64,000 nt of DNA from Melioribacter roseus. GTDB taxonomy: Bacteria > Bacteroidota > Ignavibacteria > Ignavibacteriales > Melioribacteraceae. The notes below the pieces were generated by a model. It was not told where the DNA came from, made no database searches, and saw nothing but the letters and a program-made list of their open reading frames with translations. Both the position numbers and the translations under genes were made by a program. Below, one piece after another: positions 1-64,000 of the stretch. The stretch is from NCBI GenBank assembly GCA_020724265.1, contig DYHH01000004.1:124001-188000 (forward strand), written 5' to 3'. Positions within the stretch are counted from its first letter, which is position 1; every line of letters begins with the position of its first letter.

Positions 1-3000
1 ATATATAGCGGATTTTTTGAATCCGATCCATTTATAAGTTCACCGGCAGTTCCTTATCGAAACATTATTGTCGGTGTTCCATCAGAATTCGGCAACACCA
101 TCCAGGTGGTTGATGCAAAATTCGAGACAATCAATAATGTAATTAAACCCAATCCAGTTTTAGATGAAACGAAAGAAGAAGTAGAATTTTCATATAAAAT
201 AAATTCGGATTATTATTCATATCAAAATAAAGAATTGGTAGGCTTTGGTGAGTTTGGATTATTCAGAGATTTACCTGTTCAAAAAATTATTTTAGCCCCT
301 GTTCAATATGATGCCGCAACAAATACAGTAAAACTATATTCAAAAATTAGATTTAGAATTAACTTCTCAAGACCAACCAAGCAAACACAAAGAATAGAAG
401 AAGACCTATCAAGCATTGTAATTAACTTTGATACTGCGCGTAATTGGGGTATCGCAAAAAGTCTCGATAGGATACAAGCAACCGTTCAAAATTCAGTGCT
501 TGCTACCGGAACTTGGTATAAATTCGAAGCCCCGGAAGAAGGAATATATAGAATAGATCGAGCTCAACTTTCATCAATGGGTATTGACCCTAATACTGTG
601 GATCCGAGAACAATAAAAATATACAACAACGGCGGTTACCAGTTAAGTGAAACCGTTACTGCACCAAGACCCAATGATCTTATTGAAAATGCAATTTTAG
701 TAGTTGGAGAAGACGACGGTAGATTTGATCAGAACGATTATATTTTATTTTACGGAAGAGGAACGGACTTTTTTGAATATGATGCAAGTAGAAATAATAT
801 AAGGAGATACAAACACGATTTCTCAAAAAAGAATTTTTATTTTATTACATCCGGTGGGTCTACCGGTAAAAGAATAAACTTAAAACCTTCTTTGAGTGAA
901 CCCAACCCAATTATCCAAACGGAAACGGATTGTTATCTTCATCATGAAAAAGATTTGGTGAACTTAGGAAAAAGCGGAAGAGATTATTGGGGCGAAATGA
1001 TGACTTCGTCAATGCCGAGTCAAACTTTTATTAATACTCTGCATGAATTAGTTCCTTCTACAACTATTAATTATAATTTTCGATTGGCTAACTCTACACG
1101 TGTTGGCACTGCCAGTGCAATTAGTTTTAATATCCAGGAAAATGGACAGATAATATTTTCATCGACTTTAGCAGGTTGGACAACCAGATATCGGTACGGT
1201 TGGGATAGATCAGGTTCAGCTACTTTTACTGGTTCTCTACCCAATAATATGAGTACGTTAAAGTTCACAATAACTAATCCTGCTTCTAATTCTCAGGCAA
1301 ATATTGATTATTTCGAGATTAAGTACCGTAGAACTTTGCGCTCAAGCAATGATGAATTTATTTTCTATTCGGAACCCTTAAATGGGATTATTCAATTTAA
1401 CCTCACTAATTTTACAAACAGCAGTATTAACGTTTTTGAAATTACCGACCATGCAAACGTTCAGATGATTGAACCATTGTTTTTAAGCGGGGGCGAATTT
1501 AGATTTCAAGATAACGGAACACAAACTAATCGAAAAAAATATATTGGCTTAACAGGAACAAAATTCAAAACTCCATCAAATATTCAGTCTGTTCAGAATT
1601 CAAATATTCGAGGTATAACACCAGGTTCTGAATACATAATAATAGCACATAAAGAATTTACTTCACAAGCACAGAGATTAGCAAATTACAGGGCAAATCA
1701 ATCTCCAAAACCAATTAGCACATCTTTAGTATATGTTGATGAAATCTATAACGAGTTTTCAAGCGGTTCGTTAGACCCGACTGCAATAAGAGATTTTATT
1801 GCTTATGCATACAGTAATTGGCAGATAAGACCAAGTTTAGTGTTGTTATTCGGCGATGGAGACTATGATTATTTTGATATTGAAGGTAAGAATAAAAATT
1901 TTATTCCAACGTTTCAAACACGAGAATCTTTAGATGCAATAGAATCTTATCCTTTCGATGATTTTTACTCTCGAGTATCTGGTGATGATGTTAAACCTGA
2001 TGTTGGTGTCGGTAGATTAACCGTTAATAATCCTTCAGAAGCGGAAATTGTTGTTGATAAAATTATAGAGTATGAAACACAATCCGAACAAGGTCTTTGG
2101 AGAAATACTATAACTCTTGTAGCTGATGATGGGCTTACTTCAAGTGGGAACGACGGTGCGTTGCATTTAAATCAATCGGAAGATCTATCAAGATTGTACA
2201 TTCCACCTACCTTTGATCAGAAAAAAATAAACTTGATTTCTTATCCAACTGTAATAACCGGAGGTGGAAGACGGAAGCCTGCAGTTAATAAAGATATTAT
2301 TGATGCAATTAATAATGGTACGCTAATTTTAAATTTTATTGGACATGGCAACCCCGATGTTTGGACACATGAAAACGTCTTCTTAAAAGATATTACAATT
2401 CCACAGCTAAAAAACGGTAAATACTTTTTCTTAACTGCCGCTACCTGTGATTTTGGAAAGTTTGATGTACCGGATGATCAGAGTGCAACTGAACTTATGT
2501 TATCGAAGCCAGAGAGTGGAGTTATAGGTGCCTTTACGGCAAGTAGACCTGTTTATTCAAATTCGAATGCGGCATTGAATGAAAAGTTGTTTAAGCACAT
2601 GTTGCAGGTTAAAAATAGCGATAATTCGCCACGAAGAATTGGTACTGCTTATATGTTTGCTAAATTTGAAGGGAGTAACAATTTACGCAATGATGAGAGA
2701 TTTCTTCTTTTCGGTGACCCGGCAGTAAGACTCAATCAACCCGAAAATCCAGTAACTATTGATTCAATAAATGATTCGGATCTTAGTGTTGATGTGCAGA
2801 TTAGTGCACTTGGTAATGTTGATATTACCGGTTCGTTTAAAAACTTAGACGGTTCGCAAAGTAATTTTAGCGGCGAAGCCATAATATCCGTTTTCGATGC
2901 CAAAAGAAATATTTCGATTCAGGAACTTGGTTATACATACAGAATATCACAACAAGGCGGTCTAATTTTTAGAGGTAGAGTAACCGTATCTAATGGAAAA

Positions 3001-3807
3001 TTTAATACCAATTTTACTGTTCCAAAGGATATTTCATATCAAAATGAAAATGGAAAAGTAGTTGTCTACGCCTTCAATAATGAAGTCGATGGATCCGGTT
3101 ATACCGAACGTATAATTGTTGGAGGAACAGATACTTCAAGTGTTAATGACGGAAGAGGTCCTAATATTGAAATTTATTTTGACGATCTTTCTTTCGACAA
3201 CTCGTATTTGGTTAGTTCTAATTTTACTTTATTAGTAAAACTTGAGGATGAAACAGGTATTAATACAACCGGATCAGGCGTGGGACATAACCTCGAAGGT
3301 ATAATAAATGACGATGAAAATAATCCTATCGATCTCACATCAAATTTTGTCGGTGATCTGGACGCAGGAGGTAAATCGGGTGTTGTAAGTTATAGATTTT
3401 CCAATTTTGATGAAGGTGATCATAAAATAAGAATTAAAGCCTGGGATGTGTTCAACAATTTATCAACCGAAGAATCTTTCTTCTCTGTTGTTAATTCCGA
3501 TCAATTGGCAATTAGAGAAGTGGTAAATTATCCGAATCCGTTTTCTTCAAATACGACATTTACATTCCAGCAGAACTTAACAAAAACTCTTAATGTAAAA
3601 GTGAAGATTTATACAATTGCCGGCAGGCTAATTAAAGAAATTGAGCAATATAATATTTTAGATAAGTTTGTGAGAATCCCTTGGGATGGTCGCGATCATG
3701 ATGGCGATCAGCTCGCGAACGGTACATATCTTTACAAACTTATTATTGAATCTACCGATAAAGAATTTAGAGAAACAGTTTTAGGTAAATTAGCAGTAAT
3801 TAGATAA
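1..3807 (+). CDS. porU: Type IX secretion sortase PorU, C25 (gingipain-like) peptidase, 5' truncated
   Basis: The reading frame is open from the first base, so the gene starts left of the window; the GTG at 106 is internal and not a real start. PorU is the outer-membrane cysteine peptidase of the type IX secretion system. It removes C-terminal sorting domains from cargo and attaches the cargo to the surface. The C25 core is visible: the catalytic His lies in a GHG motif (His codon 2344-2346) and the catalytic Cys in ATCDFG (codon 2446-2448). The C-terminus (about 3520-3807) carries a NPF...GRLIKEI...WDGRD...GTYLYKL segment, a FlgD/sorting-domain-like fold, as expected because PorU itself uses the system. 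porV follows 34 bp downstream, the usual neighbour order. The family call is strong; the N-terminus cannot be judged. Confidence 0.9.
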   Translation: MYSGFFESDPFISSPAVPYRNIIVGVPSEFGNTIQVVDAKFETINNVIKPNPVLDETKEEVEFSYKINSDYYSYQNKELVGFGEFGLFRDLPVQKIILAPVQYDAATNTVKLYSKIRFRINFSRPTKQTQRIEEDLSSIVINFDTARNWGIAKSLDRIQATVQNSVLATGTWYKFEAPEEGIYRIDRAQLSSMGIDPNTVDPRTIKIYNNGGYQLSETVTAPRPNDLIENAILVVGEDDGRFDQNDYILFYGRGTDFFEYDASRNNIRRYKHDFSKKNFYFITSGGSTGKRINLKPSLSEPNPIIQTETDCYLHHEKDLVNLGKSGRDYWGEMMTSSMPSQTFINTLHELVPSTTINYNFRLANSTRVGTASAISFNIQENGQIIFSSTLAGWTTRYRYGWDRSGSATFTGSLPNNMSTLKFTITNPASNSQANIDYFEIKYRRTLRSSNDEFIFYSEPLNGIIQFNLTNFTNSSINVFEITDHANVQMIEPLFLSGGEFRFQDNGTQTNRKKYIGLTGTKFKTPSNIQSVQNSNIRGITPGSEYIIIAHKEFTSQAQRLANYRANQSPKPISTSLVYVDEIYNEFSSGSLDPTAIRDFIAYAYSNWQIRPSLVLLFGDGDYDYFDIEGKNKNFIPTFQTRESLDAIESYPFDDFYSRVSGDDVKPDVGVGRLTVNNPSEAEIVVDKIIEYETQSEQGLWRNTITLVADDGLTSSGNDGALHLNQSEDLSRLYIPPTFDQKKINLISYPTVITGGGRRKPAVNKDIIDAINNGTLILNFIGHGNPDVWTHENVFLKDITIPQLKNGKYFFLTAATCDFGKFDVPDDQSATELMLSKPESGVIGAFTASRPVYSNSNAALNEKLFKHMLQVKNSDNSPRRIGTAYMFAKFEGSNNLRNDERFLLFGDPAVRLNQPENPVTIDSINDSDLSVDVQISALGNVDITGSFKNLDGSQSNFSGEAIISVFDAKRNISIQELGYTYRISQQGGLIFRGRVTVSNGKFNTNFTVPKDISYQNENGKVVVYAFNNEVDGSGYTERIIVGGTDTSSVNDGRGPNIEIYFDDLSFDNSYLVSSNFTLLVKLEDETGINTTGSGVGHNLEGIINDDENNPIDLTSNFVGDLDAGGKSGVVSYRFSNFDEGDHKIRIKAWDVFNNLSTEESFFSVVNSDQLAIREVVNYPNPFSSNTTFTFQQNLTKTLNVKVKIYTIAGRLIKEIEQYNILDKFVRIPWDGRDHDGDQLANGTYLYKLIIESTDKEFRETVLGKLAVIR

Positions 3808-3841
3808 ATTTTATTTAATCTTTATTTGGAGGTATCTCAAG

Positions 3842-5002
3842 ATGAAAAAAGTAGTGTTTTTATTAATGACAATATTGTTGTTTTTTGGTGCACAGAATAA
3901 ATACTATGCACAGGGTGAGGCTGCCGTTCCATTTCTGCTTTTAGCACCCGATTCAAGAGCCGGCGGTATTGGTGAATCCGGAACCGGATTAGCCGATAAC
4001 TCTGCTGCAATTTTTTGGAACCCTGCCGGTATCGCATTCTTAACAGGTTCGGAAGTCAGTATTACACATAGTAATTGGCTGCCCCAATTCAATTTGGATT
4101 TGTTCTATGATTATCTAACATATCGTCAATATGTTGAAAGTCTCGGCGGAAGTGTTACCGCAAGTATTACATACATGAACTTTGGTGAATTTGTTCGTAC
4201 TTCTTCTCAATCACCTGATCCCATCGGTACATTCCGGTCATTCGATGCTGCATTGACACTTGGATATGCAACCAAGCTAAGTAATGATTGGGGTATGGGT
4301 TTTAACTTTAGAGTTATTCACAGCCGGCTTTCGGATCAACCGACAGAACATGAGCAAGGAAGTGGTGTTGCAACTTCTGTAAGTTTTGATATTGGCGCAA
4401 TGTGGAGACCCGAAATTTTAAATATCCCACTTATCGGAGATATGGGAAATCGTTTTTCGATCGGAGCTAATTTGAGTAACCTCGGCCCCAAAATAACTTA
4501 TATTGACCAAGCGCAATCTGACCCAATACCGACTAATTTTAGGTTAGGTTTTGCTACAAGAATATTTGAAGATGAATATAATTCATTAACCTACACTCTT
4601 GATTTTAGTAAACTACTTGTCAGCAGAGTGGATAGCGGTAAAACAAAGGATGAATTCTACAAAGCTATTTTTACTGCATGGGCAGACCAATCATTTGGTG
4701 AAGAACTTAGGGACATTGTTACATCTATGGGATTGGAATACTGGTATGGTAAACCTGATGATTTTATGTTTGCTCTAAGAACAGGTTTCTTTTATGAAGA
4801 CCCGTCTTACGGCAATAGAAAATTCCTAACACTCGGTGCAGGTATTAGGTATGATATGTACGGATTTGATTTTAGTTATATAACAACTGATATGTTTAAG
4901 GACGGTGAGAATCACCCACTCTCCGATACATTAAGATTTACTCTCCTCATTGGCTGGGGATCTACTCCTTCACAAACAAAAGGTTTTCCACGCGGAATCT
5001 AA
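3842..5002 (+). CDS. porV: Type IX secretion outer-membrane protein PorV
   Basis: This 386-residue predicted outer-membrane beta-barrel belongs to the PorV/LptO family. PorV shuttles folded cargo from the T9SS translocon to the PorU sortase complex. An N-terminal signal peptide ends near YYAQG. The mature N-terminus has the family features: FLLLAPDSRAGGIGESG followed by ADNSAAIFWNPAG, in the FadL-like UPF0164 style. The rest alternates short strands and turns and ends in an aromatic-rich strand region. A GGAGG ribosome-binding site about 8 bases before the ATG supports the start. The gene sits between porU and a secreted M6-like gene with spacings of 34 and 6 bp, which suggests one operon. 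PorQ-like relatives are the alternative, but adjacency to porU favours PorV. Confidence 0.88.
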   Translation: MKKVVFLLMTILLFFGAQNKYYAQGEAAVPFLLLAPDSRAGGIGESGTGLADNSAAIFWNPAGIAFLTGSEVSITHSNWLPQFNLDLFYDYLTYRQYVESLGGSVTASITYMNFGEFVRTSSQSPDPIGTFRSFDAALTLGYATKLSNDWGMGFNFRVIHSRLSDQPTEHEQGSGVATSVSFDIGAMWRPEILNIPLIGDMGNRFSIGANLSNLGPKITYIDQAQSDPIPTNFRLGFATRIFEDEYNSLTYTLDFSKLLVSRVDSGKTKDEFYKAIFTAWADQSFGEELRDIVTSMGLEYWYGKPDDFMFALRTGFFYEDPSYGNRKFLTLGAGIRYDMYGFDFSYITTDMFKDGENHPLSDTLRFTLLIGWGSTPSQTKGFPRGI

Positions 5003-5008
5003 ATCAAT

Positions 5009-8000
5009 ATGAAAAATACTATCTCGCTAATTCTTTCTCTAGTTTTGAGTTTGGGCATGGTAAGTGCCCAAACTTCTTTTAAGTTGAATCCGAATCCAAG
5101 AAGCGAACCATTAAGGTTAGCGCAAAACGATACTTTAAAAATTCTTGCGGTTATGGTTGAATTCCAGCAAGATAATGACGGCAATACTTTTGGGAACGGT
5201 AAATTCGGTTCAATGTATTCAAAAGATTACGGCAATACAATATTAGACCCTTTACCTCATAATGCAGCTTACTTTGAAAGTCATCTTGAATTTGCAAGAA
5301 ATTATTTTAACAAAGTATCGAGCGGAGTCTTTAATATTTCATTCAAAGTATTTCCGAATATTATTACTGTTTCAAAAACAATAAGAGATTATTCACCGCC
5401 TCCACGAACTGAAGATTTTTCCGGGTTAGCTTCATTTGCTCAAGAAGTCTGGCAGCTTGCCGATCAAACCGGGCAAATTGATTTTTCTGAATATGATATG
5501 TTCACAATATTTCATGCGGGAGTCGGTAGAGAAATTCCTACACCCGGCAGTATTGGTTTGGAACGCGATATTCCTTCATTGTATTTCAGTGAGAATGCAT
5601 TTAAAAGAATTCTCGGCAGTTCATTTAACGGAATTCCCGTTAACAATAGCAACTTTCTTATAAAGAATACGGCAATATTACCTTCTACAGAGAATAGAGA
5701 GATTGAAAGTTTTGGTCAAGTTTATTTACAGGAATTTACAATTAACGGATTGATAGTTGGTACCATTGCTTCGCATATGGGTCTACCTGATTTATTTAAT
5801 ACCGAAACCGGAACAAGTGCAATAGGTAGATTTGGTCTTATGGATGGTCAAGCACTTTTTGCGTACAACGGTTTGTTTCCACCTGAACCTTCGGCTTGGG
5901 AGAAAGTATATTTAGGATGGGTTACGCCGAAAACTCTTTCTTTAGTAGATCAAACAGTTAGTCTAACAACTTATCAAGCAGCCGCAGAAGGGGATGATGT
6001 TCTTGTTAAGATTCCAATAAATTCTAATGAATATTATCTTATCGAAAATCGTAAACGAGATGCAAATAAAGACGGAATAACATTGACTTATAAAATCGGT
6101 TCTGCTGTAAATACTATAAAATTTGATAAAGACATACCGAGTTTTTCTCCTTTTGGTGCAGATACCCTTATTGGCGTTGTTATTGATGTTGATGAATATG
6201 ATTGGGCTTTACCGGGATTTCTTGAAACACAATCTTTTGATGATCCTTTCGAAGATGTAGGATTTATAATTTGGCATATTGACGAAGAAGTAATTAGACA
6301 GAATATAGAATCAAACACAATTAATAATGACCGAAACAGGCTTGGAGTTAAAGTTGTTGAAGCTGACGGTATTTTTGATATAGGGGAAGAGTTTACAACA
6401 ATATTCGGTGAAACAGTTATTGGTGAAGGAACAAAACAAGATACCTGGTATCGCGGGAATCCTTCGAAATTTTACGAGAACAAATTTAATGCAAATACAA
6501 AACCCCCTGCTGTTTCAAATACCGGTGCAAATTCTTTAATTGATATTAGCGACATATCTGATATCGGCAATGAAATGTCATTCAAAATTAGTTTTAAAAA
6601 TAGTTCTGTTACTAAATTAATTCAGAAAGAATTAATGGTTGGCAATGATTTTAAAAATGTTTTTGGAATTAAAGACAATATAATTGTTCAAGCCGGTGAT
6701 GATATTCATTTTTATGATAGTAATGGTGAATTTCTTTTTACTGAAAATAATTTTAGCGATGTAAAACCTGCTGCTTTTGATATAGATGATTATAGTTTTA
6801 TTGTCGGCTCTGCTGACAACTCTTTAAAAGTTTTTTCATTTTCCAATGGCATCTCCACACTTGAGAAATATGAAATATTAGTCGGCGAAAAAGTTACTTC
6901 TCCAATTATGATTTCGGAAAGTAATATTGGCTTCGATATATACATAGGTACAGAAACCGGGAAAATATTTAAGTATAATTTTTCAGAAAATAATACTGAG
7001 AAATTAATTCTTTTAGAGACATTCAACGTCTTTAATAATATACCGGTAAAGCAAGTTGTATATAATTATCATCAACAAGTAATCTTTGCAATAGCCGGTA
7101 ATCAATATTGGAATTCCCATGAAGGGCAAATTTATAATTATGATTATCATTTATCAAAAATTGCTGTTACAAGCTATGTTATTGAGGATATTGCAACAAA
7201 TTTAGCTATTATGCTTGATGACAATAATAATTTTATTTCCAAACAAATATTTGGTGCTGAGAAGATTTTTTCAGTATCAGGTGATGATCTGATCGAAGAC
7301 TTTTTATTAACTGATTTAAAGTACGATAGAAAATTACGAATTGTATATTCTCAAAAAGATAAAATTGGGGCACTTAATTTTGAAGGCTCTACATCGGAAT
7401 ATTTTCCAGTTAAACTCAGTTCAAAATCTACTGAAATTGAAAGTAAGTACTTACTTTCGGTAAACTTGAATCAAAATAATTACTGGGATGTAATTAGTTT
7501 TTCTAAAAACGGAATTGTAAATGCTGTTGACGGTAGAAGGGGAGAAACAATAGCCGGTTTCCCGATTTCTTCAGGGTCAGAGAGCATTGTTCATCCGGTT
7601 ATATATGAAAGCGGCGGATTTAGGTTGATGCTGGTAAATAAAAATAATGAACTTTTAGTCTGGGGATTTGATAATATTTCTTATTCAAATCAATGGATTG
7701 GAGAATATGCAAATAATTATAATAACGCTTTTGTAACTGTTTCAGCACAAGGTGATGTAATTACGGACTATTTTCCTATGGACAAAGCTTATAACTGGCC
7801 TAACCCGGTTTATGGAGACGAAACGAAAATCAGATTTTATGTAAGTGAAAATTCGAATGCCGAAATAAAAATATTTGATCTTGCCGGAGATTTGGTTGCG
7901 GAACTAAACGGTTCTGCTGCCGGTGGTATGGATAACGAAATTACCTGGAATGTTAATAATATTCAAAGCGGCGTTTATCTTGCTCACCTGACCGTAAAGA

Positions 8001-8053
8001 GCGTTGGTGGTAAAAGCGATAGTAAACTTATCAAAATATCAGTGATTAAGTGA
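5009..8053 (+). CDS. Secreted M6-like protein with T9SS sorting domain, zinc motif lost
   Basis: This 1014-residue exported protein has a signal peptide ending at VSAQ. The first 400 or so residues resemble the M6 (immune inhibitor A-like) metallopeptidase fold: an early LAVMVEFQQDNDG strand, the MGLPDLFN segment, FGLMDG, and PSAWEKVYLGW. In active M6 enzymes the catalytic helix reads HExGHxLGLPDL. Here the equivalent residues 251-258 are G-T-I-A-S-H-M-G, so both zinc-binding His and the Glu are missing. The middle part looks like a beta-propeller-type repeat region. The last 80 or so residues (NWPNP...IKIFDLAG...GVYLAHLTVKS) form a T9SS type A sorting domain. It lies 6 bp after porV and is probably co-transcribed. 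A structural or binding role is more likely than proteolysis. Confidence 0.75.
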   Translation: MKNTISLILSLVLSLGMVSAQTSFKLNPNPRSEPLRLAQNDTLKILAVMVEFQQDNDGNTFGNGKFGSMYSKDYGNTILDPLPHNAAYFESHLEFARNYFNKVSSGVFNISFKVFPNIITVSKTIRDYSPPPRTEDFSGLASFAQEVWQLADQTGQIDFSEYDMFTIFHAGVGREIPTPGSIGLERDIPSLYFSENAFKRILGSSFNGIPVNNSNFLIKNTAILPSTENREIESFGQVYLQEFTINGLIVGTIASHMGLPDLFNTETGTSAIGRFGLMDGQALFAYNGLFPPEPSAWEKVYLGWVTPKTLSLVDQTVSLTTYQAAAEGDDVLVKIPINSNEYYLIENRKRDANKDGITLTYKIGSAVNTIKFDKDIPSFSPFGADTLIGVVIDVDEYDWALPGFLETQSFDDPFEDVGFIIWHIDEEVIRQNIESNTINNDRNRLGVKVVEADGIFDIGEEFTTIFGETVIGEGTKQDTWYRGNPSKFYENKFNANTKPPAVSNTGANSLIDISDISDIGNEMSFKISFKNSSVTKLIQKELMVGNDFKNVFGIKDNIIVQAGDDIHFYDSNGEFLFTENNFSDVKPAAFDIDDYSFIVGSADNSLKVFSFSNGISTLEKYEILVGEKVTSPIMISESNIGFDIYIGTETGKIFKYNFSENNTEKLILLETFNVFNNIPVKQVVYNYHQQVIFAIAGNQYWNSHEGQIYNYDYHLSKIAVTSYVIEDIATNLAIMLDDNNNFISKQIFGAEKIFSVSGDDLIEDFLLTDLKYDRKLRIVYSQKDKIGALNFEGSTSEYFPVKLSSKSTEIESKYLLSVNLNQNNYWDVISFSKNGIVNAVDGRRGETIAGFPISSGSESIVHPVIYESGGFRLMLVNKNNELLVWGFDNISYSNQWIGEYANNYNNAFVTVSAQGDVITDYFPMDKAYNWPNPVYGDETKIRFYVSENSNAEIKIFDLAGDLVAELNGSAAGGMDNEITWNVNNIQSGVYLAHLTVKSVGGKSDSKLIKISVIK

Positions 8054-8097
8054 TTATTCTGAAATTCTTTATTCACATCTTGGGAACTCTTTGCTAA

Positions 8098-11000
8098 ATG
8101 ACTAAATTATTCAAAACAATCGTGATATTATCCGTATTAATTTTATCTATTAATGCGCAATATAATGAGTATGAACCCGATTACGAATGGTTGACAATAG
8201 AAAGGAAAAATATAAGCGTTCATTATCATCCCGAAGCCGAACGCAGTGCAATGGTAGTTGCAAAAATTGCAGAAGAGATTTGGGAACCTATTACAATGCT
8301 GTATAGGTATGAACCCGATAGAGTCCATTATGTTATTAAAGATATTGATGATTATGCAAACGGTGCAACATTCTTTTTCGATAATAAAATTGAAATCTGG
8401 GCTTCTTCTTTAGATTTTGATTTACGCGGTACTCATCATTGGCTTCGAAACGTTATCTCTCATGAATTTACTCACATGGTGCAGCTGCAAGCCGGTATGA
8501 AGCTGTCTCGTAATGTCCCGGTTTTCTATCTGCAATTTCTTAATTATGAAGACAAGCGAAGACCGGATATACTTTACGGTTATCCCAATTTTATCGCATC
8601 ATATCCGGTGCCGTCAATTAATATTCCTGCCTGGTTTGCCGAAGGTACTGCTCAATACATGCGTACCGAATTTAATTACGATTATTGGGATACTCACCGT
8701 GATATGATTTTGCGTTCGTATGTGCTTGATGATAATATGCTTACTTGGAATCAAATGGGAGTTTTTAATAAATCATCTTTAGGTAACGAATCGGTTTACA
8801 ATTCAGGATTTGCACTAACAAAATACATTTCTCAAAAATACGGTGAAGAAAAAATCAGAGAAATTACTGAGAAACTCGGTAAGCTAAGTAATTTTACTTT
8901 TGATGCGGCAGTGCATGATGTTTTAGGAATAACAGGCAATGATCTTTATAATGAATGGAAAAGTTTTCTTCAAAAAGATTATGCAGAAAGAATTGCTGAA
9001 GTAAAATCAAATTTAGTTGTTGGAGATACAATTCGTTCCGAAGGTTTTGGAAACTTCTACCCGGTTTATAAAGAAGACGGTAAAAGTATAATATACGTAT
9101 CAAATAAAAATGCAGACTATTTTTCTCTCTCATCAATTTTTGAATATAACTTAGAAACAAAAGAAGAAAAATTATTGGTACCCGGGATTCGTTCTACTTT
9201 TGGTTTATTACCGGGAGAAAACAAAATACTTTACGCAAAACTAACTGACAAAAACCCTAACTCAATTTCTATACATGATTTATATACTTACGATCTGAAA
9301 GAAAAAGAAGAGAAGCGTATAACATACGGCTGGCGTGCTAACAACCCGACCGTTTCAAATGATGGGAAAAAAGTTGCTTTTGTATTTCAAAAAGATGGAA
9401 CTACCAATCTTGCTGTTTCGGATGTTGACGGAAAGAATTATCAAGTTTTAACTCATTTCAAAAATGGTGAACAAGTTTATAATCCAAAATTCTCAAACGA
9501 TAATTCGCATATTGTTTTTGATTATTCATTTCACCACGGAAGAGATATTGCAAAAATTAATCTTGATGGAACGGGATTCGAGTTTTTGATTCAAACGGAT
9601 TCCGATGAAAGAAATCCTGTTTACGATAAAGAAGGTAATTTAATTTTTAGTTCGGATGAAACGGGAATTTTTAATATTTATAAAATGAATATGCAGACCG
9701 GCGAAATAAAAAGATTAACCAACGTTGTCGGTGGTGCGTTTATGCCCTGTGTTAATCAAAACGGTGATATAGTTTATGCCGGTTATATTTCAGATGGTTA
9801 TAAAATATTTATTTTGAAATCCGAACCGAATAATAAAGTTGATGAATCAAAAAAATATACTTGGGTTTACAATCCACCGCTCGATACCGATAAGCCGGAT
9901 CAAAATGCCGTTATTAAGAATGTTGATGCTCTCAAATATTTTAACGATGTTGATTTAACCGGATTCGAATCAAGAAAATACTCAGGTTCATTTACCAACT
10001 TAGCATTCTATCCGTTTATCAGGTATGATAATTATAACACATCAAATGACTTAACTGACAGAATTAAACCCGGTGTATATGTTACATCAAATGATATCTT
10101 AAATCGTTTCGGTTTCTTCGCCGGCGGTGCTATTAACAAAAGATTAGAAAGAGATCTGTTCTTAATATTTGATTACAGAGATAAACTTCCGCTAATTTAT
10201 AGTTTGGGCTTAAAACCGGAATTGTCTATTGAACTATATTCAATAAGCAGGGAAGCACAAGTTGATTTAATTTTTGATTCACTCGATGCAGCTAATAATA
10301 CTGTCGGCACAGATGTTACTTACAATTTATTTGAAGTTGATTTTGTTGTTAAACATAGGATATTCAAAAATATTGAAGACTTCGAGTTCAGATATATATT
10401 CAGTCAATATGTCGCAACATTAGGGAGTTTTATTTTTCCTAATACAACATATTTATATCCAACAACTAACGACAAATATTTTATCGGTAGTAACTTCCAG
10501 TTTAAGTTTAACTTCAATGACTATCGAGCAAATGTTGACAGCGATATTAACCCGGTAGGCCGCGAAATTGAGTTGCAGTATAATTATGAAATGAATAGAT
10601 ATAATAATGACGGTGAATATGAAATTGATGACGGTGTATTAAAACCTTTGTATAATAATTATAATTTTCATAGGCTTGAACTCAATTACAAAGAGTATAT
10701 TGAAACAATAAAAGGGCATACGATTTATGCACGTTTAAGAGCAGGAACAATATTTGGACCGGAAGTACCGGACTTTTTTGATTTTTACTTAGGCGGATTA
10801 ACCGGCATGCGTGCGTATCCTTTTTATGCAATAAGCGGAAATGAAATTGCATGGCTTAATCTAACTTATCGCTTCCCGCTGTTTAGAAATATCGATACGC
10901 GGATTGGGCATTTTTATCTTGATAAAATATTTCTTTCGGTACACGGCGATATAGGTAATGCCTGGAACGGAGACATCCCGGCTTTTGATACTTTTAAAAG

Positions 11001-11178
11001 AGGTGCAGGATTTGAACTAAGAATTAAAATGAATTCTTTCTATTTATTCCCGACAAGTTTATTTTTTAATGCATCCTATTCATTCGATAGATTTACTACA
11101 CGTGTATTGAATGAAGATGTAACTTACGGAAAAGAATGGCAGTTTTACGGCGGTATTCTATTCGATTTCAGTTTATAA
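8098..11178 (+). CDS. Surface protein: gluzincin peptidase domain, TolB-like propeller, C-terminal beta-barrel
   Basis: This 1026-residue exported protein has a signal peptide ending near INAQY. Residues 50-290 look like a gluzincin (MA clan) peptidase: HEFTH at 122-126 and a downstream WFAEGTAQYM segment with a candidate third ligand, Glu182. Residues about 310-600 hold repeated YVSN, KVAFVFQKDG, HIVFDYS and LIFSSDETG strands typical of WD40/TolB-like beta-propellers. From about 640 to the end the sequence becomes strand-rich and aromatic, with FFDFYLGGLTGMRAYPFYAISGNE near 895, as in Omp85/surface-antigen barrels. The protein therefore appears to carry its own outer-membrane anchor instead of a sorting domain. 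Substrate is unknown. It follows the T9SS genes in the same orientation, 44 bp downstream. Confidence 0.75.
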   Translation: MTKLFKTIVILSVLILSINAQYNEYEPDYEWLTIERKNISVHYHPEAERSAMVVAKIAEEIWEPITMLYRYEPDRVHYVIKDIDDYANGATFFFDNKIEIWASSLDFDLRGTHHWLRNVISHEFTHMVQLQAGMKLSRNVPVFYLQFLNYEDKRRPDILYGYPNFIASYPVPSINIPAWFAEGTAQYMRTEFNYDYWDTHRDMILRSYVLDDNMLTWNQMGVFNKSSLGNESVYNSGFALTKYISQKYGEEKIREITEKLGKLSNFTFDAAVHDVLGITGNDLYNEWKSFLQKDYAERIAEVKSNLVVGDTIRSEGFGNFYPVYKEDGKSIIYVSNKNADYFSLSSIFEYNLETKEEKLLVPGIRSTFGLLPGENKILYAKLTDKNPNSISIHDLYTYDLKEKEEKRITYGWRANNPTVSNDGKKVAFVFQKDGTTNLAVSDVDGKNYQVLTHFKNGEQVYNPKFSNDNSHIVFDYSFHHGRDIAKINLDGTGFEFLIQTDSDERNPVYDKEGNLIFSSDETGIFNIYKMNMQTGEIKRLTNVVGGAFMPCVNQNGDIVYAGYISDGYKIFILKSEPNNKVDESKKYTWVYNPPLDTDKPDQNAVIKNVDALKYFNDVDLTGFESRKYSGSFTNLAFYPFIRYDNYNTSNDLTDRIKPGVYVTSNDILNRFGFFAGGAINKRLERDLFLIFDYRDKLPLIYSLGLKPELSIELYSISREAQVDLIFDSLDAANNTVGTDVTYNLFEVDFVVKHRIFKNIEDFEFRYIFSQYVATLGSFIFPNTTYLYPTTNDKYFIGSNFQFKFNFNDYRANVDSDINPVGREIELQYNYEMNRYNNDGEYEIDDGVLKPLYNNYNFHRLELNYKEYIETIKGHTIYARLRAGTIFGPEVPDFFDFYLGGLTGMRAYPFYAISGNEIAWLNLTYRFPLFRNIDTRIGHFYLDKIFLSVHGDIGNAWNGDIPAFDTFKRGAGFELRIKMNSFYLFPTSLFFNASYSFDRFTTRVLNEDVTYGKEWQFYGGILFDFSL

Positions 11179-11190
11179 GAAGGTGTTAAA

Positions 11191-12051
11191 ATGAAAAAAA
11201 TATTTTTGATTCTTCTCGTAACCGGATTATCATTTTCACAAGAGATTAATAACTTTAGTTTTACAGGAAGTTTAACACTTGATTCTAAACTTGTTTTTTT
11301 TGAACAGCAAGAGGAAATTAATCAAGAAACAGTTTATCAGCAGAATAAGAAATCGGCTTTCTTATCATCTATAATGTCTTTAGCATTACCCGGTGCAGGA
11401 CAATTCTATAATCAAGATTATTGGAAAGCTGCAATATTTATAGCAGTGGAAGCAGCGGCTATTACTTTGGGAGTAATATATGACGGTAAGGGAGATGACC
11501 AAACAGTGTTTTATGAAAACTATGCCGACCAGCATTGGAACGTTGTACAATATGCACAATGGACTTATAACAACGCAAGCCGAATAAATCCAAATGTTGA
11601 TCCTACTCAATTTAATTTGTTTGATGGACAAGGGAATTTAAATTGGTCCGAACTAAACCGGCTTGAAAGTGCAATCGGTAAATGGTACTCACATAAATTA
11701 CCCCCTAAAGGGGATCAGCAGTATTATGAGATGATTGGTAAATACCAGCAGTTTAATGCCGGTTGGTCTGATTTTACGGAAGACCCGAATAACCCATATA
11801 CATACGGCGATCCTTTAACGGAAAAATTTCTTTATTATTCTGAGCAGCGAGGTTTAGCAAATGATTATTACAATGTTGCTAAGTGGGCAGTTATAGGAAT
11901 TGTCACAAATCATATTCTAAGCGCTGTTGAAGCAGCATTTGCTACCGGTGCATATAATAGAAGATTGGAAACACAGCTTAATATTAAACGGGAACAAATT
12001 GGTTTTCATACTGAATATTATCCTGAATTTTCAATTAGATTTAACTTTTAA
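11191..12051 (+). CDS. DUF5683-like membrane protein
   Basis: This 286-residue protein has a signal-like N-terminus (MKKIFLILLVTGLSFSQE). A hydrophobic segment at about 64-100 begins SLALPGAGQFYNQDYWKAA, a pattern seen in DUF5683 and similar small membrane proteins in which the GxGQFYN motif precedes a transmembrane helix. A second hydrophobic stretch lies near residue 235 (VAKWAVIGIVTNHILSAVEAAFA). The region between is hydrophilic and rich in Tyr, Trp and Asn. An AAGAAGGTG ribosome-binding site precedes the ATG. It begins 12 bp after the barrel-protease fusion and probably shares its transcript. Function is unknown; the family assignment rests on the GAGQFYN segment only. Confidence 0.55.
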   Translation: MKKIFLILLVTGLSFSQEINNFSFTGSLTLDSKLVFFEQQEEINQETVYQQNKKSAFLSSIMSLALPGAGQFYNQDYWKAAIFIAVEAAAITLGVIYDGKGDDQTVFYENYADQHWNVVQYAQWTYNNASRINPNVDPTQFNLFDGQGNLNWSELNRLESAIGKWYSHKLPPKGDQQYYEMIGKYQQFNAGWSDFTEDPNNPYTYGDPLTEKFLYYSEQRGLANDYYNVAKWAVIGIVTNHILSAVEAAFATGAYNRRLETQLNIKREQIGFHTEYYPEFSIRFNF

Positions 12052-12080
12052 ACTAAACCGCATATCCCTAAATTAGTAAT

Positions 12081-13394
12081 ATGAAAACACCACTTGTTGT
12101 AATTGTTGGTCGCCCTAATGTCGGCAAATCCACTCTTTTCAATCGTTTAACTAAATCGAAAGATGCAATAGTTGACGACATAAGCGGGGTTACGCGCGAC
12201 AGAATTTATGGGGAAGCTGAATGGAACGGAAAAATTTTTCGTGTTATTGATACCGGCGGATACGTTCCGAACTCGGAAGAACTCTTTGAAACTGCAATTC
12301 GTGAACAAGTTGAAATCGGTTTAGCCGAAGCCGATGCTATTTTATTTGTTACCGATGGCAGACTTGGTGTCTCACCTATTGATAACGATATTGCGAAAAT
12401 TCTTCGCACATCATCCAAACCTTCTTTTGTACTTGCTAATAAACTTGATACTCCGCAGCAAGGTATGAACAAAGCTGAATTCTATTCCTTCGGTATGGAG
12501 AATGTTTATGATATTTCTGCATTAAGCGGAAGAAATCTCGGAGATTTTCTTGATGACTTAATTGAACAGTTAAATTTTTCCGATGCAGCTTTTGAAGAAG
12601 ATACTAGGTTACGTTTAGCAATAATTGGAAAGCCGAATGTCGGTAAGTCATCACTTACTAATGCATTGCTTGGTTATGACAGGAGCATTGTAACCGATAT
12701 TCCCGGTACAACAAGAGACAGCATCGATTCTATATTAAAATATTACGGTAAAGAAATTGTTCTTGTTGATACTGCCGGGCTGCGCAGAAAAAGTAAAGTT
12801 CAAGAGAATATTGAATTCTATTCAAATGTTAGAACTTACAGGGCATTATGGGAATCTGATGTCTCGGTAATTTTACTCGATTCCGAATTAGGATTGGAAA
12901 ATCAAGATCAAAAAATAATTCAAGAAGCCGTAAGAAGAAGAAAAGGAATTATTCTTGCAATTAATAAGTGGGATCTGATAGAGAAAGATTCTAAAACGGC
13001 TAAGCATTACGAGGATGAATTAAGAAGTCAACTAGGAACGGCAGATTTTATCCCGATAATATTTATCTCCGCACTAACAAAGCAAAGAATTTATAAATTA
13101 ATAGACATTTCCTTGCAAATTTACGAAGAGAGATCTAAGAAAATTCCAACCCAAGAATTAAACGATATCATTTTAGATGAAGTAAAAAAAACTCCTCCTC
13201 CATCAACTCCCAACGGGAAAGAAATAAAAATCAAATATATCACTCAAGTTGGTGAACATTATCCAATATTTCTTTTCTTTGCAAATGATAATAAATACAT
13301 ACCGGATAGTTATAAACGATTTCTCGAAAAACTAGTCAGAAATAAATTTGGATTCAGCGGAGTTCCTATGACAATTTCGTTTAAGGAAAGTTAA
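12081..13394 (+). CDS. der: Ribosome biogenesis GTPase Der (EngA)
   Basis: Der is an essential GTPase needed for 50S subunit assembly. The 437-residue length is normal, and the two tandem G domains that define the family are both present. Domain one has GRPNVGKST near residue 10, DTGG and a NKLD specificity motif. Domain two has GKPNVGKSS near residue 183, DTAGLRRK and NKWD. The C-terminal KH-like domain ends with GVPMTISFKE, as usual. The start ATG is close to the first strand (MKTPLVVIVG) as expected for Der. It is 29 bp after the preceding membrane-protein gene in the same orientation. Confidence 0.97.
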   Translation: MKTPLVVIVGRPNVGKSTLFNRLTKSKDAIVDDISGVTRDRIYGEAEWNGKIFRVIDTGGYVPNSEELFETAIREQVEIGLAEADAILFVTDGRLGVSPIDNDIAKILRTSSKPSFVLANKLDTPQQGMNKAEFYSFGMENVYDISALSGRNLGDFLDDLIEQLNFSDAAFEEDTRLRLAIIGKPNVGKSSLTNALLGYDRSIVTDIPGTTRDSIDSILKYYGKEIVLVDTAGLRRKSKVQENIEFYSNVRTYRALWESDVSVILLDSELGLENQDQKIIQEAVRRRKGIILAINKWDLIEKDSKTAKHYEDELRSQLGTADFIPIIFISALTKQRIYKLIDISLQIYEERSKKIPTQELNDIILDEVKKTPPPSTPNGKEIKIKYITQVGEHYPIFLFFANDNKYIPDSYKRFLEKLVRNKFGFSGVPMTISFKES

Positions 13395-13471
13395 TCTAAT
13401 ATTCTTACCAAAAGACAACTTTATTTCAAAAAGCTTATATTATCCCTCAAAACAAAATTATTCTTTGTTAA

Positions 13472-14818
13472 ATGAGAAAACAGGAAATTATAGTAGTAGG
13501 GGGTAATGCTGCCGGACCAAGTGCCGCGGCTAAAGCAAAAAGGGAAAATCCATCCGCTAATGTTAAATTATTTGAAGCAGGTCCTTACATTTCCACAGGA
13601 ACTTGCGAGCTGCCTTATTTATTCAGTGGTGTTATTGATGATTATAAAAAATTGGTTTTCTTTTCGCCTGAAGAATTTTATGAAGAGAAAAAAGTATCGG
13701 TTTATACAAATCATTTCGTGGAATCCATTAATAATAGAGAAAAGAAAATTTTTGTTGTCAATAGAAATGATAACTCTAAAATTGACATCCCGTATGATAA
13801 ATTAATTTTAACCACCGGTTCAAAAGCTAAAATACCTAAAAATTTAATAGGTATAAAAAACTTATTTACTTTAAAGAACGTATCCGATTTTTTATCAATT
13901 AAAAAGTATCTCGATTCTAACAATGTTAGAAATATTATAATCCTTGGAGCCGGTTATATTGGCATCGAAACAGCAGAAAATCTCAGAGCAATGAATTATA
14001 ATGTTATTCTTGTTGAGAAAGCCGAATTACCCATGCCTTCAAGTGAAAAAGAAATATCTTCTTTGGTTAAAGATAGAATAGAAAAGGAAGACATTGAACT
14101 TCATCTTCAGTTTATCGATATGAAGTTTAATATTCGTGATGAAAAAATTTATTCCGTAAATCTTGACGGAAGATTAATAGATACTTGTATGATAATCAGT
14201 TCAATAGGTGTAGAACCAAACTCTCAACTTGCCATTTCTTCAAATCTGGCTGTCGGAAAATTTAAGGGTATTAAAGTTGACGGTAAATTAAGAACATCAG
14301 ACACAAACATATATGCTGCAGGGGATTGTATAGAAATTAAAAATGCAGTAACAAATCAACATGATTATATACCTTTAGCAACATTTGCTCATACACAAGG
14401 GCACATAGCCGGTTCGAATGCAGCCGGCGGTAATCAATTCTATGATGCCGTTGTGAAAAATGTTGCTGTTAAAATTTTTGATAATGTTTTAGTGTCTGTG
14501 GGTGTTTCGTCAAAACAAGCGAATCAATCAGGATTTCACACCAAATCCGTAGATGCTGTAATTCCGAACCTGGTTAAAGTAATGCCGGGAAGCTCGAACA
14601 CGTATGGTAAGATAATTTATGAACAAGGTACTAACAGAATTTTAGGTGCCGAATTTTTCGGCAAGTCGGAAGTAATTGGTTACGGAGACTTGATCTCCGC
14701 CTTGATATCAAAAAAAGAAAACATAGATTTCTTAGAAAAAATAAATTATAACTACACACCTCCCAATTCACCATTTATAAATATCTTATCAGTACTTGGA
14801 AGGAAGGCGAAAAAATAA
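13472..14818 (+). CDS. CoA-disulfide reductase-like FAD-dependent pyridine nucleotide-disulfide oxidoreductase
   Basis: This 448-residue flavoprotein has an FAD-binding GGNAAGPSAAAKA motif at the N-terminus, a second Rossmann motif (ILGAGYIGIETAENL, near residue 155) for NAD(P)H, and the late FAD motif NIYAAGDC. A single Cys at residue 45 in TGTCELPYL matches the position of the one redox cysteine of CoA-disulfide reductases and NADH oxidase/peroxidases, rather than the CxxxxC of lipoamide dehydrogenases. A C-terminal dimerisation domain follows. It probably reduces CoA disulfide, another low-molecular-weight disulfide, or a persulfide; the substrate cannot be told from sequence. Its stop overlaps the upp start by one base (TAATG), implying translational coupling. 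Confidence 0.8.
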   Translation: MRKQEIIVVGGNAAGPSAAAKAKRENPSANVKLFEAGPYISTGTCELPYLFSGVIDDYKKLVFFSPEEFYEEKKVSVYTNHFVESINNREKKIFVVNRNDNSKIDIPYDKLILTTGSKAKIPKNLIGIKNLFTLKNVSDFLSIKKYLDSNNVRNIIILGAGYIGIETAENLRAMNYNVILVEKAELPMPSSEKEISSLVKDRIEKEDIELHLQFIDMKFNIRDEKIYSVNLDGRLIDTCMIISSIGVEPNSQLAISSNLAVGKFKGIKVDGKLRTSDTNIYAAGDCIEIKNAVTNQHDYIPLATFAHTQGHIAGSNAAGGNQFYDAVVKNVAVKIFDNVLVSVGVSSKQANQSGFHTKSVDAVIPNLVKVMPGSSNTYGKIIYEQGTNRILGAEFFGKSEVIGYGDLISALISKKENIDFLEKINYNYTPPNSPFINILSVLGRKAKK

Positions 14819-15444
14819 TGGAAAATCTTACAGTAGTAGAAAATCCTTTAGTATTAAGAGATATCACAATTTTAAGAAACAAACTTACCGAAGAATACGA
14901 TTTTCGTTTAGCATTAAAAAGAATATCCTATGCATTAGTAAATGAAATTTCCAAAGATTTTCTCTTGGATGAAATTGAAGTTGAAACTCCGCTTGAGACG
15001 ACAAACGGGTATAAAATCAAACATCCGATAGTTCTAATACCTGTTTTAAGAGCCGGGTTGAGTATGGTTAGCGCTTTTATCGAAATGATACCTCATGCAA
15101 AAGTCGGACATATTGGATTACAGAGAGATGAAGAAACCTTAAAGCCGGTCGATTACTATTACAAAACTCCAAAAAATCTTGATGTATCGAAAGTAATTGT
15201 ACTTGATCCGATGCTTGCAACCGGCGGCAGTGCTTCTGCTGCAATTTCTTTTCTAAAGGAAAGGGGAGCAAAAGACTGCATTCTTGCTTGTTTAATTTGT
15301 GCTCCGGAAGGTGTTAAAAAAATGGCTGAAGATCATCCGAAAGTGAAAGTCTTTACTTCCGCTTTTGATAGAGAATTAAATTCAGTCGGTTATATATTAC
15401 CGGGATTAGGAGATGCGGGAGATAGAACATTTGGTACGTTATAA
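14818..15444 (+). CDS. upp: Uracil phosphoribosyltransferase
   Basis: Upp converts uracil and PRPP to UMP in pyrimidine salvage. The protein is 208 residues, the normal length. It shows the type I phosphoribosyltransferase PRPP loop VIVLDPMLATGGSASAA (near residue 126), the conserved IPVLRAGLSMV segment, and the uracil-binding C-terminus GYILPGLGDAGDRTFGT. It starts on the stop codon of the preceding flavoprotein gene (one-base overlap). Its 3' end may overlap the next gene by 32 bp, depending on that gene's start. Confidence 0.97.
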   Translation: MENLTVVENPLVLRDITILRNKLTEEYDFRLALKRISYALVNEISKDFLLDEIEVETPLETTNGYKIKHPIVLIPVLRAGLSMVSAFIEMIPHAKVGHIGLQRDEETLKPVDYYYKTPKNLDVSKVIVLDPMLATGGSASAAISFLKERGAKDCILACLICAPEGVKKMAEDHPKVKVFTSAFDRELNSVGYILPGLGDAGDRTFGTL

Positions 15445-16459
15445 CTTATTATTAATATTAGTCTTATCACTTTCACTTAAAGCTGAATTACCGGCAAATT
15501 TGGAAAGTGTTCCCAAGATTTTTTCAGGATTAAGTAATATTCTTAATGAAGATTATGACCTTGCAAAGAAAAATCTGGATTTTTTCCGGGAAAAAAATCC
15601 AAATACACCTTTTGGCGATATATTATTCGCGGGAGCATTAATATTCGAAAGGGAGCATAAACATGATTTTCTTGAAGCGAAACAAATTGACTCCTTGCTG
15701 TATATAGCTCAAGATTCTTGTGAAGCGTTAATTAATCGGGATCCCGATGATTTTTGGAATAACTATTTACTTGCTCTCACAAAAACTTATCAAACTTATT
15801 GGAAGTTATTCAAATCAAATTATTTGGATGGATTTGCCGACGGATTTTATGCTTTAAATTATTTCGAAAAATGTCTTCAAATTGATTCTACATTTGCCGA
15901 GGCAAAAGTCGTTATTGGAAATTATCAATATTGGAGCAGTGTAAAAACTGCTCCTTTACATTGGCTGCCTTTTATTGAGGATAGAAGAGAAGCCGGATTA
16001 TCCAACTTAGAATTAGCATTAACCGAAAAATTTCTTCACCGTGATTTTGCATTGTTATCTCTTTCTAACGCTTATATAAATGAAAAAAGATATCTTGCAG
16101 CTCAAAAAATAGCCTCCGATCTGCTTAAGAAATATCCCAACAGTTCTAAAATAAAATCAATATTAGCTAAAACGTACATCCATATAGAACCCCGCAAGGC
16201 GATTCAGTTGTATAAGGAGTTAATTAAAAAGTATGAAAAAGAAAATTTGGAGAATCCTTATAAATTAATTGAGTTGAAAATCCGCTTAGCAAATGTTTTT
16301 TATCAAAACGAAATGAATAATGAAGTGCTGCTTTTATGTGATGAAGTTTTGAATATGTCAAAAATTGATGAACAATACCACTTCAGTGTTCTGCCTCTTA
16401 TAAAAGATATGGTGGAACTTTGTGATTCAATTAAAATTGAAGAAAAAGAAGTGGATTAA
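15413..16459 (+). CDS. TPR-like exported protein of unknown function
   Basis: This protein of up to 348 residues is helical and has tetratricopeptide-like repeats (for example EKCLQIDSTFAEAKVVIGNY and AAQKIASDLLKKYPNSSKIKS). It begins with a hydrophobic stretch YNLLLILVLSLSLKAELP that looks like a signal peptide. The most upstream ATG (15413) lies inside upp. An in-frame TTG at 15431 would give a cleaner signal peptide and a smaller overlap. No lipobox is seen. Function is not recognised; TPR proteins usually mediate protein contacts. The overlap with upp suggests cotranscription. Confidence 0.7.
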   Translation: MREIEHLVRYNLLLILVLSLSLKAELPANLESVPKIFSGLSNILNEDYDLAKKNLDFFREKNPNTPFGDILFAGALIFEREHKHDFLEAKQIDSLLYIAQDSCEALINRDPDDFWNNYLLALTKTYQTYWKLFKSNYLDGFADGFYALNYFEKCLQIDSTFAEAKVVIGNYQYWSSVKTAPLHWLPFIEDRREAGLSNLELALTEKFLHRDFALLSLSNAYINEKRYLAAQKIASDLLKKYPNSSKIKSILAKTYIHIEPRKAIQLYKELIKKYEKENLENPYKLIELKIRLANVFYQNEMNNEVLLLCDEVLNMSKIDEQYHFSVLPLIKDMVELCDSIKIEEKEVD

Positions 16460-16503
16460 AAAAAATATTGATTTTGTGAAAAATTTAGAATATTAATACA
16501 ACC

Positions 16504-18684
16504 ATGGAATCAGCAGTTACCGGAATAAAACATCAAAAAATGCTTGAAGACCTTCTCGAGGCATGTAAGGTAAATCTTCCGACAGTTAACGAGAATTTAA
16601 TTTCAAAAGCATTTCAATTAAGCTACGAATCGCATAAGAATAATTTTAGGGCTTCCGGTGAACCATATTTTTACCATCCTTATCAAGTGGCTATGGTTGT
16701 TGCTAAAGAAATCCCGTTAGATGATGTGTCAGTAGTTAGTGCTCTTTTACATGATGTTGTAGAAGATACTGAGATTGGTTTACAGTTCGTTGCAAAAGAA
16801 TTCGGAAAAGAAGTTGCTGATATTGTTGACGGTGTTACAAAAATAGGGGGTGTTTTTAAGGGGCAGGATATATCACAAGCCGAAAACTATAGGAAACTTC
16901 TTCTTTCTATGGTCAAAGATGTTCGTGTTATTCTTGTAAAATTTGCAGATAGACTTCACAACATACGTACATTGGAATTTGTTCATCCTCAAAAACAAAG
17001 AAGAATTGCCAAAGAAACACTTGAAATTTATGCTCCGTTTGCTCACCGTTTCGGTTTAGGACGGGTTAAGTGGGAACTGGAGGATCAAGCTTTTAAGTAT
17101 CTTAACAAAGAAGCATATACCGATATTGCAAAAAATATAAAAGAAAAACGCAAAGAAAGAGAAGGTTATATTGCAAAATTTGCAAAACCGATTGAAGAAA
17201 AACTTAAAGCTCATAACCTTAAATTTACTCTTGAAGGCAGACCTAAACATCTTTATAGTATTTACAAAAAGATGATTAACCAGCAAAAATCTCTTGATGA
17301 AATTTATGATTTGTTTGCCGTTAGAATTATTCTGGAAAGCGAAGACCCAAACCAATGTTATTATGTACTTGGAATTATTAACCAACATTATAAACCAATA
17401 CAGGATCGCTTTAAAGATTTTATCTCGATTCCCAAGAAAAACAATTACCAATCAATTCATAATACGGTAATTGGTCCGGATGGCAGATTAGTTGAGATTC
17501 AAATAAGAACAAGAAAAATGCATGAGATTGCTGAAAAAGGTGTGGCGGCTCATTGGAAGTATAAAGAAGATCTTGTTTCAAGTGATACCGAACTTGAAGA
17601 TTGGGTAAATTGGGTTCGAGATATTTTTGAAAATTCGACTAAAGATGAAGCAACAAAAGAAATTCTTGCTTCATTTAAACTGAATCTCTATCAAGATGAG
17701 ATTTATATTTTTACACCAAAAGGTGAGCTTAAAAGATTACCCCTCAATTCTACCCCTGTAGATTTTGCATACGAAATACACACAAAAGTTGGAAATCATT
17801 GTATCGGCGCTAAGGTAAACGGTAAAATAGTCCCGTTAGATACAAGACTGCATTCCGGTGATCAAGTAGAAATTATCACATCGAAAAATCAACATCCGAA
17901 TAAAAGTTGGCTGCAGTTTGTACAAACTCACAAGTCTAAATCAGCCGTAAGAAGATACTTAAACAGGGAAGAAGATAAATTAGTAGAACAAGGAAAAGAT
18001 ATTTGGGATAAGAAAGCTAAGAAATTCAAAAAAAATCTTTCTATTGATGAAATTAACAAACTTTCTCACAAGCTAAGATATGATAACCCACGTCAATTAT
18101 TTAAGGATGTTGCAATTGGTAAAATTGATCCCGAAGAAGTATTAAACCCGGTAAAGGAAATTCAAGAAGAAGAATCAAATGAATTGGTATTTGATTCTTT
18201 TGTAGAACAGGCAAGAAATATTTCCGGCGGAAAGATTGTTGTTGAAGGTGAACATAAGGGAATTCAGCATACATACGCAAAATGCTGTAACCCTATCCCC
18301 GGTGATCCGATTATCGGTTTCATTACTACCGGTGAAGGAATAAAAATTCACCGGAAAGATTGTATAAATATTGTTCAGATGTCCAAAACACAACCAGATA
18401 GACTTGTACCTGTAAACTGGCCGAGAACAAACGGATCAATGTTCGTAGCCGGTATCGATATTCATGGTGAGGATGTGCCGGGTGTATTAAAAGATATTTC
18501 AAATATTATTACTACATATAAAAATACAAACATTAAATCCGTAAACATTTCAACAGGTGATTCGATGTTCCATGGTACAATTTCTGTTTTCGTATCCGAC
18601 CTTGAGCATCTCAATAAACTTATTGAAAGATTGAAAAAAAATCGCGGTGTTTATTCAGTTGAACGGTTTGATGTAAGTAATTGA
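16504..18684 (+). CDS. Bifunctional (p)ppGpp synthetase/hydrolase (Rel/SpoT family)
   Basis: This 726-residue, full-length long RSH protein controls the stringent-response alarmone. The hydrolase HD domain is intact (HPYQVA, then LLHDVVEDTE near residue 83, and KFADRLHNIRTL). The synthetase domain has DLFAVRIIL, the YQSIHNTV segment and an EIQIRT motif, so both activities are predicted. The C-terminal half has the TGS domain (YIFTPKGELKRLP), a helical region, the conserved cysteine region KCCNPIPGD...HRKDC, and a terminal ACT domain (GIDIHGEDVPGVLKDISNII). No catalytic signature is missing. ruvX starts 7 bp downstream, suggesting a joint transcript. Confidence 0.95.
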   Translation: MESAVTGIKHQKMLEDLLEACKVNLPTVNENLISKAFQLSYESHKNNFRASGEPYFYHPYQVAMVVAKEIPLDDVSVVSALLHDVVEDTEIGLQFVAKEFGKEVADIVDGVTKIGGVFKGQDISQAENYRKLLLSMVKDVRVILVKFADRLHNIRTLEFVHPQKQRRIAKETLEIYAPFAHRFGLGRVKWELEDQAFKYLNKEAYTDIAKNIKEKRKEREGYIAKFAKPIEEKLKAHNLKFTLEGRPKHLYSIYKKMINQQKSLDEIYDLFAVRIILESEDPNQCYYVLGIINQHYKPIQDRFKDFISIPKKNNYQSIHNTVIGPDGRLVEIQIRTRKMHEIAEKGVAAHWKYKEDLVSSDTELEDWVNWVRDIFENSTKDEATKEILASFKLNLYQDEIYIFTPKGELKRLPLNSTPVDFAYEIHTKVGNHCIGAKVNGKIVPLDTRLHSGDQVEIITSKNQHPNKSWLQFVQTHKSKSAVRRYLNREEDKLVEQGKDIWDKKAKKFKKNLSIDEINKLSHKLRYDNPRQLFKDVAIGKIDPEEVLNPVKEIQEEESNELVFDSFVEQARNISGGKIVVEGEHKGIQHTYAKCCNPIPGDPIIGFITTGEGIKIHRKDCINIVQMSKTQPDRLVPVNWPRTNGSMFVAGIDIHGEDVPGVLKDISNIITTYKNTNIKSVNISTGDSMFHGTISVFVSDLEHLNKLIERLKKNRGVYSVERFDVSN

Positions 18685-18691
18685 AAAAATT

Positions 18692-19111
18692 GTGGAAGAA
18701 GAAAGAATACTTGCAATAGATTTCGGTACTAAAAGGATTGGTTTGGCAATTACTGACCCGCTTAAAATGTTTGCCATTCCATTTGATACATTACCTAACA
18801 ACACTTCAACAATAACTGAAATTATAAAAATCATCAATGAAAAAAACGTAAAGCAAATCATTCTCGGTTACCCGGTAAAAGAAAGTGGTGAAGAAACTTC
18901 AATTTCTCCTTTAATAAATAGGTTCAAAAAAGAATTAGAAAACAAAACCGGTATTCAAATTCAATTGGTTGATGAAAGATATTCTTCCGATATTGCATCT
19001 AAGAGAATATTAGAGTCAGTAAAATCAAAAAAGAAAAGACGCGATAAATCATTAATAGATAAAAATGCCGCTGCGGTTATCTTAGAAGATTATCTGAATT
19101 CTATCGGATAA
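18692..19111 (+). CDS. ruvX: Putative pre-16S rRNA nuclease / Holliday junction resolvase-like RuvX (YqgF)
   Basis: The protein is 139 residues with the RNase H-like YqgF fold. The first acidic strand is LAIDFGTKRIGLA at the N-terminus, followed by the conserved IILGYPVKESGEE, LVDERYSSDIASKRI and DKNAAAVILEDYL segments. The family acts in 16S rRNA 5'-end maturation, and a resolvase role has been proposed. The start is a GTG at 18692, 7 bp after the Rel stop; it puts the first strand at the expected distance from the N-terminus and no in-frame ATG precedes that strand. The BMC promoter begins 16 bp after its stop. Confidence 0.92.
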   Translation: MEEERILAIDFGTKRIGLAITDPLKMFAIPFDTLPNNTSTITEIIKIINEKNVKQIILGYPVKESGEETSISPLINRFKKELENKTGIQIQLVDERYSSDIASKRILESVKSKKKRRDKSLIDKNAAAVILEDYLNSIG

Positions 19112-19127
19112 ATAAATCAAAATATAA

Positions 19128-19156
19128 TTGACATTTTTGCCCTTATAAGCTATTTT
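19128..19156 (+). promoter_or_regulatory. Promoter of the BMC shell gene pair
   Basis: A TTGACA hexamer (19128-19133), a 17-bp spacer and TATTTT (19151-19156) match the sigma-70 pattern, with an exact -35 box. The TATTTTCG at the -10 position is also one base from the Bacteroidota TAnnTTTG element. The site lies in the 80-bp gap between ruvX and the first shell gene and would give a short leader of roughly 30 bases carrying a GGGAG ribosome-binding site (19180-19184). Confidence 0.6.
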
Positions 19157-19191
19157 CGATATAAAATAAACCATTAATTGGGAGCACATCA

Positions 19192-19473
19192 ATGACATTA
19201 GACGCATTAGGAATGATTGAAACCAAAGGATTAGTCGGAGCAATAGAAGCTGCCGATGCCATGGTTAAAGCAGCAAAAGTTGAATTAATCGGAAAAGAAA
19301 CCATCGGTGGCGGATATGTTACCGTTATGGTTAGAGGTGATGTTGGTGCAGTAAAAGCCGCTACTGATTCAGGCGCTGCTGCTGCTCAGAGAGTTGGAGA
19401 ATTGGTTTCAGTTCACGTCATCCCTCGCCCTCATTCTGATGTTGAACTTATTATACCAAAACGATCAAAGTAA
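19192..19473 (+). CDS. BMC-H microcompartment shell protein (PduA/EutM type)
   Basis: This 93-residue protein is a single BMC domain that forms hexamers tiling the facets of a bacterial microcompartment shell. Family signatures are clear: [19 protein letters not shown] at residues 6-24, the pore loop region IGGGYV near residue 43, [19 protein letters not shown], and [12 protein letters not shown]. The glycine-rich pore loop suggests a narrow hydrophilic pore of the PduA kind. GGGAG 8 bases before the ATG supports the start. It is the first gene of a two-gene unit; the second shell gene starts 8 bp downstream. No enzyme, BMC-T or BMC-P gene is adjacent. Confidence 0.95.
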
Positions 19474-19481
19474 AATAAACC

Positions 19482-20153
19482 ATGCTGCTTGCATTAGGTT
19501 TAATCGAAACTAAAGGATTGGTAGGTGCAATTGAAGCCGCCGATGCAATGTGTAAAGCTGCCAATGTTAAGCTTGTAAGCAAAGAAAAAGTTACAGGTGC
19601 ATTGATAGTAATTAAAGTTGTCGGTGAAGTTGCCGCTGTTCAGTCTTCTGTTGATGCGGGAGCCGCCGCTGCTCAAAGAGTCGGGCAGTTGATTTCTGCA
19701 CATGTTATTCCTCGTCCGGATGAGCAAATGGAATCTATCATTTATGAAAATCTTCCGAAAGAGTCTAAAGTTAAAAAGAAACAAGAGCCTCAGACGGAAA
19801 AGTCGGAACAACCGGAGAAAATTACGGAAGCAGAAAAAGTAGATGATGAAGTTATAGAAGATGAAGATATTGATCAATCATCTTATGCGGATGAAGTTGA
19901 TGAAGAAGAATTACCCGAAGATGAAAAATATGATGGTGACTTATTCGAAAAAGATGATGAAAGTGAAGAAGATAAATTTAACGACGATGAACAGGTAGCC
20001 GGTGATATTCCACCGAAATCTGAATTGCAAAAACTAAATGTTCATGAATTACGCCGTCTTGCACGAAGTATTGATTCATTTCCAATAAAGGGAAGAGAAA
20101 TATCAAAAGCTAACCGTCAGGTATTAATTGATTATTTTGATTCTTTAAGATAA
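19482..20153 (+). CDS. BMC-H shell protein with acidic linker and C-terminal SAP/Rho-N-like domain
   Basis: This 223-residue protein starts with a complete BMC domain ([19 protein letters not shown], a KVTGALI pore region, [21 protein letters not shown]). A Lys-rich then strongly acidic, probably disordered linker follows (about residues 90-178, many E and D). It ends in a compact helical module (about 179-223) with LNVHELRRLARSID, FPIKGREIS and NRQVLIDYF. That module resembles small SAP or Rho-N-type helix-extended-loop-helix domains. Extended BMC-H proteins such as PduK and EutK are known, but this tail has no visible Fe-S cysteines. It could bind cargo, nucleic acid or a cytoskeletal partner. 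No good ribosome-binding site precedes its ATG, which suggests coupling with the upstream shell gene. Confidence 0.9.
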   Translation: MLLALGLIETKGLVGAIEAADAMCKAANVKLVSKEKVTGALIVIKVVGEVAAVQSSVDAGAAAAQRVGQLISAHVIPRPDEQMESIIYENLPKESKVKKKQEPQTEKSEQPEKITEAEKVDDEVIEDEDIDQSSYADEVDEEELPEDEKYDGDLFEKDDESEEDKFNDDEQVAGDIPPKSELQKLNVHELRRLARSIDSFPIKGREISKANRQVLIDYFDSLR

Positions 20154-20180
20154 TTATTTTTACCAGTGTATGATTTTTAG

Positions 20181-20207
20181 AACTCCACTCTTTGTGGAGT
20201 TTTTTTA
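20181..20207 (+). terminator. Rho-independent terminator of the BMC unit
   Basis: An 8-bp perfect stem (AACTCCAC at 20181-20188 with GTGGAGTT at 20194-20201), a five-base loop and a T-run follow the second shell gene by 27 bp. It closes the shell transcript. It also argues against any start of the next gene upstream of 20207. Confidence 0.85.
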
Positions 20208-20218
20208 TATTTAAACAA

Positions 20219-21130
20219 ATGACTAAAAAAATTATTACAATAGTTTTCATTTCTATCTTTTCGATAATGTTATGGGTGTTTGTTTCATTGTCGGGCGAAT
20301 ACTTTTATTCAATGAAACTCCCCGTTACGTTTTCCGGAATTCCGCAGGATTATGCCGTTTCAAATTATTCAGAAGATGAAGTGCTTATAAGCTTAAAAGG
20401 ACAGGGCTGGCAGCTTGCTCAAATAACTTTCGGAAGTCACCCTGAATTCATAATTAACGTAAAAGAAAATCCGGGCGAACATAAAGTTTCTATCCGCAAC
20501 GCACTTGATCAAAATAGATGGCTGTCTGCCTCTGTTCAAATTAATGAATTCTCCCCAGAAGAACTTAAATATAGAATTGAAGCGGTCGATTCAAAAAAAG
20601 TAGCAATTAACCCGAATATTGAATTAAAATTTAGAGATGGTTTCGGACTTGTATCCGGCATTTCACTTGAACCCGATTCGATTATTGTTCGAGGTCCAAA
20701 GAGCGTTGTTAGAGAAGTAACTGAAATTACCACTGTTAAAAAATCATTTTCGAACCTTGATAATGCCTTAACTGAAAATATTAGTTTGACATCTTTGAAT
20801 AATCTGCAGATCGATGAAGATATGGTCAAGATCAGTTTTGATGTTCAAAAAATAGTTGACAAAGAATTTCAAGATGTTATTGTGGAAGTGAAAAATATTC
20901 CTCCATCCAAAAATCTAACGCTGTTCCCGGATAGAGTTAGTGTATTTCTTCGTGGAGGAATTAATTTATTAGGTAGATTAGATAAAGAACAAATAAAAGC
21001 CAGCGTAACTTTTAACCAGGCACTCAAGGATACTCTGGGGTATTTAGTGCCAATTGTAACAGTACCGGAATACACAACTTTTATTGATACAAAACCAAAT
21101 AAACTCGAATATATAATTCATCAACAATAA
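20219..21130 (+). CDS. YbbR-like domain protein
   Basis: This protein of about 303 residues has one N-terminal transmembrane helix (KKIITIVFISIFSIMLWVFVSL) and an extracytoplasmic part made of repeated YbbR-like units (for example FSGIPQDYAVSNYSEDEVLISLKG and PDSIIVRGPKSVVREV). In Firmicutes and Bacteroidota, YbbR proteins commonly sit beside diadenylate cyclase genes and may modulate c-di-AMP synthesis; no cyclase gene is adjacent here. The ATG at 20219 is chosen because an earlier in-frame start at 20192 would lie inside the terminator hairpin. Confidence 0.8.
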   Translation: MTKKIITIVFISIFSIMLWVFVSLSGEYFYSMKLPVTFSGIPQDYAVSNYSEDEVLISLKGQGWQLAQITFGSHPEFIINVKENPGEHKVSIRNALDQNRWLSASVQINEFSPEELKYRIEAVDSKKVAINPNIELKFRDGFGLVSGISLEPDSIIVRGPKSVVREVTEITTVKKSFSNLDNALTENISLTSLNNLQIDEDMVKISFDVQKIVDKEFQDVIVEVKNIPPSKNLTLFPDRVSVFLRGGINLLGRLDKEQIKASVTFNQALKDTLGYLVPIVTVPEYTTFIDTKPNKLEYIIHQQ

Positions 21131-21151
21131 AAAAGCGATAATAAGAATAAA

Positions 21152-22822
21152 ATGAGTAAGAAATTATTTATATATATCTTCATCTTCGTTGCGTTTGCTC
21201 AATCACAGTTTGCACAAAAACAAAATGATATTTATTACGAAATAGCTAAATCCATCGATCTTTTTGGAAGAGTGTATAAAGAGATAACATTAAGATATCT
21301 CGAAGAAATTGATCCGAGAGAGTTTATGCTTGCCGGTATTGAAGGTATGCTAAACACGTTAGATCCTTATACAACATATATTGATGAAGCTAATCAAAAG
21401 GATATTGATTTGATGACTACCGGTAAGTATGGCGGCATAGGAGCGACTATTGGGTTGCGTAATGATAAAATTACAGTAGTCGATCTAATTGAAGGTTACT
21501 CTGCTCAAAGACAAGGACTAAGAATAGGAGATGTAATTGTTAAAATTGATTCGATTGTAGTCGGTAAAAATAATTATGATCAGCTAAGTCTTTATATGAA
21601 AGGCGAACCGGGAACATTGGTTGCGGTAACCATTCAAAGAGAAGCAGTTGAAGAGGAGTTGATTTTTAATCTTATCCGTGAAGAAATTCAGATTAAGAAT
21701 TTAAGTTACTACGGTTTTGTTCCTGAAGAAAGTAATAATGTTTATCTAAAACTTAGCGGTTTTTCAAGAACAGCCGGTGAAGAAATTAAAGATGCTATTT
21801 TAGAATTAAGTAAAAAGAAAAAAATTGAATCGATAATTTTAGACCTTCGTGGTAATCCGGGTGGCTTACTCGATGCCGCAATTAGTGTAGCAGACAAGTT
21901 TCTTAAAAAAGATCAGCTGATTGTAAGCGTAGTTGGAAGAGATACAAATTCAATTCAAGAATACTATTCGGTTGAACAACCGGTAGCCGGTGATGCGGAT
22001 TTGATAGTTATGATTGACGAAGGTTCTGCTTCAGCTTCTGAAATTGTTGCCGGTGCAATTCAAGATCACGATAGGGGTGTAATTCTTGGTGCAAATTCTT
22101 TTGGCAAAGGACTTGTTCAAAATGTTATACCGCTTTCTGCTTCAACTTCCCTAAAACTAACTACCGGAAAATATTTAACGCCAAGCGGACGATCAATTCA
22201 GAAATTTGATATTTCCGATAAAAAGATTTTCTTGAAAAATTTAAATCAAAATTCTATTGAAGAATATAGAACAGACGGAAATCGTTCTGTTTATTCAGGC
22301 GGAGGAATTGAACCTGATACTATTATTACAAATAATTCCGGTTCTGAACTTGTGCGGAATCTATTAGCACAAGGTTGCTTTTTCAAATTTGCAACTAATT
22401 ATTTTAACACGAATGAAATAATTTCATGGGATGAAATTAACCATGAGGAAGTCTTTGATTCATTTAAAGAATATTTTAGTTCCTCCGATGTCAAACTTCA
22501 TTATAAAGTCGAACGTATAATTGACCAATTAAAAACTCTTATACAGGATGAGAATATTAACGGTGAAGTGTTAGATAAACTTAATGAAATTGATAGAAGA
22601 TTATCCGAAATCAGGAATGAAGAATTAGATAACTATAAGGATGATGTTTTGGCTGAAATTCATCAAGAAATTTCTGCGAGAATTGAAGGTAGATTAGGCA
22701 GAATTAAAACTGCACTTAAATATGATAATCAATTAAAATCCGCTATAGAAATTATTGAATCAGCAGAAAAATATAGTCAAATATTAGCTCTTGCCAATAA
22801 TATGGAAATAATTAATGATTAA
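21152..22822 (+). CDS. S41 family C-terminal processing peptidase (CtpA-like)
   Basis: This 556-residue periplasmic serine protease has a signal peptide, a helical N-terminal part (LNTLDPYTTYID), a PDZ domain (about residues 90-170, GGIGATIGL...GLRIGDVIVKID) and the S41 catalytic core. The Ser/Lys dyad is recognisable: Ser294 in GSASASEI and Lys319 in SFGKG. The long C-terminal extension (about 400-556) is helical and charged and may form a dimerisation or adaptor region. CtpA enzymes trim envelope proteins at their C-termini. The gene overlaps the next small gene by 8 bp. It starts 21 bp after the YbbR-like gene and is likely in one operon with it. Confidence 0.92.
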   Translation: MSKKLFIYIFIFVAFAQSQFAQKQNDIYYEIAKSIDLFGRVYKEITLRYLEEIDPREFMLAGIEGMLNTLDPYTTYIDEANQKDIDLMTTGKYGGIGATIGLRNDKITVVDLIEGYSAQRQGLRIGDVIVKIDSIVVGKNNYDQLSLYMKGEPGTLVAVTIQREAVEEELIFNLIREEIQIKNLSYYGFVPEESNNVYLKLSGFSRTAGEEIKDAILELSKKKKIESIILDLRGNPGGLLDAAISVADKFLKKDQLIVSVVGRDTNSIQEYYSVEQPVAGDADLIVMIDEGSASASEIVAGAIQDHDRGVILGANSFGKGLVQNVIPLSASTSLKLTTGKYLTPSGRSIQKFDISDKKIFLKNLNQNSIEEYRTDGNRSVYSGGGIEPDTIITNNSGSELVRNLLAQGCFFKFATNYFNTNEIISWDEINHEEVFDSFKEYFSSSDVKLHYKVERIIDQLKTLIQDENINGEVLDKLNEIDRRLSEIRNEELDNYKDDVLAEIHQEISARIEGRLGRIKTALKYDNQLKSAIEIIESAEKYSQILALANNMEIIND

Positions 22823-23105
22823 TCTTAGAATCCTTTACCGAACAGATCCAAGAGTGCATTCATGTCCGGATTGTAATAAACCTGGAACATTAAAAAAATC
22901 CCGATCAAGAAATATTCTTGAAAAAATTATTAAAATAATTTCTCCGTTCAGCACATTCCGTTGTAAGGAATGCGGATGGCGCGGTTACAAATCAGCTTAT
23001 TTATTTACTTCAAAATCACTTCAAGCAATTTTTATATATCTAATTCTTTTTTTGGTCACTTCATACCTGGTGAGTTTTATATTAAAGCGGTTTATTATTA
23101 AGTAA
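22815..23105 (+). CDS. Small zinc-ribbon membrane protein
   Basis: This 96-residue protein has two CxxC pairs (CPDC near residue 17 and CKEC near 51) separated by a basic linker, which together would bind one zinc. A single C-terminal hydrophobic helix (LQAIFIYLILFLVTSYLVSFIL) follows. The pattern suggests a membrane-anchored cytoplasmic zinc ribbon. It overlaps the 3' end of the S41 protease gene by 8 bp, so translation is probably coupled. I do not recognise a named family and no function can be assigned. Confidence 0.7.
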   Translation: MINLRILYRTDPRVHSCPDCNKPGTLKKSRSRNILEKIIKIISPFSTFRCKECGWRGYKSAYLFTSKSLQAIFIYLILFLVTSYLVSFILKRFIIK

Positions 23106-23153
23106 ACCGAATTGTAAAAGTTGCGAGAAAAGTATTAACTGCGACTCTTGTTA

Positions 23154-23184
23154 TTGTACATCCTATCTTATTTTAATACCTTTG
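23154..23184 (+). promoter_or_regulatory. Bacteroidota-type promoter candidate for the SnoaL-like gene
   Basis: A TTG (23154-23156), a 20-bp gap and TACCTTTG (23177-23184) fit the Bacteroidota vegetative consensus (TTG near -33, TAnnTTTG near -7). The following gene begins about 65 bp after the expected transcription start. In AT-rich DNA such a match can occur by chance. Confidence 0.4.
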
Positions 23185-23254
23185 AAAAGTTTTAAACATT
23201 TTTATTGAATCTAATCAAACGTGCTCTTTTATTCATAAATATAAAGGAACAATT

Positions 23255-23746
23255 ATGTTTTATAAAAATATCCTTAACAAACATTTTTTGATAATCAGCT
23301 TATTATTGTTTATCGGCAATAATCTAAGTGCAGAGAATTATAGATTTGAAGTTGTATTATATAGTCTTGATAAAGCGATTCTTGATTTCCTTAACGGAGA
23401 ACCTGAAGCATTCAAATCCTTTTGGCTGCATAACGAAGATATAACTATTGCAGGAGGATTCGGCGGTAAAATTGAAAAGGGTTGGGATGCAATTGGGGAT
23501 AGACTGGATCGTGTAAATGCTGTTTATGAAAAAGCAGAATTTTCTACCGAACGAATTAGTTACGGAACAAGTAATAATTTAGGATATCTAATTCAGCATG
23601 AATATATAAAATATTACGGTTCAGGGAATACAGTCCAATCCGAAAGAAATTATCGAGTTACGATGATATTCCGTTTAGAAGAAGACGGATGGAAATTGAT
23701 TCATCGTCATGCGGATGCCAGCATGAATTGGGAGCCGCCTAAATAA
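23255..23746 (+). CDS. Exported SnoaL/NTF2-like protein
   Basis: This 163-residue protein has an N-terminal signal peptide (LIISLLLFIGNNLSAEN). The mature part resembles the NTF2-like cone fold of SnoaL_3/DUF4440 proteins: a first helix (LDKAILDFLNGEPEAFKSFWLHNEDITIAGGFGG), KGWDAIGDRL, and a closing pair of strands with VTMIFRLEEDGWKLIHRHAD. The terminal WKLIHRHAD motif is typical of this superfamily. Members are enzymes, binding proteins or signalling partners, so no activity can be given. It stands alone after a candidate promoter and before a tandem repeat and a convergent gene. Confidence 0.75.
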   Translation: MFYKNILNKHFLIISLLLFIGNNLSAENYRFEVVLYSLDKAILDFLNGEPEAFKSFWLHNEDITIAGGFGGKIEKGWDAIGDRLDRVNAVYEKAEFSTERISYGTSNNLGYLIQHEYIKYYGSGNTVQSERNYRVTMIFRLEEDGWKLIHRHADASMNWEPPK

Positions 23747-23800
23747 ACTTTTTATAGATTACAAAAATTTTAATCAATAAATCATTCTAATTTGTTTATC

Positions 23801-23882
23801 CGCAAATTCACAAATTCGCAAATCCGCAAAATCCGCTAAATCCCCAAATCCACAAATTCACAAATTCACAAATCCGCAAATC
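23801..23882. repeat. 9-bp imperfect tandem repeat
   Basis: About nine units of a 9-bp word alternate between CAAATTCAC-like and CAAATCCGC-like versions. They fill most of the 153-bp gap between two convergent genes. There are no spacers and no dyad long enough for a strong hairpin. The block ends 18 bp before the stop of the DnaQ-UvrC gene. Confidence 0.85.
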
Positions 23883-23899
23883 CTCAGTACATTTGGGTT

Positions 23900-25606
23900 T
23901 TAACTCGTCATCTTGCTGAAGAGTTCTTCTTTACTTTGATAATTTTTCAGATAAAACCTTCTTGAATTTTCCATATGATTACTCATCCAGTTCAGAAGTA
24001 TTTTGATTCTATCAAGATCCTTCTCATCAGATTTCTGAATTAAATTAATCGTGTTGTCATAGTAATCATCAAGCGCTCTATCAAAAAGATCTGATCCGTC
24101 AAGTTGATAATCTTTTATAAAAAGTTTTCCTTCTAACAGTAAAATGTAATCTTTCTTGTTACCATCCATAACTTCAATGAAAACATTTGCCGAGTTTATT
24201 GGTTCAGCAAGAATTGCAGTTTTTTTTATTTGCGATAGAAGAAGATTTATAGTGTCGCGCATTTGTGCTGCTTCTTCGTATTTTTCATTCTCTGAAAATA
24301 TTTTCATTCGGTTCAGTAATCTTTCTAAAGCAGAATCATTTTTACCCGAAAGAAACTCGTACACTTTGGCAAGCTCGTTTGAGTATTCTTTTTGGACAGA
24401 ATTTACTTCGCACGGAGCCGTACATCTTTCAATATCGGCTAAATAACATCTCTTTTTCTTTTTGAATTCTCTTTCGCTGCATTCTCGCAATAAGAAGGAT
24501 TTATCTATTATTTCTAAAATCGATCTCACCGAATCGCGAGATGAAATTGGTCCGAAATAATCGTTACCGTCAAAATCGAAAATTGTTGTTGAAGAAATCT
24601 TTGGGGCATGATTGCTTTTATCTACTTTTAAAAAATAACTTTGTCCGTATTTCTTTAACTGTGTATTAAATCTTGGTTTGTGTTTTTTTATTAATTCCGA
24701 TTCGGTGATTAATGCTGTCAATTCCGTATTGGTTTCTTCATAACCCAATCGTGATGCAGAGCTTACAATTTTTTTAGCTTTACGTATCGTATTTGAAGAA
24801 AAATAATTTCTTACACGCTCTTTTAATGATTTTGCTTTACCTACATAAATTATTTTATCGTTACCATCTTTGAAATAATATACACCCGGTTTTGCAGGAA
24901 GAGAAGAATAATCATTGCTTAGTTTTTTCTTCAATACCCGGTAGGACTTTTGCTTCGGCATATTCATAAAATTAATTAGTTGACCTACTTCGTCAATATG
25001 ATGTTCTTCTTGTAGTTGGGTTAACATTTTGTCTAGGATTTTTGCCGTTGCAGATGCATCACCAAGCGCACGGTGTATATGACGATGTTTTATTTTCAAA
25101 AATTTGACGACATTGCCTAATGATTTACTTGGTATTTCCGGATAAATTTTTCTTGCCAATTTTAGGGTACATACTTTTGGTATTTCAACCATTTCTTTAC
25201 CGGCTCTCAAATATTCGGATTTTAGAAATGATAGATCAAACGGTAGATTGTGGGCAACTAAAATTGACCCGGAAATAAAAAAGTCAATCTCATCAATAAT
25301 ATCTTCAAAGTATGGTGCATTAAGCACGTCATCATTTGTAATACCTGTGAGAAGTGTAATTTGATATGGAATCTGCGAACCGGGATTTATTAAAGAAGAA
25401 TATGTATCAATAATTTTTCCGTTTTTCATTTTGACTATGCCGACCTCTATAGCTCTCGCAAATCTTGCAGATGTGCCGGTTGTTTCAAAATCCAATACGG
25501 AAAACTCCGCTTCTTCGATATTTAGGTTTATTAGACTGGCTTCATTATTTTTCACAATATGCTCATCTTCAATTATCTCATAAAAATGCCTATATTTACA
25601 CTTCAC
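23900..25606 (-). CDS. DnaQ-like exonuclease fused to UvrC-like GIY-YIG endonuclease
   Basis: This protein of about 568 residues joins two nuclease modules. The first is a DEDDh exonuclease of the DNA polymerase III epsilon type (FSVLDFETTG with D and E, HNLPFDLSFL, HRALGDASATA with the final H and D). The second is a GIY-YIG nuclease (PGVYYFKDGNDKIIYVGKAKSL) followed by a UvrB-interacting UVR motif (EKYEEAAQMRDTI). The C-terminal UvrC RNase H-like and HhH domains are absent, as in Cho-like repair nucleases; such fusions are known in several phyla. The frame is open to 25768, but that would run into the divergent phosphoesterase gene. GTG codons at 25606 and 25555 are the realistic starts; 25606 is given and 25555 is about as likely. 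Confidence 0.88.
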   Translation of the reverse strand: MKCKYRHFYEIIEDEHIVKNNEASLINLNIEEAEFSVLDFETTGTSARFARAIEVGIVKMKNGKIIDTYSSLINPGSQIPYQITLLTGITNDDVLNAPYFEDIIDEIDFFISGSILVAHNLPFDLSFLKSEYLRAGKEMVEIPKVCTLKLARKIYPEIPSKSLGNVVKFLKIKHRHIHRALGDASATAKILDKMLTQLQEEHHIDEVGQLINFMNMPKQKSYRVLKKKLSNDYSSLPAKPGVYYFKDGNDKIIYVGKAKSLKERVRNYFSSNTIRKAKKIVSSASRLGYEETNTELTALITESELIKKHKPRFNTQLKKYGQSYFLKVDKSNHAPKISSTTIFDFDGNDYFGPISSRDSVRSILEIIDKSFLLRECSEREFKKKKRCYLADIERCTAPCEVNSVQKEYSNELAKVYEFLSGKNDSALERLLNRMKIFSENEKYEEAAQMRDTINLLLSQIKKTAILAEPINSANVFIEVMDGNKKDYILLLEGKLFIKDYQLDGSDLFDRALDDYYDNTINLIQKSDEKDLDRIKILLNWMSNHMENSRRFYLKNYQSKEELFSKMTS

Positions 25607-25619
25607 TAACAAGAAAATT

Positions 25620-26426
25620 ATGACTATAAATATACTATTCATCGGCGACATTGTTGGCAAACCCGGTATGGAAATGGTACAAACATGGATGCCCGGGATA
25701 AAAAATAAATATCGCGCCGATTTTATAATAGCAAATGGTGAAAATGCATCCGATGGAAAAGGATGCACTGAAAAAGAAGGAAAAGTTCTCTTTGATCTTG
25801 GAGTCGATGTAATTACCGGCGGTAATCATACCTGGGATAAACACCAATCTCAAGATTATCTAAAATCAAATCAAAAAGTTCTTAGACCGTTAAATTATCC
25901 TAGGGGAACCTACGGAAACGGTTTTGTTATTGCAGATTCTAAGAAAGGTAAAGTTGCTGTCTTAAATTTACAAGGCAGAGCTTTTATGGCACAAATTGAC
26001 TGTCCATTTAGAGGAGCGGAATGGGCTTTGACAAAAATTAGCCAAGAAACAAAAGTTATTATTGTTGATTTTCATGCTGAAGCAACTGCGGAAAAACAAG
26101 CTCTCGCTTTTTTCCTCGATGGCAAAGTTACTGCGATTATTGGAACACATACTCATGTGCAAACTGCGGACGAAAGAATTTTAAAAAACGGTACGGCATA
26201 TATAACCGACAGCGGTATGACAGGTCCATATGAATCTGTTATCGGCATGAAGTCTGACGCAGCATTGAACAGATTTTTATTTCAAACACCTCAAAAATAT
26301 CAAACTGCCGATAGTGAACTTCATTTTAGCGGATTGTTTATTAAAGCAGATTTGGAAACGGGTAAAGCACTGGAAATTGAGCGAATATTAATTCCGGAAT
26401 TTCAAAAAAATATTAACGGTAGATAA
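25620..26426 (+). CDS. YmdB-type metallophosphoesterase
   Basis: The protein has 268 residues, the family length. Metal-binding motifs of the calcineurin-like YmdB/TIGR00282 family are present: GDIVGKPG near the N-terminus, NGENASDGKG, GGNHTWDK, DFHAEATAEK and GTHTHVQTADE. YmdB hydrolyses 2',3'-cyclic nucleotides and affects biofilm and RNA turnover in Bacillus. Its role here is inferred from family only. It is divergent from the DnaQ-UvrC fusion, with only about 13 bp between the chosen starts, and lies 19 bp upstream of folD. Confidence 0.92.
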   Translation: MTINILFIGDIVGKPGMEMVQTWMPGIKNKYRADFIIANGENASDGKGCTEKEGKVLFDLGVDVITGGNHTWDKHQSQDYLKSNQKVLRPLNYPRGTYGNGFVIADSKKGKVAVLNLQGRAFMAQIDCPFRGAEWALTKISQETKVIIVDFHAEATAEKQALAFFLDGKVTAIIGTHTHVQTADERILKNGTAYITDSGMTGPYESVIGMKSDAALNRFLFQTPQKYQTADSELHFSGLFIKADLETGKALEIERILIPEFQKNINGR

Positions 26427-26445
26427 TTTTCTCTATGGAGTTAAA

Positions 26446-27324
26446 ATGATCCTGATTGACGGATTTAAAGTCTCTAATGAAATTAAAGATGAACTAAAAA
26501 TTAAAATTGATCAGTTGATATCAAAAGGTAAAAAAGTTCCGGGTTTAGTTACTATTTTAGTAGGAGACAATCCCGCATCTAAATCTTATGTTAATTCCAA
26601 AATCAAAGCTTGCGCTAAAATCGGCATGCTGTCAAAGATTGAAGAACTAGATTCGACTACAAGTGAAAAAGCTTTACTTGAATTAATTGATAAATATAAT
26701 AACGATCCCGAATATCATGGGATATTGGTACAGCTTCCTTTGCCTGATCATATTGATGAGAATAAAGTTATTGAAGAAATTTCACCACAAAAAGATGTAG
26801 ATGGATTCCATCCGATTAATGTCGGTAATTTGGTTATTGGTAAAGAAACTTTTTACCCGTGTACGCCATACGGTATAGTTGAGCTTCTTAAGAGATACAA
26901 CATCGATACAAAAGGGAAGCATGTAATTGTGGTAGGAAGAAGTAATATTGTAGGAAAACCAACTGCCAATATGATGCTTCAAAAGAAAGAAGGGGCTAAT
27001 TCGGTTGTAACAATTTGTCATTCCGCAGCAAATGATTTGAAACAATTTACATTACAAGCCGATATTTTAATTGCGGCAATAGGGCGCGCTAATTTTGTTA
27101 CTGCAGATATGGTCAAAGATGGAGTTGTTGTTATTGATGTTGGTATTAATCGAATAGAAGATTCATCAACCGAAAAAGGTTATCGTTTAGTTGGGGATGT
27201 AAAATTTGATGAAGTAAAAGAAAAAGCTTCTTACATTACACCGGTTCCTAAAGGTGTTGGTCCGATGACCATTGCTATGCTGTTGAAAAATACATACGAA
27301 GCATATTTACGAAATGAAAACTAA
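26446..27324 (+). CDS. folD: Bifunctional methylenetetrahydrofolate dehydrogenase/cyclohydrolase
   Basis: FolD interconverts 5,10-methylene-THF and 10-formyl-THF in one-carbon metabolism. The 292-residue protein has the catalytic YVNSKIKA segment with Tyr and Lys, the QLPLPDHIDENKV and PQKDVDGFHP motifs, the NADP-binding GRSNIVGKP loop and the closing TPVPKGVGPMTIAML. A GGAG-type site in CTATGGAG precedes the ATG. It forms a compact run with the phosphoesterase upstream and deoC 14 bp downstream. Confidence 0.97.
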   Translation: MILIDGFKVSNEIKDELKIKIDQLISKGKKVPGLVTILVGDNPASKSYVNSKIKACAKIGMLSKIEELDSTTSEKALLELIDKYNNDPEYHGILVQLPLPDHIDENKVIEEISPQKDVDGFHPINVGNLVIGKETFYPCTPYGIVELLKRYNIDTKGKHVIVVGRSNIVGKPTANMMLQKKEGANSVVTICHSAANDLKQFTLQADILIAAIGRANFVTADMVKDGVVVIDVGINRIEDSSTEKGYRLVGDVKFDEVKEKASYITPVPKGVGPMTIAMLLKNTYEAYLRNEN

Positions 27325-27338
27325 TTTAAAATAAATTT

Positions 27339-28205
27339 ATGAGCACAACAATCGATAAAATCGTTTCTCAAGTATTTACTGAAAAAGCACTTCATGATTT
27401 TTACTGTGTTGGTAATACCTGTGTAGGCTGGGAAAGAAATGTAGTAGATCAACCGGCTGCGGTAAAAAATATAATTGACCATGGTGCCGATAGAATCTCC
27501 GCAGGAATTGGTGTTGGAAGCGACCTGCCTGATACAAGTCTTGCGCGTAAAATTGATCATACTCTTCTCAAGCCAGATGTAACGCCCGATGATATAATTC
27601 AACTCTGTAAAGAAGCTAAAGAATATGAATTTGCATCGGTATGTATTAATCCATGTTTTGTGTCACTTTGTGCAGATGAATTACACGGAACACCGGTAAA
27701 AGTTTGTACCGTTATTGGTTTTCCTCTCGGGTCAAACACAACAAAAGTTAAAAGAGATGAAGCCGAAGAAGCTTTAGCAAACGGGGCGCAGGAAATTGAT
27801 ATGGTGATTAATGTCGGGATGCTTAAGCAAGGTAATTATGATTATGTATTCAACGATATAAATCAAGTAGTTTTAGCTGCAAAAAAATATAAAGCAATTT
27901 GTAAAGTGATTATTGAAACGGCTCTCTTAACAGACGAAGAAAAAATTAAAGCATGTATAATTAGTAAAAATGCAAAAGCTGATTTTGTTAAAACGTCTAC
28001 CGGTTTCAGCGGCGGTGGTGCAACTGTTGGTGATATTGCTTTAATGAAATATGTCGTAGGAAGTACAGTTGGAGTAAAAGCCTCCGGAGGAATAAGGACA
28101 CGTGAAGACGCGGAAGCTATGGTTGCTTATGGTGCCGATAGAATAGGTGCGTCGGCAAGCGTGAAAATTGTCAAGGGTGAATCCGGTAGCAAGGACGGCT
28201 ACTGA
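27339..28205 (+). CDS. deoC: Deoxyribose-phosphate aldolase with N-terminal extension
   Basis: DeoC cleaves 2-deoxyribose 5-phosphate to glyceraldehyde 3-phosphate and acetaldehyde. The 288-residue protein holds the full class I aldolase from about residue 68 ([13 protein letters not shown]). It keeps the Asp in EIDMVINVG, the Schiff-base Lys in VKTSTGFSG, and the second Lys in [10 protein letters not shown]. The first 67 residues are an addition to the usual 220-residue enzyme: an amphipathic-looking helix ([18 protein letters not shown]), then a Cys/Gly segment ([10 protein letters not shown]) and a helix. Such extensions can direct cargo into microcompartments, and BMC shell genes lie 7 kb away, but this is inference. 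Its stop overlaps the next start by one base. Confidence 0.93.
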
Positions 28206-28429
28206 TGGTACTCGACTTAGTTATTGATAATTCCGGTGACGGATACTCGGCAAATATACCGTCAATAAAAGGTTGCGAGTGCTGGTCTCACAATGAAGAT
28301 GAAGCTATTTCCAAATCACTTGAACTGCTTTCATTTTACTTAAGCTTACCTGAAGATCAAGAAATTATTGTTGATAAAGCAAGAACAACTTCTCACAAAA
28401 CTATTTACAAATTAGTTTTTGATAAATAG
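28205..28429 (+). CDS. HicB-like small protein
   Basis: This 74-residue protein has the HicB antitoxin-type partial RNase H fold: LVIDNSGDGYSANIPSIKGCECWSHNEDEAISKSLELL, matching the usual GGYxAxxPxLPGCxxxGxTxEEAxxN pattern. No C-terminal DNA-binding domain and no HicA toxin gene are found nearby. It starts on the deoC stop (TGATG) and ends one base before trmH, so it is embedded in a housekeeping operon. It may be a solitary HicB-like regulator rather than part of a toxin-antitoxin pair. Confidence 0.75.
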   Translation: MVLDLVIDNSGDGYSANIPSIKGCECWSHNEDEAISKSLELLSFYLSLPEDQEIIVDKARTTSHKTIYKLVFDK

Positions 28430-28430
28430 A

Positions 28431-29021
28431 ATGAGCAAGTTTCTTACCGAAAGAAGATTAGCAAGATTAAAAAACGCATTACTGCAACGACAATTTTCTC
28501 TATCCGTTGCAATCGAAAATATTCATGACCCGCATAATGTAAGTGCAATTTTTAGAACATGTGATGCTGTTGGTGTACCAAAAGTTAATCTGATCTATAA
28601 CACAGAAAAATTACCAAAGATAAGTAAAGTAACTTCAGCTTCTGCTTTTAAGTGGGTTGCAAAACAAAGATTTACTTCTGTTGAGGATTGTTTTAATCAT
28701 TATAAAAAACAAGGATTTAAAATCTATTCGAGTTTGTTGGATGAGAACTCTATCAGTTTGTACGATATCGATCTTACGGGAAAAAGTTTGATAGTATTCG
28801 GTAATGAACATAGAGGTGTTTCGGATGAAGCAGTCAAACTTTCCGATCATACGTTTTATATACCGATGCGCGGTATGGTTCAAAGTTTAAATGTGTCGGT
28901 TGCTGCAGCTGTTACACTTTACGAAGCACAAAGGCAGAGATTACTTAATGGTATGTATGACAAAACAAGTTTATCTAATGAAGAATTCGAAAATATGTTG
29001 GATGAGTGGGCAAATAGATGA
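28431..29021 (+). CDS. trmH: TrmH-type tRNA/rRNA ribose 2'-O-methyltransferase (SPOUT)
   Basis: This 196-residue SPOUT methyltransferase carries all three trefoil-knot motifs: IENIHDPHNVSAIFRTCDAVG (motif 1, with the catalytic Arg), VFGNEHRGVSD (motif 2) and IPMRGMVQSLNVSVAAAVTLYEA (motif 3). The combination and length fit TrmH, which makes Gm18 in tRNA; an rRNA target cannot be excluded. An in-frame TTG at 28419 exists but lies inside the preceding gene, so the ATG at 28431 is preferred. Its stop overlaps the aroA start (ATGA). Confidence 0.9.
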   Translation: MSKFLTERRLARLKNALLQRQFSLSVAIENIHDPHNVSAIFRTCDAVGVPKVNLIYNTEKLPKISKVTSASAFKWVAKQRFTSVEDCFNHYKKQGFKIYSSLLDENSISLYDIDLTGKSLIVFGNEHRGVSDEAVKLSDHTFYIPMRGMVQSLNVSVAAAVTLYEAQRQRLLNGMYDKTSLSNEEFENMLDEWANR

Positions 29022-30298
29022 TTCAAGCAATTAAAAAAGTAAATCGTGTTTATGGTGAAATTAAATTACCCGGTGATAAATCTATCTCTCATCGTGCAGT
29101 TATGCTTTCGTCCTTAGCTGAAGGAAAATCCAAAGTCAGTAATTTGCTTGAAAGTGCTGATATAAAATCAACTATTGAATGTTTCCAAAAGTTAGGAGGC
29201 TCTATTGAAAAGCTGGGCAATGAATATTTAATTAATGGGAAAGGTTACTTTGGATTATCAAAACCGAAGGAAAAATTATATGCAGGTAATTCCGGAACTA
29301 CAGCGAGATTAATAAGTGGAATTCTTGCAATGCAGAAATTCTCATCAGTTTTAACAGGAGATCAATCACTTTCAAAACGCCCGATGAGACGAGTCGCAGA
29401 ACCGTTACGATTAATGGGAGCGAAAATAAATTTAAACCAAAAAGAAACCTTGCCGGTTGAATTTTCCTATTCCGATAATCTGAAAGCGATAAATTATGAA
29501 TTGCCCGTTGCAAGCGCGCAAGTAAAAAGTGCTGTTCTTCTTGCCGGGATTCATCTTGATGATAAATCAACGGTGATTGAAAAAATTCAAACGCGTGACC
29601 ACACTGAAAGAATGCTTAATTGCGAAATCTCATTTTACAAAGAACAAAAGATAATTTCAGTCTCACAAGAGAATTACCCTATCGCTAAGGAATATGTTGT
29701 ACCTTCGGATATTTCAAGTGCTTCATTCTTTATTGTTCTTACTTTACTAATTCCTGGTAGTGAATTGATGATCAAAGATGTTTCATTAAATCCAACAAGA
29801 ACCGGGATTCTAAAAGTGCTTCAAAATATGGGAGGTATCATCGAGATCGAAAATGTTAAAACAATTGCCGGTGAAGAACTTGGCGACATAGTTGTGCGTT
29901 TTTCATCATTAAAAAATATTGAAATAGAAAAAGAAATTATCCCTAACATTATAGATGAAATTCCAATACTATCCGTTGCCGGTTTATTTGCTGATGGTGA
30001 ATTCAAAATTAATAATGCCGAAGAATTACGACATAAAGAATCCGACCGAATTAAATCTCTGTGTCATAATTACCGATTGTTAGGATTAGAAGTTGAAGAA
30101 TTCGAAGATGGTTTTTCAATAAGCGGTGACATTAGAAATAAAAATGTACTCTTCGAAAGTTTCCATGATCATAGAATTGCAATGGCTTTCTCAATTTTAA
30201 GTTCAATAATTTTTGACGAGTTTCAGATAAAAGATTTCGAATGTGTATCAATATCGAATCCGCAATTCTTATCCCAGTTGAAGTCAATCACCGAATAA
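29018..30298 (+). CDS. aroA: 3-phosphoshikimate 1-carboxyvinyltransferase (EPSP synthase)
   Basis: AroA joins shikimate 3-phosphate and phosphoenolpyruvate in chorismate synthesis. The 426-residue protein begins with LPGDKSISHRAVMLSSLAEG and has AGNSGTTARLISG, SKRPMRRVAEPL, ASAQVKSAVLLAG and ELRHKESDRI, all conserved substrate-binding segments. No other shikimate gene is present. It shares a 4-base overlap with trmH and ends one base before the convergent bshC, so there is no room for an intergenic terminator. Confidence 0.97.
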   Translation: MIQAIKKVNRVYGEIKLPGDKSISHRAVMLSSLAEGKSKVSNLLESADIKSTIECFQKLGGSIEKLGNEYLINGKGYFGLSKPKEKLYAGNSGTTARLISGILAMQKFSSVLTGDQSLSKRPMRRVAEPLRLMGAKINLNQKETLPVEFSYSDNLKAINYELPVASAQVKSAVLLAGIHLDDKSTVIEKIQTRDHTERMLNCEISFYKEQKIISVSQENYPIAKEYVVPSDISSASFFIVLTLLIPGSELMIKDVSLNPTRTGILKVLQNMGGIIEIENVKTIAGEELGDIVVRFSSLKNIEIEKEIIPNIIDEIPILSVAGLFADGEFKINNAEELRHKESDRIKSLCHNYRLLGLEVEEFEDGFSISGDIRNKNVLFESFHDHRIAMAFSILSSIIFDEFQIKDFECVSISNPQFLSQLKSITE

Positions 30299-30299
30299 G

Positions 30300-31925
30300 T
30301 TACAATTCAATAATTTGGTGTTCAAATTTGTTGATAAGAATTTGATCAAATATCCACTTTAGAATATCGGTACCATATTTATTAGCAAAGTAGATATAAC
30401 TTAGTTCACGTTCTTGCAAATTATTATTAGGATAAATTACGCTGCGTGCTTTTTCAATTTGCCGAAGTGCGGTTTCATGCTGTCGTTCGCGTGCGTTTTT
30501 AGCCTTTTTAAATAAATTATCCAGATTTGCAATTGTACGTTCACGAGTCTTTTCAACCGGGTCTATTAATGTGGGGTCAACTTCTTCAATCTCTTTTTTC
30601 AATTGCTCAAAAATATCATTTGCAGCTTTTTTAGATTTATCAAAAATCGGTTCAATATTAATATCGGAAAGCAGATTAATTATTTTTTCATTTAAAGCAT
30701 CTTCCTCGGTAAAGAAGTCGGTTACTTTCAAATTATTTTTCTCAATTATACTTTTATGCTGTGCTTCAAGTATGGTAACCGAAGAGCGGGGATAAACAAT
30801 CGGCTGCTGAAGATTAAATTCTTTATACATTGGAATTACTTGTGCGAAATAACTAATCTCTCCGGGACCGGCAACATACATCCCGGTAGGGAAGAGAAAG
30901 TCTTGACAAATTGGTCGGAGTATAACATTGGGGCTGAATCTTTCCGGTTCCTCTTTCAACAATCTAAGTAAATCATCTTTGGAAAATTTTTTTCTTTTTC
31001 CTTTTAACCTGAATTCTTCATCAACCGGTTCAATTAGATAACGACTTTCGTCCTCTTGTAAGAAAATGTTGATCGGTTTTATCTTTACCTGGGCATGATA
31101 ATATTCCTCTAGTTCAGCGCTTGTTTTAACAACATCTTCACTATGTTCTCTAAAATCCTCAATCTCTTTTTTGAAAACCGGTTTAAGCAGTTTCTTTACT
31201 TTTGGTTCGGTGGGATTAAAAATTATCAAGCCGGCATCATCAAACAAATCAAATAATAAATCCGAAAAAGCTTCATGAAAAGATCGTCCCGGTTGATAAT
31301 ACATTTTTAGTTGATCAATTATATCTTTTTTGAACTCGGTATCTCTAAGAGATTCACTTAGTTCATTAAATAAATCATAGATATTGTTATTAAATTTTAT
31401 ATTGGCAACGCTACCGCGGTTAGTTTCTTCATCAAGCCCGTCTTCATAATTGATATTTTTTAGAAGATTACCGTTATCAATAATCTTTATAGACCTTACT
31501 TCGTCAAAGTCGTGGTCATCACCCTCCATCCAAAATACCGGAACAAACTTATATTCAACAAATTCTTCTTTGAGATGTGAACATAATTTTATTGCAGTTA
31601 CTATTTTATAAAATGTGTAGAGTGGACCACCTAAAATGCCTAATTGCTGACCGGTTACAACCGCAATTGTATTAGGTTCATCCAATAAAGCGATGTTTCT
31701 TTGCGTTTGTTTTGAGAGTTGTTTCCCGTTGTATTGCTCAAAAATAATACGCTTTAATTCCGCAAGATGATATCTTTCTTGTGAAACTATGTTTTCAAAA
31801 ACATCAGAATATTTTTCAGTATCTCGAAAATTTATTTTGTAAAATCGTTCGGTATTCTCAAACTCGTAAAGGTAATCCAAAAAAAGATTTTGATGTAACG
31901 GCAGATCCGCAAAATTAATGAACAT
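30300..31925 (-). CDS. bshC: Bacillithiol biosynthesis cysteine-adding enzyme
   Basis: BshC is the last enzyme of bacillithiol synthesis and couples cysteine to glucosaminyl-malate. The 541-residue protein shows the family's TGQQLGILGGPLYTFYKIVTAIKL segment near residue 95, FWMEGDDHDFDEV, ILRPICQDFLFPTGMYVAGPGEISYFAQ, and the coiled-coil C-terminal part. Bacillithiol or its N-methyl form is known from the Chlorobi group and many Bacteroidota, which suits the inferred host. It is transcribed divergently from the ROK kinase, with a perfect palindrome between them. bshA and bshB are not in the window. Confidence 0.95.
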   Translation of the reverse strand: MFINFADLPLHQNLFLDYLYEFENTERFYKINFRDTEKYSDVFENIVSQERYHLAELKRIIFEQYNGKQLSKQTQRNIALLDEPNTIAVVTGQQLGILGGPLYTFYKIVTAIKLCSHLKEEFVEYKFVPVFWMEGDDHDFDEVRSIKIIDNGNLLKNINYEDGLDEETNRGSVANIKFNNNIYDLFNELSESLRDTEFKKDIIDQLKMYYQPGRSFHEAFSDLLFDLFDDAGLIIFNPTEPKVKKLLKPVFKKEIEDFREHSEDVVKTSAELEEYYHAQVKIKPINIFLQEDESRYLIEPVDEEFRLKGKRKKFSKDDLLRLLKEEPERFSPNVILRPICQDFLFPTGMYVAGPGEISYFAQVIPMYKEFNLQQPIVYPRSSVTILEAQHKSIIEKNNLKVTDFFTEEDALNEKIINLLSDINIEPIFDKSKKAANDIFEQLKKEIEEVDPTLIDPVEKTRERTIANLDNLFKKAKNARERQHETALRQIEKARSVIYPNNNLQERELSYIYFANKYGTDILKWIFDQILINKFEHQIIEL

Positions 31926-31989
31926 TTTCGCCCCTTGAATTTCTATCCCACAAAGATATAAAAGATTCTATTTTTATGATAATGAGCAT

Positions 31990-32009
31990 TGTTACAATAA
32001 ATTGTAACA
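31990..32009. promoter_or_regulatory. Perfect palindrome, candidate operator between bshC and ROK gene
   Basis: Two 9-bp arms, TGTTACAAT (31990-31998) and ATTGTAACA (32001-32009), are exact inverted copies separated by AA. The site lies in the 140-bp intergenic region between the divergent bshC and ROK kinase starts, about 65 bp upstream of bshC and 59 bp upstream of the ROK gene. The size and symmetry suit a dimeric repressor or activator. I cannot name the regulator. It is not followed by a T-run on either strand, so a terminator is unlikely. Confidence 0.6.
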
Positions 32010-32067
32010 TAAATTTGGTAATTAAGTTATATTTTGCAAAGTCTATAAATCTTTATTGGGAGCGAAG

Positions 32068-33033
32068 TTGCAAAATAAAAATCTTATTACGGTAGATTTA
32101 GGCGGAACAAAAATTCTCTCTGCGCTACTCAACGGTCAAGATCAAATTGTTGATCGTTTCAAAGAAGCAACAAAAATTACGGGCGAGATTGACCCGATTA
32201 TAGAGGGAATCAAAAAAAGTGTTGATACCTTAATCGAGAATAATTCTCTTTCTTCAAATGATATAACTGCGATTTGTTTAGGAGTCCCGGGGACAGTTAA
32301 CCCGAATACGGGATTAATAGGTTTTGCTCCGAATCTTGGTATACGAGATTATAACATTAAAGAAACTTTATCAAAGTATTATAATATACCTGTATTGATT
32401 GAAAACGATGTTAACCTTGCCGGTTTAGGAATACAACAAGCTGAATTAAAAGACAATGTAAAAAATATGCTTGTGGTTTTTATAGGAACAGGCATAGGAG
32501 CTGCTTTATTCATAGACGGAAAAATTTATAGAGGTTCTTCTTTTTATGCAGGTGAGATAGGGCATATGCGTATTAACCCGAAAGGCAAACCGTCAAAAAA
32601 ATCAAAATTAACATTTGAAAACATCGCAAGTAGAACTGCGGTTGTAAATGCAATTATTGAAGAAATCAACAACGGGAAAAAAAGTTACTTAAGCAGCATC
32701 GTAAAGAAAGGAAAGCGAATAAAAAGTAAATCACTAAAAGCTGCCGTTGAAGCTCAGGATGAACTTGTAATCGAACATTTAACGGGGTCTGCAAGAATAA
32801 TCGGGTCTGTGCTTGGCAGTATTGCAACTTTATTAAATTTAGACAGCATTATACTTGGCGGCGGTGTAATTGAATCTTTGAATGATTTTATGCTGCCCAA
32901 AATTCGAAAAGCATTTAATAAAGCAGTGCTTCCGGAACCGGGTAAGATTGTTAAAATTGATTACACAAGGCTGGGTGACGATGCTCCTTTATACGGCGGT
33001 ATTAAATTGGCTCAAGAATTTTTAGAAAGTTGA
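32068..33033 (+). CDS. ROK family sugar kinase (glucokinase-like), zinc motif absent
   Basis: This protein of about 321 residues has the ROK phosphate-binding motif TVDLGGTKI, the ENDVNLAG catalytic region, the GTGIGAALFIDGKIYRG loop and GEIGHM with the conserved His. Most ROK proteins follow this with a CxCGxxGCxE zinc site; here the segment reads PSKKSKLTFE without any Cys. Phosphorylation of glucose is likely, but another hexose or N-acetylated sugar is possible. TTG codons at 32056 and 32068 are both in frame; the second is chosen because GGGAG (32058-32062) then works as its ribosome-binding site. The 3' end overlaps the convergent ABC-F gene by 22 bp. Confidence 0.85.
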   Translation: MQNKNLITVDLGGTKILSALLNGQDQIVDRFKEATKITGEIDPIIEGIKKSVDTLIENNSLSSNDITAICLGVPGTVNPNTGLIGFAPNLGIRDYNIKETLSKYYNIPVLIENDVNLAGLGIQQAELKDNVKNMLVVFIGTGIGAALFIDGKIYRGSSFYAGEIGHMRINPKGKPSKKSKLTFENIASRTAVVNAIIEEINNGKKSYLSSIVKKGKRIKSKSLKAAVEAQDELVIEHLTGSARIIGSVLGSIATLLNLDSIILGGGVIESLNDFMLPKIRKAFNKAVLPEPGKIVKIDYTRLGDDAPLYGGIKLAQEFLES

Positions 33034-34961
33034 GATTCAAACTCATTTTCTATTGACTCAATTTCTGCAGTTATTTCTGCCCATCTTTCATAATTTACTT
33101 CAAGAGATTTCTGAATTTCCATATAACGAATTTTTGTATTTTTGATTCTTTCAACATCACTGTAAATTGATGGGTCGGCTAAATCATTCTCATTTTTAAT
33201 TTTCTCGTTTTCTAAATATTCTATTTCTTTTTCAATCGATTCGAGTTCTTTCTTCATATTTACTGTAGCTTTATATTTTTCCTGTCTTAATTCCGCAATT
33301 CTTCTTTTTTCTTCCTTCTTAAGATTTTTGTTTTTGCTTTCCGTAGACGAAGTTGTCTGCTCGGCTTGAAGTTTTTCCAAGTAGTAATCAATTGTTCCGG
33401 GATATTCTTTTATTCTGGAGTTTCTGATTTCAATTACTTTATTAACTACCGGACGGATAAAATCAATATCGTGAGAAACTATTATCAGTGTACCGTTAAA
33501 TTTAAGCAGTGCATTCTGTAATATTTTTTTAGATTCAAAATCAAGATGGTTAGTCGGCTCATCAAGAATAATCAAATTTGCTTTTTGAATTAATATTTTA
33601 GCAAGAGCCAAACGACTTTTCTCTCCGCCGGAAAGAACTTTTACTTTTTTAAAAACATCATCATCGGAAAAAAGAAACGTGCCTAATATTGTACGAATTC
33701 TACCAATCGTTAAATCGTCGGTAACTTCACCTAATGTATCAATAAGATCATATTCCGGGTTGAGGTCTTCCGTTACTTCTTGTGCATAATATGATATATA
33801 AGTATTGTGCCCAACTTGCATTTCGCCTTGAGTAGGAGATAATTTATTGGAAATTATTTTTGCAAGAGTTGTTTTACCCGCACCGTTCGGACCAACAAAA
33901 GCAATTTTATCACCACGATGGATCTGTAAATTTACATTTTCAAAAACAGGTTCCTTTGTGTAAAATTTCGAAATTCCTTTTAGTTCAACCGGAACAGCAC
34001 CGCTTCTTTCTGCTTCAGGGAAATGAATTTCAATTTTATTTTCACTTTCAGGTGCTTCAAGTGTCTCCATCTTTTCGAGCATCTTAATTCTACTTTGAAC
34101 TTGTCTTGCTTTAGTATTCTTATATCGGAATCGCTCAATGAACCTTGTCATTTGCTTTACTTCACGTTCTCTATTCTTAATTTGATTTATAAGCTGCTCG
34201 TCCCGCTCTTTTTTGAATACTAGATACTTTGCATAATTTCCGTTGAATACATTTACTTTCTGATTGAATATTTCAATAGTTCTACTTGTAACGCTGTTTA
34301 CAAAATGCTGGTCGTGGGAAATTAATATTAGCGTACCTTTATAATTACGAAGAAAATCTATTACCCATTGAAGTGAATCAATATCGAGATGATTTGTAGG
34401 TTCGTCTAGCAAGAGAATATCATTTGCGGCTAATAAAATTTTTGCAAGTTCAATCCTCATTTGCCAGCCGCCGGAAAATTCATCGGTTAGTCTATTGAAA
34501 TCGGATTCCTTGAACCCAAGTCCGCTTAAAACCTTACCAATTTTTGAGTCAATTTCGTAATAGCCGATTTCTTCTTTTAGATGATGGATATCACCAAGCC
34601 TATGGATTAAATCATGCTTTGTTTTATTATCATTTGAAGATTTCAGTAAATCATTAATTTCGCTTTCTTCGGAATCCAATTCTATTGCTTTGGTGAAGGT
34701 AGATTTAACTTCATCGAATAAGATTTTTCCTTTGAAATGTAAAAAGTCCTGGGGCAGGTACCCGATTTTCAATCCTTTTTGTTTTTGGATTGTACCGGAT
34801 TCAAGTTGTTCGATTCCTTTTATTAATTTTAGCAGAGTTGATTTGCCTGTACCGTTGGAACCAACTAGTGCAAACTTATCCCCGGAGTTAATACGGAAAT
34901 TAACATTGTTAAATAAGTACTTCCCGGAAAATTGAACGGAGATATCTATAAGATCAATCAT
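33012..34961 (-). CDS. ABC-F family ATPase (Uup/EttA-like)
   Basis: This 649-residue protein has two ABC ATPase domains and no membrane segment. The first has GSNGTGKST, FSGGWQMRIELAK and LLLDEPTNHLD; the second has GPNGAGKTT, LSGGEKSRLALAK and LILDEPTNHLDF. A charged interdomain linker contains the FIERFRYKNTKARQVQSRIKM segment typical of the ABC-F P-site tRNA interaction motif. A C-terminal coiled coil (about 550-649) resembles Uup or YheS. ABC-F proteins act on ribosomes, either as translation factors or in antibiotic protection. Nothing here marks it as a resistance factor. It lies 7 bp downstream of the PorZ-like gene. Confidence 0.92.
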   Translation of the reverse strand: MIDLIDISVQFSGKYLFNNVNFRINSGDKFALVGSNGTGKSTLLKLIKGIEQLESGTIQKQKGLKIGYLPQDFLHFKGKILFDEVKSTFTKAIELDSEESEINDLLKSSNDNKTKHDLIHRLGDIHHLKEEIGYYEIDSKIGKVLSGLGFKESDFNRLTDEFSGGWQMRIELAKILLAANDILLLDEPTNHLDIDSLQWVIDFLRNYKGTLILISHDQHFVNSVTSRTIEIFNQKVNVFNGNYAKYLVFKKERDEQLINQIKNREREVKQMTRFIERFRYKNTKARQVQSRIKMLEKMETLEAPESENKIEIHFPEAERSGAVPVELKGISKFYTKEPVFENVNLQIHRGDKIAFVGPNGAGKTTLAKIISNKLSPTQGEMQVGHNTYISYYAQEVTEDLNPEYDLIDTLGEVTDDLTIGRIRTILGTFLFSDDDVFKKVKVLSGGEKSRLALAKILIQKANLIILDEPTNHLDFESKKILQNALLKFNGTLIIVSHDIDFIRPVVNKVIEIRNSRIKEYPGTIDYYLEKLQAEQTTSSTESKNKNLKKEEKRRIAELRQEKYKATVNMKKELESIEKEIEYLENEKIKNENDLADPSIYSDVERIKNTKIRYMEIQKSLEVNYERWAEITAEIESIENEFESQLSKNS

Positions 34962-34968
34962 AGCAGAA

Positions 34969-37221
34969 TTATTCTCTTAAAATAGCAACCTTGGCTTTTG
35001 ATATATTTGATCCGTCTTCATCATGTGCAACAATTAAATATATTCCGCTTGGAACTAAATTCCCATCCATATCTTTCGCATCCCAAAATCCAACTCGTCC
35101 TCCCGGCGTAACAATTTCTCTAACTAACTTTCCGCTGATGGTCAACACTTTTATTGTTGAGTTTGCTATTAGCCCGTCAATGGTAATGTTCTGATTGGAA
35201 CTATTGTTAACTATTACCGGGTTGGGATAAACGAAAAGTTCATCAAAACTTTCTCGTGGTGTAACCGAAGTTGTTTTTAATGCGGATAATCCGAAGTCTG
35301 TACCAATATAGATTATTCCGTTTGTCTTATCAATTGCCAAGCTTTTTATTTCATTGGAAGGAATAGGACTGTTTTCGGTGTTATAACTATTAATTACGAC
35401 TGTACCGTCTTCGGAAAGATGGAAAAGCCCTTGCATTGTTCCAACCCATTTCTGATTAAGCGGGTCAACTTTAATATCTGTTATTGTTTGTTGCCGTAAG
35501 CCTAAAACTGTAGAAATTCGAGATGTAGGGGTTGATGGTTCCGGAATAATATTAACACCCAAGTTTGTACCAACCCACAAAGCACCCCGCTGATCCAGAG
35601 CAAGTGAAGTTATTACATTACTGGCTAACCCATCGGAAGAACGAACCCATCCCATTTTATCATCGTTTGGATTATTAAAAGTACCGTTCTCATTAAAATA
35701 GTAAAGACCAGTACTTCCAACTGTAATTGCAAACCATTTAGTATCGTATTGGTCAATTTCTAAATGGTAAGCAAGATCGCTTTCGGTAACAGTAGGACTT
35801 TTAAATTCAAAACCATGAATATCGCCGGAAGTTGTTATAACGGAAAGAGGTTTTCTTTCAGCAGATTGATGGTTAACTACCCAAATATTTCCTTTGGAAT
35901 CTGTTTTAACATCAGATATTACTAAGAAACTTGGGTCTGCCGGTACACCGGCAATATTAGTATTTTGTGCAGTATAGTTTGTAATAACATTATTTTTTAG
36001 AACAGTTAATCCACGTCCCCAATTGCAGAAATACTTAGTGTTATCACTTCCTGCAAAAACTTTATGATATGAATTTGTTATAATCTCCGGATTGTTTTCG
36101 TGGCTTAGTAGTTCCCATGATATGCCATCAAAATGCATAACCCCGATACCGAAAACATCTTGTCCGGTTCCTACCCAAAGTTCACCGTTATTATCAGCTG
36201 TTAAACTTAAAAATGCATTGTTTGCCGGACCATCGGGAATTAACAATTCATAGTTACCGGAACTAATTTTCAGTACACCTGAATTTGTCGCAGCAAATAA
36301 TATTCCTGATGAAGTAGCATAGATATCGTTAATTATATAATTCTCACTATTTTCAAATACAACTTCTGAATTCCCTTGTGAAAATTTATATATTCTGTTT
36401 TTACCTGATTCAAAAGCAACAACAAATAGTTCTGTTGAAGAAGCAGCAATATTTCTTGTTTCAATTCCGTTTAATGCATAAGAGATCCAACTATTATTTT
36501 CAAATTTTAGGATGCCTGAACTTGTAGCAGCTAAAACATCACTGTTGAATCTTGCAAACTCGTAAGCATTGCTTGACGGGAAACCTGAATTAAAGAAATA
36601 TGAATTCCAAGATTCCGGAGCAGATAAATTTGTTGAATTGGTTCGTTGAACTGCTACACCATTATTGGTAATCACAAAAAATCTATTAAACTTTCCGCTT
36701 GATAAAACAGGAATTGTTGCATCGAAATCGCCAAATTTTATAAATGTATCATAGAAAGAAAAATCTTTCGGATTAATTAACGAAAGACCAAATGCCGTTG
36801 AAACCAAAATTGTATCGCCAAAAACTTCTATTTTGTTAATATTTTTTTGAGAAAAATTAGAGTTAAGAATATCGTTTATTTTTCTTATTGCACCGCTCTG
36901 AAAATCATATATATTTATCATACCCGGTTGTGCCCCAAGTTGAGTACCAAACCAAATCTGATTTAAATTATCAATTGCTACTGTTGTCAGTAGAGGACTT
37001 GAAAGTCCCTCACTCGTTCCTAATTGAAGGAAAGTTGAGGAAGAGTTTTCATATAAGAATGCTCCTCCGGTTGTAGCACACCAGATTTGATTATCATCAA
37101 TAGACGTTATCGCAATAATTTCCTTTTTGCTGGAATAACTAGCCCAAGTTCCGATTCCTTGACCGAATAAAGTATTTGTTAATAAAAAGAGAAGCACAAA
37201 TGATACTGTTTTTGCAATCAT
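34969..37221 (-). CDS. PorZ-like two-component-regulator propeller protein with T9SS sorting domain
   Basis: This 750-residue secreted protein has a signal peptide ending at FGQG. The mature N-terminus (GTWASYSSKKEIIAITSIDDNQIWCATTGG) resembles PorZ, a T9SS surface protein that helps attach cargo to anionic lipopolysaccharide. Repeated NQIWFGT, LWVGTGQD, IWVVNHQ, LWVGTNLG and KWVGTMQG strands mark two stacked beta-propellers of the two-component-regulator-propeller type. The C-terminal 85 or so residues (VYPNPV...IKVLTISGKLVREI...GIYLIVAHDEDG) are a T9SS type A sorting domain. Assignment to PorZ rather than a generic propeller cargo is tentative. It is far from porU/porV, as porZ often is. 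Confidence 0.75.
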   Translation of the reverse strand: MIAKTVSFVLLFLLTNTLFGQGIGTWASYSSKKEIIAITSIDDNQIWCATTGGAFLYENSSSTFLQLGTSEGLSSPLLTTVAIDNLNQIWFGTQLGAQPGMINIYDFQSGAIRKINDILNSNFSQKNINKIEVFGDTILVSTAFGLSLINPKDFSFYDTFIKFGDFDATIPVLSSGKFNRFFVITNNGVAVQRTNSTNLSAPESWNSYFFNSGFPSSNAYEFARFNSDVLAATSSGILKFENNSWISYALNGIETRNIAASSTELFVVAFESGKNRIYKFSQGNSEVVFENSENYIINDIYATSSGILFAATNSGVLKISSGNYELLIPDGPANNAFLSLTADNNGELWVGTGQDVFGIGVMHFDGISWELLSHENNPEIITNSYHKVFAGSDNTKYFCNWGRGLTVLKNNVITNYTAQNTNIAGVPADPSFLVISDVKTDSKGNIWVVNHQSAERKPLSVITTSGDIHGFEFKSPTVTESDLAYHLEIDQYDTKWFAITVGSTGLYYFNENGTFNNPNDDKMGWVRSSDGLASNVITSLALDQRGALWVGTNLGVNIIPEPSTPTSRISTVLGLRQQTITDIKVDPLNQKWVGTMQGLFHLSEDGTVVINSYNTENSPIPSNEIKSLAIDKTNGIIYIGTDFGLSALKTTSVTPRESFDELFVYPNPVIVNNSSNQNITIDGLIANSTIKVLTISGKLVREIVTPGGRVGFWDAKDMDGNLVPSGIYLIVAHDEDGSNISKAKVAILRE

Positions 37222-37321
37222 ACTTTACCTTCTGAAATGTATAAAGATCAATTTGTAATAAAGAAAGTTAATAATATTTTGATATAAGGAAAGGTCAAAT
37301 ATAAATAATATTTGTAAGGAT

Positions 37322-38146
37322 TTAAGCGCTGTTTCTCTGTATCATTTTTTGCATTGCATCTAAACTGGATTGTGATATAAAATACTTGCCTAAATTTTCA
37401 CTATCGTTTTTATTCCCTCCGTGGAAATCGGATCCGCCGCATTCCAGAAGGCAATATTGATGAACTATTCCGCGATAAAACCTGACCTGGTAATCGTTAT
37501 GAGCTGGATGAATCACTTCTATTCCATCAATACCTGCTTTAATAAGTGCAGTAAGTATGCTCTCATTTATATAACCGGGATGAGCAACAAAAGAAAGACC
37601 ACCGGCATCGGAAATAATTTTCAAAGCACTTTTCGGTGAAACATGAATTTTTCTTTCATAAGCAGGACCGTTATCACCAATATACTTTTCAAAAGCTTCG
37701 TAAAAATTTGAGACTATTCCCAAATCCATCATTGCATGTGCTATGTGCGGACGACCGATAGCCGAACTTTGTGCAAATTTCATAACATCATCTAACGATA
37801 TATTATGCCCTAACAAGTTTAGTTTCTTTACAATTCTTTTTGCACGATATAATCTTTCTTCTCTAAAGAAAGAAAGGTACTTTAGTAAGTCCTCATTATT
37901 ATGATCCAAAAATAAACCAAGAATATGAACATCTTTTTCATCAATATCTGTACTCAATTCAACCCCGGCAATTACCCGGATTCCTAAATTATTACCGATT
38001 TCAATCGCTTCGTCTAATGCATTTACACTATCGTGATCGGTTATAGCAATAGTTGAGATATTGCGTTCCTTTGCTAAGTTTATTAATTCTTCAGGAGAAA
38101 GAATTCCATCGGATTTGTTAGTATGTGTGTGTAAATCAATTCTCAT
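37322..38146 (-). CDS. PHP domain phosphoesterase
   Basis: This 274-residue protein is a PHP-fold metalloenzyme: DLHTHTNKSDG at the N-terminus, ITDHDSVNALDEA, GVELSTD, and the late metal ligand segment CGGSDFHGGN. It most resembles YciV/RNase AM-type enzymes that remove phosphate from 3',5'-nucleoside bisphosphates or trim RNA 5' ends. The exact substrate cannot be read from the sequence. It lies 8 bp downstream of the Crp/Fnr gene and is probably co-transcribed with it. Confidence 0.88.
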   Translation of the reverse strand: MRIDLHTHTNKSDGILSPEELINLAKERNISTIAITDHDSVNALDEAIEIGNNLGIRVIAGVELSTDIDEKDVHILGLFLDHNNEDLLKYLSFFREERLYRAKRIVKKLNLLGHNISLDDVMKFAQSSAIGRPHIAHAMMDLGIVSNFYEAFEKYIGDNGPAYERKIHVSPKSALKIISDAGGLSFVAHPGYINESILTALIKAGIDGIEVIHPAHNDYQVRFYRGIVHQYCLLECGGSDFHGGNKNDSENLGKYFISQSSLDAMQKMIQRNSA

Positions 38147-38154
38147 TATTTTTG

Positions 38155-38838
38155 TTATGCAAAAGTTTCACTGAATTTTTCATAATCAAGAATACGTAAT
38201 TTTGAACCGTCCATTTCAACTAATCCTTTCCTGGCGAAAGCATGAAGTGTTCGTGATATGGTTTCCCGGGAAGTCCCCGCCATATTAGCCAAATCTTGTT
38301 GAAGCGGAAGTTTTTCAATTTCAACTACACCTTGTTTAATTTTGCCTATATCATCGGCCAACTGTAAAATAACGGTAGCCACTTTTCCTTCCGCATCTTT
38401 TAAAGAAAGAGCTTTGATCTTCATGTCAGCATTTCTAAGCCTTCTTGTCAGTTCACTTAAAAGAGCAATTGTAATTTCAGGATGCTTATTTAGAAGATCG
38501 AGAAATTCTTTTCTCTGAATAATAAATAATTCACTATCTTCTAATGCAACAACAGTTGCGGATCGATTCAAACCATCAAGTATCGACATTTCACCAAAGA
38601 AATCCGAATCCGTTAAAATACTCAAAATAACTTCGCGCCCGTCATTACTTGAGCGTGAGACTTTAACTTTACCTTTAATAATTACAAATAGCGCCGTACC
38701 TATCTCTTCTTCCACTAAAATTACACTATCTTTGGTATAAGTTTTTTTGTTACCTGTCTGAACAATCTGATCGATTACCTCAATTGGAAGATCAGAAAAG
38801 ATTGGAACCATTTGTAAACATTCGCCAAGGTCGTTCAT
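38155..38838 (-). CDS. Crp/Fnr family transcriptional regulator
   Basis: This 227-residue regulator has an N-terminal cyclic-nucleotide-type sensor domain (VILVEEEIGTALFVIIKGKVKVSR, FFGEMSILDGLNRSATVVALED) and a C-terminal winged helix. The HTH reads QQDLANMAGTSRETISRTLHAF, with the SRETxSR recognition pattern of the family. No N-terminal Cys cluster for an Fe-S centre is visible, so it is not a classical FNR oxygen sensor. The effector may be cAMP or another small molecule. It is divergent from gap across a 228-bp region, and a role in controlling gap is possible but unproven. Confidence 0.92.
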   Translation of the reverse strand: MNDLGECLQMVPIFSDLPIEVIDQIVQTGNKKTYTKDSVILVEEEIGTALFVIIKGKVKVSRSSNDGREVILSILTDSDFFGEMSILDGLNRSATVVALEDSELFIIQRKEFLDLLNKHPEITIALLSELTRRLRNADMKIKALSLKDAEGKVATVILQLADDIGKIKQGVVEIEKLPLQQDLANMAGTSRETISRTLHAFARKGLVEMDGSKLRILDYEKFSETFA

Positions 38839-38971
38839 TTTAAACCTCTCTGTGAAATAAGTATAGACTTGCTTTATTACTCAATTTACGAACTTTAAGA
38901 GACTTATGAAATAGGAACCATTCTTAATTCGTATATCTAATAATTAATTTCTTAACAAAAATTTAATACTA

Positions 38972-39000
38972 TTGCCAAATTGAATATACATGTCTATTTA
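38972..39000 (+). promoter_or_regulatory. Promoter candidate for gap
   Basis: TTGCCA (38972-38977) and TATTTA (38995-39000) are separated by 17 bp, in the divergent region between the Crp/Fnr gene and gap. The predicted leader would be about 60 bases and ends with a strong GGAGG ribosome-binding site just before the gap ATG. The -10 box is a weak match. Confidence 0.4.
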
Positions 39001-39021
39001 AGTATATTTAAGGTCAATTAA

Positions 39022-40062
<1,041 letters not shown>

Positions 40063-40088
40063 ATTAATGTGGTAATTATGTTTATCTT

Positions 40089-40123
40089 AAGACGCAGTCG
40101 AAATTATTTCACTGCGTCTTTTT
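40089..40123 (+). terminator. Rho-independent terminator after gap
   Basis: A 10-bp perfect stem (AAGACGCAGT with ACTGCGTCTT) is extended inward by a GAAA/TTTC pair and followed by a short T-run. It begins 27 bp after the gap stop and sits directly upstream of the pgk leader, so gap and pgk are at least partly separate transcripts. Confidence 0.85.
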
Positions 40124-40142
40124 AATATTGAGACTCTTAGTT

Positions 40143-40149
40143 GGAGGAG
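40143..40149 (+). promoter_or_regulatory. Ribosome-binding site deciding the pgk start
   Basis: GGAGGAG immediately precedes the ATG at 40152. An earlier in-frame start at 40128 would put this site inside the coding region and begin 5 bases after the gap terminator, so 40152 is preferred. Confidence 0.75.
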
Positions 40150-40151
40150 TT

Positions 40152-41348
40152 ATGAATAAATTATCAATTGATAACGTAGAATTAAAAGGTAAAAGAGTTT
40201 TGGTTAGGGTCGATTTTAATGTCCCATTAGACGAAAATTTAAAAATTACTGACGACCGAAGAATTACTTCTGCACTTCCTACAATTAATAAAATAATTAA
40301 AGAGGGAGGTAAAGCTATTCTTATGAGTCATCTCGGTAGACCGAAAGGGCAGCCCAAAACTGAATTTAGTTTAAAACCGGTCGCAGTTAGATTAGGCGAA
40401 TTGGTTGAAACAAAAGTTAGATTCGCAGATGATTGTATAGGAGAAAATGTAAAAAATATTGTTAATAAGATGAATGACGGTGAAGTTTTACTGCTCGAAA
40501 ATTTAAGATTTCATTCGGAAGAAGAAAAAAACAATCCAGATTTTGCAAAACAATTAGCTGAACTTGGAGATGTTTACATTAACGATGCATTTGGAAGTGC
40601 TCACAGAGCACACGCTTCAACTGAAGGTGTTACAAAGTTTATTAATACTTGTGCTGCCGGTTATTTAATGCAGAAAGAATTAGATTATCTTGGCAAAGCA
40701 GTTGCTGAACCTAAGCGTCCCTTTACGGCAATTCTTGGCGGTGCAAAGATTTCAGGCAAGATTGATGTAATTGAAAATCTACTCCCCAAAGTTGACAACC
40801 TTATCATCGGCGGTGGAATGGCATATACATTCTTCAAAGCAAAAGGTTTGGAAATAGGTACATCTTTATTAGAAGAAGATAAACTTGAACTAGCAAAAGA
40901 ATTAATTTCAAAAGCAGAAAACTCAAGTGCAAAATTTCTTCTTCCGGTTGATGTTATAGTTTCGGAAGAATTTAAAAACGAATCACCTTCCGAAGCTGTT
41001 GATGTTGAAAAAATACCATCAAACAAGATGGGATTGGATGTAGGTCCAAAAAGTATCGAACTTTTCAATGATATTATTAAAAACAGCAAAACAGTGATTT
41101 GGAACGGTCCGCTCGGTGTTTTTGAATTTCCCAATTTTGCTAACGGTACTAATTCAATTGCCAATGCATTAGCAGAGGCGACATCAAACGGAGCTATAAC
41201 AGTTATCGGTGGCGGTGATTCAGCATCGGCAATTAAAAAAGCCGGGTTAGAAGATAAAGTAACTCATGTTTCAACAGGTGGCGGTGCATCTCTTGAATTC
41301 TTGGAAGGTAAGATTCTCCCCGGTGTTGCCGCATTAACCGATGCTTAA
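40152..41348 (+). CDS. pgk: Phosphoglycerate kinase
   Basis: Pgk transfers phosphate from 1,3-bisphosphoglycerate to ADP. The 398-residue protein begins [28 protein letters not shown], has the substrate-binding [24 protein letters not shown] and [14 protein letters not shown] segments. It ends with the nucleotide-binding [27 protein letters not shown] and [16 protein letters not shown]. Every hallmark is intact. It follows gap in the usual glycolytic order, though triose-phosphate isomerase is not here. Confidence 0.98.
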
Positions 41349-41375
41349 ATATTCTTAATAAGAACTTTTTATAGG

Positions 41376-41412
41376 AAGAAGCAGTCTAACATTTTAGATT
41401 GCTTCTTTTTAT
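41376..41412 (+). terminator. Rho-independent terminator after pgk
   Basis: A 14-bp stem (AAGAAGCAGTCTAA with TTAGATTGCTTCTT, containing one G-T pair), a four-base loop and a T-rich tail follow the pgk stop by 27 bp. Confidence 0.85.
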
Positions 41413-41463
41413 TTTTAGCTGATTCGTTTATTTTAATAACACTATTCACAAGAAGGTTTTTTA

Positions 41464-42405
41464 ATGGCTTATAACGATAGAGATTATTACAGACCATCGG
41501 GGTTCGGAGGATTTTCGTTCTTCCCGCCCGTAATTAAGAATTTATTGATAATAAACATCGTTGTATTTTTTCTGCAGATGATTCTTAATAATATCAGCTT
41601 TGGCGGTTATCCAGGATGGTATATTATAAATAGATATTTAGCATTAAATCCATTAACCGGAATTGATGCAGCCGGTCAAGCTTACAATTTTCAAATCTGG
41701 CAGTTGTTCACTTATCAATTTTTGCACGGCGGATTTATGCATCTCTTTTTCAATATGTTCGCTTTGTGGATTTTCGGGATTGAACTTGAAAACTTATTCG
41801 GTTCGCAGAAATTTTTATTCTATTACCTGATGTGCGGTGTTGGCGCCGGGTTACTTCATATTTTTGCTTCACCGATTTTTGATGCTATTAGTGCTCCTAC
41901 AATCGGTGCTTCCGGTGCGGTATACGGAGTCTTAATTGCTTTCGCAATGCTGTTCCCGGATAGGTATGTATTCCTTCTATTTCCGCCGATGCCGATTAAG
42001 GCAAAATATTTAATTGCATTTTATATTGTTATTGAGTTTATGTCGGTTGGAAGTGATAATTATGTTGCACATTTAGCTCACCTTGGTGGTGCTTTTTTTG
42101 GTTTTGTTTTTGTTTTACTTGATAAGAGACATAATTTCAATATAGAGAAAATTTTTAGATCTATTAAAGAGATGTTTACTTCACCCGGCAGTGATACAAA
42201 AGATAAGTTTAGAAAACCGCCTCGAGCTTACAAAGAAAAGACAATTGAAGATGCGGAATTTTATGAAATAAATACCGGGAATAAAAAGGAAGAAGTTTCT
42301 CAAGAAGTTCTTGATGAAATTTTGGATAAGATCAGTAAAAGCGGTTACCAGAATTTAACCGAAAAAGAAAAGAGAATTTTATTTGAAGCAAGCAAAAAAA
42401 GTTGA
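41464..42405 (+). CDS. Rhomboid family intramembrane serine protease
   Basis: This 313-residue membrane protein has six or so hydrophobic helices, then a charged cytoplasmic tail (about 225-313). The catalytic Ser150 lies in GASGAVYG and the paired His206 in AHLGGAFFG. The WQLFTYQFLHGGFMHLFFNMFALWIFG segment is the typical L1/TM2 region. An N-terminal YNDRDYYRPSGFGGFSF stretch precedes TM1. Rhomboids cleave membrane proteins within or near the bilayer; the substrate is unknown. The 3' end overlaps the next lipoprotein gene by 23 bp. Confidence 0.93.
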   Translation: MAYNDRDYYRPSGFGGFSFFPPVIKNLLIINIVVFFLQMILNNISFGGYPGWYIINRYLALNPLTGIDAAGQAYNFQIWQLFTYQFLHGGFMHLFFNMFALWIFGIELENLFGSQKFLFYYLMCGVGAGLLHIFASPIFDAISAPTIGASGAVYGVLIAFAMLFPDRYVFLLFPPMPIKAKYLIAFYIVIEFMSVGSDNYVAHLAHLGGAFFGFVFVLLDKRHNFNIEKIFRSIKEMFTSPGSDTKDKFRKPPRAYKEKTIEDAEFYEINTGNKKEEVSQEVLDEILDKISKSGYQNLTEKEKRILFEASKKS

Positions 42406-42712
42406 TATTATTTTTTTAACATTGATTTTCTTTTCGCTCATTCTTTTGGGATGTAAGAAAGAACCCGTGATTGATAGGTCTACTCTTGTCAAAGTTTATG
42501 TTGAAACAACGCTTGCACAAAGTAAATATGCCGCTTACCCCGATTCACTACGATCTGCAAGAGAGGAAATCTACTTAAAGTATAATGTCACCGAAGATAA
42601 TTATCATTCTACATTAAAAAGGATTGAACCAAAAGCAGAATATTGGGAAGGTTTTTTCAAAGAGGTAAAAAGCTATATGGATTCACTTAAGGCGAGAGGA
42701 AGTTTTGATTGA
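42383..42712 (+). CDS. Small lipoprotein (DUF4296-like)
   Basis: This 109-residue protein has a hydrophobic signal with a lipobox (LILLGCKK), so it is probably lipid-anchored. The mature part is a short helical domain (RSTLVKVYVETTLAQSKYAAYPDSLRSAREEIYLKYNVT, then YHSTLKRIEPKAEYWEGFFKEV), similar in pattern to the small DUF4296 lipoproteins of Bacteroidota. The start is a TTG at 42383 inside the rhomboid gene; no better in-frame start precedes the signal peptide. The 3' end overlaps the convergent recQ by 30 bp. Confidence 0.65.
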   Translation: MKQAKKVDIIFLTLIFFSLILLGCKKEPVIDRSTLVKVYVETTLAQSKYAAYPDSLRSAREEIYLKYNVTEDNYHSTLKRIEPKAEYWEGFFKEVKSYMDSLKARGSFD

Positions 42713-45274
42713 TTCCTTTGCTAAAATGATTCTGATTTCCGCATAACTTATCTGGCTGCCTAAATTTTGTTTCAACTCTTTTAAGTTGGTGATCCCGCTT
42801 TGTATTGCATCTCTAATTTTCATACTTCTTTTGTAATCAATTAGTGAATCAATAATTAATTCGGGAAAAAGAATTATTAGTGATTCAACCTGCATCGATA
42901 CAACCGCCTCGGGGAGTTTTGTTAATTTAGAAATATCTTTTAAAGAGTAACGCTTTTTTACAAGTTCAAAAATTTGCTTTATGTTATCCGGTACTTTCTT
43001 TGTGTCTAATATTTTATTTTCGTCAAATTCTATTTTGTTTTCTTTTATCGATGATAATATATCCTCACCAAATTTGTGGTACATTCTTTGTGTAAATCCT
43101 TTTACCGATAGCAATTCCGAAACTGTTGCCGGTCTTTTTTCGGCAATTGATTTAAGGACGTCATCGGGACAAATTAATTTAGGAGTTTGTCCGAATTTCA
43201 TAGAAACTTCCTGCCGAATTTGTCTAAGTGTATTAAACAACTTCAAGTAAGGTTCATATTCTGATGATTCTTCGGGTTTGCTCTCAAGGTCTAATTTGAA
43301 TTCTAATTCGAATAACTCGTACTTATTTTCATCGTTTTTTATAATGCTACCGCTTTGCTGAAGTTCTTTCAAACATTGTTTTATCTGCTTTGATGAAAAA
43401 TGCGAACAGCTTGCAAAGGGAGTATAAAAAATACTCTCTGCTTCTTCGGAGTCTCCCGATAAAATTTCTACAATATTATTTAGTGAAAGAGAAAATTCTG
43501 CTTCACTAAGTAATTCTAAAATCTTACTCTCTATAAATTCATTAATTGAATGATCTTCTTCACTACCGGTACATATATCACATTTACCGCACGAATAGCT
43601 GCTTGCATCTTCACCAAAATATTTTAAAATAAATCTGAATCTGCATTCTTTTGCAAAGGCAAAGTTTATCATCTCTTCAAGTCTATTTTCTGCATGGGAT
43701 TTTTGTCTGAGCAGATCGATCATCTTAATTTGCAGCTTTTCCTTTTTTACACGCGGTGTTATGATGTGAACCCCGGTTGATGAAGTTGGTCTGTCAAATT
43801 CAATCAAACCTCTGCTGTTTAAATAATCTAATTCGTTTATAACGGAGTTATTATCGACGCTTAACGTCTCTGCAATTTTGCTGATATCGATTTTTGATTT
43901 TTGTTCAAATGAAGAACTCCCGAATTCACGAAGTAAGATTAAAAGCAAGTCGGTTATAATTTCGTTGCTCAGATTGGAGGAATATTTTTTTAATTGGCTT
44001 GGCGATACAAGGAATTGGAAAAAATAACCGCTGTTATATCCGCTTTCATGTTTAATGTAACCTGATTCTTCCAAAATCTTCAGAGAAGAATTCAATATTG
44101 ATGAATTTACATCTCTTGTTTTTAAGTGAGTTAGAAGTTCATCCTCTAATCCAACCGGTTTCTCGGAAACACTTCCGAAAGCAATTTTGCCGTAATCGCA
44201 AACAGATTGATATACAATTTCAATTTGTTCACGGCTCGGGTAGGATGAATTAATTAAAAATTTGTGAATGTTCTTATCTTTTTCATCATACAGTATATAT
44301 ACTTTGGATAACTTGCCGTCTCTTCCTGCTCTTCCTATTTCTTGATAATAATTTTCAATACTTGAAGGTAAATTATAATGTACAATAAGACGAATATCTT
44401 TCTTATCAATTCCCATCCCGAATGCATTTGTTGCGGCAATTACCGGAATTCTATCCTTTGAAAAATCATCTTGAATAATTCTTCTCATTTCATTTGAAAG
44501 TCCGGCATGATAATATTGAGAATTTATGCCATGCCGTCTTAAATATTCCGAAGCATTTTCGGCATTACGCCTTGTTGAAGTATAAATAATGGCAGGTAAT
44601 TGATTCGACTTGACGATTTTTAAAAGTGATTCATTTTTTTGTTTGCCTTTAATTACATTTAGTTCAAGATTGTCTCGTTCGAATCCTTTCACGAATAAAA
44701 TCGGATCGGTTAAATTCAATTGTTCTATAATATCGTTTCGGACTTCGGGAGTTGCGGTAGCGGTAAATGCTGCAATATTTTCGAATTCCATAAAATTCTT
44801 GAAGTCTTTTATCCGCCTATAACTTGGTCTAAAATTATGTCCCCATTCACTAATGCAATGTGCTTCGTCAATAAACAGAAATTTGGGATTTAGTTTTTTT
44901 AATCTCTCGGTAAAAAGACGGTTCTCAAGTTTTTCGGGAGAGAGATAAAGCAATTTAATTTTCTTATTTGCCAAATCATTTAAAACTTTTTCAACCTCTG
45001 AGTAGTCTAAAGAACTGTTGATAAATGCTGCAGTTCTTTCGATTGAGTTTAATGAATCGACTTGATCTTTCATCAAAGCGATTAAAGGGGAGATTACAAT
45101 AGAAAAATTATCCGATGAAATTGCGGGCACTTGATAACATATTGACTTTCCGGCACCGGTTGGTAAAATTCCTAAAACATTTTTACCTGAGATAATTGCA
45201 TCTATAATTTCTTCTTGACCGGGACGAAATTCTTTGTGTCCAAAATATTTTTCAAGTGTTTGATGAATTGTCAT
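42683..45274 (-). CDS. recQ: ATP-dependent DNA helicase RecQ
   Basis: This helicase of about 863 residues has the Walker A motif GILPTGAGKSICYQ, the DEAH box FIDEAHCISEWGHNFRP, FTATATPEVR, and the RecQ-specific NAFGMGIDKKDIRLIVHYNLP and QEIGRAGRDG. A zinc-binding region (CRFRFILKYFGE...CGKCDIC) and winged helix (RQC) follow, then an HRDC domain (LKSIAEKRPATVSELLSVKGFTQRMYHKFGEDIL). The last 110 or so residues hold an extra helical HTH-type domain, making it longer than E. coli RecQ (about 610). RecQ acts in recombination and fork repair. An in-frame TTG three codons upstream exists, but the ATG at 45274 is preferred. Confidence 0.95.
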   Translation of the reverse strand: MTIHQTLEKYFGHKEFRPGQEEIIDAIISGKNVLGILPTGAGKSICYQVPAISSDNFSIVISPLIALMKDQVDSLNSIERTAAFINSSLDYSEVEKVLNDLANKKIKLLYLSPEKLENRLFTERLKKLNPKFLFIDEAHCISEWGHNFRPSYRRIKDFKNFMEFENIAAFTATATPEVRNDIIEQLNLTDPILFVKGFERDNLELNVIKGKQKNESLLKIVKSNQLPAIIYTSTRRNAENASEYLRRHGINSQYYHAGLSNEMRRIIQDDFSKDRIPVIAATNAFGMGIDKKDIRLIVHYNLPSSIENYYQEIGRAGRDGKLSKVYILYDEKDKNIHKFLINSSYPSREQIEIVYQSVCDYGKIAFGSVSEKPVGLEDELLTHLKTRDVNSSILNSSLKILEESGYIKHESGYNSGYFFQFLVSPSQLKKYSSNLSNEIITDLLLILLREFGSSSFEQKSKIDISKIAETLSVDNNSVINELDYLNSRGLIEFDRPTSSTGVHIITPRVKKEKLQIKMIDLLRQKSHAENRLEEMINFAFAKECRFRFILKYFGEDASSYSCGKCDICTGSEEDHSINEFIESKILELLSEAEFSLSLNNIVEILSGDSEEAESIFYTPFASCSHFSSKQIKQCLKELQQSGSIIKNDENKYELFELEFKLDLESKPEESSEYEPYLKLFNTLRQIRQEVSMKFGQTPKLICPDDVLKSIAEKRPATVSELLSVKGFTQRMYHKFGEDILSSIKENKIEFDENKILDTKKVPDNIKQIFELVKKRYSLKDISKLTKLPEAVVSMQVESLIILFPELIIDSLIDYKRSMKIRDAIQSGITNLKELKQNLGSQISYAEIRIILAKESIKTSSRLK

Positions 45275-45345
45275 TATCAACAAATTTGGTTGTTGCTTAA
45301 AGAAAGTATATAATTAATGAACTTAAAATAACAATTACGGCGCTA

Positions 45346-46290
45346 ATGATTACTGTAGAAGTTTCAAATCTTACAAAAATATACGAATCGTCCTATAAAA
45401 AGAGAAGGATTACGGCATTAACAAATTTTAATCTGAGCGTTGAAGAAGGAACCGTCTTCGGGTTACTCGGACCAAATGGAGCCGGAAAAACTACTTTGGT
45501 GAAAGTATTACTCGGAATTGTTCATCCTACCTTAGGTTCTGCAAAAATATTAGGACAAAATATTAACAATTACGAAATTAGAAAGCGTGTTGGTTATTTA
45601 CCTGAAAACCATAAATTTCCTCCATACTTAAACGGAGAAGATGTTCTAAGATATGTAGGGAAATTAAGCGGCTGCACTAACGATGAAATCAATTCAAGAA
45701 TTGACGGATTGCTCAAACTTGTTAAAATGGAAAAATGGAAAAAAACCAAAGTTAAAAAATATTCAAAAGGTATGATGCAGAGGTTAGGGCTTGCACAAGC
45801 ACTTATCAACAATCCGGATCTAATTTTTTTAGACGAACCAACCGACGGTGTTGATCCGATCGGGAGAAAAGAGATAAGAGATATTTTACTTAATCTGAAA
45901 AAAGAAGGGAAAACAATTTTTATAAACAGCCATCTTCTTTCCGAGGTAGAATTAATTAGTGACCGTGTCGCAATATTGAATAACGGTTTGTTAATTAAAG
46001 AAGGCACCGTAGAAGACTTAACAACCAATAAAGAAACATATTCTATCAAACTTACCGATGATATAGATAAATTATGGTTTGAAGATAATTTTAAGGATTT
46101 TCATTTAGGCAACATAACGGCAAATAGTTTTGAAGTAAAAGTGTCAGATGAAAAAGAGTTGAATTTATTAATTGACGAATTAAGAAAAGCCGGTAAAAAT
46201 ATTAAAGAAATTGTTCCTGTTAAAACTAGTTTGGAAGATATGTTTATTTCACTTATCAACGAATCCGACAAGAAGAAAACAAATGAATAA
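45346..46290 (+). CDS. ABC transporter ATP-binding protein
   Basis: This 314-residue ATPase has Walker A (GPNGAGKTT), Q-loop (PENHKF), signature (YSKGMMQRLGLAQAL, where the first Gly-rich motif is SKGMMQR), Walker B (LIFLDEPTDGVDP) and the H-loop (FINSHLL). The layout and C-terminal extension are those of ABC-2 export ATPases of the CcmA/NosF type. It overlaps the permease start by 8 bp and forms a two-gene exporter. The exported substrate cannot be predicted. Confidence 0.93.
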   Translation: MITVEVSNLTKIYESSYKKRRITALTNFNLSVEEGTVFGLLGPNGAGKTTLVKVLLGIVHPTLGSAKILGQNINNYEIRKRVGYLPENHKFPPYLNGEDVLRYVGKLSGCTNDEINSRIDGLLKLVKMEKWKKTKVKKYSKGMMQRLGLAQALINNPDLIFLDEPTDGVDPIGRKEIRDILLNLKKEGKTIFINSHLLSEVELISDRVAILNNGLLIKEGTVEDLTTNKETYSIKLTDDIDKLWFEDNFKDFHLGNITANSFEVKVSDEKELNLLIDELRKAGKNIKEIVPVKTSLEDMFISLINESDKKKTNE

Positions 46291-47104
46291 TATAATCGAA
46301 ATTACAAAACAGACAATTAGAGAAGCATTCGCAAGAAAAATATTTATCATGTTTGCCGGTGTTTCCTCGTTAGTATTGATACTATTTGCAATAACATTTG
46401 CCGCTGTTGGCATTGATGATTTGAGCGGTTCAATACAAGTACAATCCAACAGAGATACAGGAATTATGTATGAAGTTGTCGGAGCAATAAAACTTTTTAT
46501 TGTTGTGCCTTTGTTTGGCGGCGGGTTATTTCTTTCAATTTTTTCTGCCTCATCCTTTATTCCCAACATGCTCGAGAAAGGAAATATAGACGTTCTTCTT
46601 TCAAAACCTATTTCCCGTTCTCAGATTATCTTTGGAAAATTTATCGGTGGTACCGGTGTTGTTTTTGTGAATATTGCATATTTAGTTTTAGGTATTTGGT
46701 TATTAATCGGGTTGAAATTTAGTGTATGGGATGCATCGTTTCTTTTATCAATTTTTACTATAACATTTGCATTCGCCGTATTGTATTCACTAATAATATT
46801 AATCGGAATTATTTCTCAAAGTTCTATTCTTGCAATGATGCTTTCGTATTTAATCTTTTTTATACTTTCTCCAATTTTAGACATACGCGATAAAATAATG
46901 ATGCTTTCCGATAGTAAAGTACTCGAAATTGTTTTAGAAGGATTTTATTACATCGTTCCCAAAACTTCCGAGCTCGGCACCATCACAAGTAATATTGCCG
47001 TTGGAGGAGGTATCTATGACTACCAACCAATCTTTACCTCAGCCGTTTTTTTGATTCTCAGTCTTGCACTAAGTATTATTATTTTTAGTAAAAAAGACTA
47101 TTAA
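46283..47104 (+). CDS. ABC-2 type transporter permease
   Basis: This protein of about 273 residues has six predicted transmembrane helices. It begins MNNIIEITKQTIREAFARKIF, the usual cytoplasmic opening of ABC-2 permeases, and has the conserved NMLEKGNIDVLLSKPISRSQIIFGKFIGG segment between TM2 and TM3. The ATG at 46283 overlaps the ATPase gene by 8 bp; an open frame further upstream would lie within that gene and is rejected. It would pair with the upstream ATPase as a dimeric exporter. NosY-like proteins are the closest pattern. Confidence 0.88.
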   Translation: MNNIIEITKQTIREAFARKIFIMFAGVSSLVLILFAITFAAVGIDDLSGSIQVQSNRDTGIMYEVVGAIKLFIVVPLFGGGLFLSIFSASSFIPNMLEKGNIDVLLSKPISRSQIIFGKFIGGTGVVFVNIAYLVLGIWLLIGLKFSVWDASFLLSIFTITFAFAVLYSLIILIGIISQSSILAMMLSYLIFFILSPILDIRDKIMMLSDSKVLEIVLEGFYYIVPKTSELGTITSNIAVGGGIYDYQPIFTSAVFLILSLALSIIIFSKKDY

Positions 47105-47214
47105 ATAATCAGTTAAACATATTAAATTAGCTCTTCGGGTGGCATAGATTTTGCCTTTTTATTTGATTATTTATTAGAACACTTTGTCTTATATAGAAGA
47201 GAAGGAAAAGCGAA

Positions 47215-48150
47215 ATGGCTGACGACAAACTTAAACTTGAAGACCTTTTAGGAGATGTTCACAAAGTAGAAGAAGAAGATCGAATTGAATATGTAGCGAT
47301 TATCGGTGCCGGTGTTATGGGGCAGGGGCTTGCACAAACTATTTCTTCTGCCGGACTTGATGTATTAATTATTGAAAAAGATCAAAAGCATATTGAATCT
47401 GCTCAAGAAGCAATTAAAACATCTATGAAACGTGAAATTGCCAGATGGGCAATGACTGAAAGTGAAATGAAATCCATACTCGGCAGAATAACCTGGAATA
47501 CCGATATTAATGAGATTGCCGATTGTGATTTAATTATTGAAGCTGTCGATGAAAACTTTCAACTAAAGAGATTACTCTTTAATAAAATGGATGAAATTGC
47601 TCAACCCGATACAATTTTCGTTTCGAATACTTCTACATTAAGTCTTACTAAAATTGCAGAAGTAACAAATAGAAAAGATAAGATTATTGGAATGCATTTT
47701 CTGAATCCTGTACCGAAAGTTCCCGTTGTTGAAATTGTGAAAGCATTAGAAACTTCTGACAAAACAGTTACAAAAATGAAAAACTTTGCCGAAAAAATCG
47801 GTAAGACAGCCGTAGAAGTTTATGAATACCCGGGATTTGTTACTACCCGTGCAATTGTCCCTTTACTTAACGAAGCAATGCATATATTATTAGAAGGTGT
47901 TGCAACTGCAAGCGATATCGATACTGCTATGAAACTTGGTTATGATTTTAAAATTGGACCTTTAGAAATGGCAGACAATATGGGTTTAGATGAAGTTCTA
48001 ATGTGGATGGAGCAACTATGGGGTACGCTGGGTGAACCAAGATATAGACCGTGTCCAATATTAAGAAGACTCGTACGCGAAAGAAAACTTGGTCGTAAAA
48101 CCGGTGAAGGTTTCTTTAAGTATAATGAAGACGGTCAAAAAATTAATTAA
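47215..48150 (+). CDS. 3-hydroxybutyryl-CoA dehydrogenase (3-hydroxyacyl-CoA dehydrogenase)
   Basis: The 311-residue enzyme oxidises or reduces 3-hydroxyacyl-CoA/3-oxoacyl-CoA with NAD(H). The dinucleotide fold IGAGVMGQGLAQTISSAG starts near residue 30, and the catalytic His is in GMHFLNPVPKVPVVEI. The C-terminal domain has GFVTTRAIVPLLNEAM, KLGYDFKIGPLEMADNMGLD and GRKTGEGFFKY. The core matches the short, single-function Hbd type. The first 25 residues, a charged amphipathic stretch (KLKLEDLLGDVHKVEEEDR), are additional. It is 18 bp upstream of ackA, so the pair may serve fermentative acyl-CoA metabolism. Confidence 0.92.
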   Translation: MADDKLKLEDLLGDVHKVEEEDRIEYVAIIGAGVMGQGLAQTISSAGLDVLIIEKDQKHIESAQEAIKTSMKREIARWAMTESEMKSILGRITWNTDINEIADCDLIIEAVDENFQLKRLLFNKMDEIAQPDTIFVSNTSTLSLTKIAEVTNRKDKIIGMHFLNPVPKVPVVEIVKALETSDKTVTKMKNFAEKIGKTAVEVYEYPGFVTTRAIVPLLNEAMHILLEGVATASDIDTAMKLGYDFKIGPLEMADNMGLDEVLMWMEQLWGTLGEPRYRPCPILRRLVRERKLGRKTGEGFFKYNEDGQKIN

Positions 48151-48168
48151 TGGAAAGACGGTGATAAA

Positions 48169-49398
48169 ATGAAAATTTTAGTTCTTAATTGCGGAAGTTC
48201 TTCAATCAAATATCAATTTATTGATACGCATGAAAAAGTTACTTTAGCAAAAGGTCAAGTAGAAAGAATCGGAATGAGCAGTGCGGTACTTACACATCAA
48301 CCGCACGGTAAAGAAAAAATTAGAATTGTTGGTGAAATTCTTGATCATACAATTGCAATTGAATATGTAATTGCAGTATTACTTAGCCCAAACCATGGTG
48401 TGATTAAAGATAAAAATGAAATTGAAGCGGTGGGACATAGAGTTGTACATGGCGGTGAAACATTCTCCGGTTCGGTATTAATAACAAACCAAGTAATGAG
48501 TGCTTTAAAAGAAAATATTGAATTAGCTCCGCTACATAATCCTCCGAATATAAAAGGTATTGAAGCCGCGAAGAAACATTTGCCTAATACACCTCAATGC
48601 GGTGTGTTCGATACTTCATTCCATTCAAAGATGCCCCCGAAAGCATATTTGTACGGTATACCTTACGAGCTGTATAAAAAATATAAAATTCGCCGATACG
48701 GTTTTCACGGAACTTCGCATCGTTATGTTGCATTAAGAGCCGCAGAAATGTTGAACAAACCTTATGAAAAATTGAAAATTATTACGGCTCATCTCGGTAA
48801 TGGATGCAGCATGGCTGCTATTGATCAAGGAATATCTGTTGACACAACAATGGGATTTACACCTTTGGAAGGTTTAATAATGGGAACTAGATCCGGTGAT
48901 ATGGACCCGTCGGTTATTTTATATGTAATGGGTAAAGAAGGATTAACTTTATCAGAAGCAAACACACTTATGAATAAACACAGCGGTTTAATCGGGTTGA
49001 GCGGTGAAAGCAGCGATATGCGTGAAATTGAAGAAGCAGTTGAACAAAATGTAAAGCGTGCTAAAAATGCTTTTGAAGTATTTTGTTATAGAATTAAAAA
49101 ATATGTTGGTGCTTATACCGCTGCAATGGGCGGACTCGATGCTCTTGTATTCACTGGCGGTATAGGTGAAAATTCTTGTAAAGTAAGAAAATTAGTCTGC
49201 GATAACATGAACTACCTCGGAATCGAACTTGATGATTCACTAAATGAAAATGTAAAAGGTGAAACATTAATTTCAACGAATAAATCTAAAGTAGCAGTGT
49301 TACGTATTCCTACTAACGAAGAACTTGTTATTGCTCTTGATACCGAACAAATTGTTTTGGAACAGAGAAAATCTACCGGGGAAGTTAAATTTAATTAA
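48169..49398 (+). CDS. ackA: Acetate kinase
   Basis: AckA converts acetyl phosphate and ADP to acetate and ATP, or the reverse. The 409-residue protein starts with the phosphate-binding LVLNCGSSSIKYQF, has the VGHRVVHGGE segment, the FDTSFHSKMPPKAYLY region, the adenosine-binding HLGNGCSMAAI, and MGTRSGDMDPSV with the catalytic Asp/Arg region. It closes with FTGGIGENS. Length and motifs are normal. It follows the hydroxyacyl-CoA dehydrogenase gene and is closed by a hairpin. A phosphotransacetylase is not in the window. Acetate kinase is also a common partner of aldehyde-oxidising microcompartments. Confidence 0.97.
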   Translation: MKILVLNCGSSSIKYQFIDTHEKVTLAKGQVERIGMSSAVLTHQPHGKEKIRIVGEILDHTIAIEYVIAVLLSPNHGVIKDKNEIEAVGHRVVHGGETFSGSVLITNQVMSALKENIELAPLHNPPNIKGIEAAKKHLPNTPQCGVFDTSFHSKMPPKAYLYGIPYELYKKYKIRRYGFHGTSHRYVALRAAEMLNKPYEKLKIITAHLGNGCSMAAIDQGISVDTTMGFTPLEGLIMGTRSGDMDPSVILYVMGKEGLTLSEANTLMNKHSGLIGLSGESSDMREIEEAVEQNVKRAKNAFEVFCYRIKKYVGAYTAAMGGLDALVFTGGIGENSCKVRKLVCDNMNYLGIELDDSLNENVKGETLISTNKSKVAVLRIPTNEELVIALDTEQIVLEQRKSTGEVKFN

Positions 49399-49428
49399 CA
49401 ATTATTTTATTAGTTTTGTATTCATAAG

Positions 49429-49468
49429 AGGGGTTGTCTTGGATTTTAAGGCAACCCCTAATTTTATT
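49429..49468 (+). terminator. Rho-independent terminator after ackA
   Basis: A 12-bp stem (AGGGGTTGTCTT with AAGGCAACCCCT, one G-T pair) with a seven-base loop and a T-containing tail lies about 30 bp after the ackA stop and just before marC-like gene initiation. Confidence 0.8.
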
Positions 49469-49482
49469 CTGATGGAGTTCTC

Positions 49483-50076
49483 ATGGAAATAAGTTTTGAT
49501 GTTTTCCTATTGGCATTTATTCCGCTTTTTGTTGCAGTTGATATAATAGGTACGGCACCTGTGTATGTCGGTTATACTCATGATTTATCGAGTCATCAAC
49601 GTAAACAGCTTTTAATTCAAGCACTCTTAACTGCTTTTATTGTTGCCGTTGTCTTTTTAATTAGCGGAAAAGCGATATTAAGATTTTTGGGAATCACCAT
49701 AAATGATTTTCGAATTGCAGGCGGATTAATTCTACTTGTATTAAGTGTTCATGATATTTTATCTTCATCCGAAGAAAGACGTTCTCCTGGTGAACATATA
49801 GGTATTGTTCCGTTGGGCATTCCATTAATTATGGGACCGGCAGCATTGGCAACTATATTAATCCTTGCAGATAATTATGGATATGTTATAACAGTGTTGT
49901 CACTTACGGCAAACTTTATTATTATATTAACAGTATTAATAAATGCTAAATGGATCACACAAGCAATCGGCAAAGGGGGGTCGAAAGCGTTTGCCAAGAT
50001 TGCTTCTTTGCTGTTAGCTGCATACGCTATTATGATGATCCGCGAAGGAATAACTCAAGTTATAGCAGGAATGTAA
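49483..50076 (+). CDS. MarC family integral membrane protein
   Basis: This 197-residue protein has six hydrophobic helices and the MarC/UPF0056 pattern: FIPLFVAVDIIGTAPVYVGYT near the N-terminus and VPLGIPLIMGPAALATILIL in the middle. Relatives include MarC and the E. coli YchE/YhgN proteins, once proposed as antibiotic-resistance or amino-acid transport proteins; the true function is uncertain. The start follows a GATGGAG site. It is one base upstream of the SDR gene, implying a two-gene operon. Confidence 0.9.
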   Translation: MEISFDVFLLAFIPLFVAVDIIGTAPVYVGYTHDLSSHQRKQLLIQALLTAFIVAVVFLISGKAILRFLGITINDFRIAGGLILLVLSVHDILSSSEERRSPGEHIGIVPLGIPLIMGPAALATILILADNYGYVITVLSLTANFIIILTVLINAKWITQAIGKGGSKAFAKIASLLLAAYAIMMIREGITQVIAGM

Positions 50077-50077
50077 A

Positions 50078-50869
50078 ATGGATTTTAAAATTAAAAACAA
50101 AACCGCATTAATAACTGCTGCAAGTCAAGGTATTGGCAAAGCTGCAGCAATTGAATTAATGCATGAAGGTTGTCGTGTTGCAATTTGTTCAAGTAATAGA
50201 GAAAATCTCATTAAGGCTGCCGATGAAATTAAAAATATTACCGGTTCCGAACCATTCTGGATGGTTTGTGATATAAACAATTCCGCTGATATAAATAATA
50301 CAGTTGAAAAGGTAATTGAACAATTCGGGTCAATCGATATTTTGGTTAATAATTGCGGCGGTCCGGCTCCCGGTTTCTTTGATGAAATCAATGACGAAAA
50401 ATGGGAAGATGCTTATAATCAAGTTTTAATGAGTACAGTTAGATTTACTAGATTAGCTTTACCATATATGAAAAAAAATAATTGGGGCAGAATTATTAAT
50501 GTAACATCTCTTTCGGTTAAACAGCCGGTTGATAATTTGATACTTTCAAATTCATTTAGAAGTGCCGTAACTGCATTCGCAAAAACTATTAGTCAACAAT
50601 ATGGAAAATTTGGTATTACGGTTAATAATGTAGCGCCGGGATTTATACGTACATCACGCTTGGATGAATTAGCAAACAAAAGAGCAGAGAAAACGGGTAA
50701 AACTCCGGATGAAATATTAAGCGATATGGCTTCGAGCAACCCATTACAAAAAATCGGTTCACCGGAAGATATCGGAGCGGCAATAGCATTTCTCGCTTCG
50801 GAACGTGCAAATTATTTAACCGGTGTAACTCTTCAAGTCGACGGCGGACAGATTAAGTCTACTTATTGA
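50078..50869 (+). CDS. SDR family oxidoreductase with substituted active site
   Basis: This 263-residue Rossmann protein has the SDR cofactor motif TAASQGIGKAAA, the strand motif DILVNNCGGPAPG, the TSLSVKQP catalytic-serine region, NNVAPGFIRT and the C-terminal FLASERANYLTGVTLQVDGG. The usual YxxxK catalytic pair is not found: the matching segment reads S-N-S-F-R-S-A-V. SDR subfamilies with LSNxxR in this place are known and often annotated as 3-oxoacyl-ACP reductase-like, but their chemistry is unclear. Dehydrogenase activity is therefore doubtful. Immediately follows the MarC gene. Confidence 0.85.
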   Translation: MDFKIKNKTALITAASQGIGKAAAIELMHEGCRVAICSSNRENLIKAADEIKNITGSEPFWMVCDINNSADINNTVEKVIEQFGSIDILVNNCGGPAPGFFDEINDEKWEDAYNQVLMSTVRFTRLALPYMKKNNWGRIINVTSLSVKQPVDNLILSNSFRSAVTAFAKTISQQYGKFGITVNNVAPGFIRTSRLDELANKRAEKTGKTPDEILSDMASSNPLQKIGSPEDIGAAIAFLASERANYLTGVTLQVDGGQIKSTY

Positions 50870-50942
50870 TATAAGATAATTTTGATTTTAAGGGATTTCA
50901 AAGAAAATTTCAGTATGGGACAATAATAAATTTCGTCAATCG

Positions 50943-50970
50943 TAAATAGTAAATAATAAATAGTAAATTA
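50943..50970. repeat. 7-bp tandem repeat
   Basis: Four head-to-tail 7-bp units (TAAATAG, TAAATAA, TAAATAG, TAAATTA) lie in the 132-bp gap upstream of the FAD oxidoreductase gene. It is a short simple repeat with no evident function. Confidence 0.7.
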
Positions 50971-51001
50971 TTCTCGCTTTTCCTCATAAATAGAGGACGG
51001 A

Positions 51002-52561
51002 ATGAAAAAGGAAATAGAATTAACTATCCATCCGGATTTAGTTGAAGATTACAACTATCGTAAAGAACTTGTCGCAAAAAAGTTAAATCTCAATCCAAAT
51101 GAAATAACAGCAGTTCAAGTAATACGCAGATCAATTGATGCAAGAGGGAAAATTCCTCATTTTAAACTTCGTTCAATTGTTTATATAAACGAACAGCCGC
51201 AGGAAATATTTCAAGAAATAAAATTCTCGCCGGTTAATTCGAGCAAGCGGGTAATAATAATTGGAAGCGGACCGGCTGGTATGTTCGCAGCAATGAGAGT
51301 AATTGAATTGGGAATTAAACCGATAATTTTTGAACGCGGCAAAGATGTTCAATCAAGAAGAAAAGATTTAAGAGCCATTCAACAATTTAGTGAAGTTAAT
51401 CCCGATTCAAATTATTGTTTCGGTGAAGGTGGGGCAGGAACTTATAGTGACGGAAAACTTTATACTCGTTCAACCAAAAGAGGCGATGTAAATCGAATAC
51501 TAAATATATTTGTACAGCACGGCGCTCAACACGAGATTTTAATTGATGCGCATCCTCATATCGGTTCAAATCGTTTACCGAAAGTAGTTCAATCAATTCG
51601 TGAAACAATAATTAATAACGGCGGAGAGATTAACTTCAATTCACGTGTTACGGATTTTATTATAGAAAAGAATATAGTTAAAGGAGTTGTTGTTAATAAT
51701 GATATTGAGTTTCTTGGAGATGCTGTGATAATTGCGACCGGTCATTCCGCAAGAGATATTTATTATATGTTTCATCAAAAGAATTTAACTCTAGAAGCAA
51801 AACCATTTGCAATGGGAGTAAGAATTGAACATCCGCAGCAGATTATTGATGCAATTCAATATAAGATGAAAACAAGACATAAGAATTTGCCAGCTTCGAG
51901 TTATAATCTAACATGTCAAGTAAGTGAAAGAGGAGTATATTCTTTTTGTATGTGTCCCGGCGGTATTATCATCCCGGCATCCACCGATAAAGATGAGCTG
52001 GTATTAAACGGAATGTCGGTATCAAGAAGAGATTCACCGTTTGCTAATTCAGGTTTGGTAGTTTCAATAACCGAAAATGATTGGAAAGATTTTAGAGATC
52101 ACGGAATCTTTGCCGGATTAGAGTATCAAAAGTATATCGAAAGCTTAGCATTCGAAGCAGGTGGGAAAACTCAAAGAGCACCGGCACAAAGAATAACGGA
52201 TTTTGTCGAGAGTAAAGTTTCAGCAAACTTACCTAAGACTTCCTATATACCTGGAATTATAAGTTCGCCACTTCATGAAATTATCCCGAAAAATATTTCT
52301 ATGAGATTACAAAAGAGTCTTCTTCAATTCGATAAAAAAATGAAAGGATATTATACTCAAGAAGCTCAGATATTAGCTGCCGAGACAAGAACAAGTTCAC
52401 CAATAAGAATACCAAGAGATAAAGATTCATTAATGCATCCGCAAGTTAATGGTTTGTTCCCGAGCGGTGAAGGTGCCGGATATGCAGGCGGTATTGTTTC
52501 GGCTGCAATTGACGGAGAACGTTGTGCCGAGGCGGTTAGCAAGTTTATTCGTTATAACTAG
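51002..52561 (+). CDS. NAD(P)/FAD-dependent oxidoreductase (COG2509 type)
   Basis: This 519-residue flavoprotein begins with a small domain (about 1-80, VIRRSIDARGKIPHFKLRSIVYI), then a Rossmann FAD motif VIIIGSGPAGMFAAMRVIELG. The CFGEGGAGTYSDGKLYTRS segment, IDAHPHIGSNRLPKVV, and the closing GLFPSGEGAGYAGGIVSAAIDGERCAEAV are typical of the uncharacterised FAD-dependent dehydrogenase family related to geranylgeranyl reductase-like and HI0933-like proteins. The substrate is unknown. It stands alone, followed by a 389-bp gap with repeats. Confidence 0.88.
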   Translation: MKKEIELTIHPDLVEDYNYRKELVAKKLNLNPNEITAVQVIRRSIDARGKIPHFKLRSIVYINEQPQEIFQEIKFSPVNSSKRVIIIGSGPAGMFAAMRVIELGIKPIIFERGKDVQSRRKDLRAIQQFSEVNPDSNYCFGEGGAGTYSDGKLYTRSTKRGDVNRILNIFVQHGAQHEILIDAHPHIGSNRLPKVVQSIRETIINNGGEINFNSRVTDFIIEKNIVKGVVVNNDIEFLGDAVIIATGHSARDIYYMFHQKNLTLEAKPFAMGVRIEHPQQIIDAIQYKMKTRHKNLPASSYNLTCQVSERGVYSFCMCPGGIIIPASTDKDELVLNGMSVSRRDSPFANSGLVVSITENDWKDFRDHGIFAGLEYQKYIESLAFEAGGKTQRAPAQRITDFVESKVSANLPKTSYIPGIISSPLHEIIPKNISMRLQKSLLQFDKKMKGYYTQEAQILAAETRTSSPIRIPRDKDSLMHPQVNGLFPSGEGAGYAGGIVSAAIDGERCAEAVSKFIRYN

Positions 52562-52950
52562 TTCGGAACATTATACCGGGGGTTACCACAAATTCTAAGA
52601 ATAGTTAAATCGACAATTTATCATTAGCGTATCCAAGGCAAAAAGCGTAAGCCGCTAATTCGCGAATAAATTAGCGTATTCGCGGCTAAAAAAAGGACTC
52701 GTTTTATGTGCTGTGTTTTTATTCGCTCAATCCAAAGGCAAAAAGCGTAAGCCGGTAATGCACCAATAAATACAATATTGTTATACTACATATAGTCAAT
52801 TTTTCCATTTGCTAATTGCTAGATATGTAATAAACTAAACAACTTAGATCAATACTCATTTAAATTTCGGGGTGACTCCTCAACATTATACCACTTTATC
52901 ATATCGAACTTTTTGAGTACATTTATAATTATTAATCAAGAAAAAACAAT
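52562..52950. repeat. Intergenic region with spaced direct repeats and interleaved palindromes
   Basis: This 389-bp gap holds no convincing gene. Two copies of AAGGCAAAAAGCGTAAGCCG occur exactly 100 bp apart (starting 52635 and 52735), and similarity continues for about 17 further bases. The words TTAGCGTAT at 52624 and 52671 are also repeated. At 52653-52684 four 8-bp blocks lie end to end: CGCTAATT, CGCGAATA, AATTAGCG, TATTCGCG. Block three is the reverse complement of block one, and block four of block two, so either hairpin, or a pseudoknot, could form. The rest of the region is AT-rich without recognised signals. Confidence 0.75.
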
Positions 52951-53952
52951 ATGCGAAAAAATATCATATTCATTTTGATAATTAGTGCAACTCTTTATGC
53001 ACAAGCCCCGGCAAAGAAGTGGGTGATTATTCAAGACTTGGAAAGTAGAATTGTCTATTTAGACACGACTGCAATTAAAGAATATGAGAATCAACTTTCG
53101 GTTTGGGGATTAACGGTATTTCGCAATCCGCAGCGTGTTACACCTTTTGTTGAAGAAGTCTATCAAATAAAAAGCAATCTGCTATTTAACAGCATTACTA
53201 ATACATACTCGGTTATCGGCACGCTTTATTACGATAGAAGCGGTAAAATTATCGGTGAATCGACCGCACCGCGTATTACCGGTGGTGAAGGAAGTTTTGA
53301 ACTCCCTGTTCAACCCGGTTCCTCAATCGAAATTCTCTATCAGAAAGCATTCACTTATAAAACTACCGGAACATTGGAATCAGAAGTAAGTGAGTTTTTA
53401 GCCAATACTGATTTTTCAAAAGAACGACCAAAAGAGAATTTAGTTGAGAAAGAATCAAAAGATGATACAATTACCAAACCGGCAGCCCCCGTTGTACTTT
53501 CTCCCGAACAAAACATTGCACTAATTGATGAATCGAATATTGACACAATAAAGAAACGAGATTCGATAGCTGCAATTCAACGAACAAATTTGGCGGACAA
53601 TAGGCTGCAAGCAGAATTAAAACCAATCCCGCCGTCAAATAGAAAGGATCTAAGTAACGTAAACGTTTCAAACGAACAACCAAGGAAGAAAACCTCGACT
53701 TATGATAATTCAAATGACTCTAATGTTAGAGGTAATATTTGGACTGACGGAACAAAGTATGTGATTCAGCATTCATCATGGCGAAGTGAAAACGAAGCAA
53801 TTTCTTTAGTAGATAAAATGAAAACCGAAGGACATAATTCATTTGTCATGAGAGTTGAATTACCGCGAAGGGGAACATGGTATAGAGTTAGAATAGGTTA
53901 TTTTGATACTCTTCAAGAAGCAGAAAATTATAAACGAAATAATAATCTATAA
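52951..53952 (+). CDS. Exported SPOR domain protein
   Basis: This 333-residue protein has a signal peptide (IIFILIISATLYAQAP), an N-terminal domain of about 130 residues that I do not recognise, a low-complexity linker rich in Lys, Glu, Ser and Asn, and a C-terminal SPOR domain (about 258-333: KYVIQHSSWRSENEAISLVDKM, then WYRVRIGYFDTLQEAENYKR). SPOR domains bind denuded glycan strands at division sites. A role in cell-wall or division processes is inferred from that domain. It is 27 bp upstream of msrB. Confidence 0.85.
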   Translation: MRKNIIFILIISATLYAQAPAKKWVIIQDLESRIVYLDTTAIKEYENQLSVWGLTVFRNPQRVTPFVEEVYQIKSNLLFNSITNTYSVIGTLYYDRSGKIIGESTAPRITGGEGSFELPVQPGSSIEILYQKAFTYKTTGTLESEVSEFLANTDFSKERPKENLVEKESKDDTITKPAAPVVLSPEQNIALIDESNIDTIKKRDSIAAIQRTNLADNRLQAELKPIPPSNRKDLSNVNVSNEQPRKKTSTYDNSNDSNVRGNIWTDGTKYVIQHSSWRSENEAISLVDKMKTEGHNSFVMRVELPRRGTWYRVRIGYFDTLQEAENYKRNNNL

Positions 53953-53979
53953 TGATTTTGTTTTTAAAAAGTGTTTATT

Positions 53980-54378
53980 ATGGCTGATAAAATTTATAAA
54001 ACAGATGAAGAGTGGCGAAAAGAATTAAGCGCCGAACAATTTAGAATTCTTCGTGAAAAGGGAACCGAAAGAGCATTCACAGGTGAATATTATAAATACT
54101 CGGAAACAGGAAATTATTTATGTGCAGGATGCGGTCAAGAATTATTCGGCTCTGAAACTAAATATGATTCCGGCAGCGGTTGGCCAAGTTACTGGCAGCC
54201 TATAAAAAAAGAAGCAATAGATTTTCATAGAGACAAAAGTTTTGGAATGATTAGAACTGAAGTTACTTGTTCAAAATGCGGCGGTCATCTCGGTCACGTT
54301 TTCGAAGATGGACCAAAACCAACCGGTCTTAGGTATTGTATTAATTCAGCCTCTCTTAAATTCAAAAAGACAGATTAA
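53980..54378 (+). CDS. msrB: Peptide-methionine (R)-S-oxide reductase
   Basis: MsrB repairs methionine-R-sulfoxide in proteins. The 132-residue protein has the MsrB zinc-binding pairs CAGCG and CSKCG, the [11 protein letters not shown] substrate segment, [11 protein letters not shown], and the catalytic Cys in [11 protein letters not shown]. No second recycling Cys is obvious, so the exact reductant is open. A GTG at 53971 is in frame, but the ATG at 53980 gives the usual MsrB N-terminus ([15 protein letters not shown]). It is separated from the Nudix gene by 3 bp, suggesting co-translation. Confidence 0.96.
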
Positions 54379-54381
54379 AAG

Positions 54382-55005
54382 ATGAGTAATAGTTACAAGT
54401 GGTTGGGCTGGGCAAGGAGAATTCAAGCTATCAGTCAAACCGGTTTAGAATTTGCACATAACGAATACGATATTGAACGTAATAAAAAATTACAAAAAAT
54501 TGCAGCTGAAATTATTGCAGAACATTCACAACAAAATACCTCGGAGTTAATAGAAATATTTTCTGATCAAAAAGGTTATGCTACGCCAAAGGTTGATGTT
54601 AGAACAGCAATTTTAAAAGACGAAAAAATTTTACTTGTTAAAGAAATCAGTGACGGCAAATGGGCAATGCCCGGGGGATGGGCAGACGTTGGTGATATCC
54701 CGTCAGAAGCTGCAATTAGAGAAGCAAAAGAAGAAAGCGGTTTTGACGTAGAGATTATTAAAGTTGTCGGGGTTTATGATGCTAATCGTAATTCCGGAAC
54801 ACTTGAATTATTTCATGCTGTTAAAATCGTATATCTTTGTAAAATAATTAATGGGGAAGCGACTCCAAGTTTTGAAACCCCGGAAGTTTCATTTTTTGAT
54901 TTAAACAATTTGCCCCCCTTATCAGAAAACAGAACAAATCTTCGTCATATCGAACATATAAAAACCCATCTAAAAGACGCATCACACTTTACTTTTTTCG
55001 ATTAG
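54382..55005 (+). CDS. Nudix hydrolase with N-terminal helical domain
   Basis: This 207-residue protein has a full Nudix box, GGWADVGDIPSEAAIREAKEESG (split here as GGWADVGD and IPSEAAIREAKEESG), which binds the metal for hydrolysis of a nucleoside diphosphate linked to another group. The first 60 or so residues form a helical domain (LGWARRIQAISQTGLEFAHNEYDIERNKKL) like the NUDIX_N/DUF4910-type domain of YjhB and related ADP-ribose or CDP-choline pyrophosphatases. The substrate is not clear. It follows msrB by 3 bp. Confidence 0.9.
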   Translation: MSNSYKWLGWARRIQAISQTGLEFAHNEYDIERNKKLQKIAAEIIAEHSQQNTSELIEIFSDQKGYATPKVDVRTAILKDEKILLVKEISDGKWAMPGGWADVGDIPSEAAIREAKEESGFDVEIIKVVGVYDANRNSGTLELFHAVKIVYLCKIINGEATPSFETPEVSFFDLNNLPPLSENRTNLRHIEHIKTHLKDASHFTFFD

Positions 55006-55038
55006 TATTGAAATTAGGTTATAAAAAGACAGAATGGT

Positions 55039-55069
55039 TTTGTTTCTCCAAAATAATTATTTATATTTG
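55039..55069 (+). promoter_or_regulatory. Bacteroidota-type promoter candidate
   Basis: TTTG (55039-55042), a 19-bp gap and TATATTTG (55062-55069) match the Bacteroidota consensus closely. The next gene begins about 78 bp beyond the expected start point. It is the best match to that consensus I noticed in the window. Confidence 0.5.
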
Positions 55070-55153
55070 GTCTAAATAAGAATAGCCTTATTGTTTGCTT
55101 GCTGATGATAGCATAATCTTGCTTATAGTTTTATAATAAATGATAATTAGAAA

Positions 55154-55876
55154 ATGAAAAAGTTCATAGTAATAGCACATACTGCATTCTCATCAATGTT
55201 CTTTGCCGGTCATCCGCTTAATACAGATGACGCTTACTCAATAGGAAAGAATAATTTTGAAATTGAATTTGTTGCTGAGGTAATTAATCACAGAAGTGAA
55301 TGGGAATTTGCTGTTCCGATTGCTCTTTCTTACGGCTTATTTGAAAATCTTGATTTGAGCCTTATAACATCGCATCATAGAGTTTGGGATAATAACTCCT
55401 CGCAAAATTGTTTGAATGATCTCTTTTTTGAAGTCAAATATATTTTTTGGAATGATTTAATTAGCATAGGGGTTAAACCGTTTCTATCGATTCCTGTTGG
55501 TCAAGAAGAAAAGGGATTCGGTAAAGGAAAAGTTTGCTACGGCTCATATATTTTGTTGACTAAAGAGTGGGAAACTTTTCACATTCATACCCAGTTTGGT
55601 TATTCAAGAAATAATAATAATATCGGGGAACTACCTGATTTGTGGGAATATTCAATTGCATTGGAGAAATTACTTTCCGAAAAAATTTACGCGGTATTCG
55701 AGTTCGGAATATCAAGAAATAGTTTCCCCGGTGTTTCCGAACATCCGACTTTCTTGCTTGGCGGATTTATGTATGAACTAAATGAAAATTTAATTCTCAG
55801 TTTAGGTTTAATGAAAGGATTAAATCAAAACGAAGCAAATTACAGTTTAATGAGCGGACTTACTTTTGGTTTTTAG
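55154..55876 (+). CDS. Predicted outer-membrane protein, phenol-degradation MetA-like family
   Basis: This 240-residue protein has a weak signal peptide (FIVIAHTAFSSMFFAGHPL) and then a run of alternating amphipathic strands typical of outer-membrane barrels. NTDDAYSIGKNNFEIEF opens the mature part and FLSIPVGQEEKGFGKGKVCYGSYILL is like the transporter-type PF13557 family. It ends with a strand closing in GLTFGF, a typical barrel C-terminal Phe. A solute-transport or sensory role cannot be specified. The 3' end overlaps the convergent EamA gene by 30 bp. Confidence 0.7.
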   Translation: MKKFIVIAHTAFSSMFFAGHPLNTDDAYSIGKNNFEIEFVAEVINHRSEWEFAVPIALSYGLFENLDLSLITSHHRVWDNNSSQNCLNDLFFEVKYIFWNDLISIGVKPFLSIPVGQEEKGFGKGKVCYGSYILLTKEWETFHIHTQFGYSRNNNNIGELPDLWEYSIALEKLLSEKIYAVFEFGISRNSFPGVSEHPTFLLGGFMYELNENLILSLGLMKGLNQNEANYSLMSGLTFGF

Positions 55877-56791
55877 TTCCATTGATTTTTTTATTCGTTC
55901 CGAACTCATTCGCGTTACTCTAAAAATACTGTAAAGTAAGATTGCAACTCCAATCCATTGAATCGGTGAGAGAATATTACCTCGAAGTAAATATTCTAAA
56001 ATTACAGCCGTTAACGGAAACGCTAATTCACAAATAGTTGCAACCGATGCCGTTACCGTTTTTAATCCGTAATAATAAAGAAAAATTGCCGCACCGCCGG
56101 TTGTGAAAGCAATTAATAAAAAAATAGAAAACTGATGGGATGTAACTTCGGCAATCTGCGGTAATTGACCTAACGGTAAAACGATCAATAGCATAATAAT
56201 TGACGAGATTAAAAAACGCAGATAAGTACCGAGTTCAAACCCGACATTTCTTAAAGCTCTTTTACTAAAAACAGTTGAAGATGCAAAACTTAGTGCGGCA
56301 ATAATTGCATACATGGCTGCCATTGCGGTAGTTCCTTCATTAACGGTAATTGGAGTTTTCAAACCGAAGGTCATCAAATAGGCACCAAAAATTGCAATGC
56401 CGGCCCAGACAAAAAATATTCGTGGTAATCTTTCCTTCAATAATATTGCTGCAAGAATCAGTGCAAAAACCGGTTGAAGTTTTTGTATAAGTATAACAAT
56501 AGATAGATTCACATAATCGACATAAAACAATGCTTTGGTAATTGCCATCGTTCCAATAGCACCGCCGAATAACGCAACCCCGACGAACGATCCCCAATCA
56601 TAAAATGTAAGTGATTTTAATTTGCCGTATTGCTTGAGAAAAATAGGTGAGAGTAATACGGCTACTATCGAACTCTCAATAAAAACAACTAATCCGACCG
56701 GGAGTGAATATAATTCGGGGCGTAATACAACTCCGTCAATTCCCCATAAACTTGCGGCAATAATTACAAAAATCGGGGCAAATCTGCTCAT
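55847..56791 (-). CDS. DMT superfamily EamA-type transporter
   Basis: This 314-residue protein has ten predicted transmembrane helices in two EamA repeats (first half beginning FAPIFVIIAASLWGIDGVVLRPEL; second beginning AMYAIIAALSFASSTVFSKRALRN). It belongs to the drug/metabolite exporter superfamily; substrates in the family range from amino acids to riboflavin and drugs. The TTG-ATG pair at the start is resolved in favour of the ATG (56791) because AAGGAAA lies just upstream of it. It is convergent with the outer-membrane protein gene. Confidence 0.9.
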   Translation of the reverse strand: MSRFAPIFVIIAASLWGIDGVVLRPELYSLPVGLVVFIESSIVAVLLSPIFLKQYGKLKSLTFYDWGSFVGVALFGGAIGTMAITKALFYVDYVNLSIVILIQKLQPVFALILAAILLKERLPRIFFVWAGIAIFGAYLMTFGLKTPITVNEGTTAMAAMYAIIAALSFASSTVFSKRALRNVGFELGTYLRFLISSIIMLLIVLPLGQLPQIAEVTSHQFSIFLLIAFTTGGAAIFLYYYGLKTVTASVATICELAFPLTAVILEYLLRGNILSPIQWIGVAILLYSIFRVTRMSSERIKKSMELKTKSKSAH

Positions 56792-56868
56792 CAATTTCCT
56801 TTCGTAAACAAATATTTAATGCTCGTAAATATATGGAATAAATATAACTCTTAGAAAATAATGAAAAG

Positions 56869-57981
56869 CTATTTTGTATAGATTTCCGTATCAGGTCGAA
56901 ACGCAAGAAGTGCAAATGAAAAGTAATCACCATGAAATAACCGTCTTAAAATTTTCCCTTGTAATTTACCACTAATAGCTCGCCCGGAGATATCCCACTC
57001 GGAATTTGTTTGATTGTCAAAAATTCTTTTGCGATCCTCGATTCGAAAATTTAAATGATAATCATCAATTATTCTGCTGAAAACTCCGGTAGAACCCATT
57101 TCTTTTGAAGAACTTATTTCTCTGTGATCTAAACTTGAAGCTGCACCGTTTACATGAAAAACTACAATATCTTCACCTTCAAACGAGTCGTTAATTACTC
57201 TCAGCGACCAAGTTATTTCATAAGGATAAGCTTTATAATTATTGTTTATTTTAACGGCGATAACTTTTTCATTCGGTCTTAACCGTTCATCAAATTCACC
57301 CAAAAAGGCAAACGGAGTTTTGCTTACATCATCATATCCGATGTAAGGATTTTTACCATAGGGTCTATTAAAACCGGTGTTTTTCGATAAGACTATGCCA
57401 TCTGGATAAATTTTCCTAAACTGCTCAAATGAAATAATTTGTGATGGGATTTTAGAAAGAGATGTTCCGGTCATTTCACCAACAATTGCATCGCCTGTGA
57501 ATTGTTCCCAAAACGATTCTGTTTTTTGATCATACATTATCATATCGGAATATCTGAGCAGCCCGCTTACTCCGAACCTATATATCTCTCCGCTAATTTT
57601 ACGATCGAATATTATTGCACTGTAACAAAGCGGGCAAAAAGTAATCAATACATTTACGTCAGCAATTTCATCATTTACTATCTCGTGAAAAATTAAAATT
57701 TGCAGTGGGTATGCTTTTGCTTCACCGTTAATTTCAAGTGCAATAACCGGTTCTCGCTCAGCAATCCAATCACCGGCATTTTCGATTGATTCAAATTTCG
57801 GATTAATTATTGCAGGAATTCCGTCCTTAGGCGGTCCACCCGGAATTAATTCCGTTAATTCAACCGTGCGTTTATCAAAATTAGTTATCCAGTTTGGATA
57901 TACCCTCAATATATGCTCAGGTGTTTCTTGAGTAAAAAGTTTTATTACTAAAATTGTTAGAAGAAAAACAAATGCTTTCAT
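56869..57981 (-). CDS. DUF3179 domain-containing exported protein
   Basis: This 370-residue protein has a signal peptide (MKAFVFLLTILVIKLFTQE) and a DUF3179 domain covering most of its length. Typical segments are GIPAIINPKFES, VIALEINGEAKAYPLQILIFHEIVND, the CPLCYSAIIFDR motif with its two Cys, FGVSGLLRYSDMIMYDQ and NEKVIAVKINNNYKAYPYEI. Cysteine and charged residues are well conserved in the family, but its function is not established. GGAGCT upstream of the ATG supports the start. No partner gene is adjacent. Confidence 0.88.
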   Translation of the reverse strand: MKAFVFLLTILVIKLFTQETPEHILRVYPNWITNFDKRTVELTELIPGGPPKDGIPAIINPKFESIENAGDWIAEREPVIALEINGEAKAYPLQILIFHEIVNDEIADVNVLITFCPLCYSAIIFDRKISGEIYRFGVSGLLRYSDMIMYDQKTESFWEQFTGDAIVGEMTGTSLSKIPSQIISFEQFRKIYPDGIVLSKNTGFNRPYGKNPYIGYDDVSKTPFAFLGEFDERLRPNEKVIAVKINNNYKAYPYEITWSLRVINDSFEGEDIVVFHVNGAASSLDHREISSSKEMGSTGVFSRIIDDYHLNFRIEDRKRIFDNQTNSEWDISGRAISGKLQGKILRRLFHGDYFSFALLAFRPDTEIYTK

Positions 57982-58123
57982 GTTGAGCTCCGTATAAAAT
58001 TCTAAATTAATATAATCTTATGTATTTACTGGAACTGTCAAAAATTTTACAAAAAGTTCTATTACAAAAAATTTAGGGATTATAATTATATTGCAGTGCA
58101 ATTCAATTTAAATTGGAGCAACG

Positions 58124-59332
58124 ATGATACGAAAACTTATTTCACTAGCAATTTTTCTATCAATAATTATAACTATTTCTGCACAAGACAAAGCAAAATT
58201 TGTTGAACCTAAGAGCGGATATTGGAACCATATCAAAGAAGAAATTGATAAGTATGAAAAAGAAGATAAGTCACGAAAAACTTTTCAAGTTGATTTAGAA
58301 GGAATTGAAATTCCATCCTCGGTTGACCAGTTTAATAAGTATTGGCATCAACCGCCTATATCGCAAGGTAATACCGGTACATGCTGGTCGTTCTCAACTA
58401 CCTCGTATTTTGAATCTGAAGTTTACCGTTTATTCAAAAAAGAAGTAAAGATTTCGGAATTGTACACCGTCTATTGGGAGTATGTTGAAAAGGCAAGAGA
58501 GTATGTAAGAACAAGAGGGAAATCACTTTTTGCCGAAGGTTCGGAAGCAAATGCTGTTACAAGAATATGGAAACAATACGGCACCGTTCCCGGTAATGTT
58601 TACACCGGGTTACAAGAGGGACAAAAATTCCATAATCATTCTCATTTATTTAGAGAGATGAATTCTTATCTGAAAAATGTAAAAGAAAATAATTTTTGGA
58701 ACGAGGAAGTCGTATTAGAAACTATTAAATCGATTTTAGATTATCATTTAGGAGTGCCTCCTCAAAAGTTTACGGTTGAAGGTAAAGAGTATTCGCCAAA
58801 ATCATATTTGAAAGATTATTTAAAACTAAACCTTGATGATTACTATGATATTCTTTCATATTTGCAGCAACCCTTTTGGCAGCAAGTTGAATATGAAGTC
58901 CCGGATAACTGGTGGCATAACAAAGATTACTGGAATATTCCTCTTGATGATTACATGAGTTTATTTAAGAATGCAATACGAAACGGATTTTCAATTTGTA
59001 TAGGCGGCGATGTATCGGAACCGGGTAAAGTTGCCGAGAAAGACGTGTTCCTTATTCCCGATTTTGACATTCCCTCCGAATATATAAACGACTATTCACG
59101 TCAATTCCGTTTCAGCAATGAAACAACAACAGACGATCACGGTGTTCATGTTGTGGGATGGATGGAATTAAACGGAAGTGATTGGTATCTAATTAAAGAT
59201 TCCGGTGCTTCGGCAAGAGACGGAAATAACAAGGGATATTATTTCTTCAGCGAAGATTATATTAAACTGAAGATTATGGATTTCATGGTTCACAAAGACG
59301 CGCTTGGTGAGCTTATAGACAAGTTAAAATAA
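58124..59332 (+). CDS. C1 family (papain-like/bleomycin hydrolase) cysteine peptidase
   Basis: This 402-residue exported protein has a signal peptide (LAIFLSIIITISAQD) and a C1 peptidase core. The catalytic Cys87 lies in GNTGTCWSFSTTS, and the His in DDHGVHVVGW near residue 345. The usual Asn of the KNSWG motif is replaced by Asp in IKDSGAS. The long insertion between Cys and His, and the QYGTVPGNVY segment, place it close to the aminopeptidase C/bleomycin hydrolase type. Some subfamilies in Bacteroidota appear to have Asp in that position, so activity is possible. It is flanked by genes on the other strand. Confidence 0.87.
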   Translation: MIRKLISLAIFLSIIITISAQDKAKFVEPKSGYWNHIKEEIDKYEKEDKSRKTFQVDLEGIEIPSSVDQFNKYWHQPPISQGNTGTCWSFSTTSYFESEVYRLFKKEVKISELYTVYWEYVEKAREYVRTRGKSLFAEGSEANAVTRIWKQYGTVPGNVYTGLQEGQKFHNHSHLFREMNSYLKNVKENNFWNEEVVLETIKSILDYHLGVPPQKFTVEGKEYSPKSYLKDYLKLNLDDYYDILSYLQQPFWQQVEYEVPDNWWHNKDYWNIPLDDYMSLFKNAIRNGFSICIGGDVSEPGKVAEKDVFLIPDFDIPSEYINDYSRQFRFSNETTTDDHGVHVVGWMELNGSDWYLIKDSGASARDGNNKGYYFFSEDYIKLKIMDFMVHKDALGELIDKLK

Positions 59333-59420
59333 AAAATAGGGTTATATTCAAAAACTTATTTATAAAAAACTTTTTTGTGGTTGTATTGTAAGGAATAGGG
59401 ACTTTTAATTGGTGAAGTGG

Positions 59421-60449
59421 TTATGTAGCTTCTTCATCATTATTTTTATTTAACTTTTCTTTTAATACAGTAATGATTTCGTCAAGATGTATTTCGTTTT
59501 CAATATCAATTGCACAAGATGGACCATTGTAAAATTTCTGAACCGGGGCTGAAAGACTAACTACAGAATAATTATTTATCAATTTTCTTACGCGATCTTC
59601 TGGAAGCATAATTATAATTCGCACTTTTTTCTTACGGATTTTCAAGAAAGCTATATTTCTATCAGAGCGAATAGATATGTAATAGCGTTGAGGATTAAAA
59701 ATCAACGAAGAATCAAAAAAGTGTATTTTCTGTTTCAGAGATTCATAAATCTTAATAACATTTTCAGATACATTGTCAAGATGGTCAATCTCAGTATAGT
59801 TTGAAGAAGTTTCCGTTTCAGTTCTTTTGATTGAATCAGCATCGGCAAACTGAATATCTCGAAAATCGGGATTTAATGAAAAAGAGTAATCTGAATTAGC
59901 ATGGAATTTTTTAAGGATTATTAGTTTTACCATTTTACCCCAAGTGTCTGTATATGTGTCGATAATTTCCGGGAGTTCTTCTTTTTCTTCATCTATTACA
60001 AGCAGAATATTTTGAGAATTTTCAACAATGTCTTTAATTGACTTGTAAATTTCTTTTTCTCCAATATTCTTTTTGAATTCACGTTTGAGTGAGGCATCTG
60101 AATTAATTATTGAAAACAACTTTTCTATTAACTCAGATTGACTGTTTTGATTTTTAAAAAATGCGAAAAACTTTGTTACTTGAGGAAATATATGTTTGTA
60201 AAAATCGTGCGAGGAGAGTTCAACTTCAACAATATAAAATTCTGGATTATCTGGCTCAGTGAAATCGAATAAGAAACCATCGGGAATTGTTGCTCCTAAT
60301 GATTTTGAATCAATCTTTCTTTTTGCATCAATAAACAGAGATTTTTCACCAAAAAATAATTTAGAGTTTTCGATTACATCTTTTTCGATCTCTTCTTCTT
60401 TAGCGTAAATGAATTCGTAATACTTCTTATTTTGATTGAATAGAACCAT
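59421..60449 (-). CDS. Unknown protein: PD-(D/E)XK-like N-terminus and DUF5655-like C-terminus
   Basis: This 342-residue protein has no signal peptide. The N-terminal half has a nuclease-like pattern: EKDVIENSKLFFGEKSLFIDAKRKI, then IPDGFLFDF, then FYIVEVELSSHDFYKHIFPQVTKF. The D...ExE-type spacing resembles PD-(D/E)XK endonuclease folds, though the usual Lys is replaced. The C-terminal 100 or so residues (IYESLKQKI...RYYISIRSDRNIAFLKIRKKKVRIIIML...NGPSCAIDIENEIHLDEIITVLKEK) fit DUF5655. The gene is isolated between a C1 peptidase gene and a 341-bp gap and has no obvious partner. Nucleic-acid-related or defence roles are possible but not shown. Confidence 0.65.
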   Translation of the reverse strand: MVLFNQNKKYYEFIYAKEEEIEKDVIENSKLFFGEKSLFIDAKRKIDSKSLGATIPDGFLFDFTEPDNPEFYIVEVELSSHDFYKHIFPQVTKFFAFFKNQNSQSELIEKLFSIINSDASLKREFKKNIGEKEIYKSIKDIVENSQNILLVIDEEKEELPEIIDTYTDTWGKMVKLIILKKFHANSDYSFSLNPDFRDIQFADADSIKRTETETSSNYTEIDHLDNVSENVIKIYESLKQKIHFFDSSLIFNPQRYYISIRSDRNIAFLKIRKKKVRIIIMLPEDRVRKLINNYSVVSLSAPVQKFYNGPSCAIDIENEIHLDEIITVLKEKLNKNNDEEAT

Positions 60450-60790
60450 CTTTCACCCAAATATTTTTTATATAATACATACTAAATAGAACTATTGAAT
60501 TATTTCCTCTACTTCTCATCAAGAAAAACTTTCTTATAAAAAAATCCGAAAAAGAAAAACGAAAGAGAGTTAAGCATTTTGCACAACCCATAACAACCTA
60601 AATTGTTAGAATCGTTTGCAACTTATAAAAATCCGTTCAAATGTGCACTAAAATAATTCCAATTAAAAGATGATTTATAAGTGAACAGCGCTAAATAAAA
60701 TTCATATTTCGCCGATTAGATTCAAAAAATATTTGATGCTTGTCTCACTTATGAATAATTTTAGCAAGTTAATAATTAAAGAGAGTGAAA
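60450..60790. other. 341-bp intergenic region without identified features
   Basis: The gap between the DUF5655-like gene and pgi is AT-rich. I found no open frame, hairpin terminator, tRNA or strong promoter in it. A GAGAG ribosome-binding site lies just before the pgi ATG. Confidence 0.5.
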
Positions 60791-62488
60791 ATGACTGCAT
60801 TAGACCTGAGCGGAATTGGAAAATCAAAAAATTTATTAGAGACTACAGTTCAAGAAATCATTAATGAAAATATTGTTCAAAGAATTTGGAAAAAAGATCA
60901 CACTGTTTGGAGCGAAGACCCAACAGAAATATCAAACCGGTTAGGCTGGCTGGATTGTGTTGAAAATTCAAAAAAGAGTCTGCCCGAAATTTACGATTTC
61001 GTAGAAAGTGTAAAAGCTTCCCAATTCAAAAATGTGTTGGTACTGGGAATGGGCGGCTCGAGTCTTGCCCCCGAAGTTTTTAGTTTGATTTTCGGGAAAG
61101 ATGAAAGACTTTTTAATTTATATGTTTTGGACAGCACTCATCCCGAAGCAATAAAAAGTTACGCAGAAAAACTGGATTATAAAGAAACATTATACATTGT
61201 CTCAACAAAATCGGGCGGGACTGTTGAAACATTATCGTTTCTAAAATTCTTTTACAATTTTGTATTAAATCATGTCGGGAAAGAAAAAGTAGGTAGTCAC
61301 TTTACCGCTATCACCGACCCAGGAAGCGGACTACAAAAGTTGGCTGAAGAACTTAATTTTAGAAAAATATTTTTAAATGATCCCAACATCGGCGGAAGAT
61401 ATTCCGCTTTATCATTATTCGGATTAGTACCGGCTGCACTTGTTGGAGTAGATATAGAGAAATTATTAAGCTGTGCAGAAGCAGCAGTTTACAAATCTAA
61501 GTATTCCGAAAAGAATAAAATTTCTGAGAACCAAGCAGTTATAATTGGTGCGCTAATCGGCGCACTTGCACTTGAAGGAAAGAATAAATTAACTCTTTTA
61601 TATTCCGAACAAATTAAATCATTTGGTGCATGGCTTGAACAATTAATTGCTGAAAGTACGGGTAAAATCGGGAAAGGTATTTTACCGGTTGACCTTGAAG
61701 ATATTATCTCGCCCGATGATTACAGTAATGACAGAGTTTTCATTTATACTCATCTTAAAGATGACAACCCTTATGACAAGACAATTTTTGAATTAAAGAA
61801 AAACGGATTCCCCGTAATTGAAATAATTTGGGATGATATTTATACACTCGGTTCCGAATTTTTTAACTGGGAATTTGCAACTGCAATCGCAGGTTGGAAA
61901 ATGAAGCTTCAGCCGTTTGATCAGCCTAATGTTGAATCGGCAAAAGTGCAGGCTCGGAATTTAATTGCATCATACACAGAAAAGGGAAATCTGCAGCAGC
62001 CGGAAATTAGTTATAATGATGAAAGTATTTCTATATACTACGATAATAAAGTTGATAATGTTGAAGATGCATTTCAAAAATTATTTTCTGAATTAAAGGA
62101 AGGAAATTATATTTCTATTCAATCGTTTGTAAAGCCAAGTGAAGAAAACTTTTATGTCTTTCAAGAACTTCGCTCACATTTATTGAAGAAATATAAAATA
62201 CCGACGACATTCGGATTCGGACCGAGGTTTTTGCACTCAACCGGACAATTACACAAAGGAGACGACGGCTCGGGAATCTTTATCCAGTTTATCAAAAGCG
62301 GTAATATAAATTTACCAATACCTGATGATGCAAGAAGTAATGATTCATCAATAACTTTCGACGTTCTGATAAAAGCACAAGCTCTCGGTGATAGAGAAGC
62401 CTTGCTGCAAAATAATAGAAAAGTTATTACATTTGAAATCAATGGCAGTGTTTATGAGACGATTAAAAAAATAATTGAAGTGATTTAA
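60791..62488 (+). CDS. pgi: Glucose-6-phosphate isomerase
   Basis: The 565-residue protein interconverts glucose 6-phosphate and fructose 6-phosphate. It has the phosphosugar-binding GMGGSSLAPEVF segment, VSTKSGGTVETLSFLKFF, the DPNIGGRYSALSLFGLVPAALVG substrate loop, the ESTGKIGKGILPV region with the catalytic Glu, and HSTGQLHKGDDG near the C-terminus. It looks most like the PGI domain of bifunctional transaldolase/PGI proteins, but the transaldolase part is absent. The ATG at 60791 is chosen over an in-frame GTG two codons upstream. The stop overlaps the next start by one base (TAATG). Confidence 0.93.
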   Translation: MTALDLSGIGKSKNLLETTVQEIINENIVQRIWKKDHTVWSEDPTEISNRLGWLDCVENSKKSLPEIYDFVESVKASQFKNVLVLGMGGSSLAPEVFSLIFGKDERLFNLYVLDSTHPEAIKSYAEKLDYKETLYIVSTKSGGTVETLSFLKFFYNFVLNHVGKEKVGSHFTAITDPGSGLQKLAEELNFRKIFLNDPNIGGRYSALSLFGLVPAALVGVDIEKLLSCAEAAVYKSKYSEKNKISENQAVIIGALIGALALEGKNKLTLLYSEQIKSFGAWLEQLIAESTGKIGKGILPVDLEDIISPDDYSNDRVFIYTHLKDDNPYDKTIFELKKNGFPVIEIIWDDIYTLGSEFFNWEFATAIAGWKMKLQPFDQPNVESAKVQARNLIASYTEKGNLQQPEISYNDESISIYYDNKVDNVEDAFQKLFSELKEGNYISIQSFVKPSEENFYVFQELRSHLLKKYKIPTTFGFGPRFLHSTGQLHKGDDGSGIFIQFIKSGNINLPIPDDARSNDSSITFDVLIKAQALGDREALLQNNRKVITFEINGSVYETIKKIIEVI

Positions 62489-62964
62489 TGAAAAGATTTA
62501 CACAAATAATAATCGCAGTATTATTTATTTTATTTTCTGCTTGCAGTGTTCAAAAAGTATATCTCCCCGATAAAGTTTCCGGATTCTCTTTAAATAAAAA
62601 ACTTACAGGAAGTGAAGCAGAAGATTTCGTTAATAGACTTCATTATGGTACAGTTGCTGCAGATGAAAATGAAATCGGGTTTTACTCATCCGAAAAAGGA
62701 AGTGCTGTTATTTATATAAGTTATTATAACAGTGATGATGAAGCAGACCAAATATTGTTGCAGATGGTAGAGAAAATTGAAAACGTTCCTTCTCCGTTTG
62801 AAGGAGGAGATAGTTTTGAATTATCCGATCATATTATTTATAGGTACAGCGGGTTGGGACAATCACATTTTGTATTCTCTTCCGGTAATGTTCTTCTTTG
62901 GATTTCCGCAGATGTTATGTGGGCTGAACTTTTCCTAAATGATTATATTAGAAAAATAACCTAA
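62488..62964 (+). CDS. Putative lipoprotein, unknown function
   Basis: This 158-residue protein has a hydrophobic signal and a lipobox (FILFSACSVQ). The mature part begins LPDKVSGFSLNKKLTGSEAEDFVNRLHYG and has a strand-helix pattern (SAVIYISYYNSDDEADQILLQMVEKIENV, then FVFSSGNVLLWISADVMWAELFLNDYI). I do not recognise the family. It is coupled to pgi by a one-base overlap. Cell location is predicted to be the outer or inner membrane surface. Confidence 0.65.
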   Translation: MKRFTQIIIAVLFILFSACSVQKVYLPDKVSGFSLNKKLTGSEAEDFVNRLHYGTVAADENEIGFYSSEKGSAVIYISYYNSDDEADQILLQMVEKIENVPSPFEGGDSFELSDHIIYRYSGLGQSHFVFSSGNVLLWISADVMWAELFLNDYIRKIT

Positions 62965-63058
62965 CCTATATGTCCCTTTCAACATAGAAAAATTTAGTAC
63001 AATTATTCCAATGTAATTCTTTATTTGTATATTTACCCCATTAAAAAAAGAAAACGTT

Positions 63059-64000
63059 ATGAAGAAAAAATATCTTTACTGGGGTCTTGTTGTTGTATTT
63101 GTTGTCTTAATGGCTCTTCCGAAAATATCATGGGATAGCAACGAAGCTCAAGCGTCATCAAGTACACAAAACCAATCTATTAATGCCGAAGGATTAATAA
63201 TTAAGAAAACCGAAGTATCGGATAAAATATTTTTGAATGCTTCATTACAAGGCGATGAAGAAATTGAACTTCGTACCGAAATCCCGGGTAAGGTTATCAA
63301 CATAAATTTTGAAGAGGGGAGCCGTGTCAAAAAAGGTGATCTTCTTGTTAAAATTAATGATGCCGATCTTCAAGCTCAACTTATGCGTGTTGAATCACAA
63401 TTAAAATTAGCGGAAGAAAAAGAATTCCGTTCAAAACAATTGGTTGAACAAAATCTTATCAGTCAAGAAGAATATGATGTTCTATTAAATGAACTTAATA
63501 TACGTAAAGCCGAACAAGCTCAATTAAAGGCACAAATCGAAAAAACTGAAATCTATGCACCCTTTGATGGTGTTGTTGGTCTTCGTTATATAAGTGAAGG
63601 AAGTTATATAACATCGGCAATTAATATTGCAATACTCACCAAAACTAATCCCATAAAAATTGATTTTGCGGTTCCGATTAAACATGCCAATAAAATAAAA
63701 GAGGGAATGACAATAAAAATAAAAGTCCCTAATTCGGAAAAAGTATTTGATTCAAAAATTTATGCTATCGACCCTAAAGTTGATCCTTCAACAAGAACTT
63801 TAAAAGTTAGAGCAAAAGCAGATAATAGTTCCGGTATCTTAATACCCGGTTCTTATGCCGAAGTAGAAATTGTTGTTGATCAAAACACAAAAAGTATATT
63901 AGTTCCTACGGAAGCAATTGTTCCGGATATTGCAGGTGAATTAGTTTACCTTTACAAAAACGGGAAAGCTATTCCGTCAAAAGTAAGTATTGGTTTGAGA
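63059..64000 (+). CDS. RND efflux periplasmic adaptor (membrane fusion protein), 3' truncated
   Basis: The gene starts with ATG at 63059 (MKKKYLYWGLVVVFVV) and runs off the right edge. The 314 visible residues show a single N-terminal membrane anchor, then a lipoyl-like half (LRTEIPGKVININFEEGSRVKKGDLLVKIN), a coiled-coil hairpin (ADLQAQLMRVESQLKLAEEKE...QLVEQNLISQEEYDVLLNEL), the second lipoyl half (IYAPFDGVVGLRYISEGSYI), and the beta-barrel (IDFAVPIKHANKIKEGMTIKIKV). It is the HlyD/AcrA-type adaptor; an RND pump and perhaps an outer-membrane channel are expected just beyond the window. Confidence 0.92.
   Translation, partial: MKKKYLYWGLVVVFVVLMALPKISWDSNEAQASSSTQNQSINAEGLIIKKTEVSDKIFLNASLQGDEEIELRTEIPGKVININFEEGSRVKKGDLLVKINDADLQAQLMRVESQLKLAEEKEFRSKQLVEQNLISQEEYDVLLNELNIRKAEQAQLKAQIEKTEIYAPFDGVVGLRYISEGSYITSAINIAILTKTNPIKIDFAVPIKHANKIKEGMTIKIKVPNSEKVFDSKIYAIDPKVDPSTRTLKVRAKADNSSGILIPGSYAEVEIVVDQNTKSILVPTEAIVPDIAGELVYLYKNGKAIPSKVSIGLR

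Follow-up and report, generated by a model that had tools for sequence, protein, structure and literature searches.

The T9SS is known mostly from Bacteroidia species, and four of its parts, PorU, PorV, PorQ and PorZ, form an attachment complex. All type A sorting domains are described as being taken by PorV (available text of PMC12618676), and PorA, PorU and PorZ, themselves exported parts of the T9SS, are described as retaining their own sorting domains (available text of PMC11285876). PorZ is built of propellers and an uncleaved sorting domain, and in the accessible sections of PMC8545088 it consists of two seven-bladed propellers with no M6 domain. Metallopeptidase pseudoenzymes usually act by binding, sometimes on active peptidases, and ADAM22 acts through its dead peptidase domain (sections of PMC11266112). 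Against this background we analysed a 64,000-nucleotide stretch of a Melioribacter roseus genome (the window), in which the gene at 5009..8053 on the + strand encodes a T9SS-dependent M6-like inactivated metalloprotease, hereafter M6i. This kind of protein is already curated and named in NCBIfam: the model NF052323 (T9SSA_dep_M6i) matches along the full length, with the same domains and the same inactivation, as do all 44 sequences of our family alignment. In the scan output the model carries a family name and no function, and the open-licence papers that we searched held nothing on the function of the M6i family or on the barrel peptidase described below together with the T9SS. What this analysis adds is the pairing with this barrel peptidase, a linkage to PorV and not to PorU, the persistence without PorU and PorZ, and the data on fold and constraint.

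Each of the closest described systems shares part of this design. With the InhA2/immune inhibitor A M6 peptidases (TIGR03296, PF05547), M6i has in common the fold, the GLPDL segment, the third-ligand Asp and the HAG and IWHID strands, but it lacks HExxH and the W/H pair 189/191 and has an extra propeller and a T9SS sorting domain. PorZ (NF052228) resembles it in its propellers, type A sorting domain and link to the T9SS, but is devoid of the M6 domain; the genes for both coexist in the genome of the window. As in ADAM22 and other pseudo-metallopeptidases, which use their dead domain as a surface for binding (again in sections of PMC11266112), HExxH is lost and the fold is kept, while ADAM22 belongs to another family, is eukaryotic and has other partners.

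Domain architecture, predicted fold and loss of HExxH

The M6i gene is a stop-free frame of 1014 aa whose product matches NF052323 with 963.7 bits (cut-off 600) over residues 5-1014. A probable Sec signal peptide (5009..5068, + strand), read by eye and coinciding with a helix at residues 2-18 of the model, is followed by an M6-like pseudopeptidase domain (residues 40-530; 5126..6598, +), a beta-propeller that is probably eight-bladed (residues ~532-890; 6602..7678, +) and a type A C-terminal sorting domain (residues 928-1014; 7790..8050, +). The sorting domain exceeds the cut-offs of both PF18962 (residues 930-997, 35.7 bits, cut-off 27) and TIGR04183 (residues 930-1009, 31.9 bits, cut-off 23). 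The frame and the sorting domain are intact, as the original prediction had stated. The M6 signal is fainter at this level, with 70.1 bits to TIGR03296 (cut-off 110.8) and a match to PF05547 (E 0.01) in one of the 44 family members. Searches against the PDB returned nothing for M6i by phmmer at E up to 10, and the family profile found propellers and one sorting domain there, with no M6 chain. The M6 link therefore rests on TIGR03296, on the alignment and on the fold search.

An AlphaFold2 model of the whole protein, built from 65 sequences, reached a pLDDT of 89.5 and a pTM of 0.86. Fold searches with this model were dominated by propeller matches (in VIA-align, Z 26-29 to eight-bladed and WD propellers, including Z 28.9 and rmsd 2.9 over 324 residues to Rsa4 chain 7uoo_x, Z 26-27 to eight-bladed designs and 26.4 to BamB), and the M6-like domain was for this reason modelled separately (residues 38-531; pLDDT 91.2, pTM 0.93). 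VIA-align superposed 380 of its residues on InhA2 (4yu5) with Z 22.4 and rmsd 3.4, the best chain from another family scoring Z 9.2; ADAM22 was also among the rows. Foldseek likewise matched the domain to InhA2 (4yu6, E 1.4e-13). The domain is thus predicted to have the M6 fold, its match, InhA2, being an M6 peptidase. A second HExxH-like site somewhere in the fold had been considered beforehand, and the protein contains no other HE..H.

The residues G-T-I-A-S at 251-255 (5759..5773, +) lie on a helix (246-256) that would be expected to carry HExxH and is still present in the model. Active M6 relatives belonging to the same order have H-E-x-x-H at the corresponding place, and HExxH is found in all 12 of these relatives that cover the region; GLPDL comes next in M6i. 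In the joint alignment with these 12, H251, E252 and H255 are substituted in M6i, as are W189 and H191, two further positions of active M6 proteins, while G247, G258, L259, P260, D261, H169, H423 and D425 are common to both groups. The alignment confirms the substitution and the loss of the zinc ligands on the helix that had been read from the window; the third-ligand position, D261, is nevertheless kept in 44/44 family sequences. We take the Asp of GLPD to be the third zinc ligand of the M6 motif HExxHxxGxxD. Two M6 proteins with intact motifs (HEMGH and HEMFH) and a C-terminal sorting domain are encoded elsewhere in the same genome (L198:2286-5132 and L199:4507-7032).

HExxH was absent from the M6i site in all 87 distinct homologous loci (88 aligned rows, the M6i of the window being counted twice), an alignment that left out ORFs with <500 bits to the family profile and copies with identical last 200 residues. 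HE..H was likewise absent from the whole of the M6-like ORFs of 80 loci from Ignavibacteria, Melioribacter and relatives, collected with patterns outside the HExxH position, so that the search itself did not select against the motif. Both sets may share genomes, and their counts are kept separate rather than summed. The usual family sequence at the site reads N-G-L-L-x-A-S-I-G-S-[HYF]-L-G-L-P-D-L. Orthologues that retain the motif were looked for and none turned up; the loss is general, and it is an old, shared trait of the family rather than an isolated loss or an error. A sequencing error, a frameshift or a decaying gene, which would leave such a motif by accident, is refuted by the family-wide occurrence of the same loss, by the intact frame and by purifying selection. 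It is also very improbable that the M6-like domain retains some chemistry through another metal or active site. The conservation of H169, D261, H423, D425 and E346 in nearly all members speaks for it; the first four are conserved to the same extent in active M6 relatives and hence are probably structural in M6i, HE..H is missing from the 80 loci, and W189 and H191 of active M6 proteins are lost as well.

The porV neighbourhood and the barrel metallopeptidase

The gene for M6i begins 6 bases behind porV (3842..5002, +; NF033710, 263 bits, cut-off 250), the outer-membrane shuttle of type A sorting domains, which follows the sortase gene porU (106..3807, +; NF033707, 1023.8 bits), an open frame of 1327 aa with its true start upstream of the window. 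Behind M6i stand a putative outer-membrane metallopeptidase (8098..11178, +) and a DUF5683 protein (11191..12051, +; PF18935, 31.3 bits), by synteny the usual last gene of the cluster. From porU to der, successive ORFs are separated by 34, 6, 44, 12 and 29 bases, which makes a single operon likely. The gene for PorZ, the A-LPS delivery protein of the attachment complex, is unlinked to porUV (34969..37221, - strand; NF052228, 340.7 bits, cut-off 260) and adjoins an ABC-F ATPase gene (33012-34961).

The protein at 8098-11178 is a fusion of an MA-clan peptidase, a TolB-like propeller and an Omp85-like barrel. Its peptidase domain carries HEFTH and WFAEGTAQY and scores 31.7 bits to Peptidase_MA_2, just under the cut-off of 32.4, and PD40 matches with 33.2 bits. 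Peptidase_MA_2 is found in 18/18 members of the family and Omp85 (PF01103) in 1/18; H122, E123 and H126, that is the HE and the second His, are invariant in all 18, as is E182, the Glu of AEGTAQY. The propeller matches TolB in the PDB by profile (E 6.1e-20), and the C-terminal barrel resembles Omp85, with a motif GGLxGMRxYPFY read by eye. Judged by these sequence features, the product seems to be a peptidase tethered to the outer membrane, with no specific family of its own in NCBIfam or Pfam; we refer to it as the barrel peptidase.

The link to porU-porV, which the original prediction had given to M6i, is to porV rather than to porU. Among the 39 long loci of the phylum sample (L066-L104), PorV adjoins M6i in 38, while 30 have PorU in the cluster and five genomes are without PorU altogether; 31 of the loci include the barrel peptidase. 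In four f34 genomes PorU is located elsewhere. Twelve further stretches comprised two with the active M6 genes of the genome of the window and ten from PorU genomes without M6i. In these ten stretches PorU and PorV stand together with neither M6i nor the barrel peptidase, and DUF5683 follows PorV in 1/10. M6i is thus tied to porV and the barrel peptidase rather than to porU. In one metagenome-assembled genome (Bacteroidetes bacterium isolate WY4.bin22, L149:460-8652), a tandem of two PorU-like genes precedes PorV and M6i.

The tie to the barrel peptidase extends beyond the locus. At a presence threshold of E <= 1e-60 for both proteins, at which divergent copies of either could escape, M6i was found in 78 of the 198 genomes of the phylum sample and the barrel peptidase in the identical 78. 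The two are unlinked in eight of these (G043, G051, G113, G120, G158, G165, G168 and G204), and in G138 both lie at contig ends, which makes their linkage unreadable. PorU (E <= 1e-100) is present in 136/198 genomes, 73 with and 63 without M6i, and at the threshold used M6i was not found in the flavobacteria-like PorU genomes of the sample. The 64 rows of a PorU tree (40 carrying M6i and 24 lacking it; fragments <900 aa and L103, a duplicate from the same genome as L192, left out) require at least 7 changes in the state of M6i, and well-supported branches force 6 of these. A sign test on this tree gives p 0.031, which only counts the ~6 independent contrasts and, given identical presence vectors, is no separate test. 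Joint inheritance of genes that lie side by side may account for the co-occurrence.

Constraint within the protein bears on whether M6i is ordinary T9SS cargo, a propeller-type surface adhesin or glycan binder that has come to stand in the porV operon by chance. In a comparison of 881 codons with the nearest relative (L106, 85% identical), the whole gene has a dN/dS of 0.111, the M6-like part one of 0.047 and the propeller one of 0.165, so that the dead domain is under firmer selection than the propeller; for one of the six pairs compared (barrel peptidase against L107) dS is saturated and no ratio is given. Mean pairwise identity among 44 M6i sequences is 43.6% in the M6-like domain, 18.0% in the middle and 41.4% in the sorting domain. 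By these measures the M6-like domain is the most constrained part. The reading of a conserved, apparently non-catalytic M6 protein is upheld. The type A sorting domain above cut-off, FG-GAP-type repeats in 16/44 members and a propeller that is the variable part, as expected for a ligand-facing domain, would all suit an adhesin. So would the conservation of the sorting domain: in active M6 cargo (9 of the 12 active relatives, those whose locus shows no recognisable sorting domain being omitted) mean identities are 49.7% for the core and 50.0% for the sorting domain; set against the rest of the protein, the M6i sorting domain is conserved no better than theirs. A status as a machine part is accordingly unsupported by conservation of the sorting domain alone. 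Weak hints of it remain in the low TIGR04183 rank of this domain, given below, and in sorting domains of M6i and PorU that keep pace with the divergence of their bodies, unlike those of cargo (L210 and L214 share 71% in the core and 46% in the sorting domain, L210 and L219 41% and 63%). However, an adhesin would hardly place its strongest constraint on a dead M6 domain instead of the propeller, nor would cargo be expected to go one-to-one with the barrel peptidase even where the genes are unlinked, or to keep a fixed position behind porV in 38/39 long loci. M6i is moreover present in 39/39 near relatives, as against a match to active M6 cargo in at most 14/39, some of these C-terminal only. 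We therefore consider ordinary cargo unlikely.

Persistence without PorU and PorZ

Five genomes with completeness of 99-100% (G098, G115, G142, G153 and G199; loci L070-L073 and L100) lack PorU and PorZ and possess SprA, PorV, a full-length M6i and the barrel peptidase. Searched at E <= 0.001, the PorU model gave a best match of E 4.6e-10 or weaker in these five, and among the matches listed only the sorting-domain end was covered. PorZ is above its cut-off in none of them, with a single match of 21.3 bits in G142 (cut-off 27), and none is among the carriers of PorU2. A related genome, G187, has PorU and no PorZ match. SprA is present in all 20 genomes chosen for the test, 15 of which carry M6i. 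Since the five genomes without PorU keep M6i, it does not depend on the sortase (INDEPENDENCE from sortase). What these genomes carry is a naturally sortase-less T9SS, in which SprA, PorV and proteins with sorting domains are present and PorU and PorZ are not. Two other associations were rejected. A replacement of PorZ by M6i is contradicted by PF21544 in 38/39 relatives and by the PorZ gene in the window, and an association with the PorU2 paralogue, suggested by the joint numbering of NF052323-NF052325, by the distribution of PorU2, which occurs in 50/198 genomes and not in the PorU-less genomes with M6i.

The five genomes also weigh on a role for M6i as a fifth member of the attachment complex of PorU, PorV, PorQ and PorZ, either as a sortase cofactor or as an extra glycolipid-delivery unit. 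Such a part would fit the presence of porU in the cluster of 30/39 long loci and the likeness to PorZ, which similarly combines propellers with an uncleaved sorting domain (in the available text of PMC8545088). Its sorting domain also scores low: when the 121 TIGR04183 matches of the genome of the window (G000) are ranked, M6i is 110th, near the bottom, close to a PorU2-like frame, PorU and PorZ (117th to 119th). The M6i family profile also matches 5m11_A (PG93 antigen), which we take to be PorZ, weakly at the sorting domain (E 0.019). Yet M6i occurs without PorU and PorZ (over cut-off) in five nearly or fully complete genomes, is absent from 63 of the 136 PorU genomes and has PorU elsewhere in the four f34 genomes mentioned. 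Membership in the attachment complex thus seems improbable, more so than a role as cargo.

A candidate binding partner on PorV

The reading we prefer, to which we give a probability of roughly one half, is that M6i is a pseudopeptidase acting as a non-catalytic binding partner that works with PorV and the barrel peptidase. M6i would have lost M6 catalysis long ago and would work by binding since then. It would be exported by Sec by means of its signal peptide, pass through SprA on its type A sorting domain and be captured by PorV, the product of the gene 6 bases upstream. The capture of type A domains by PorV, their retention in exported T9SS parts and the linkage to porV together suggest that M6i is exported and held by PorV at the surface. 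There the constrained M6-like domain would bind a partner, while the variable propeller might serve as a second, lineage-specific face. The likeliest partner would be the barrel metallopeptidase encoded by the next gene, which M6i might position, load or restrain; its one-to-one presence with a membrane-anchored and apparently active peptidase makes the latter the first candidate. The surface location, the lasting stay on PorV, the contact with the peptidase and the direction of control are all what this reading would predict, and the peptidase domain of the barrel protein may face the periplasm. The role as a T9SS accessory that the original prediction had suggested is plausible.

A bolder version would make M6i and the barrel metallopeptidase a two-part pseudoprotease-protease system on PorV, in which the dead exported subunit brings substrates to the live one or controls their access to it. 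Such a system might mature or shed surface proteins without PorU and might thereby survive the loss of PorU. We regard this version as speculative and rather doubtful. The observation that a dead protease goes one-to-one with a live, membrane-anchored one and is kept even without the sortase concerns the biology of the T9SS outside its model species. If the pairing is true, it would provide an example from bacteria of a pseudopeptidase in the service of another peptidase.
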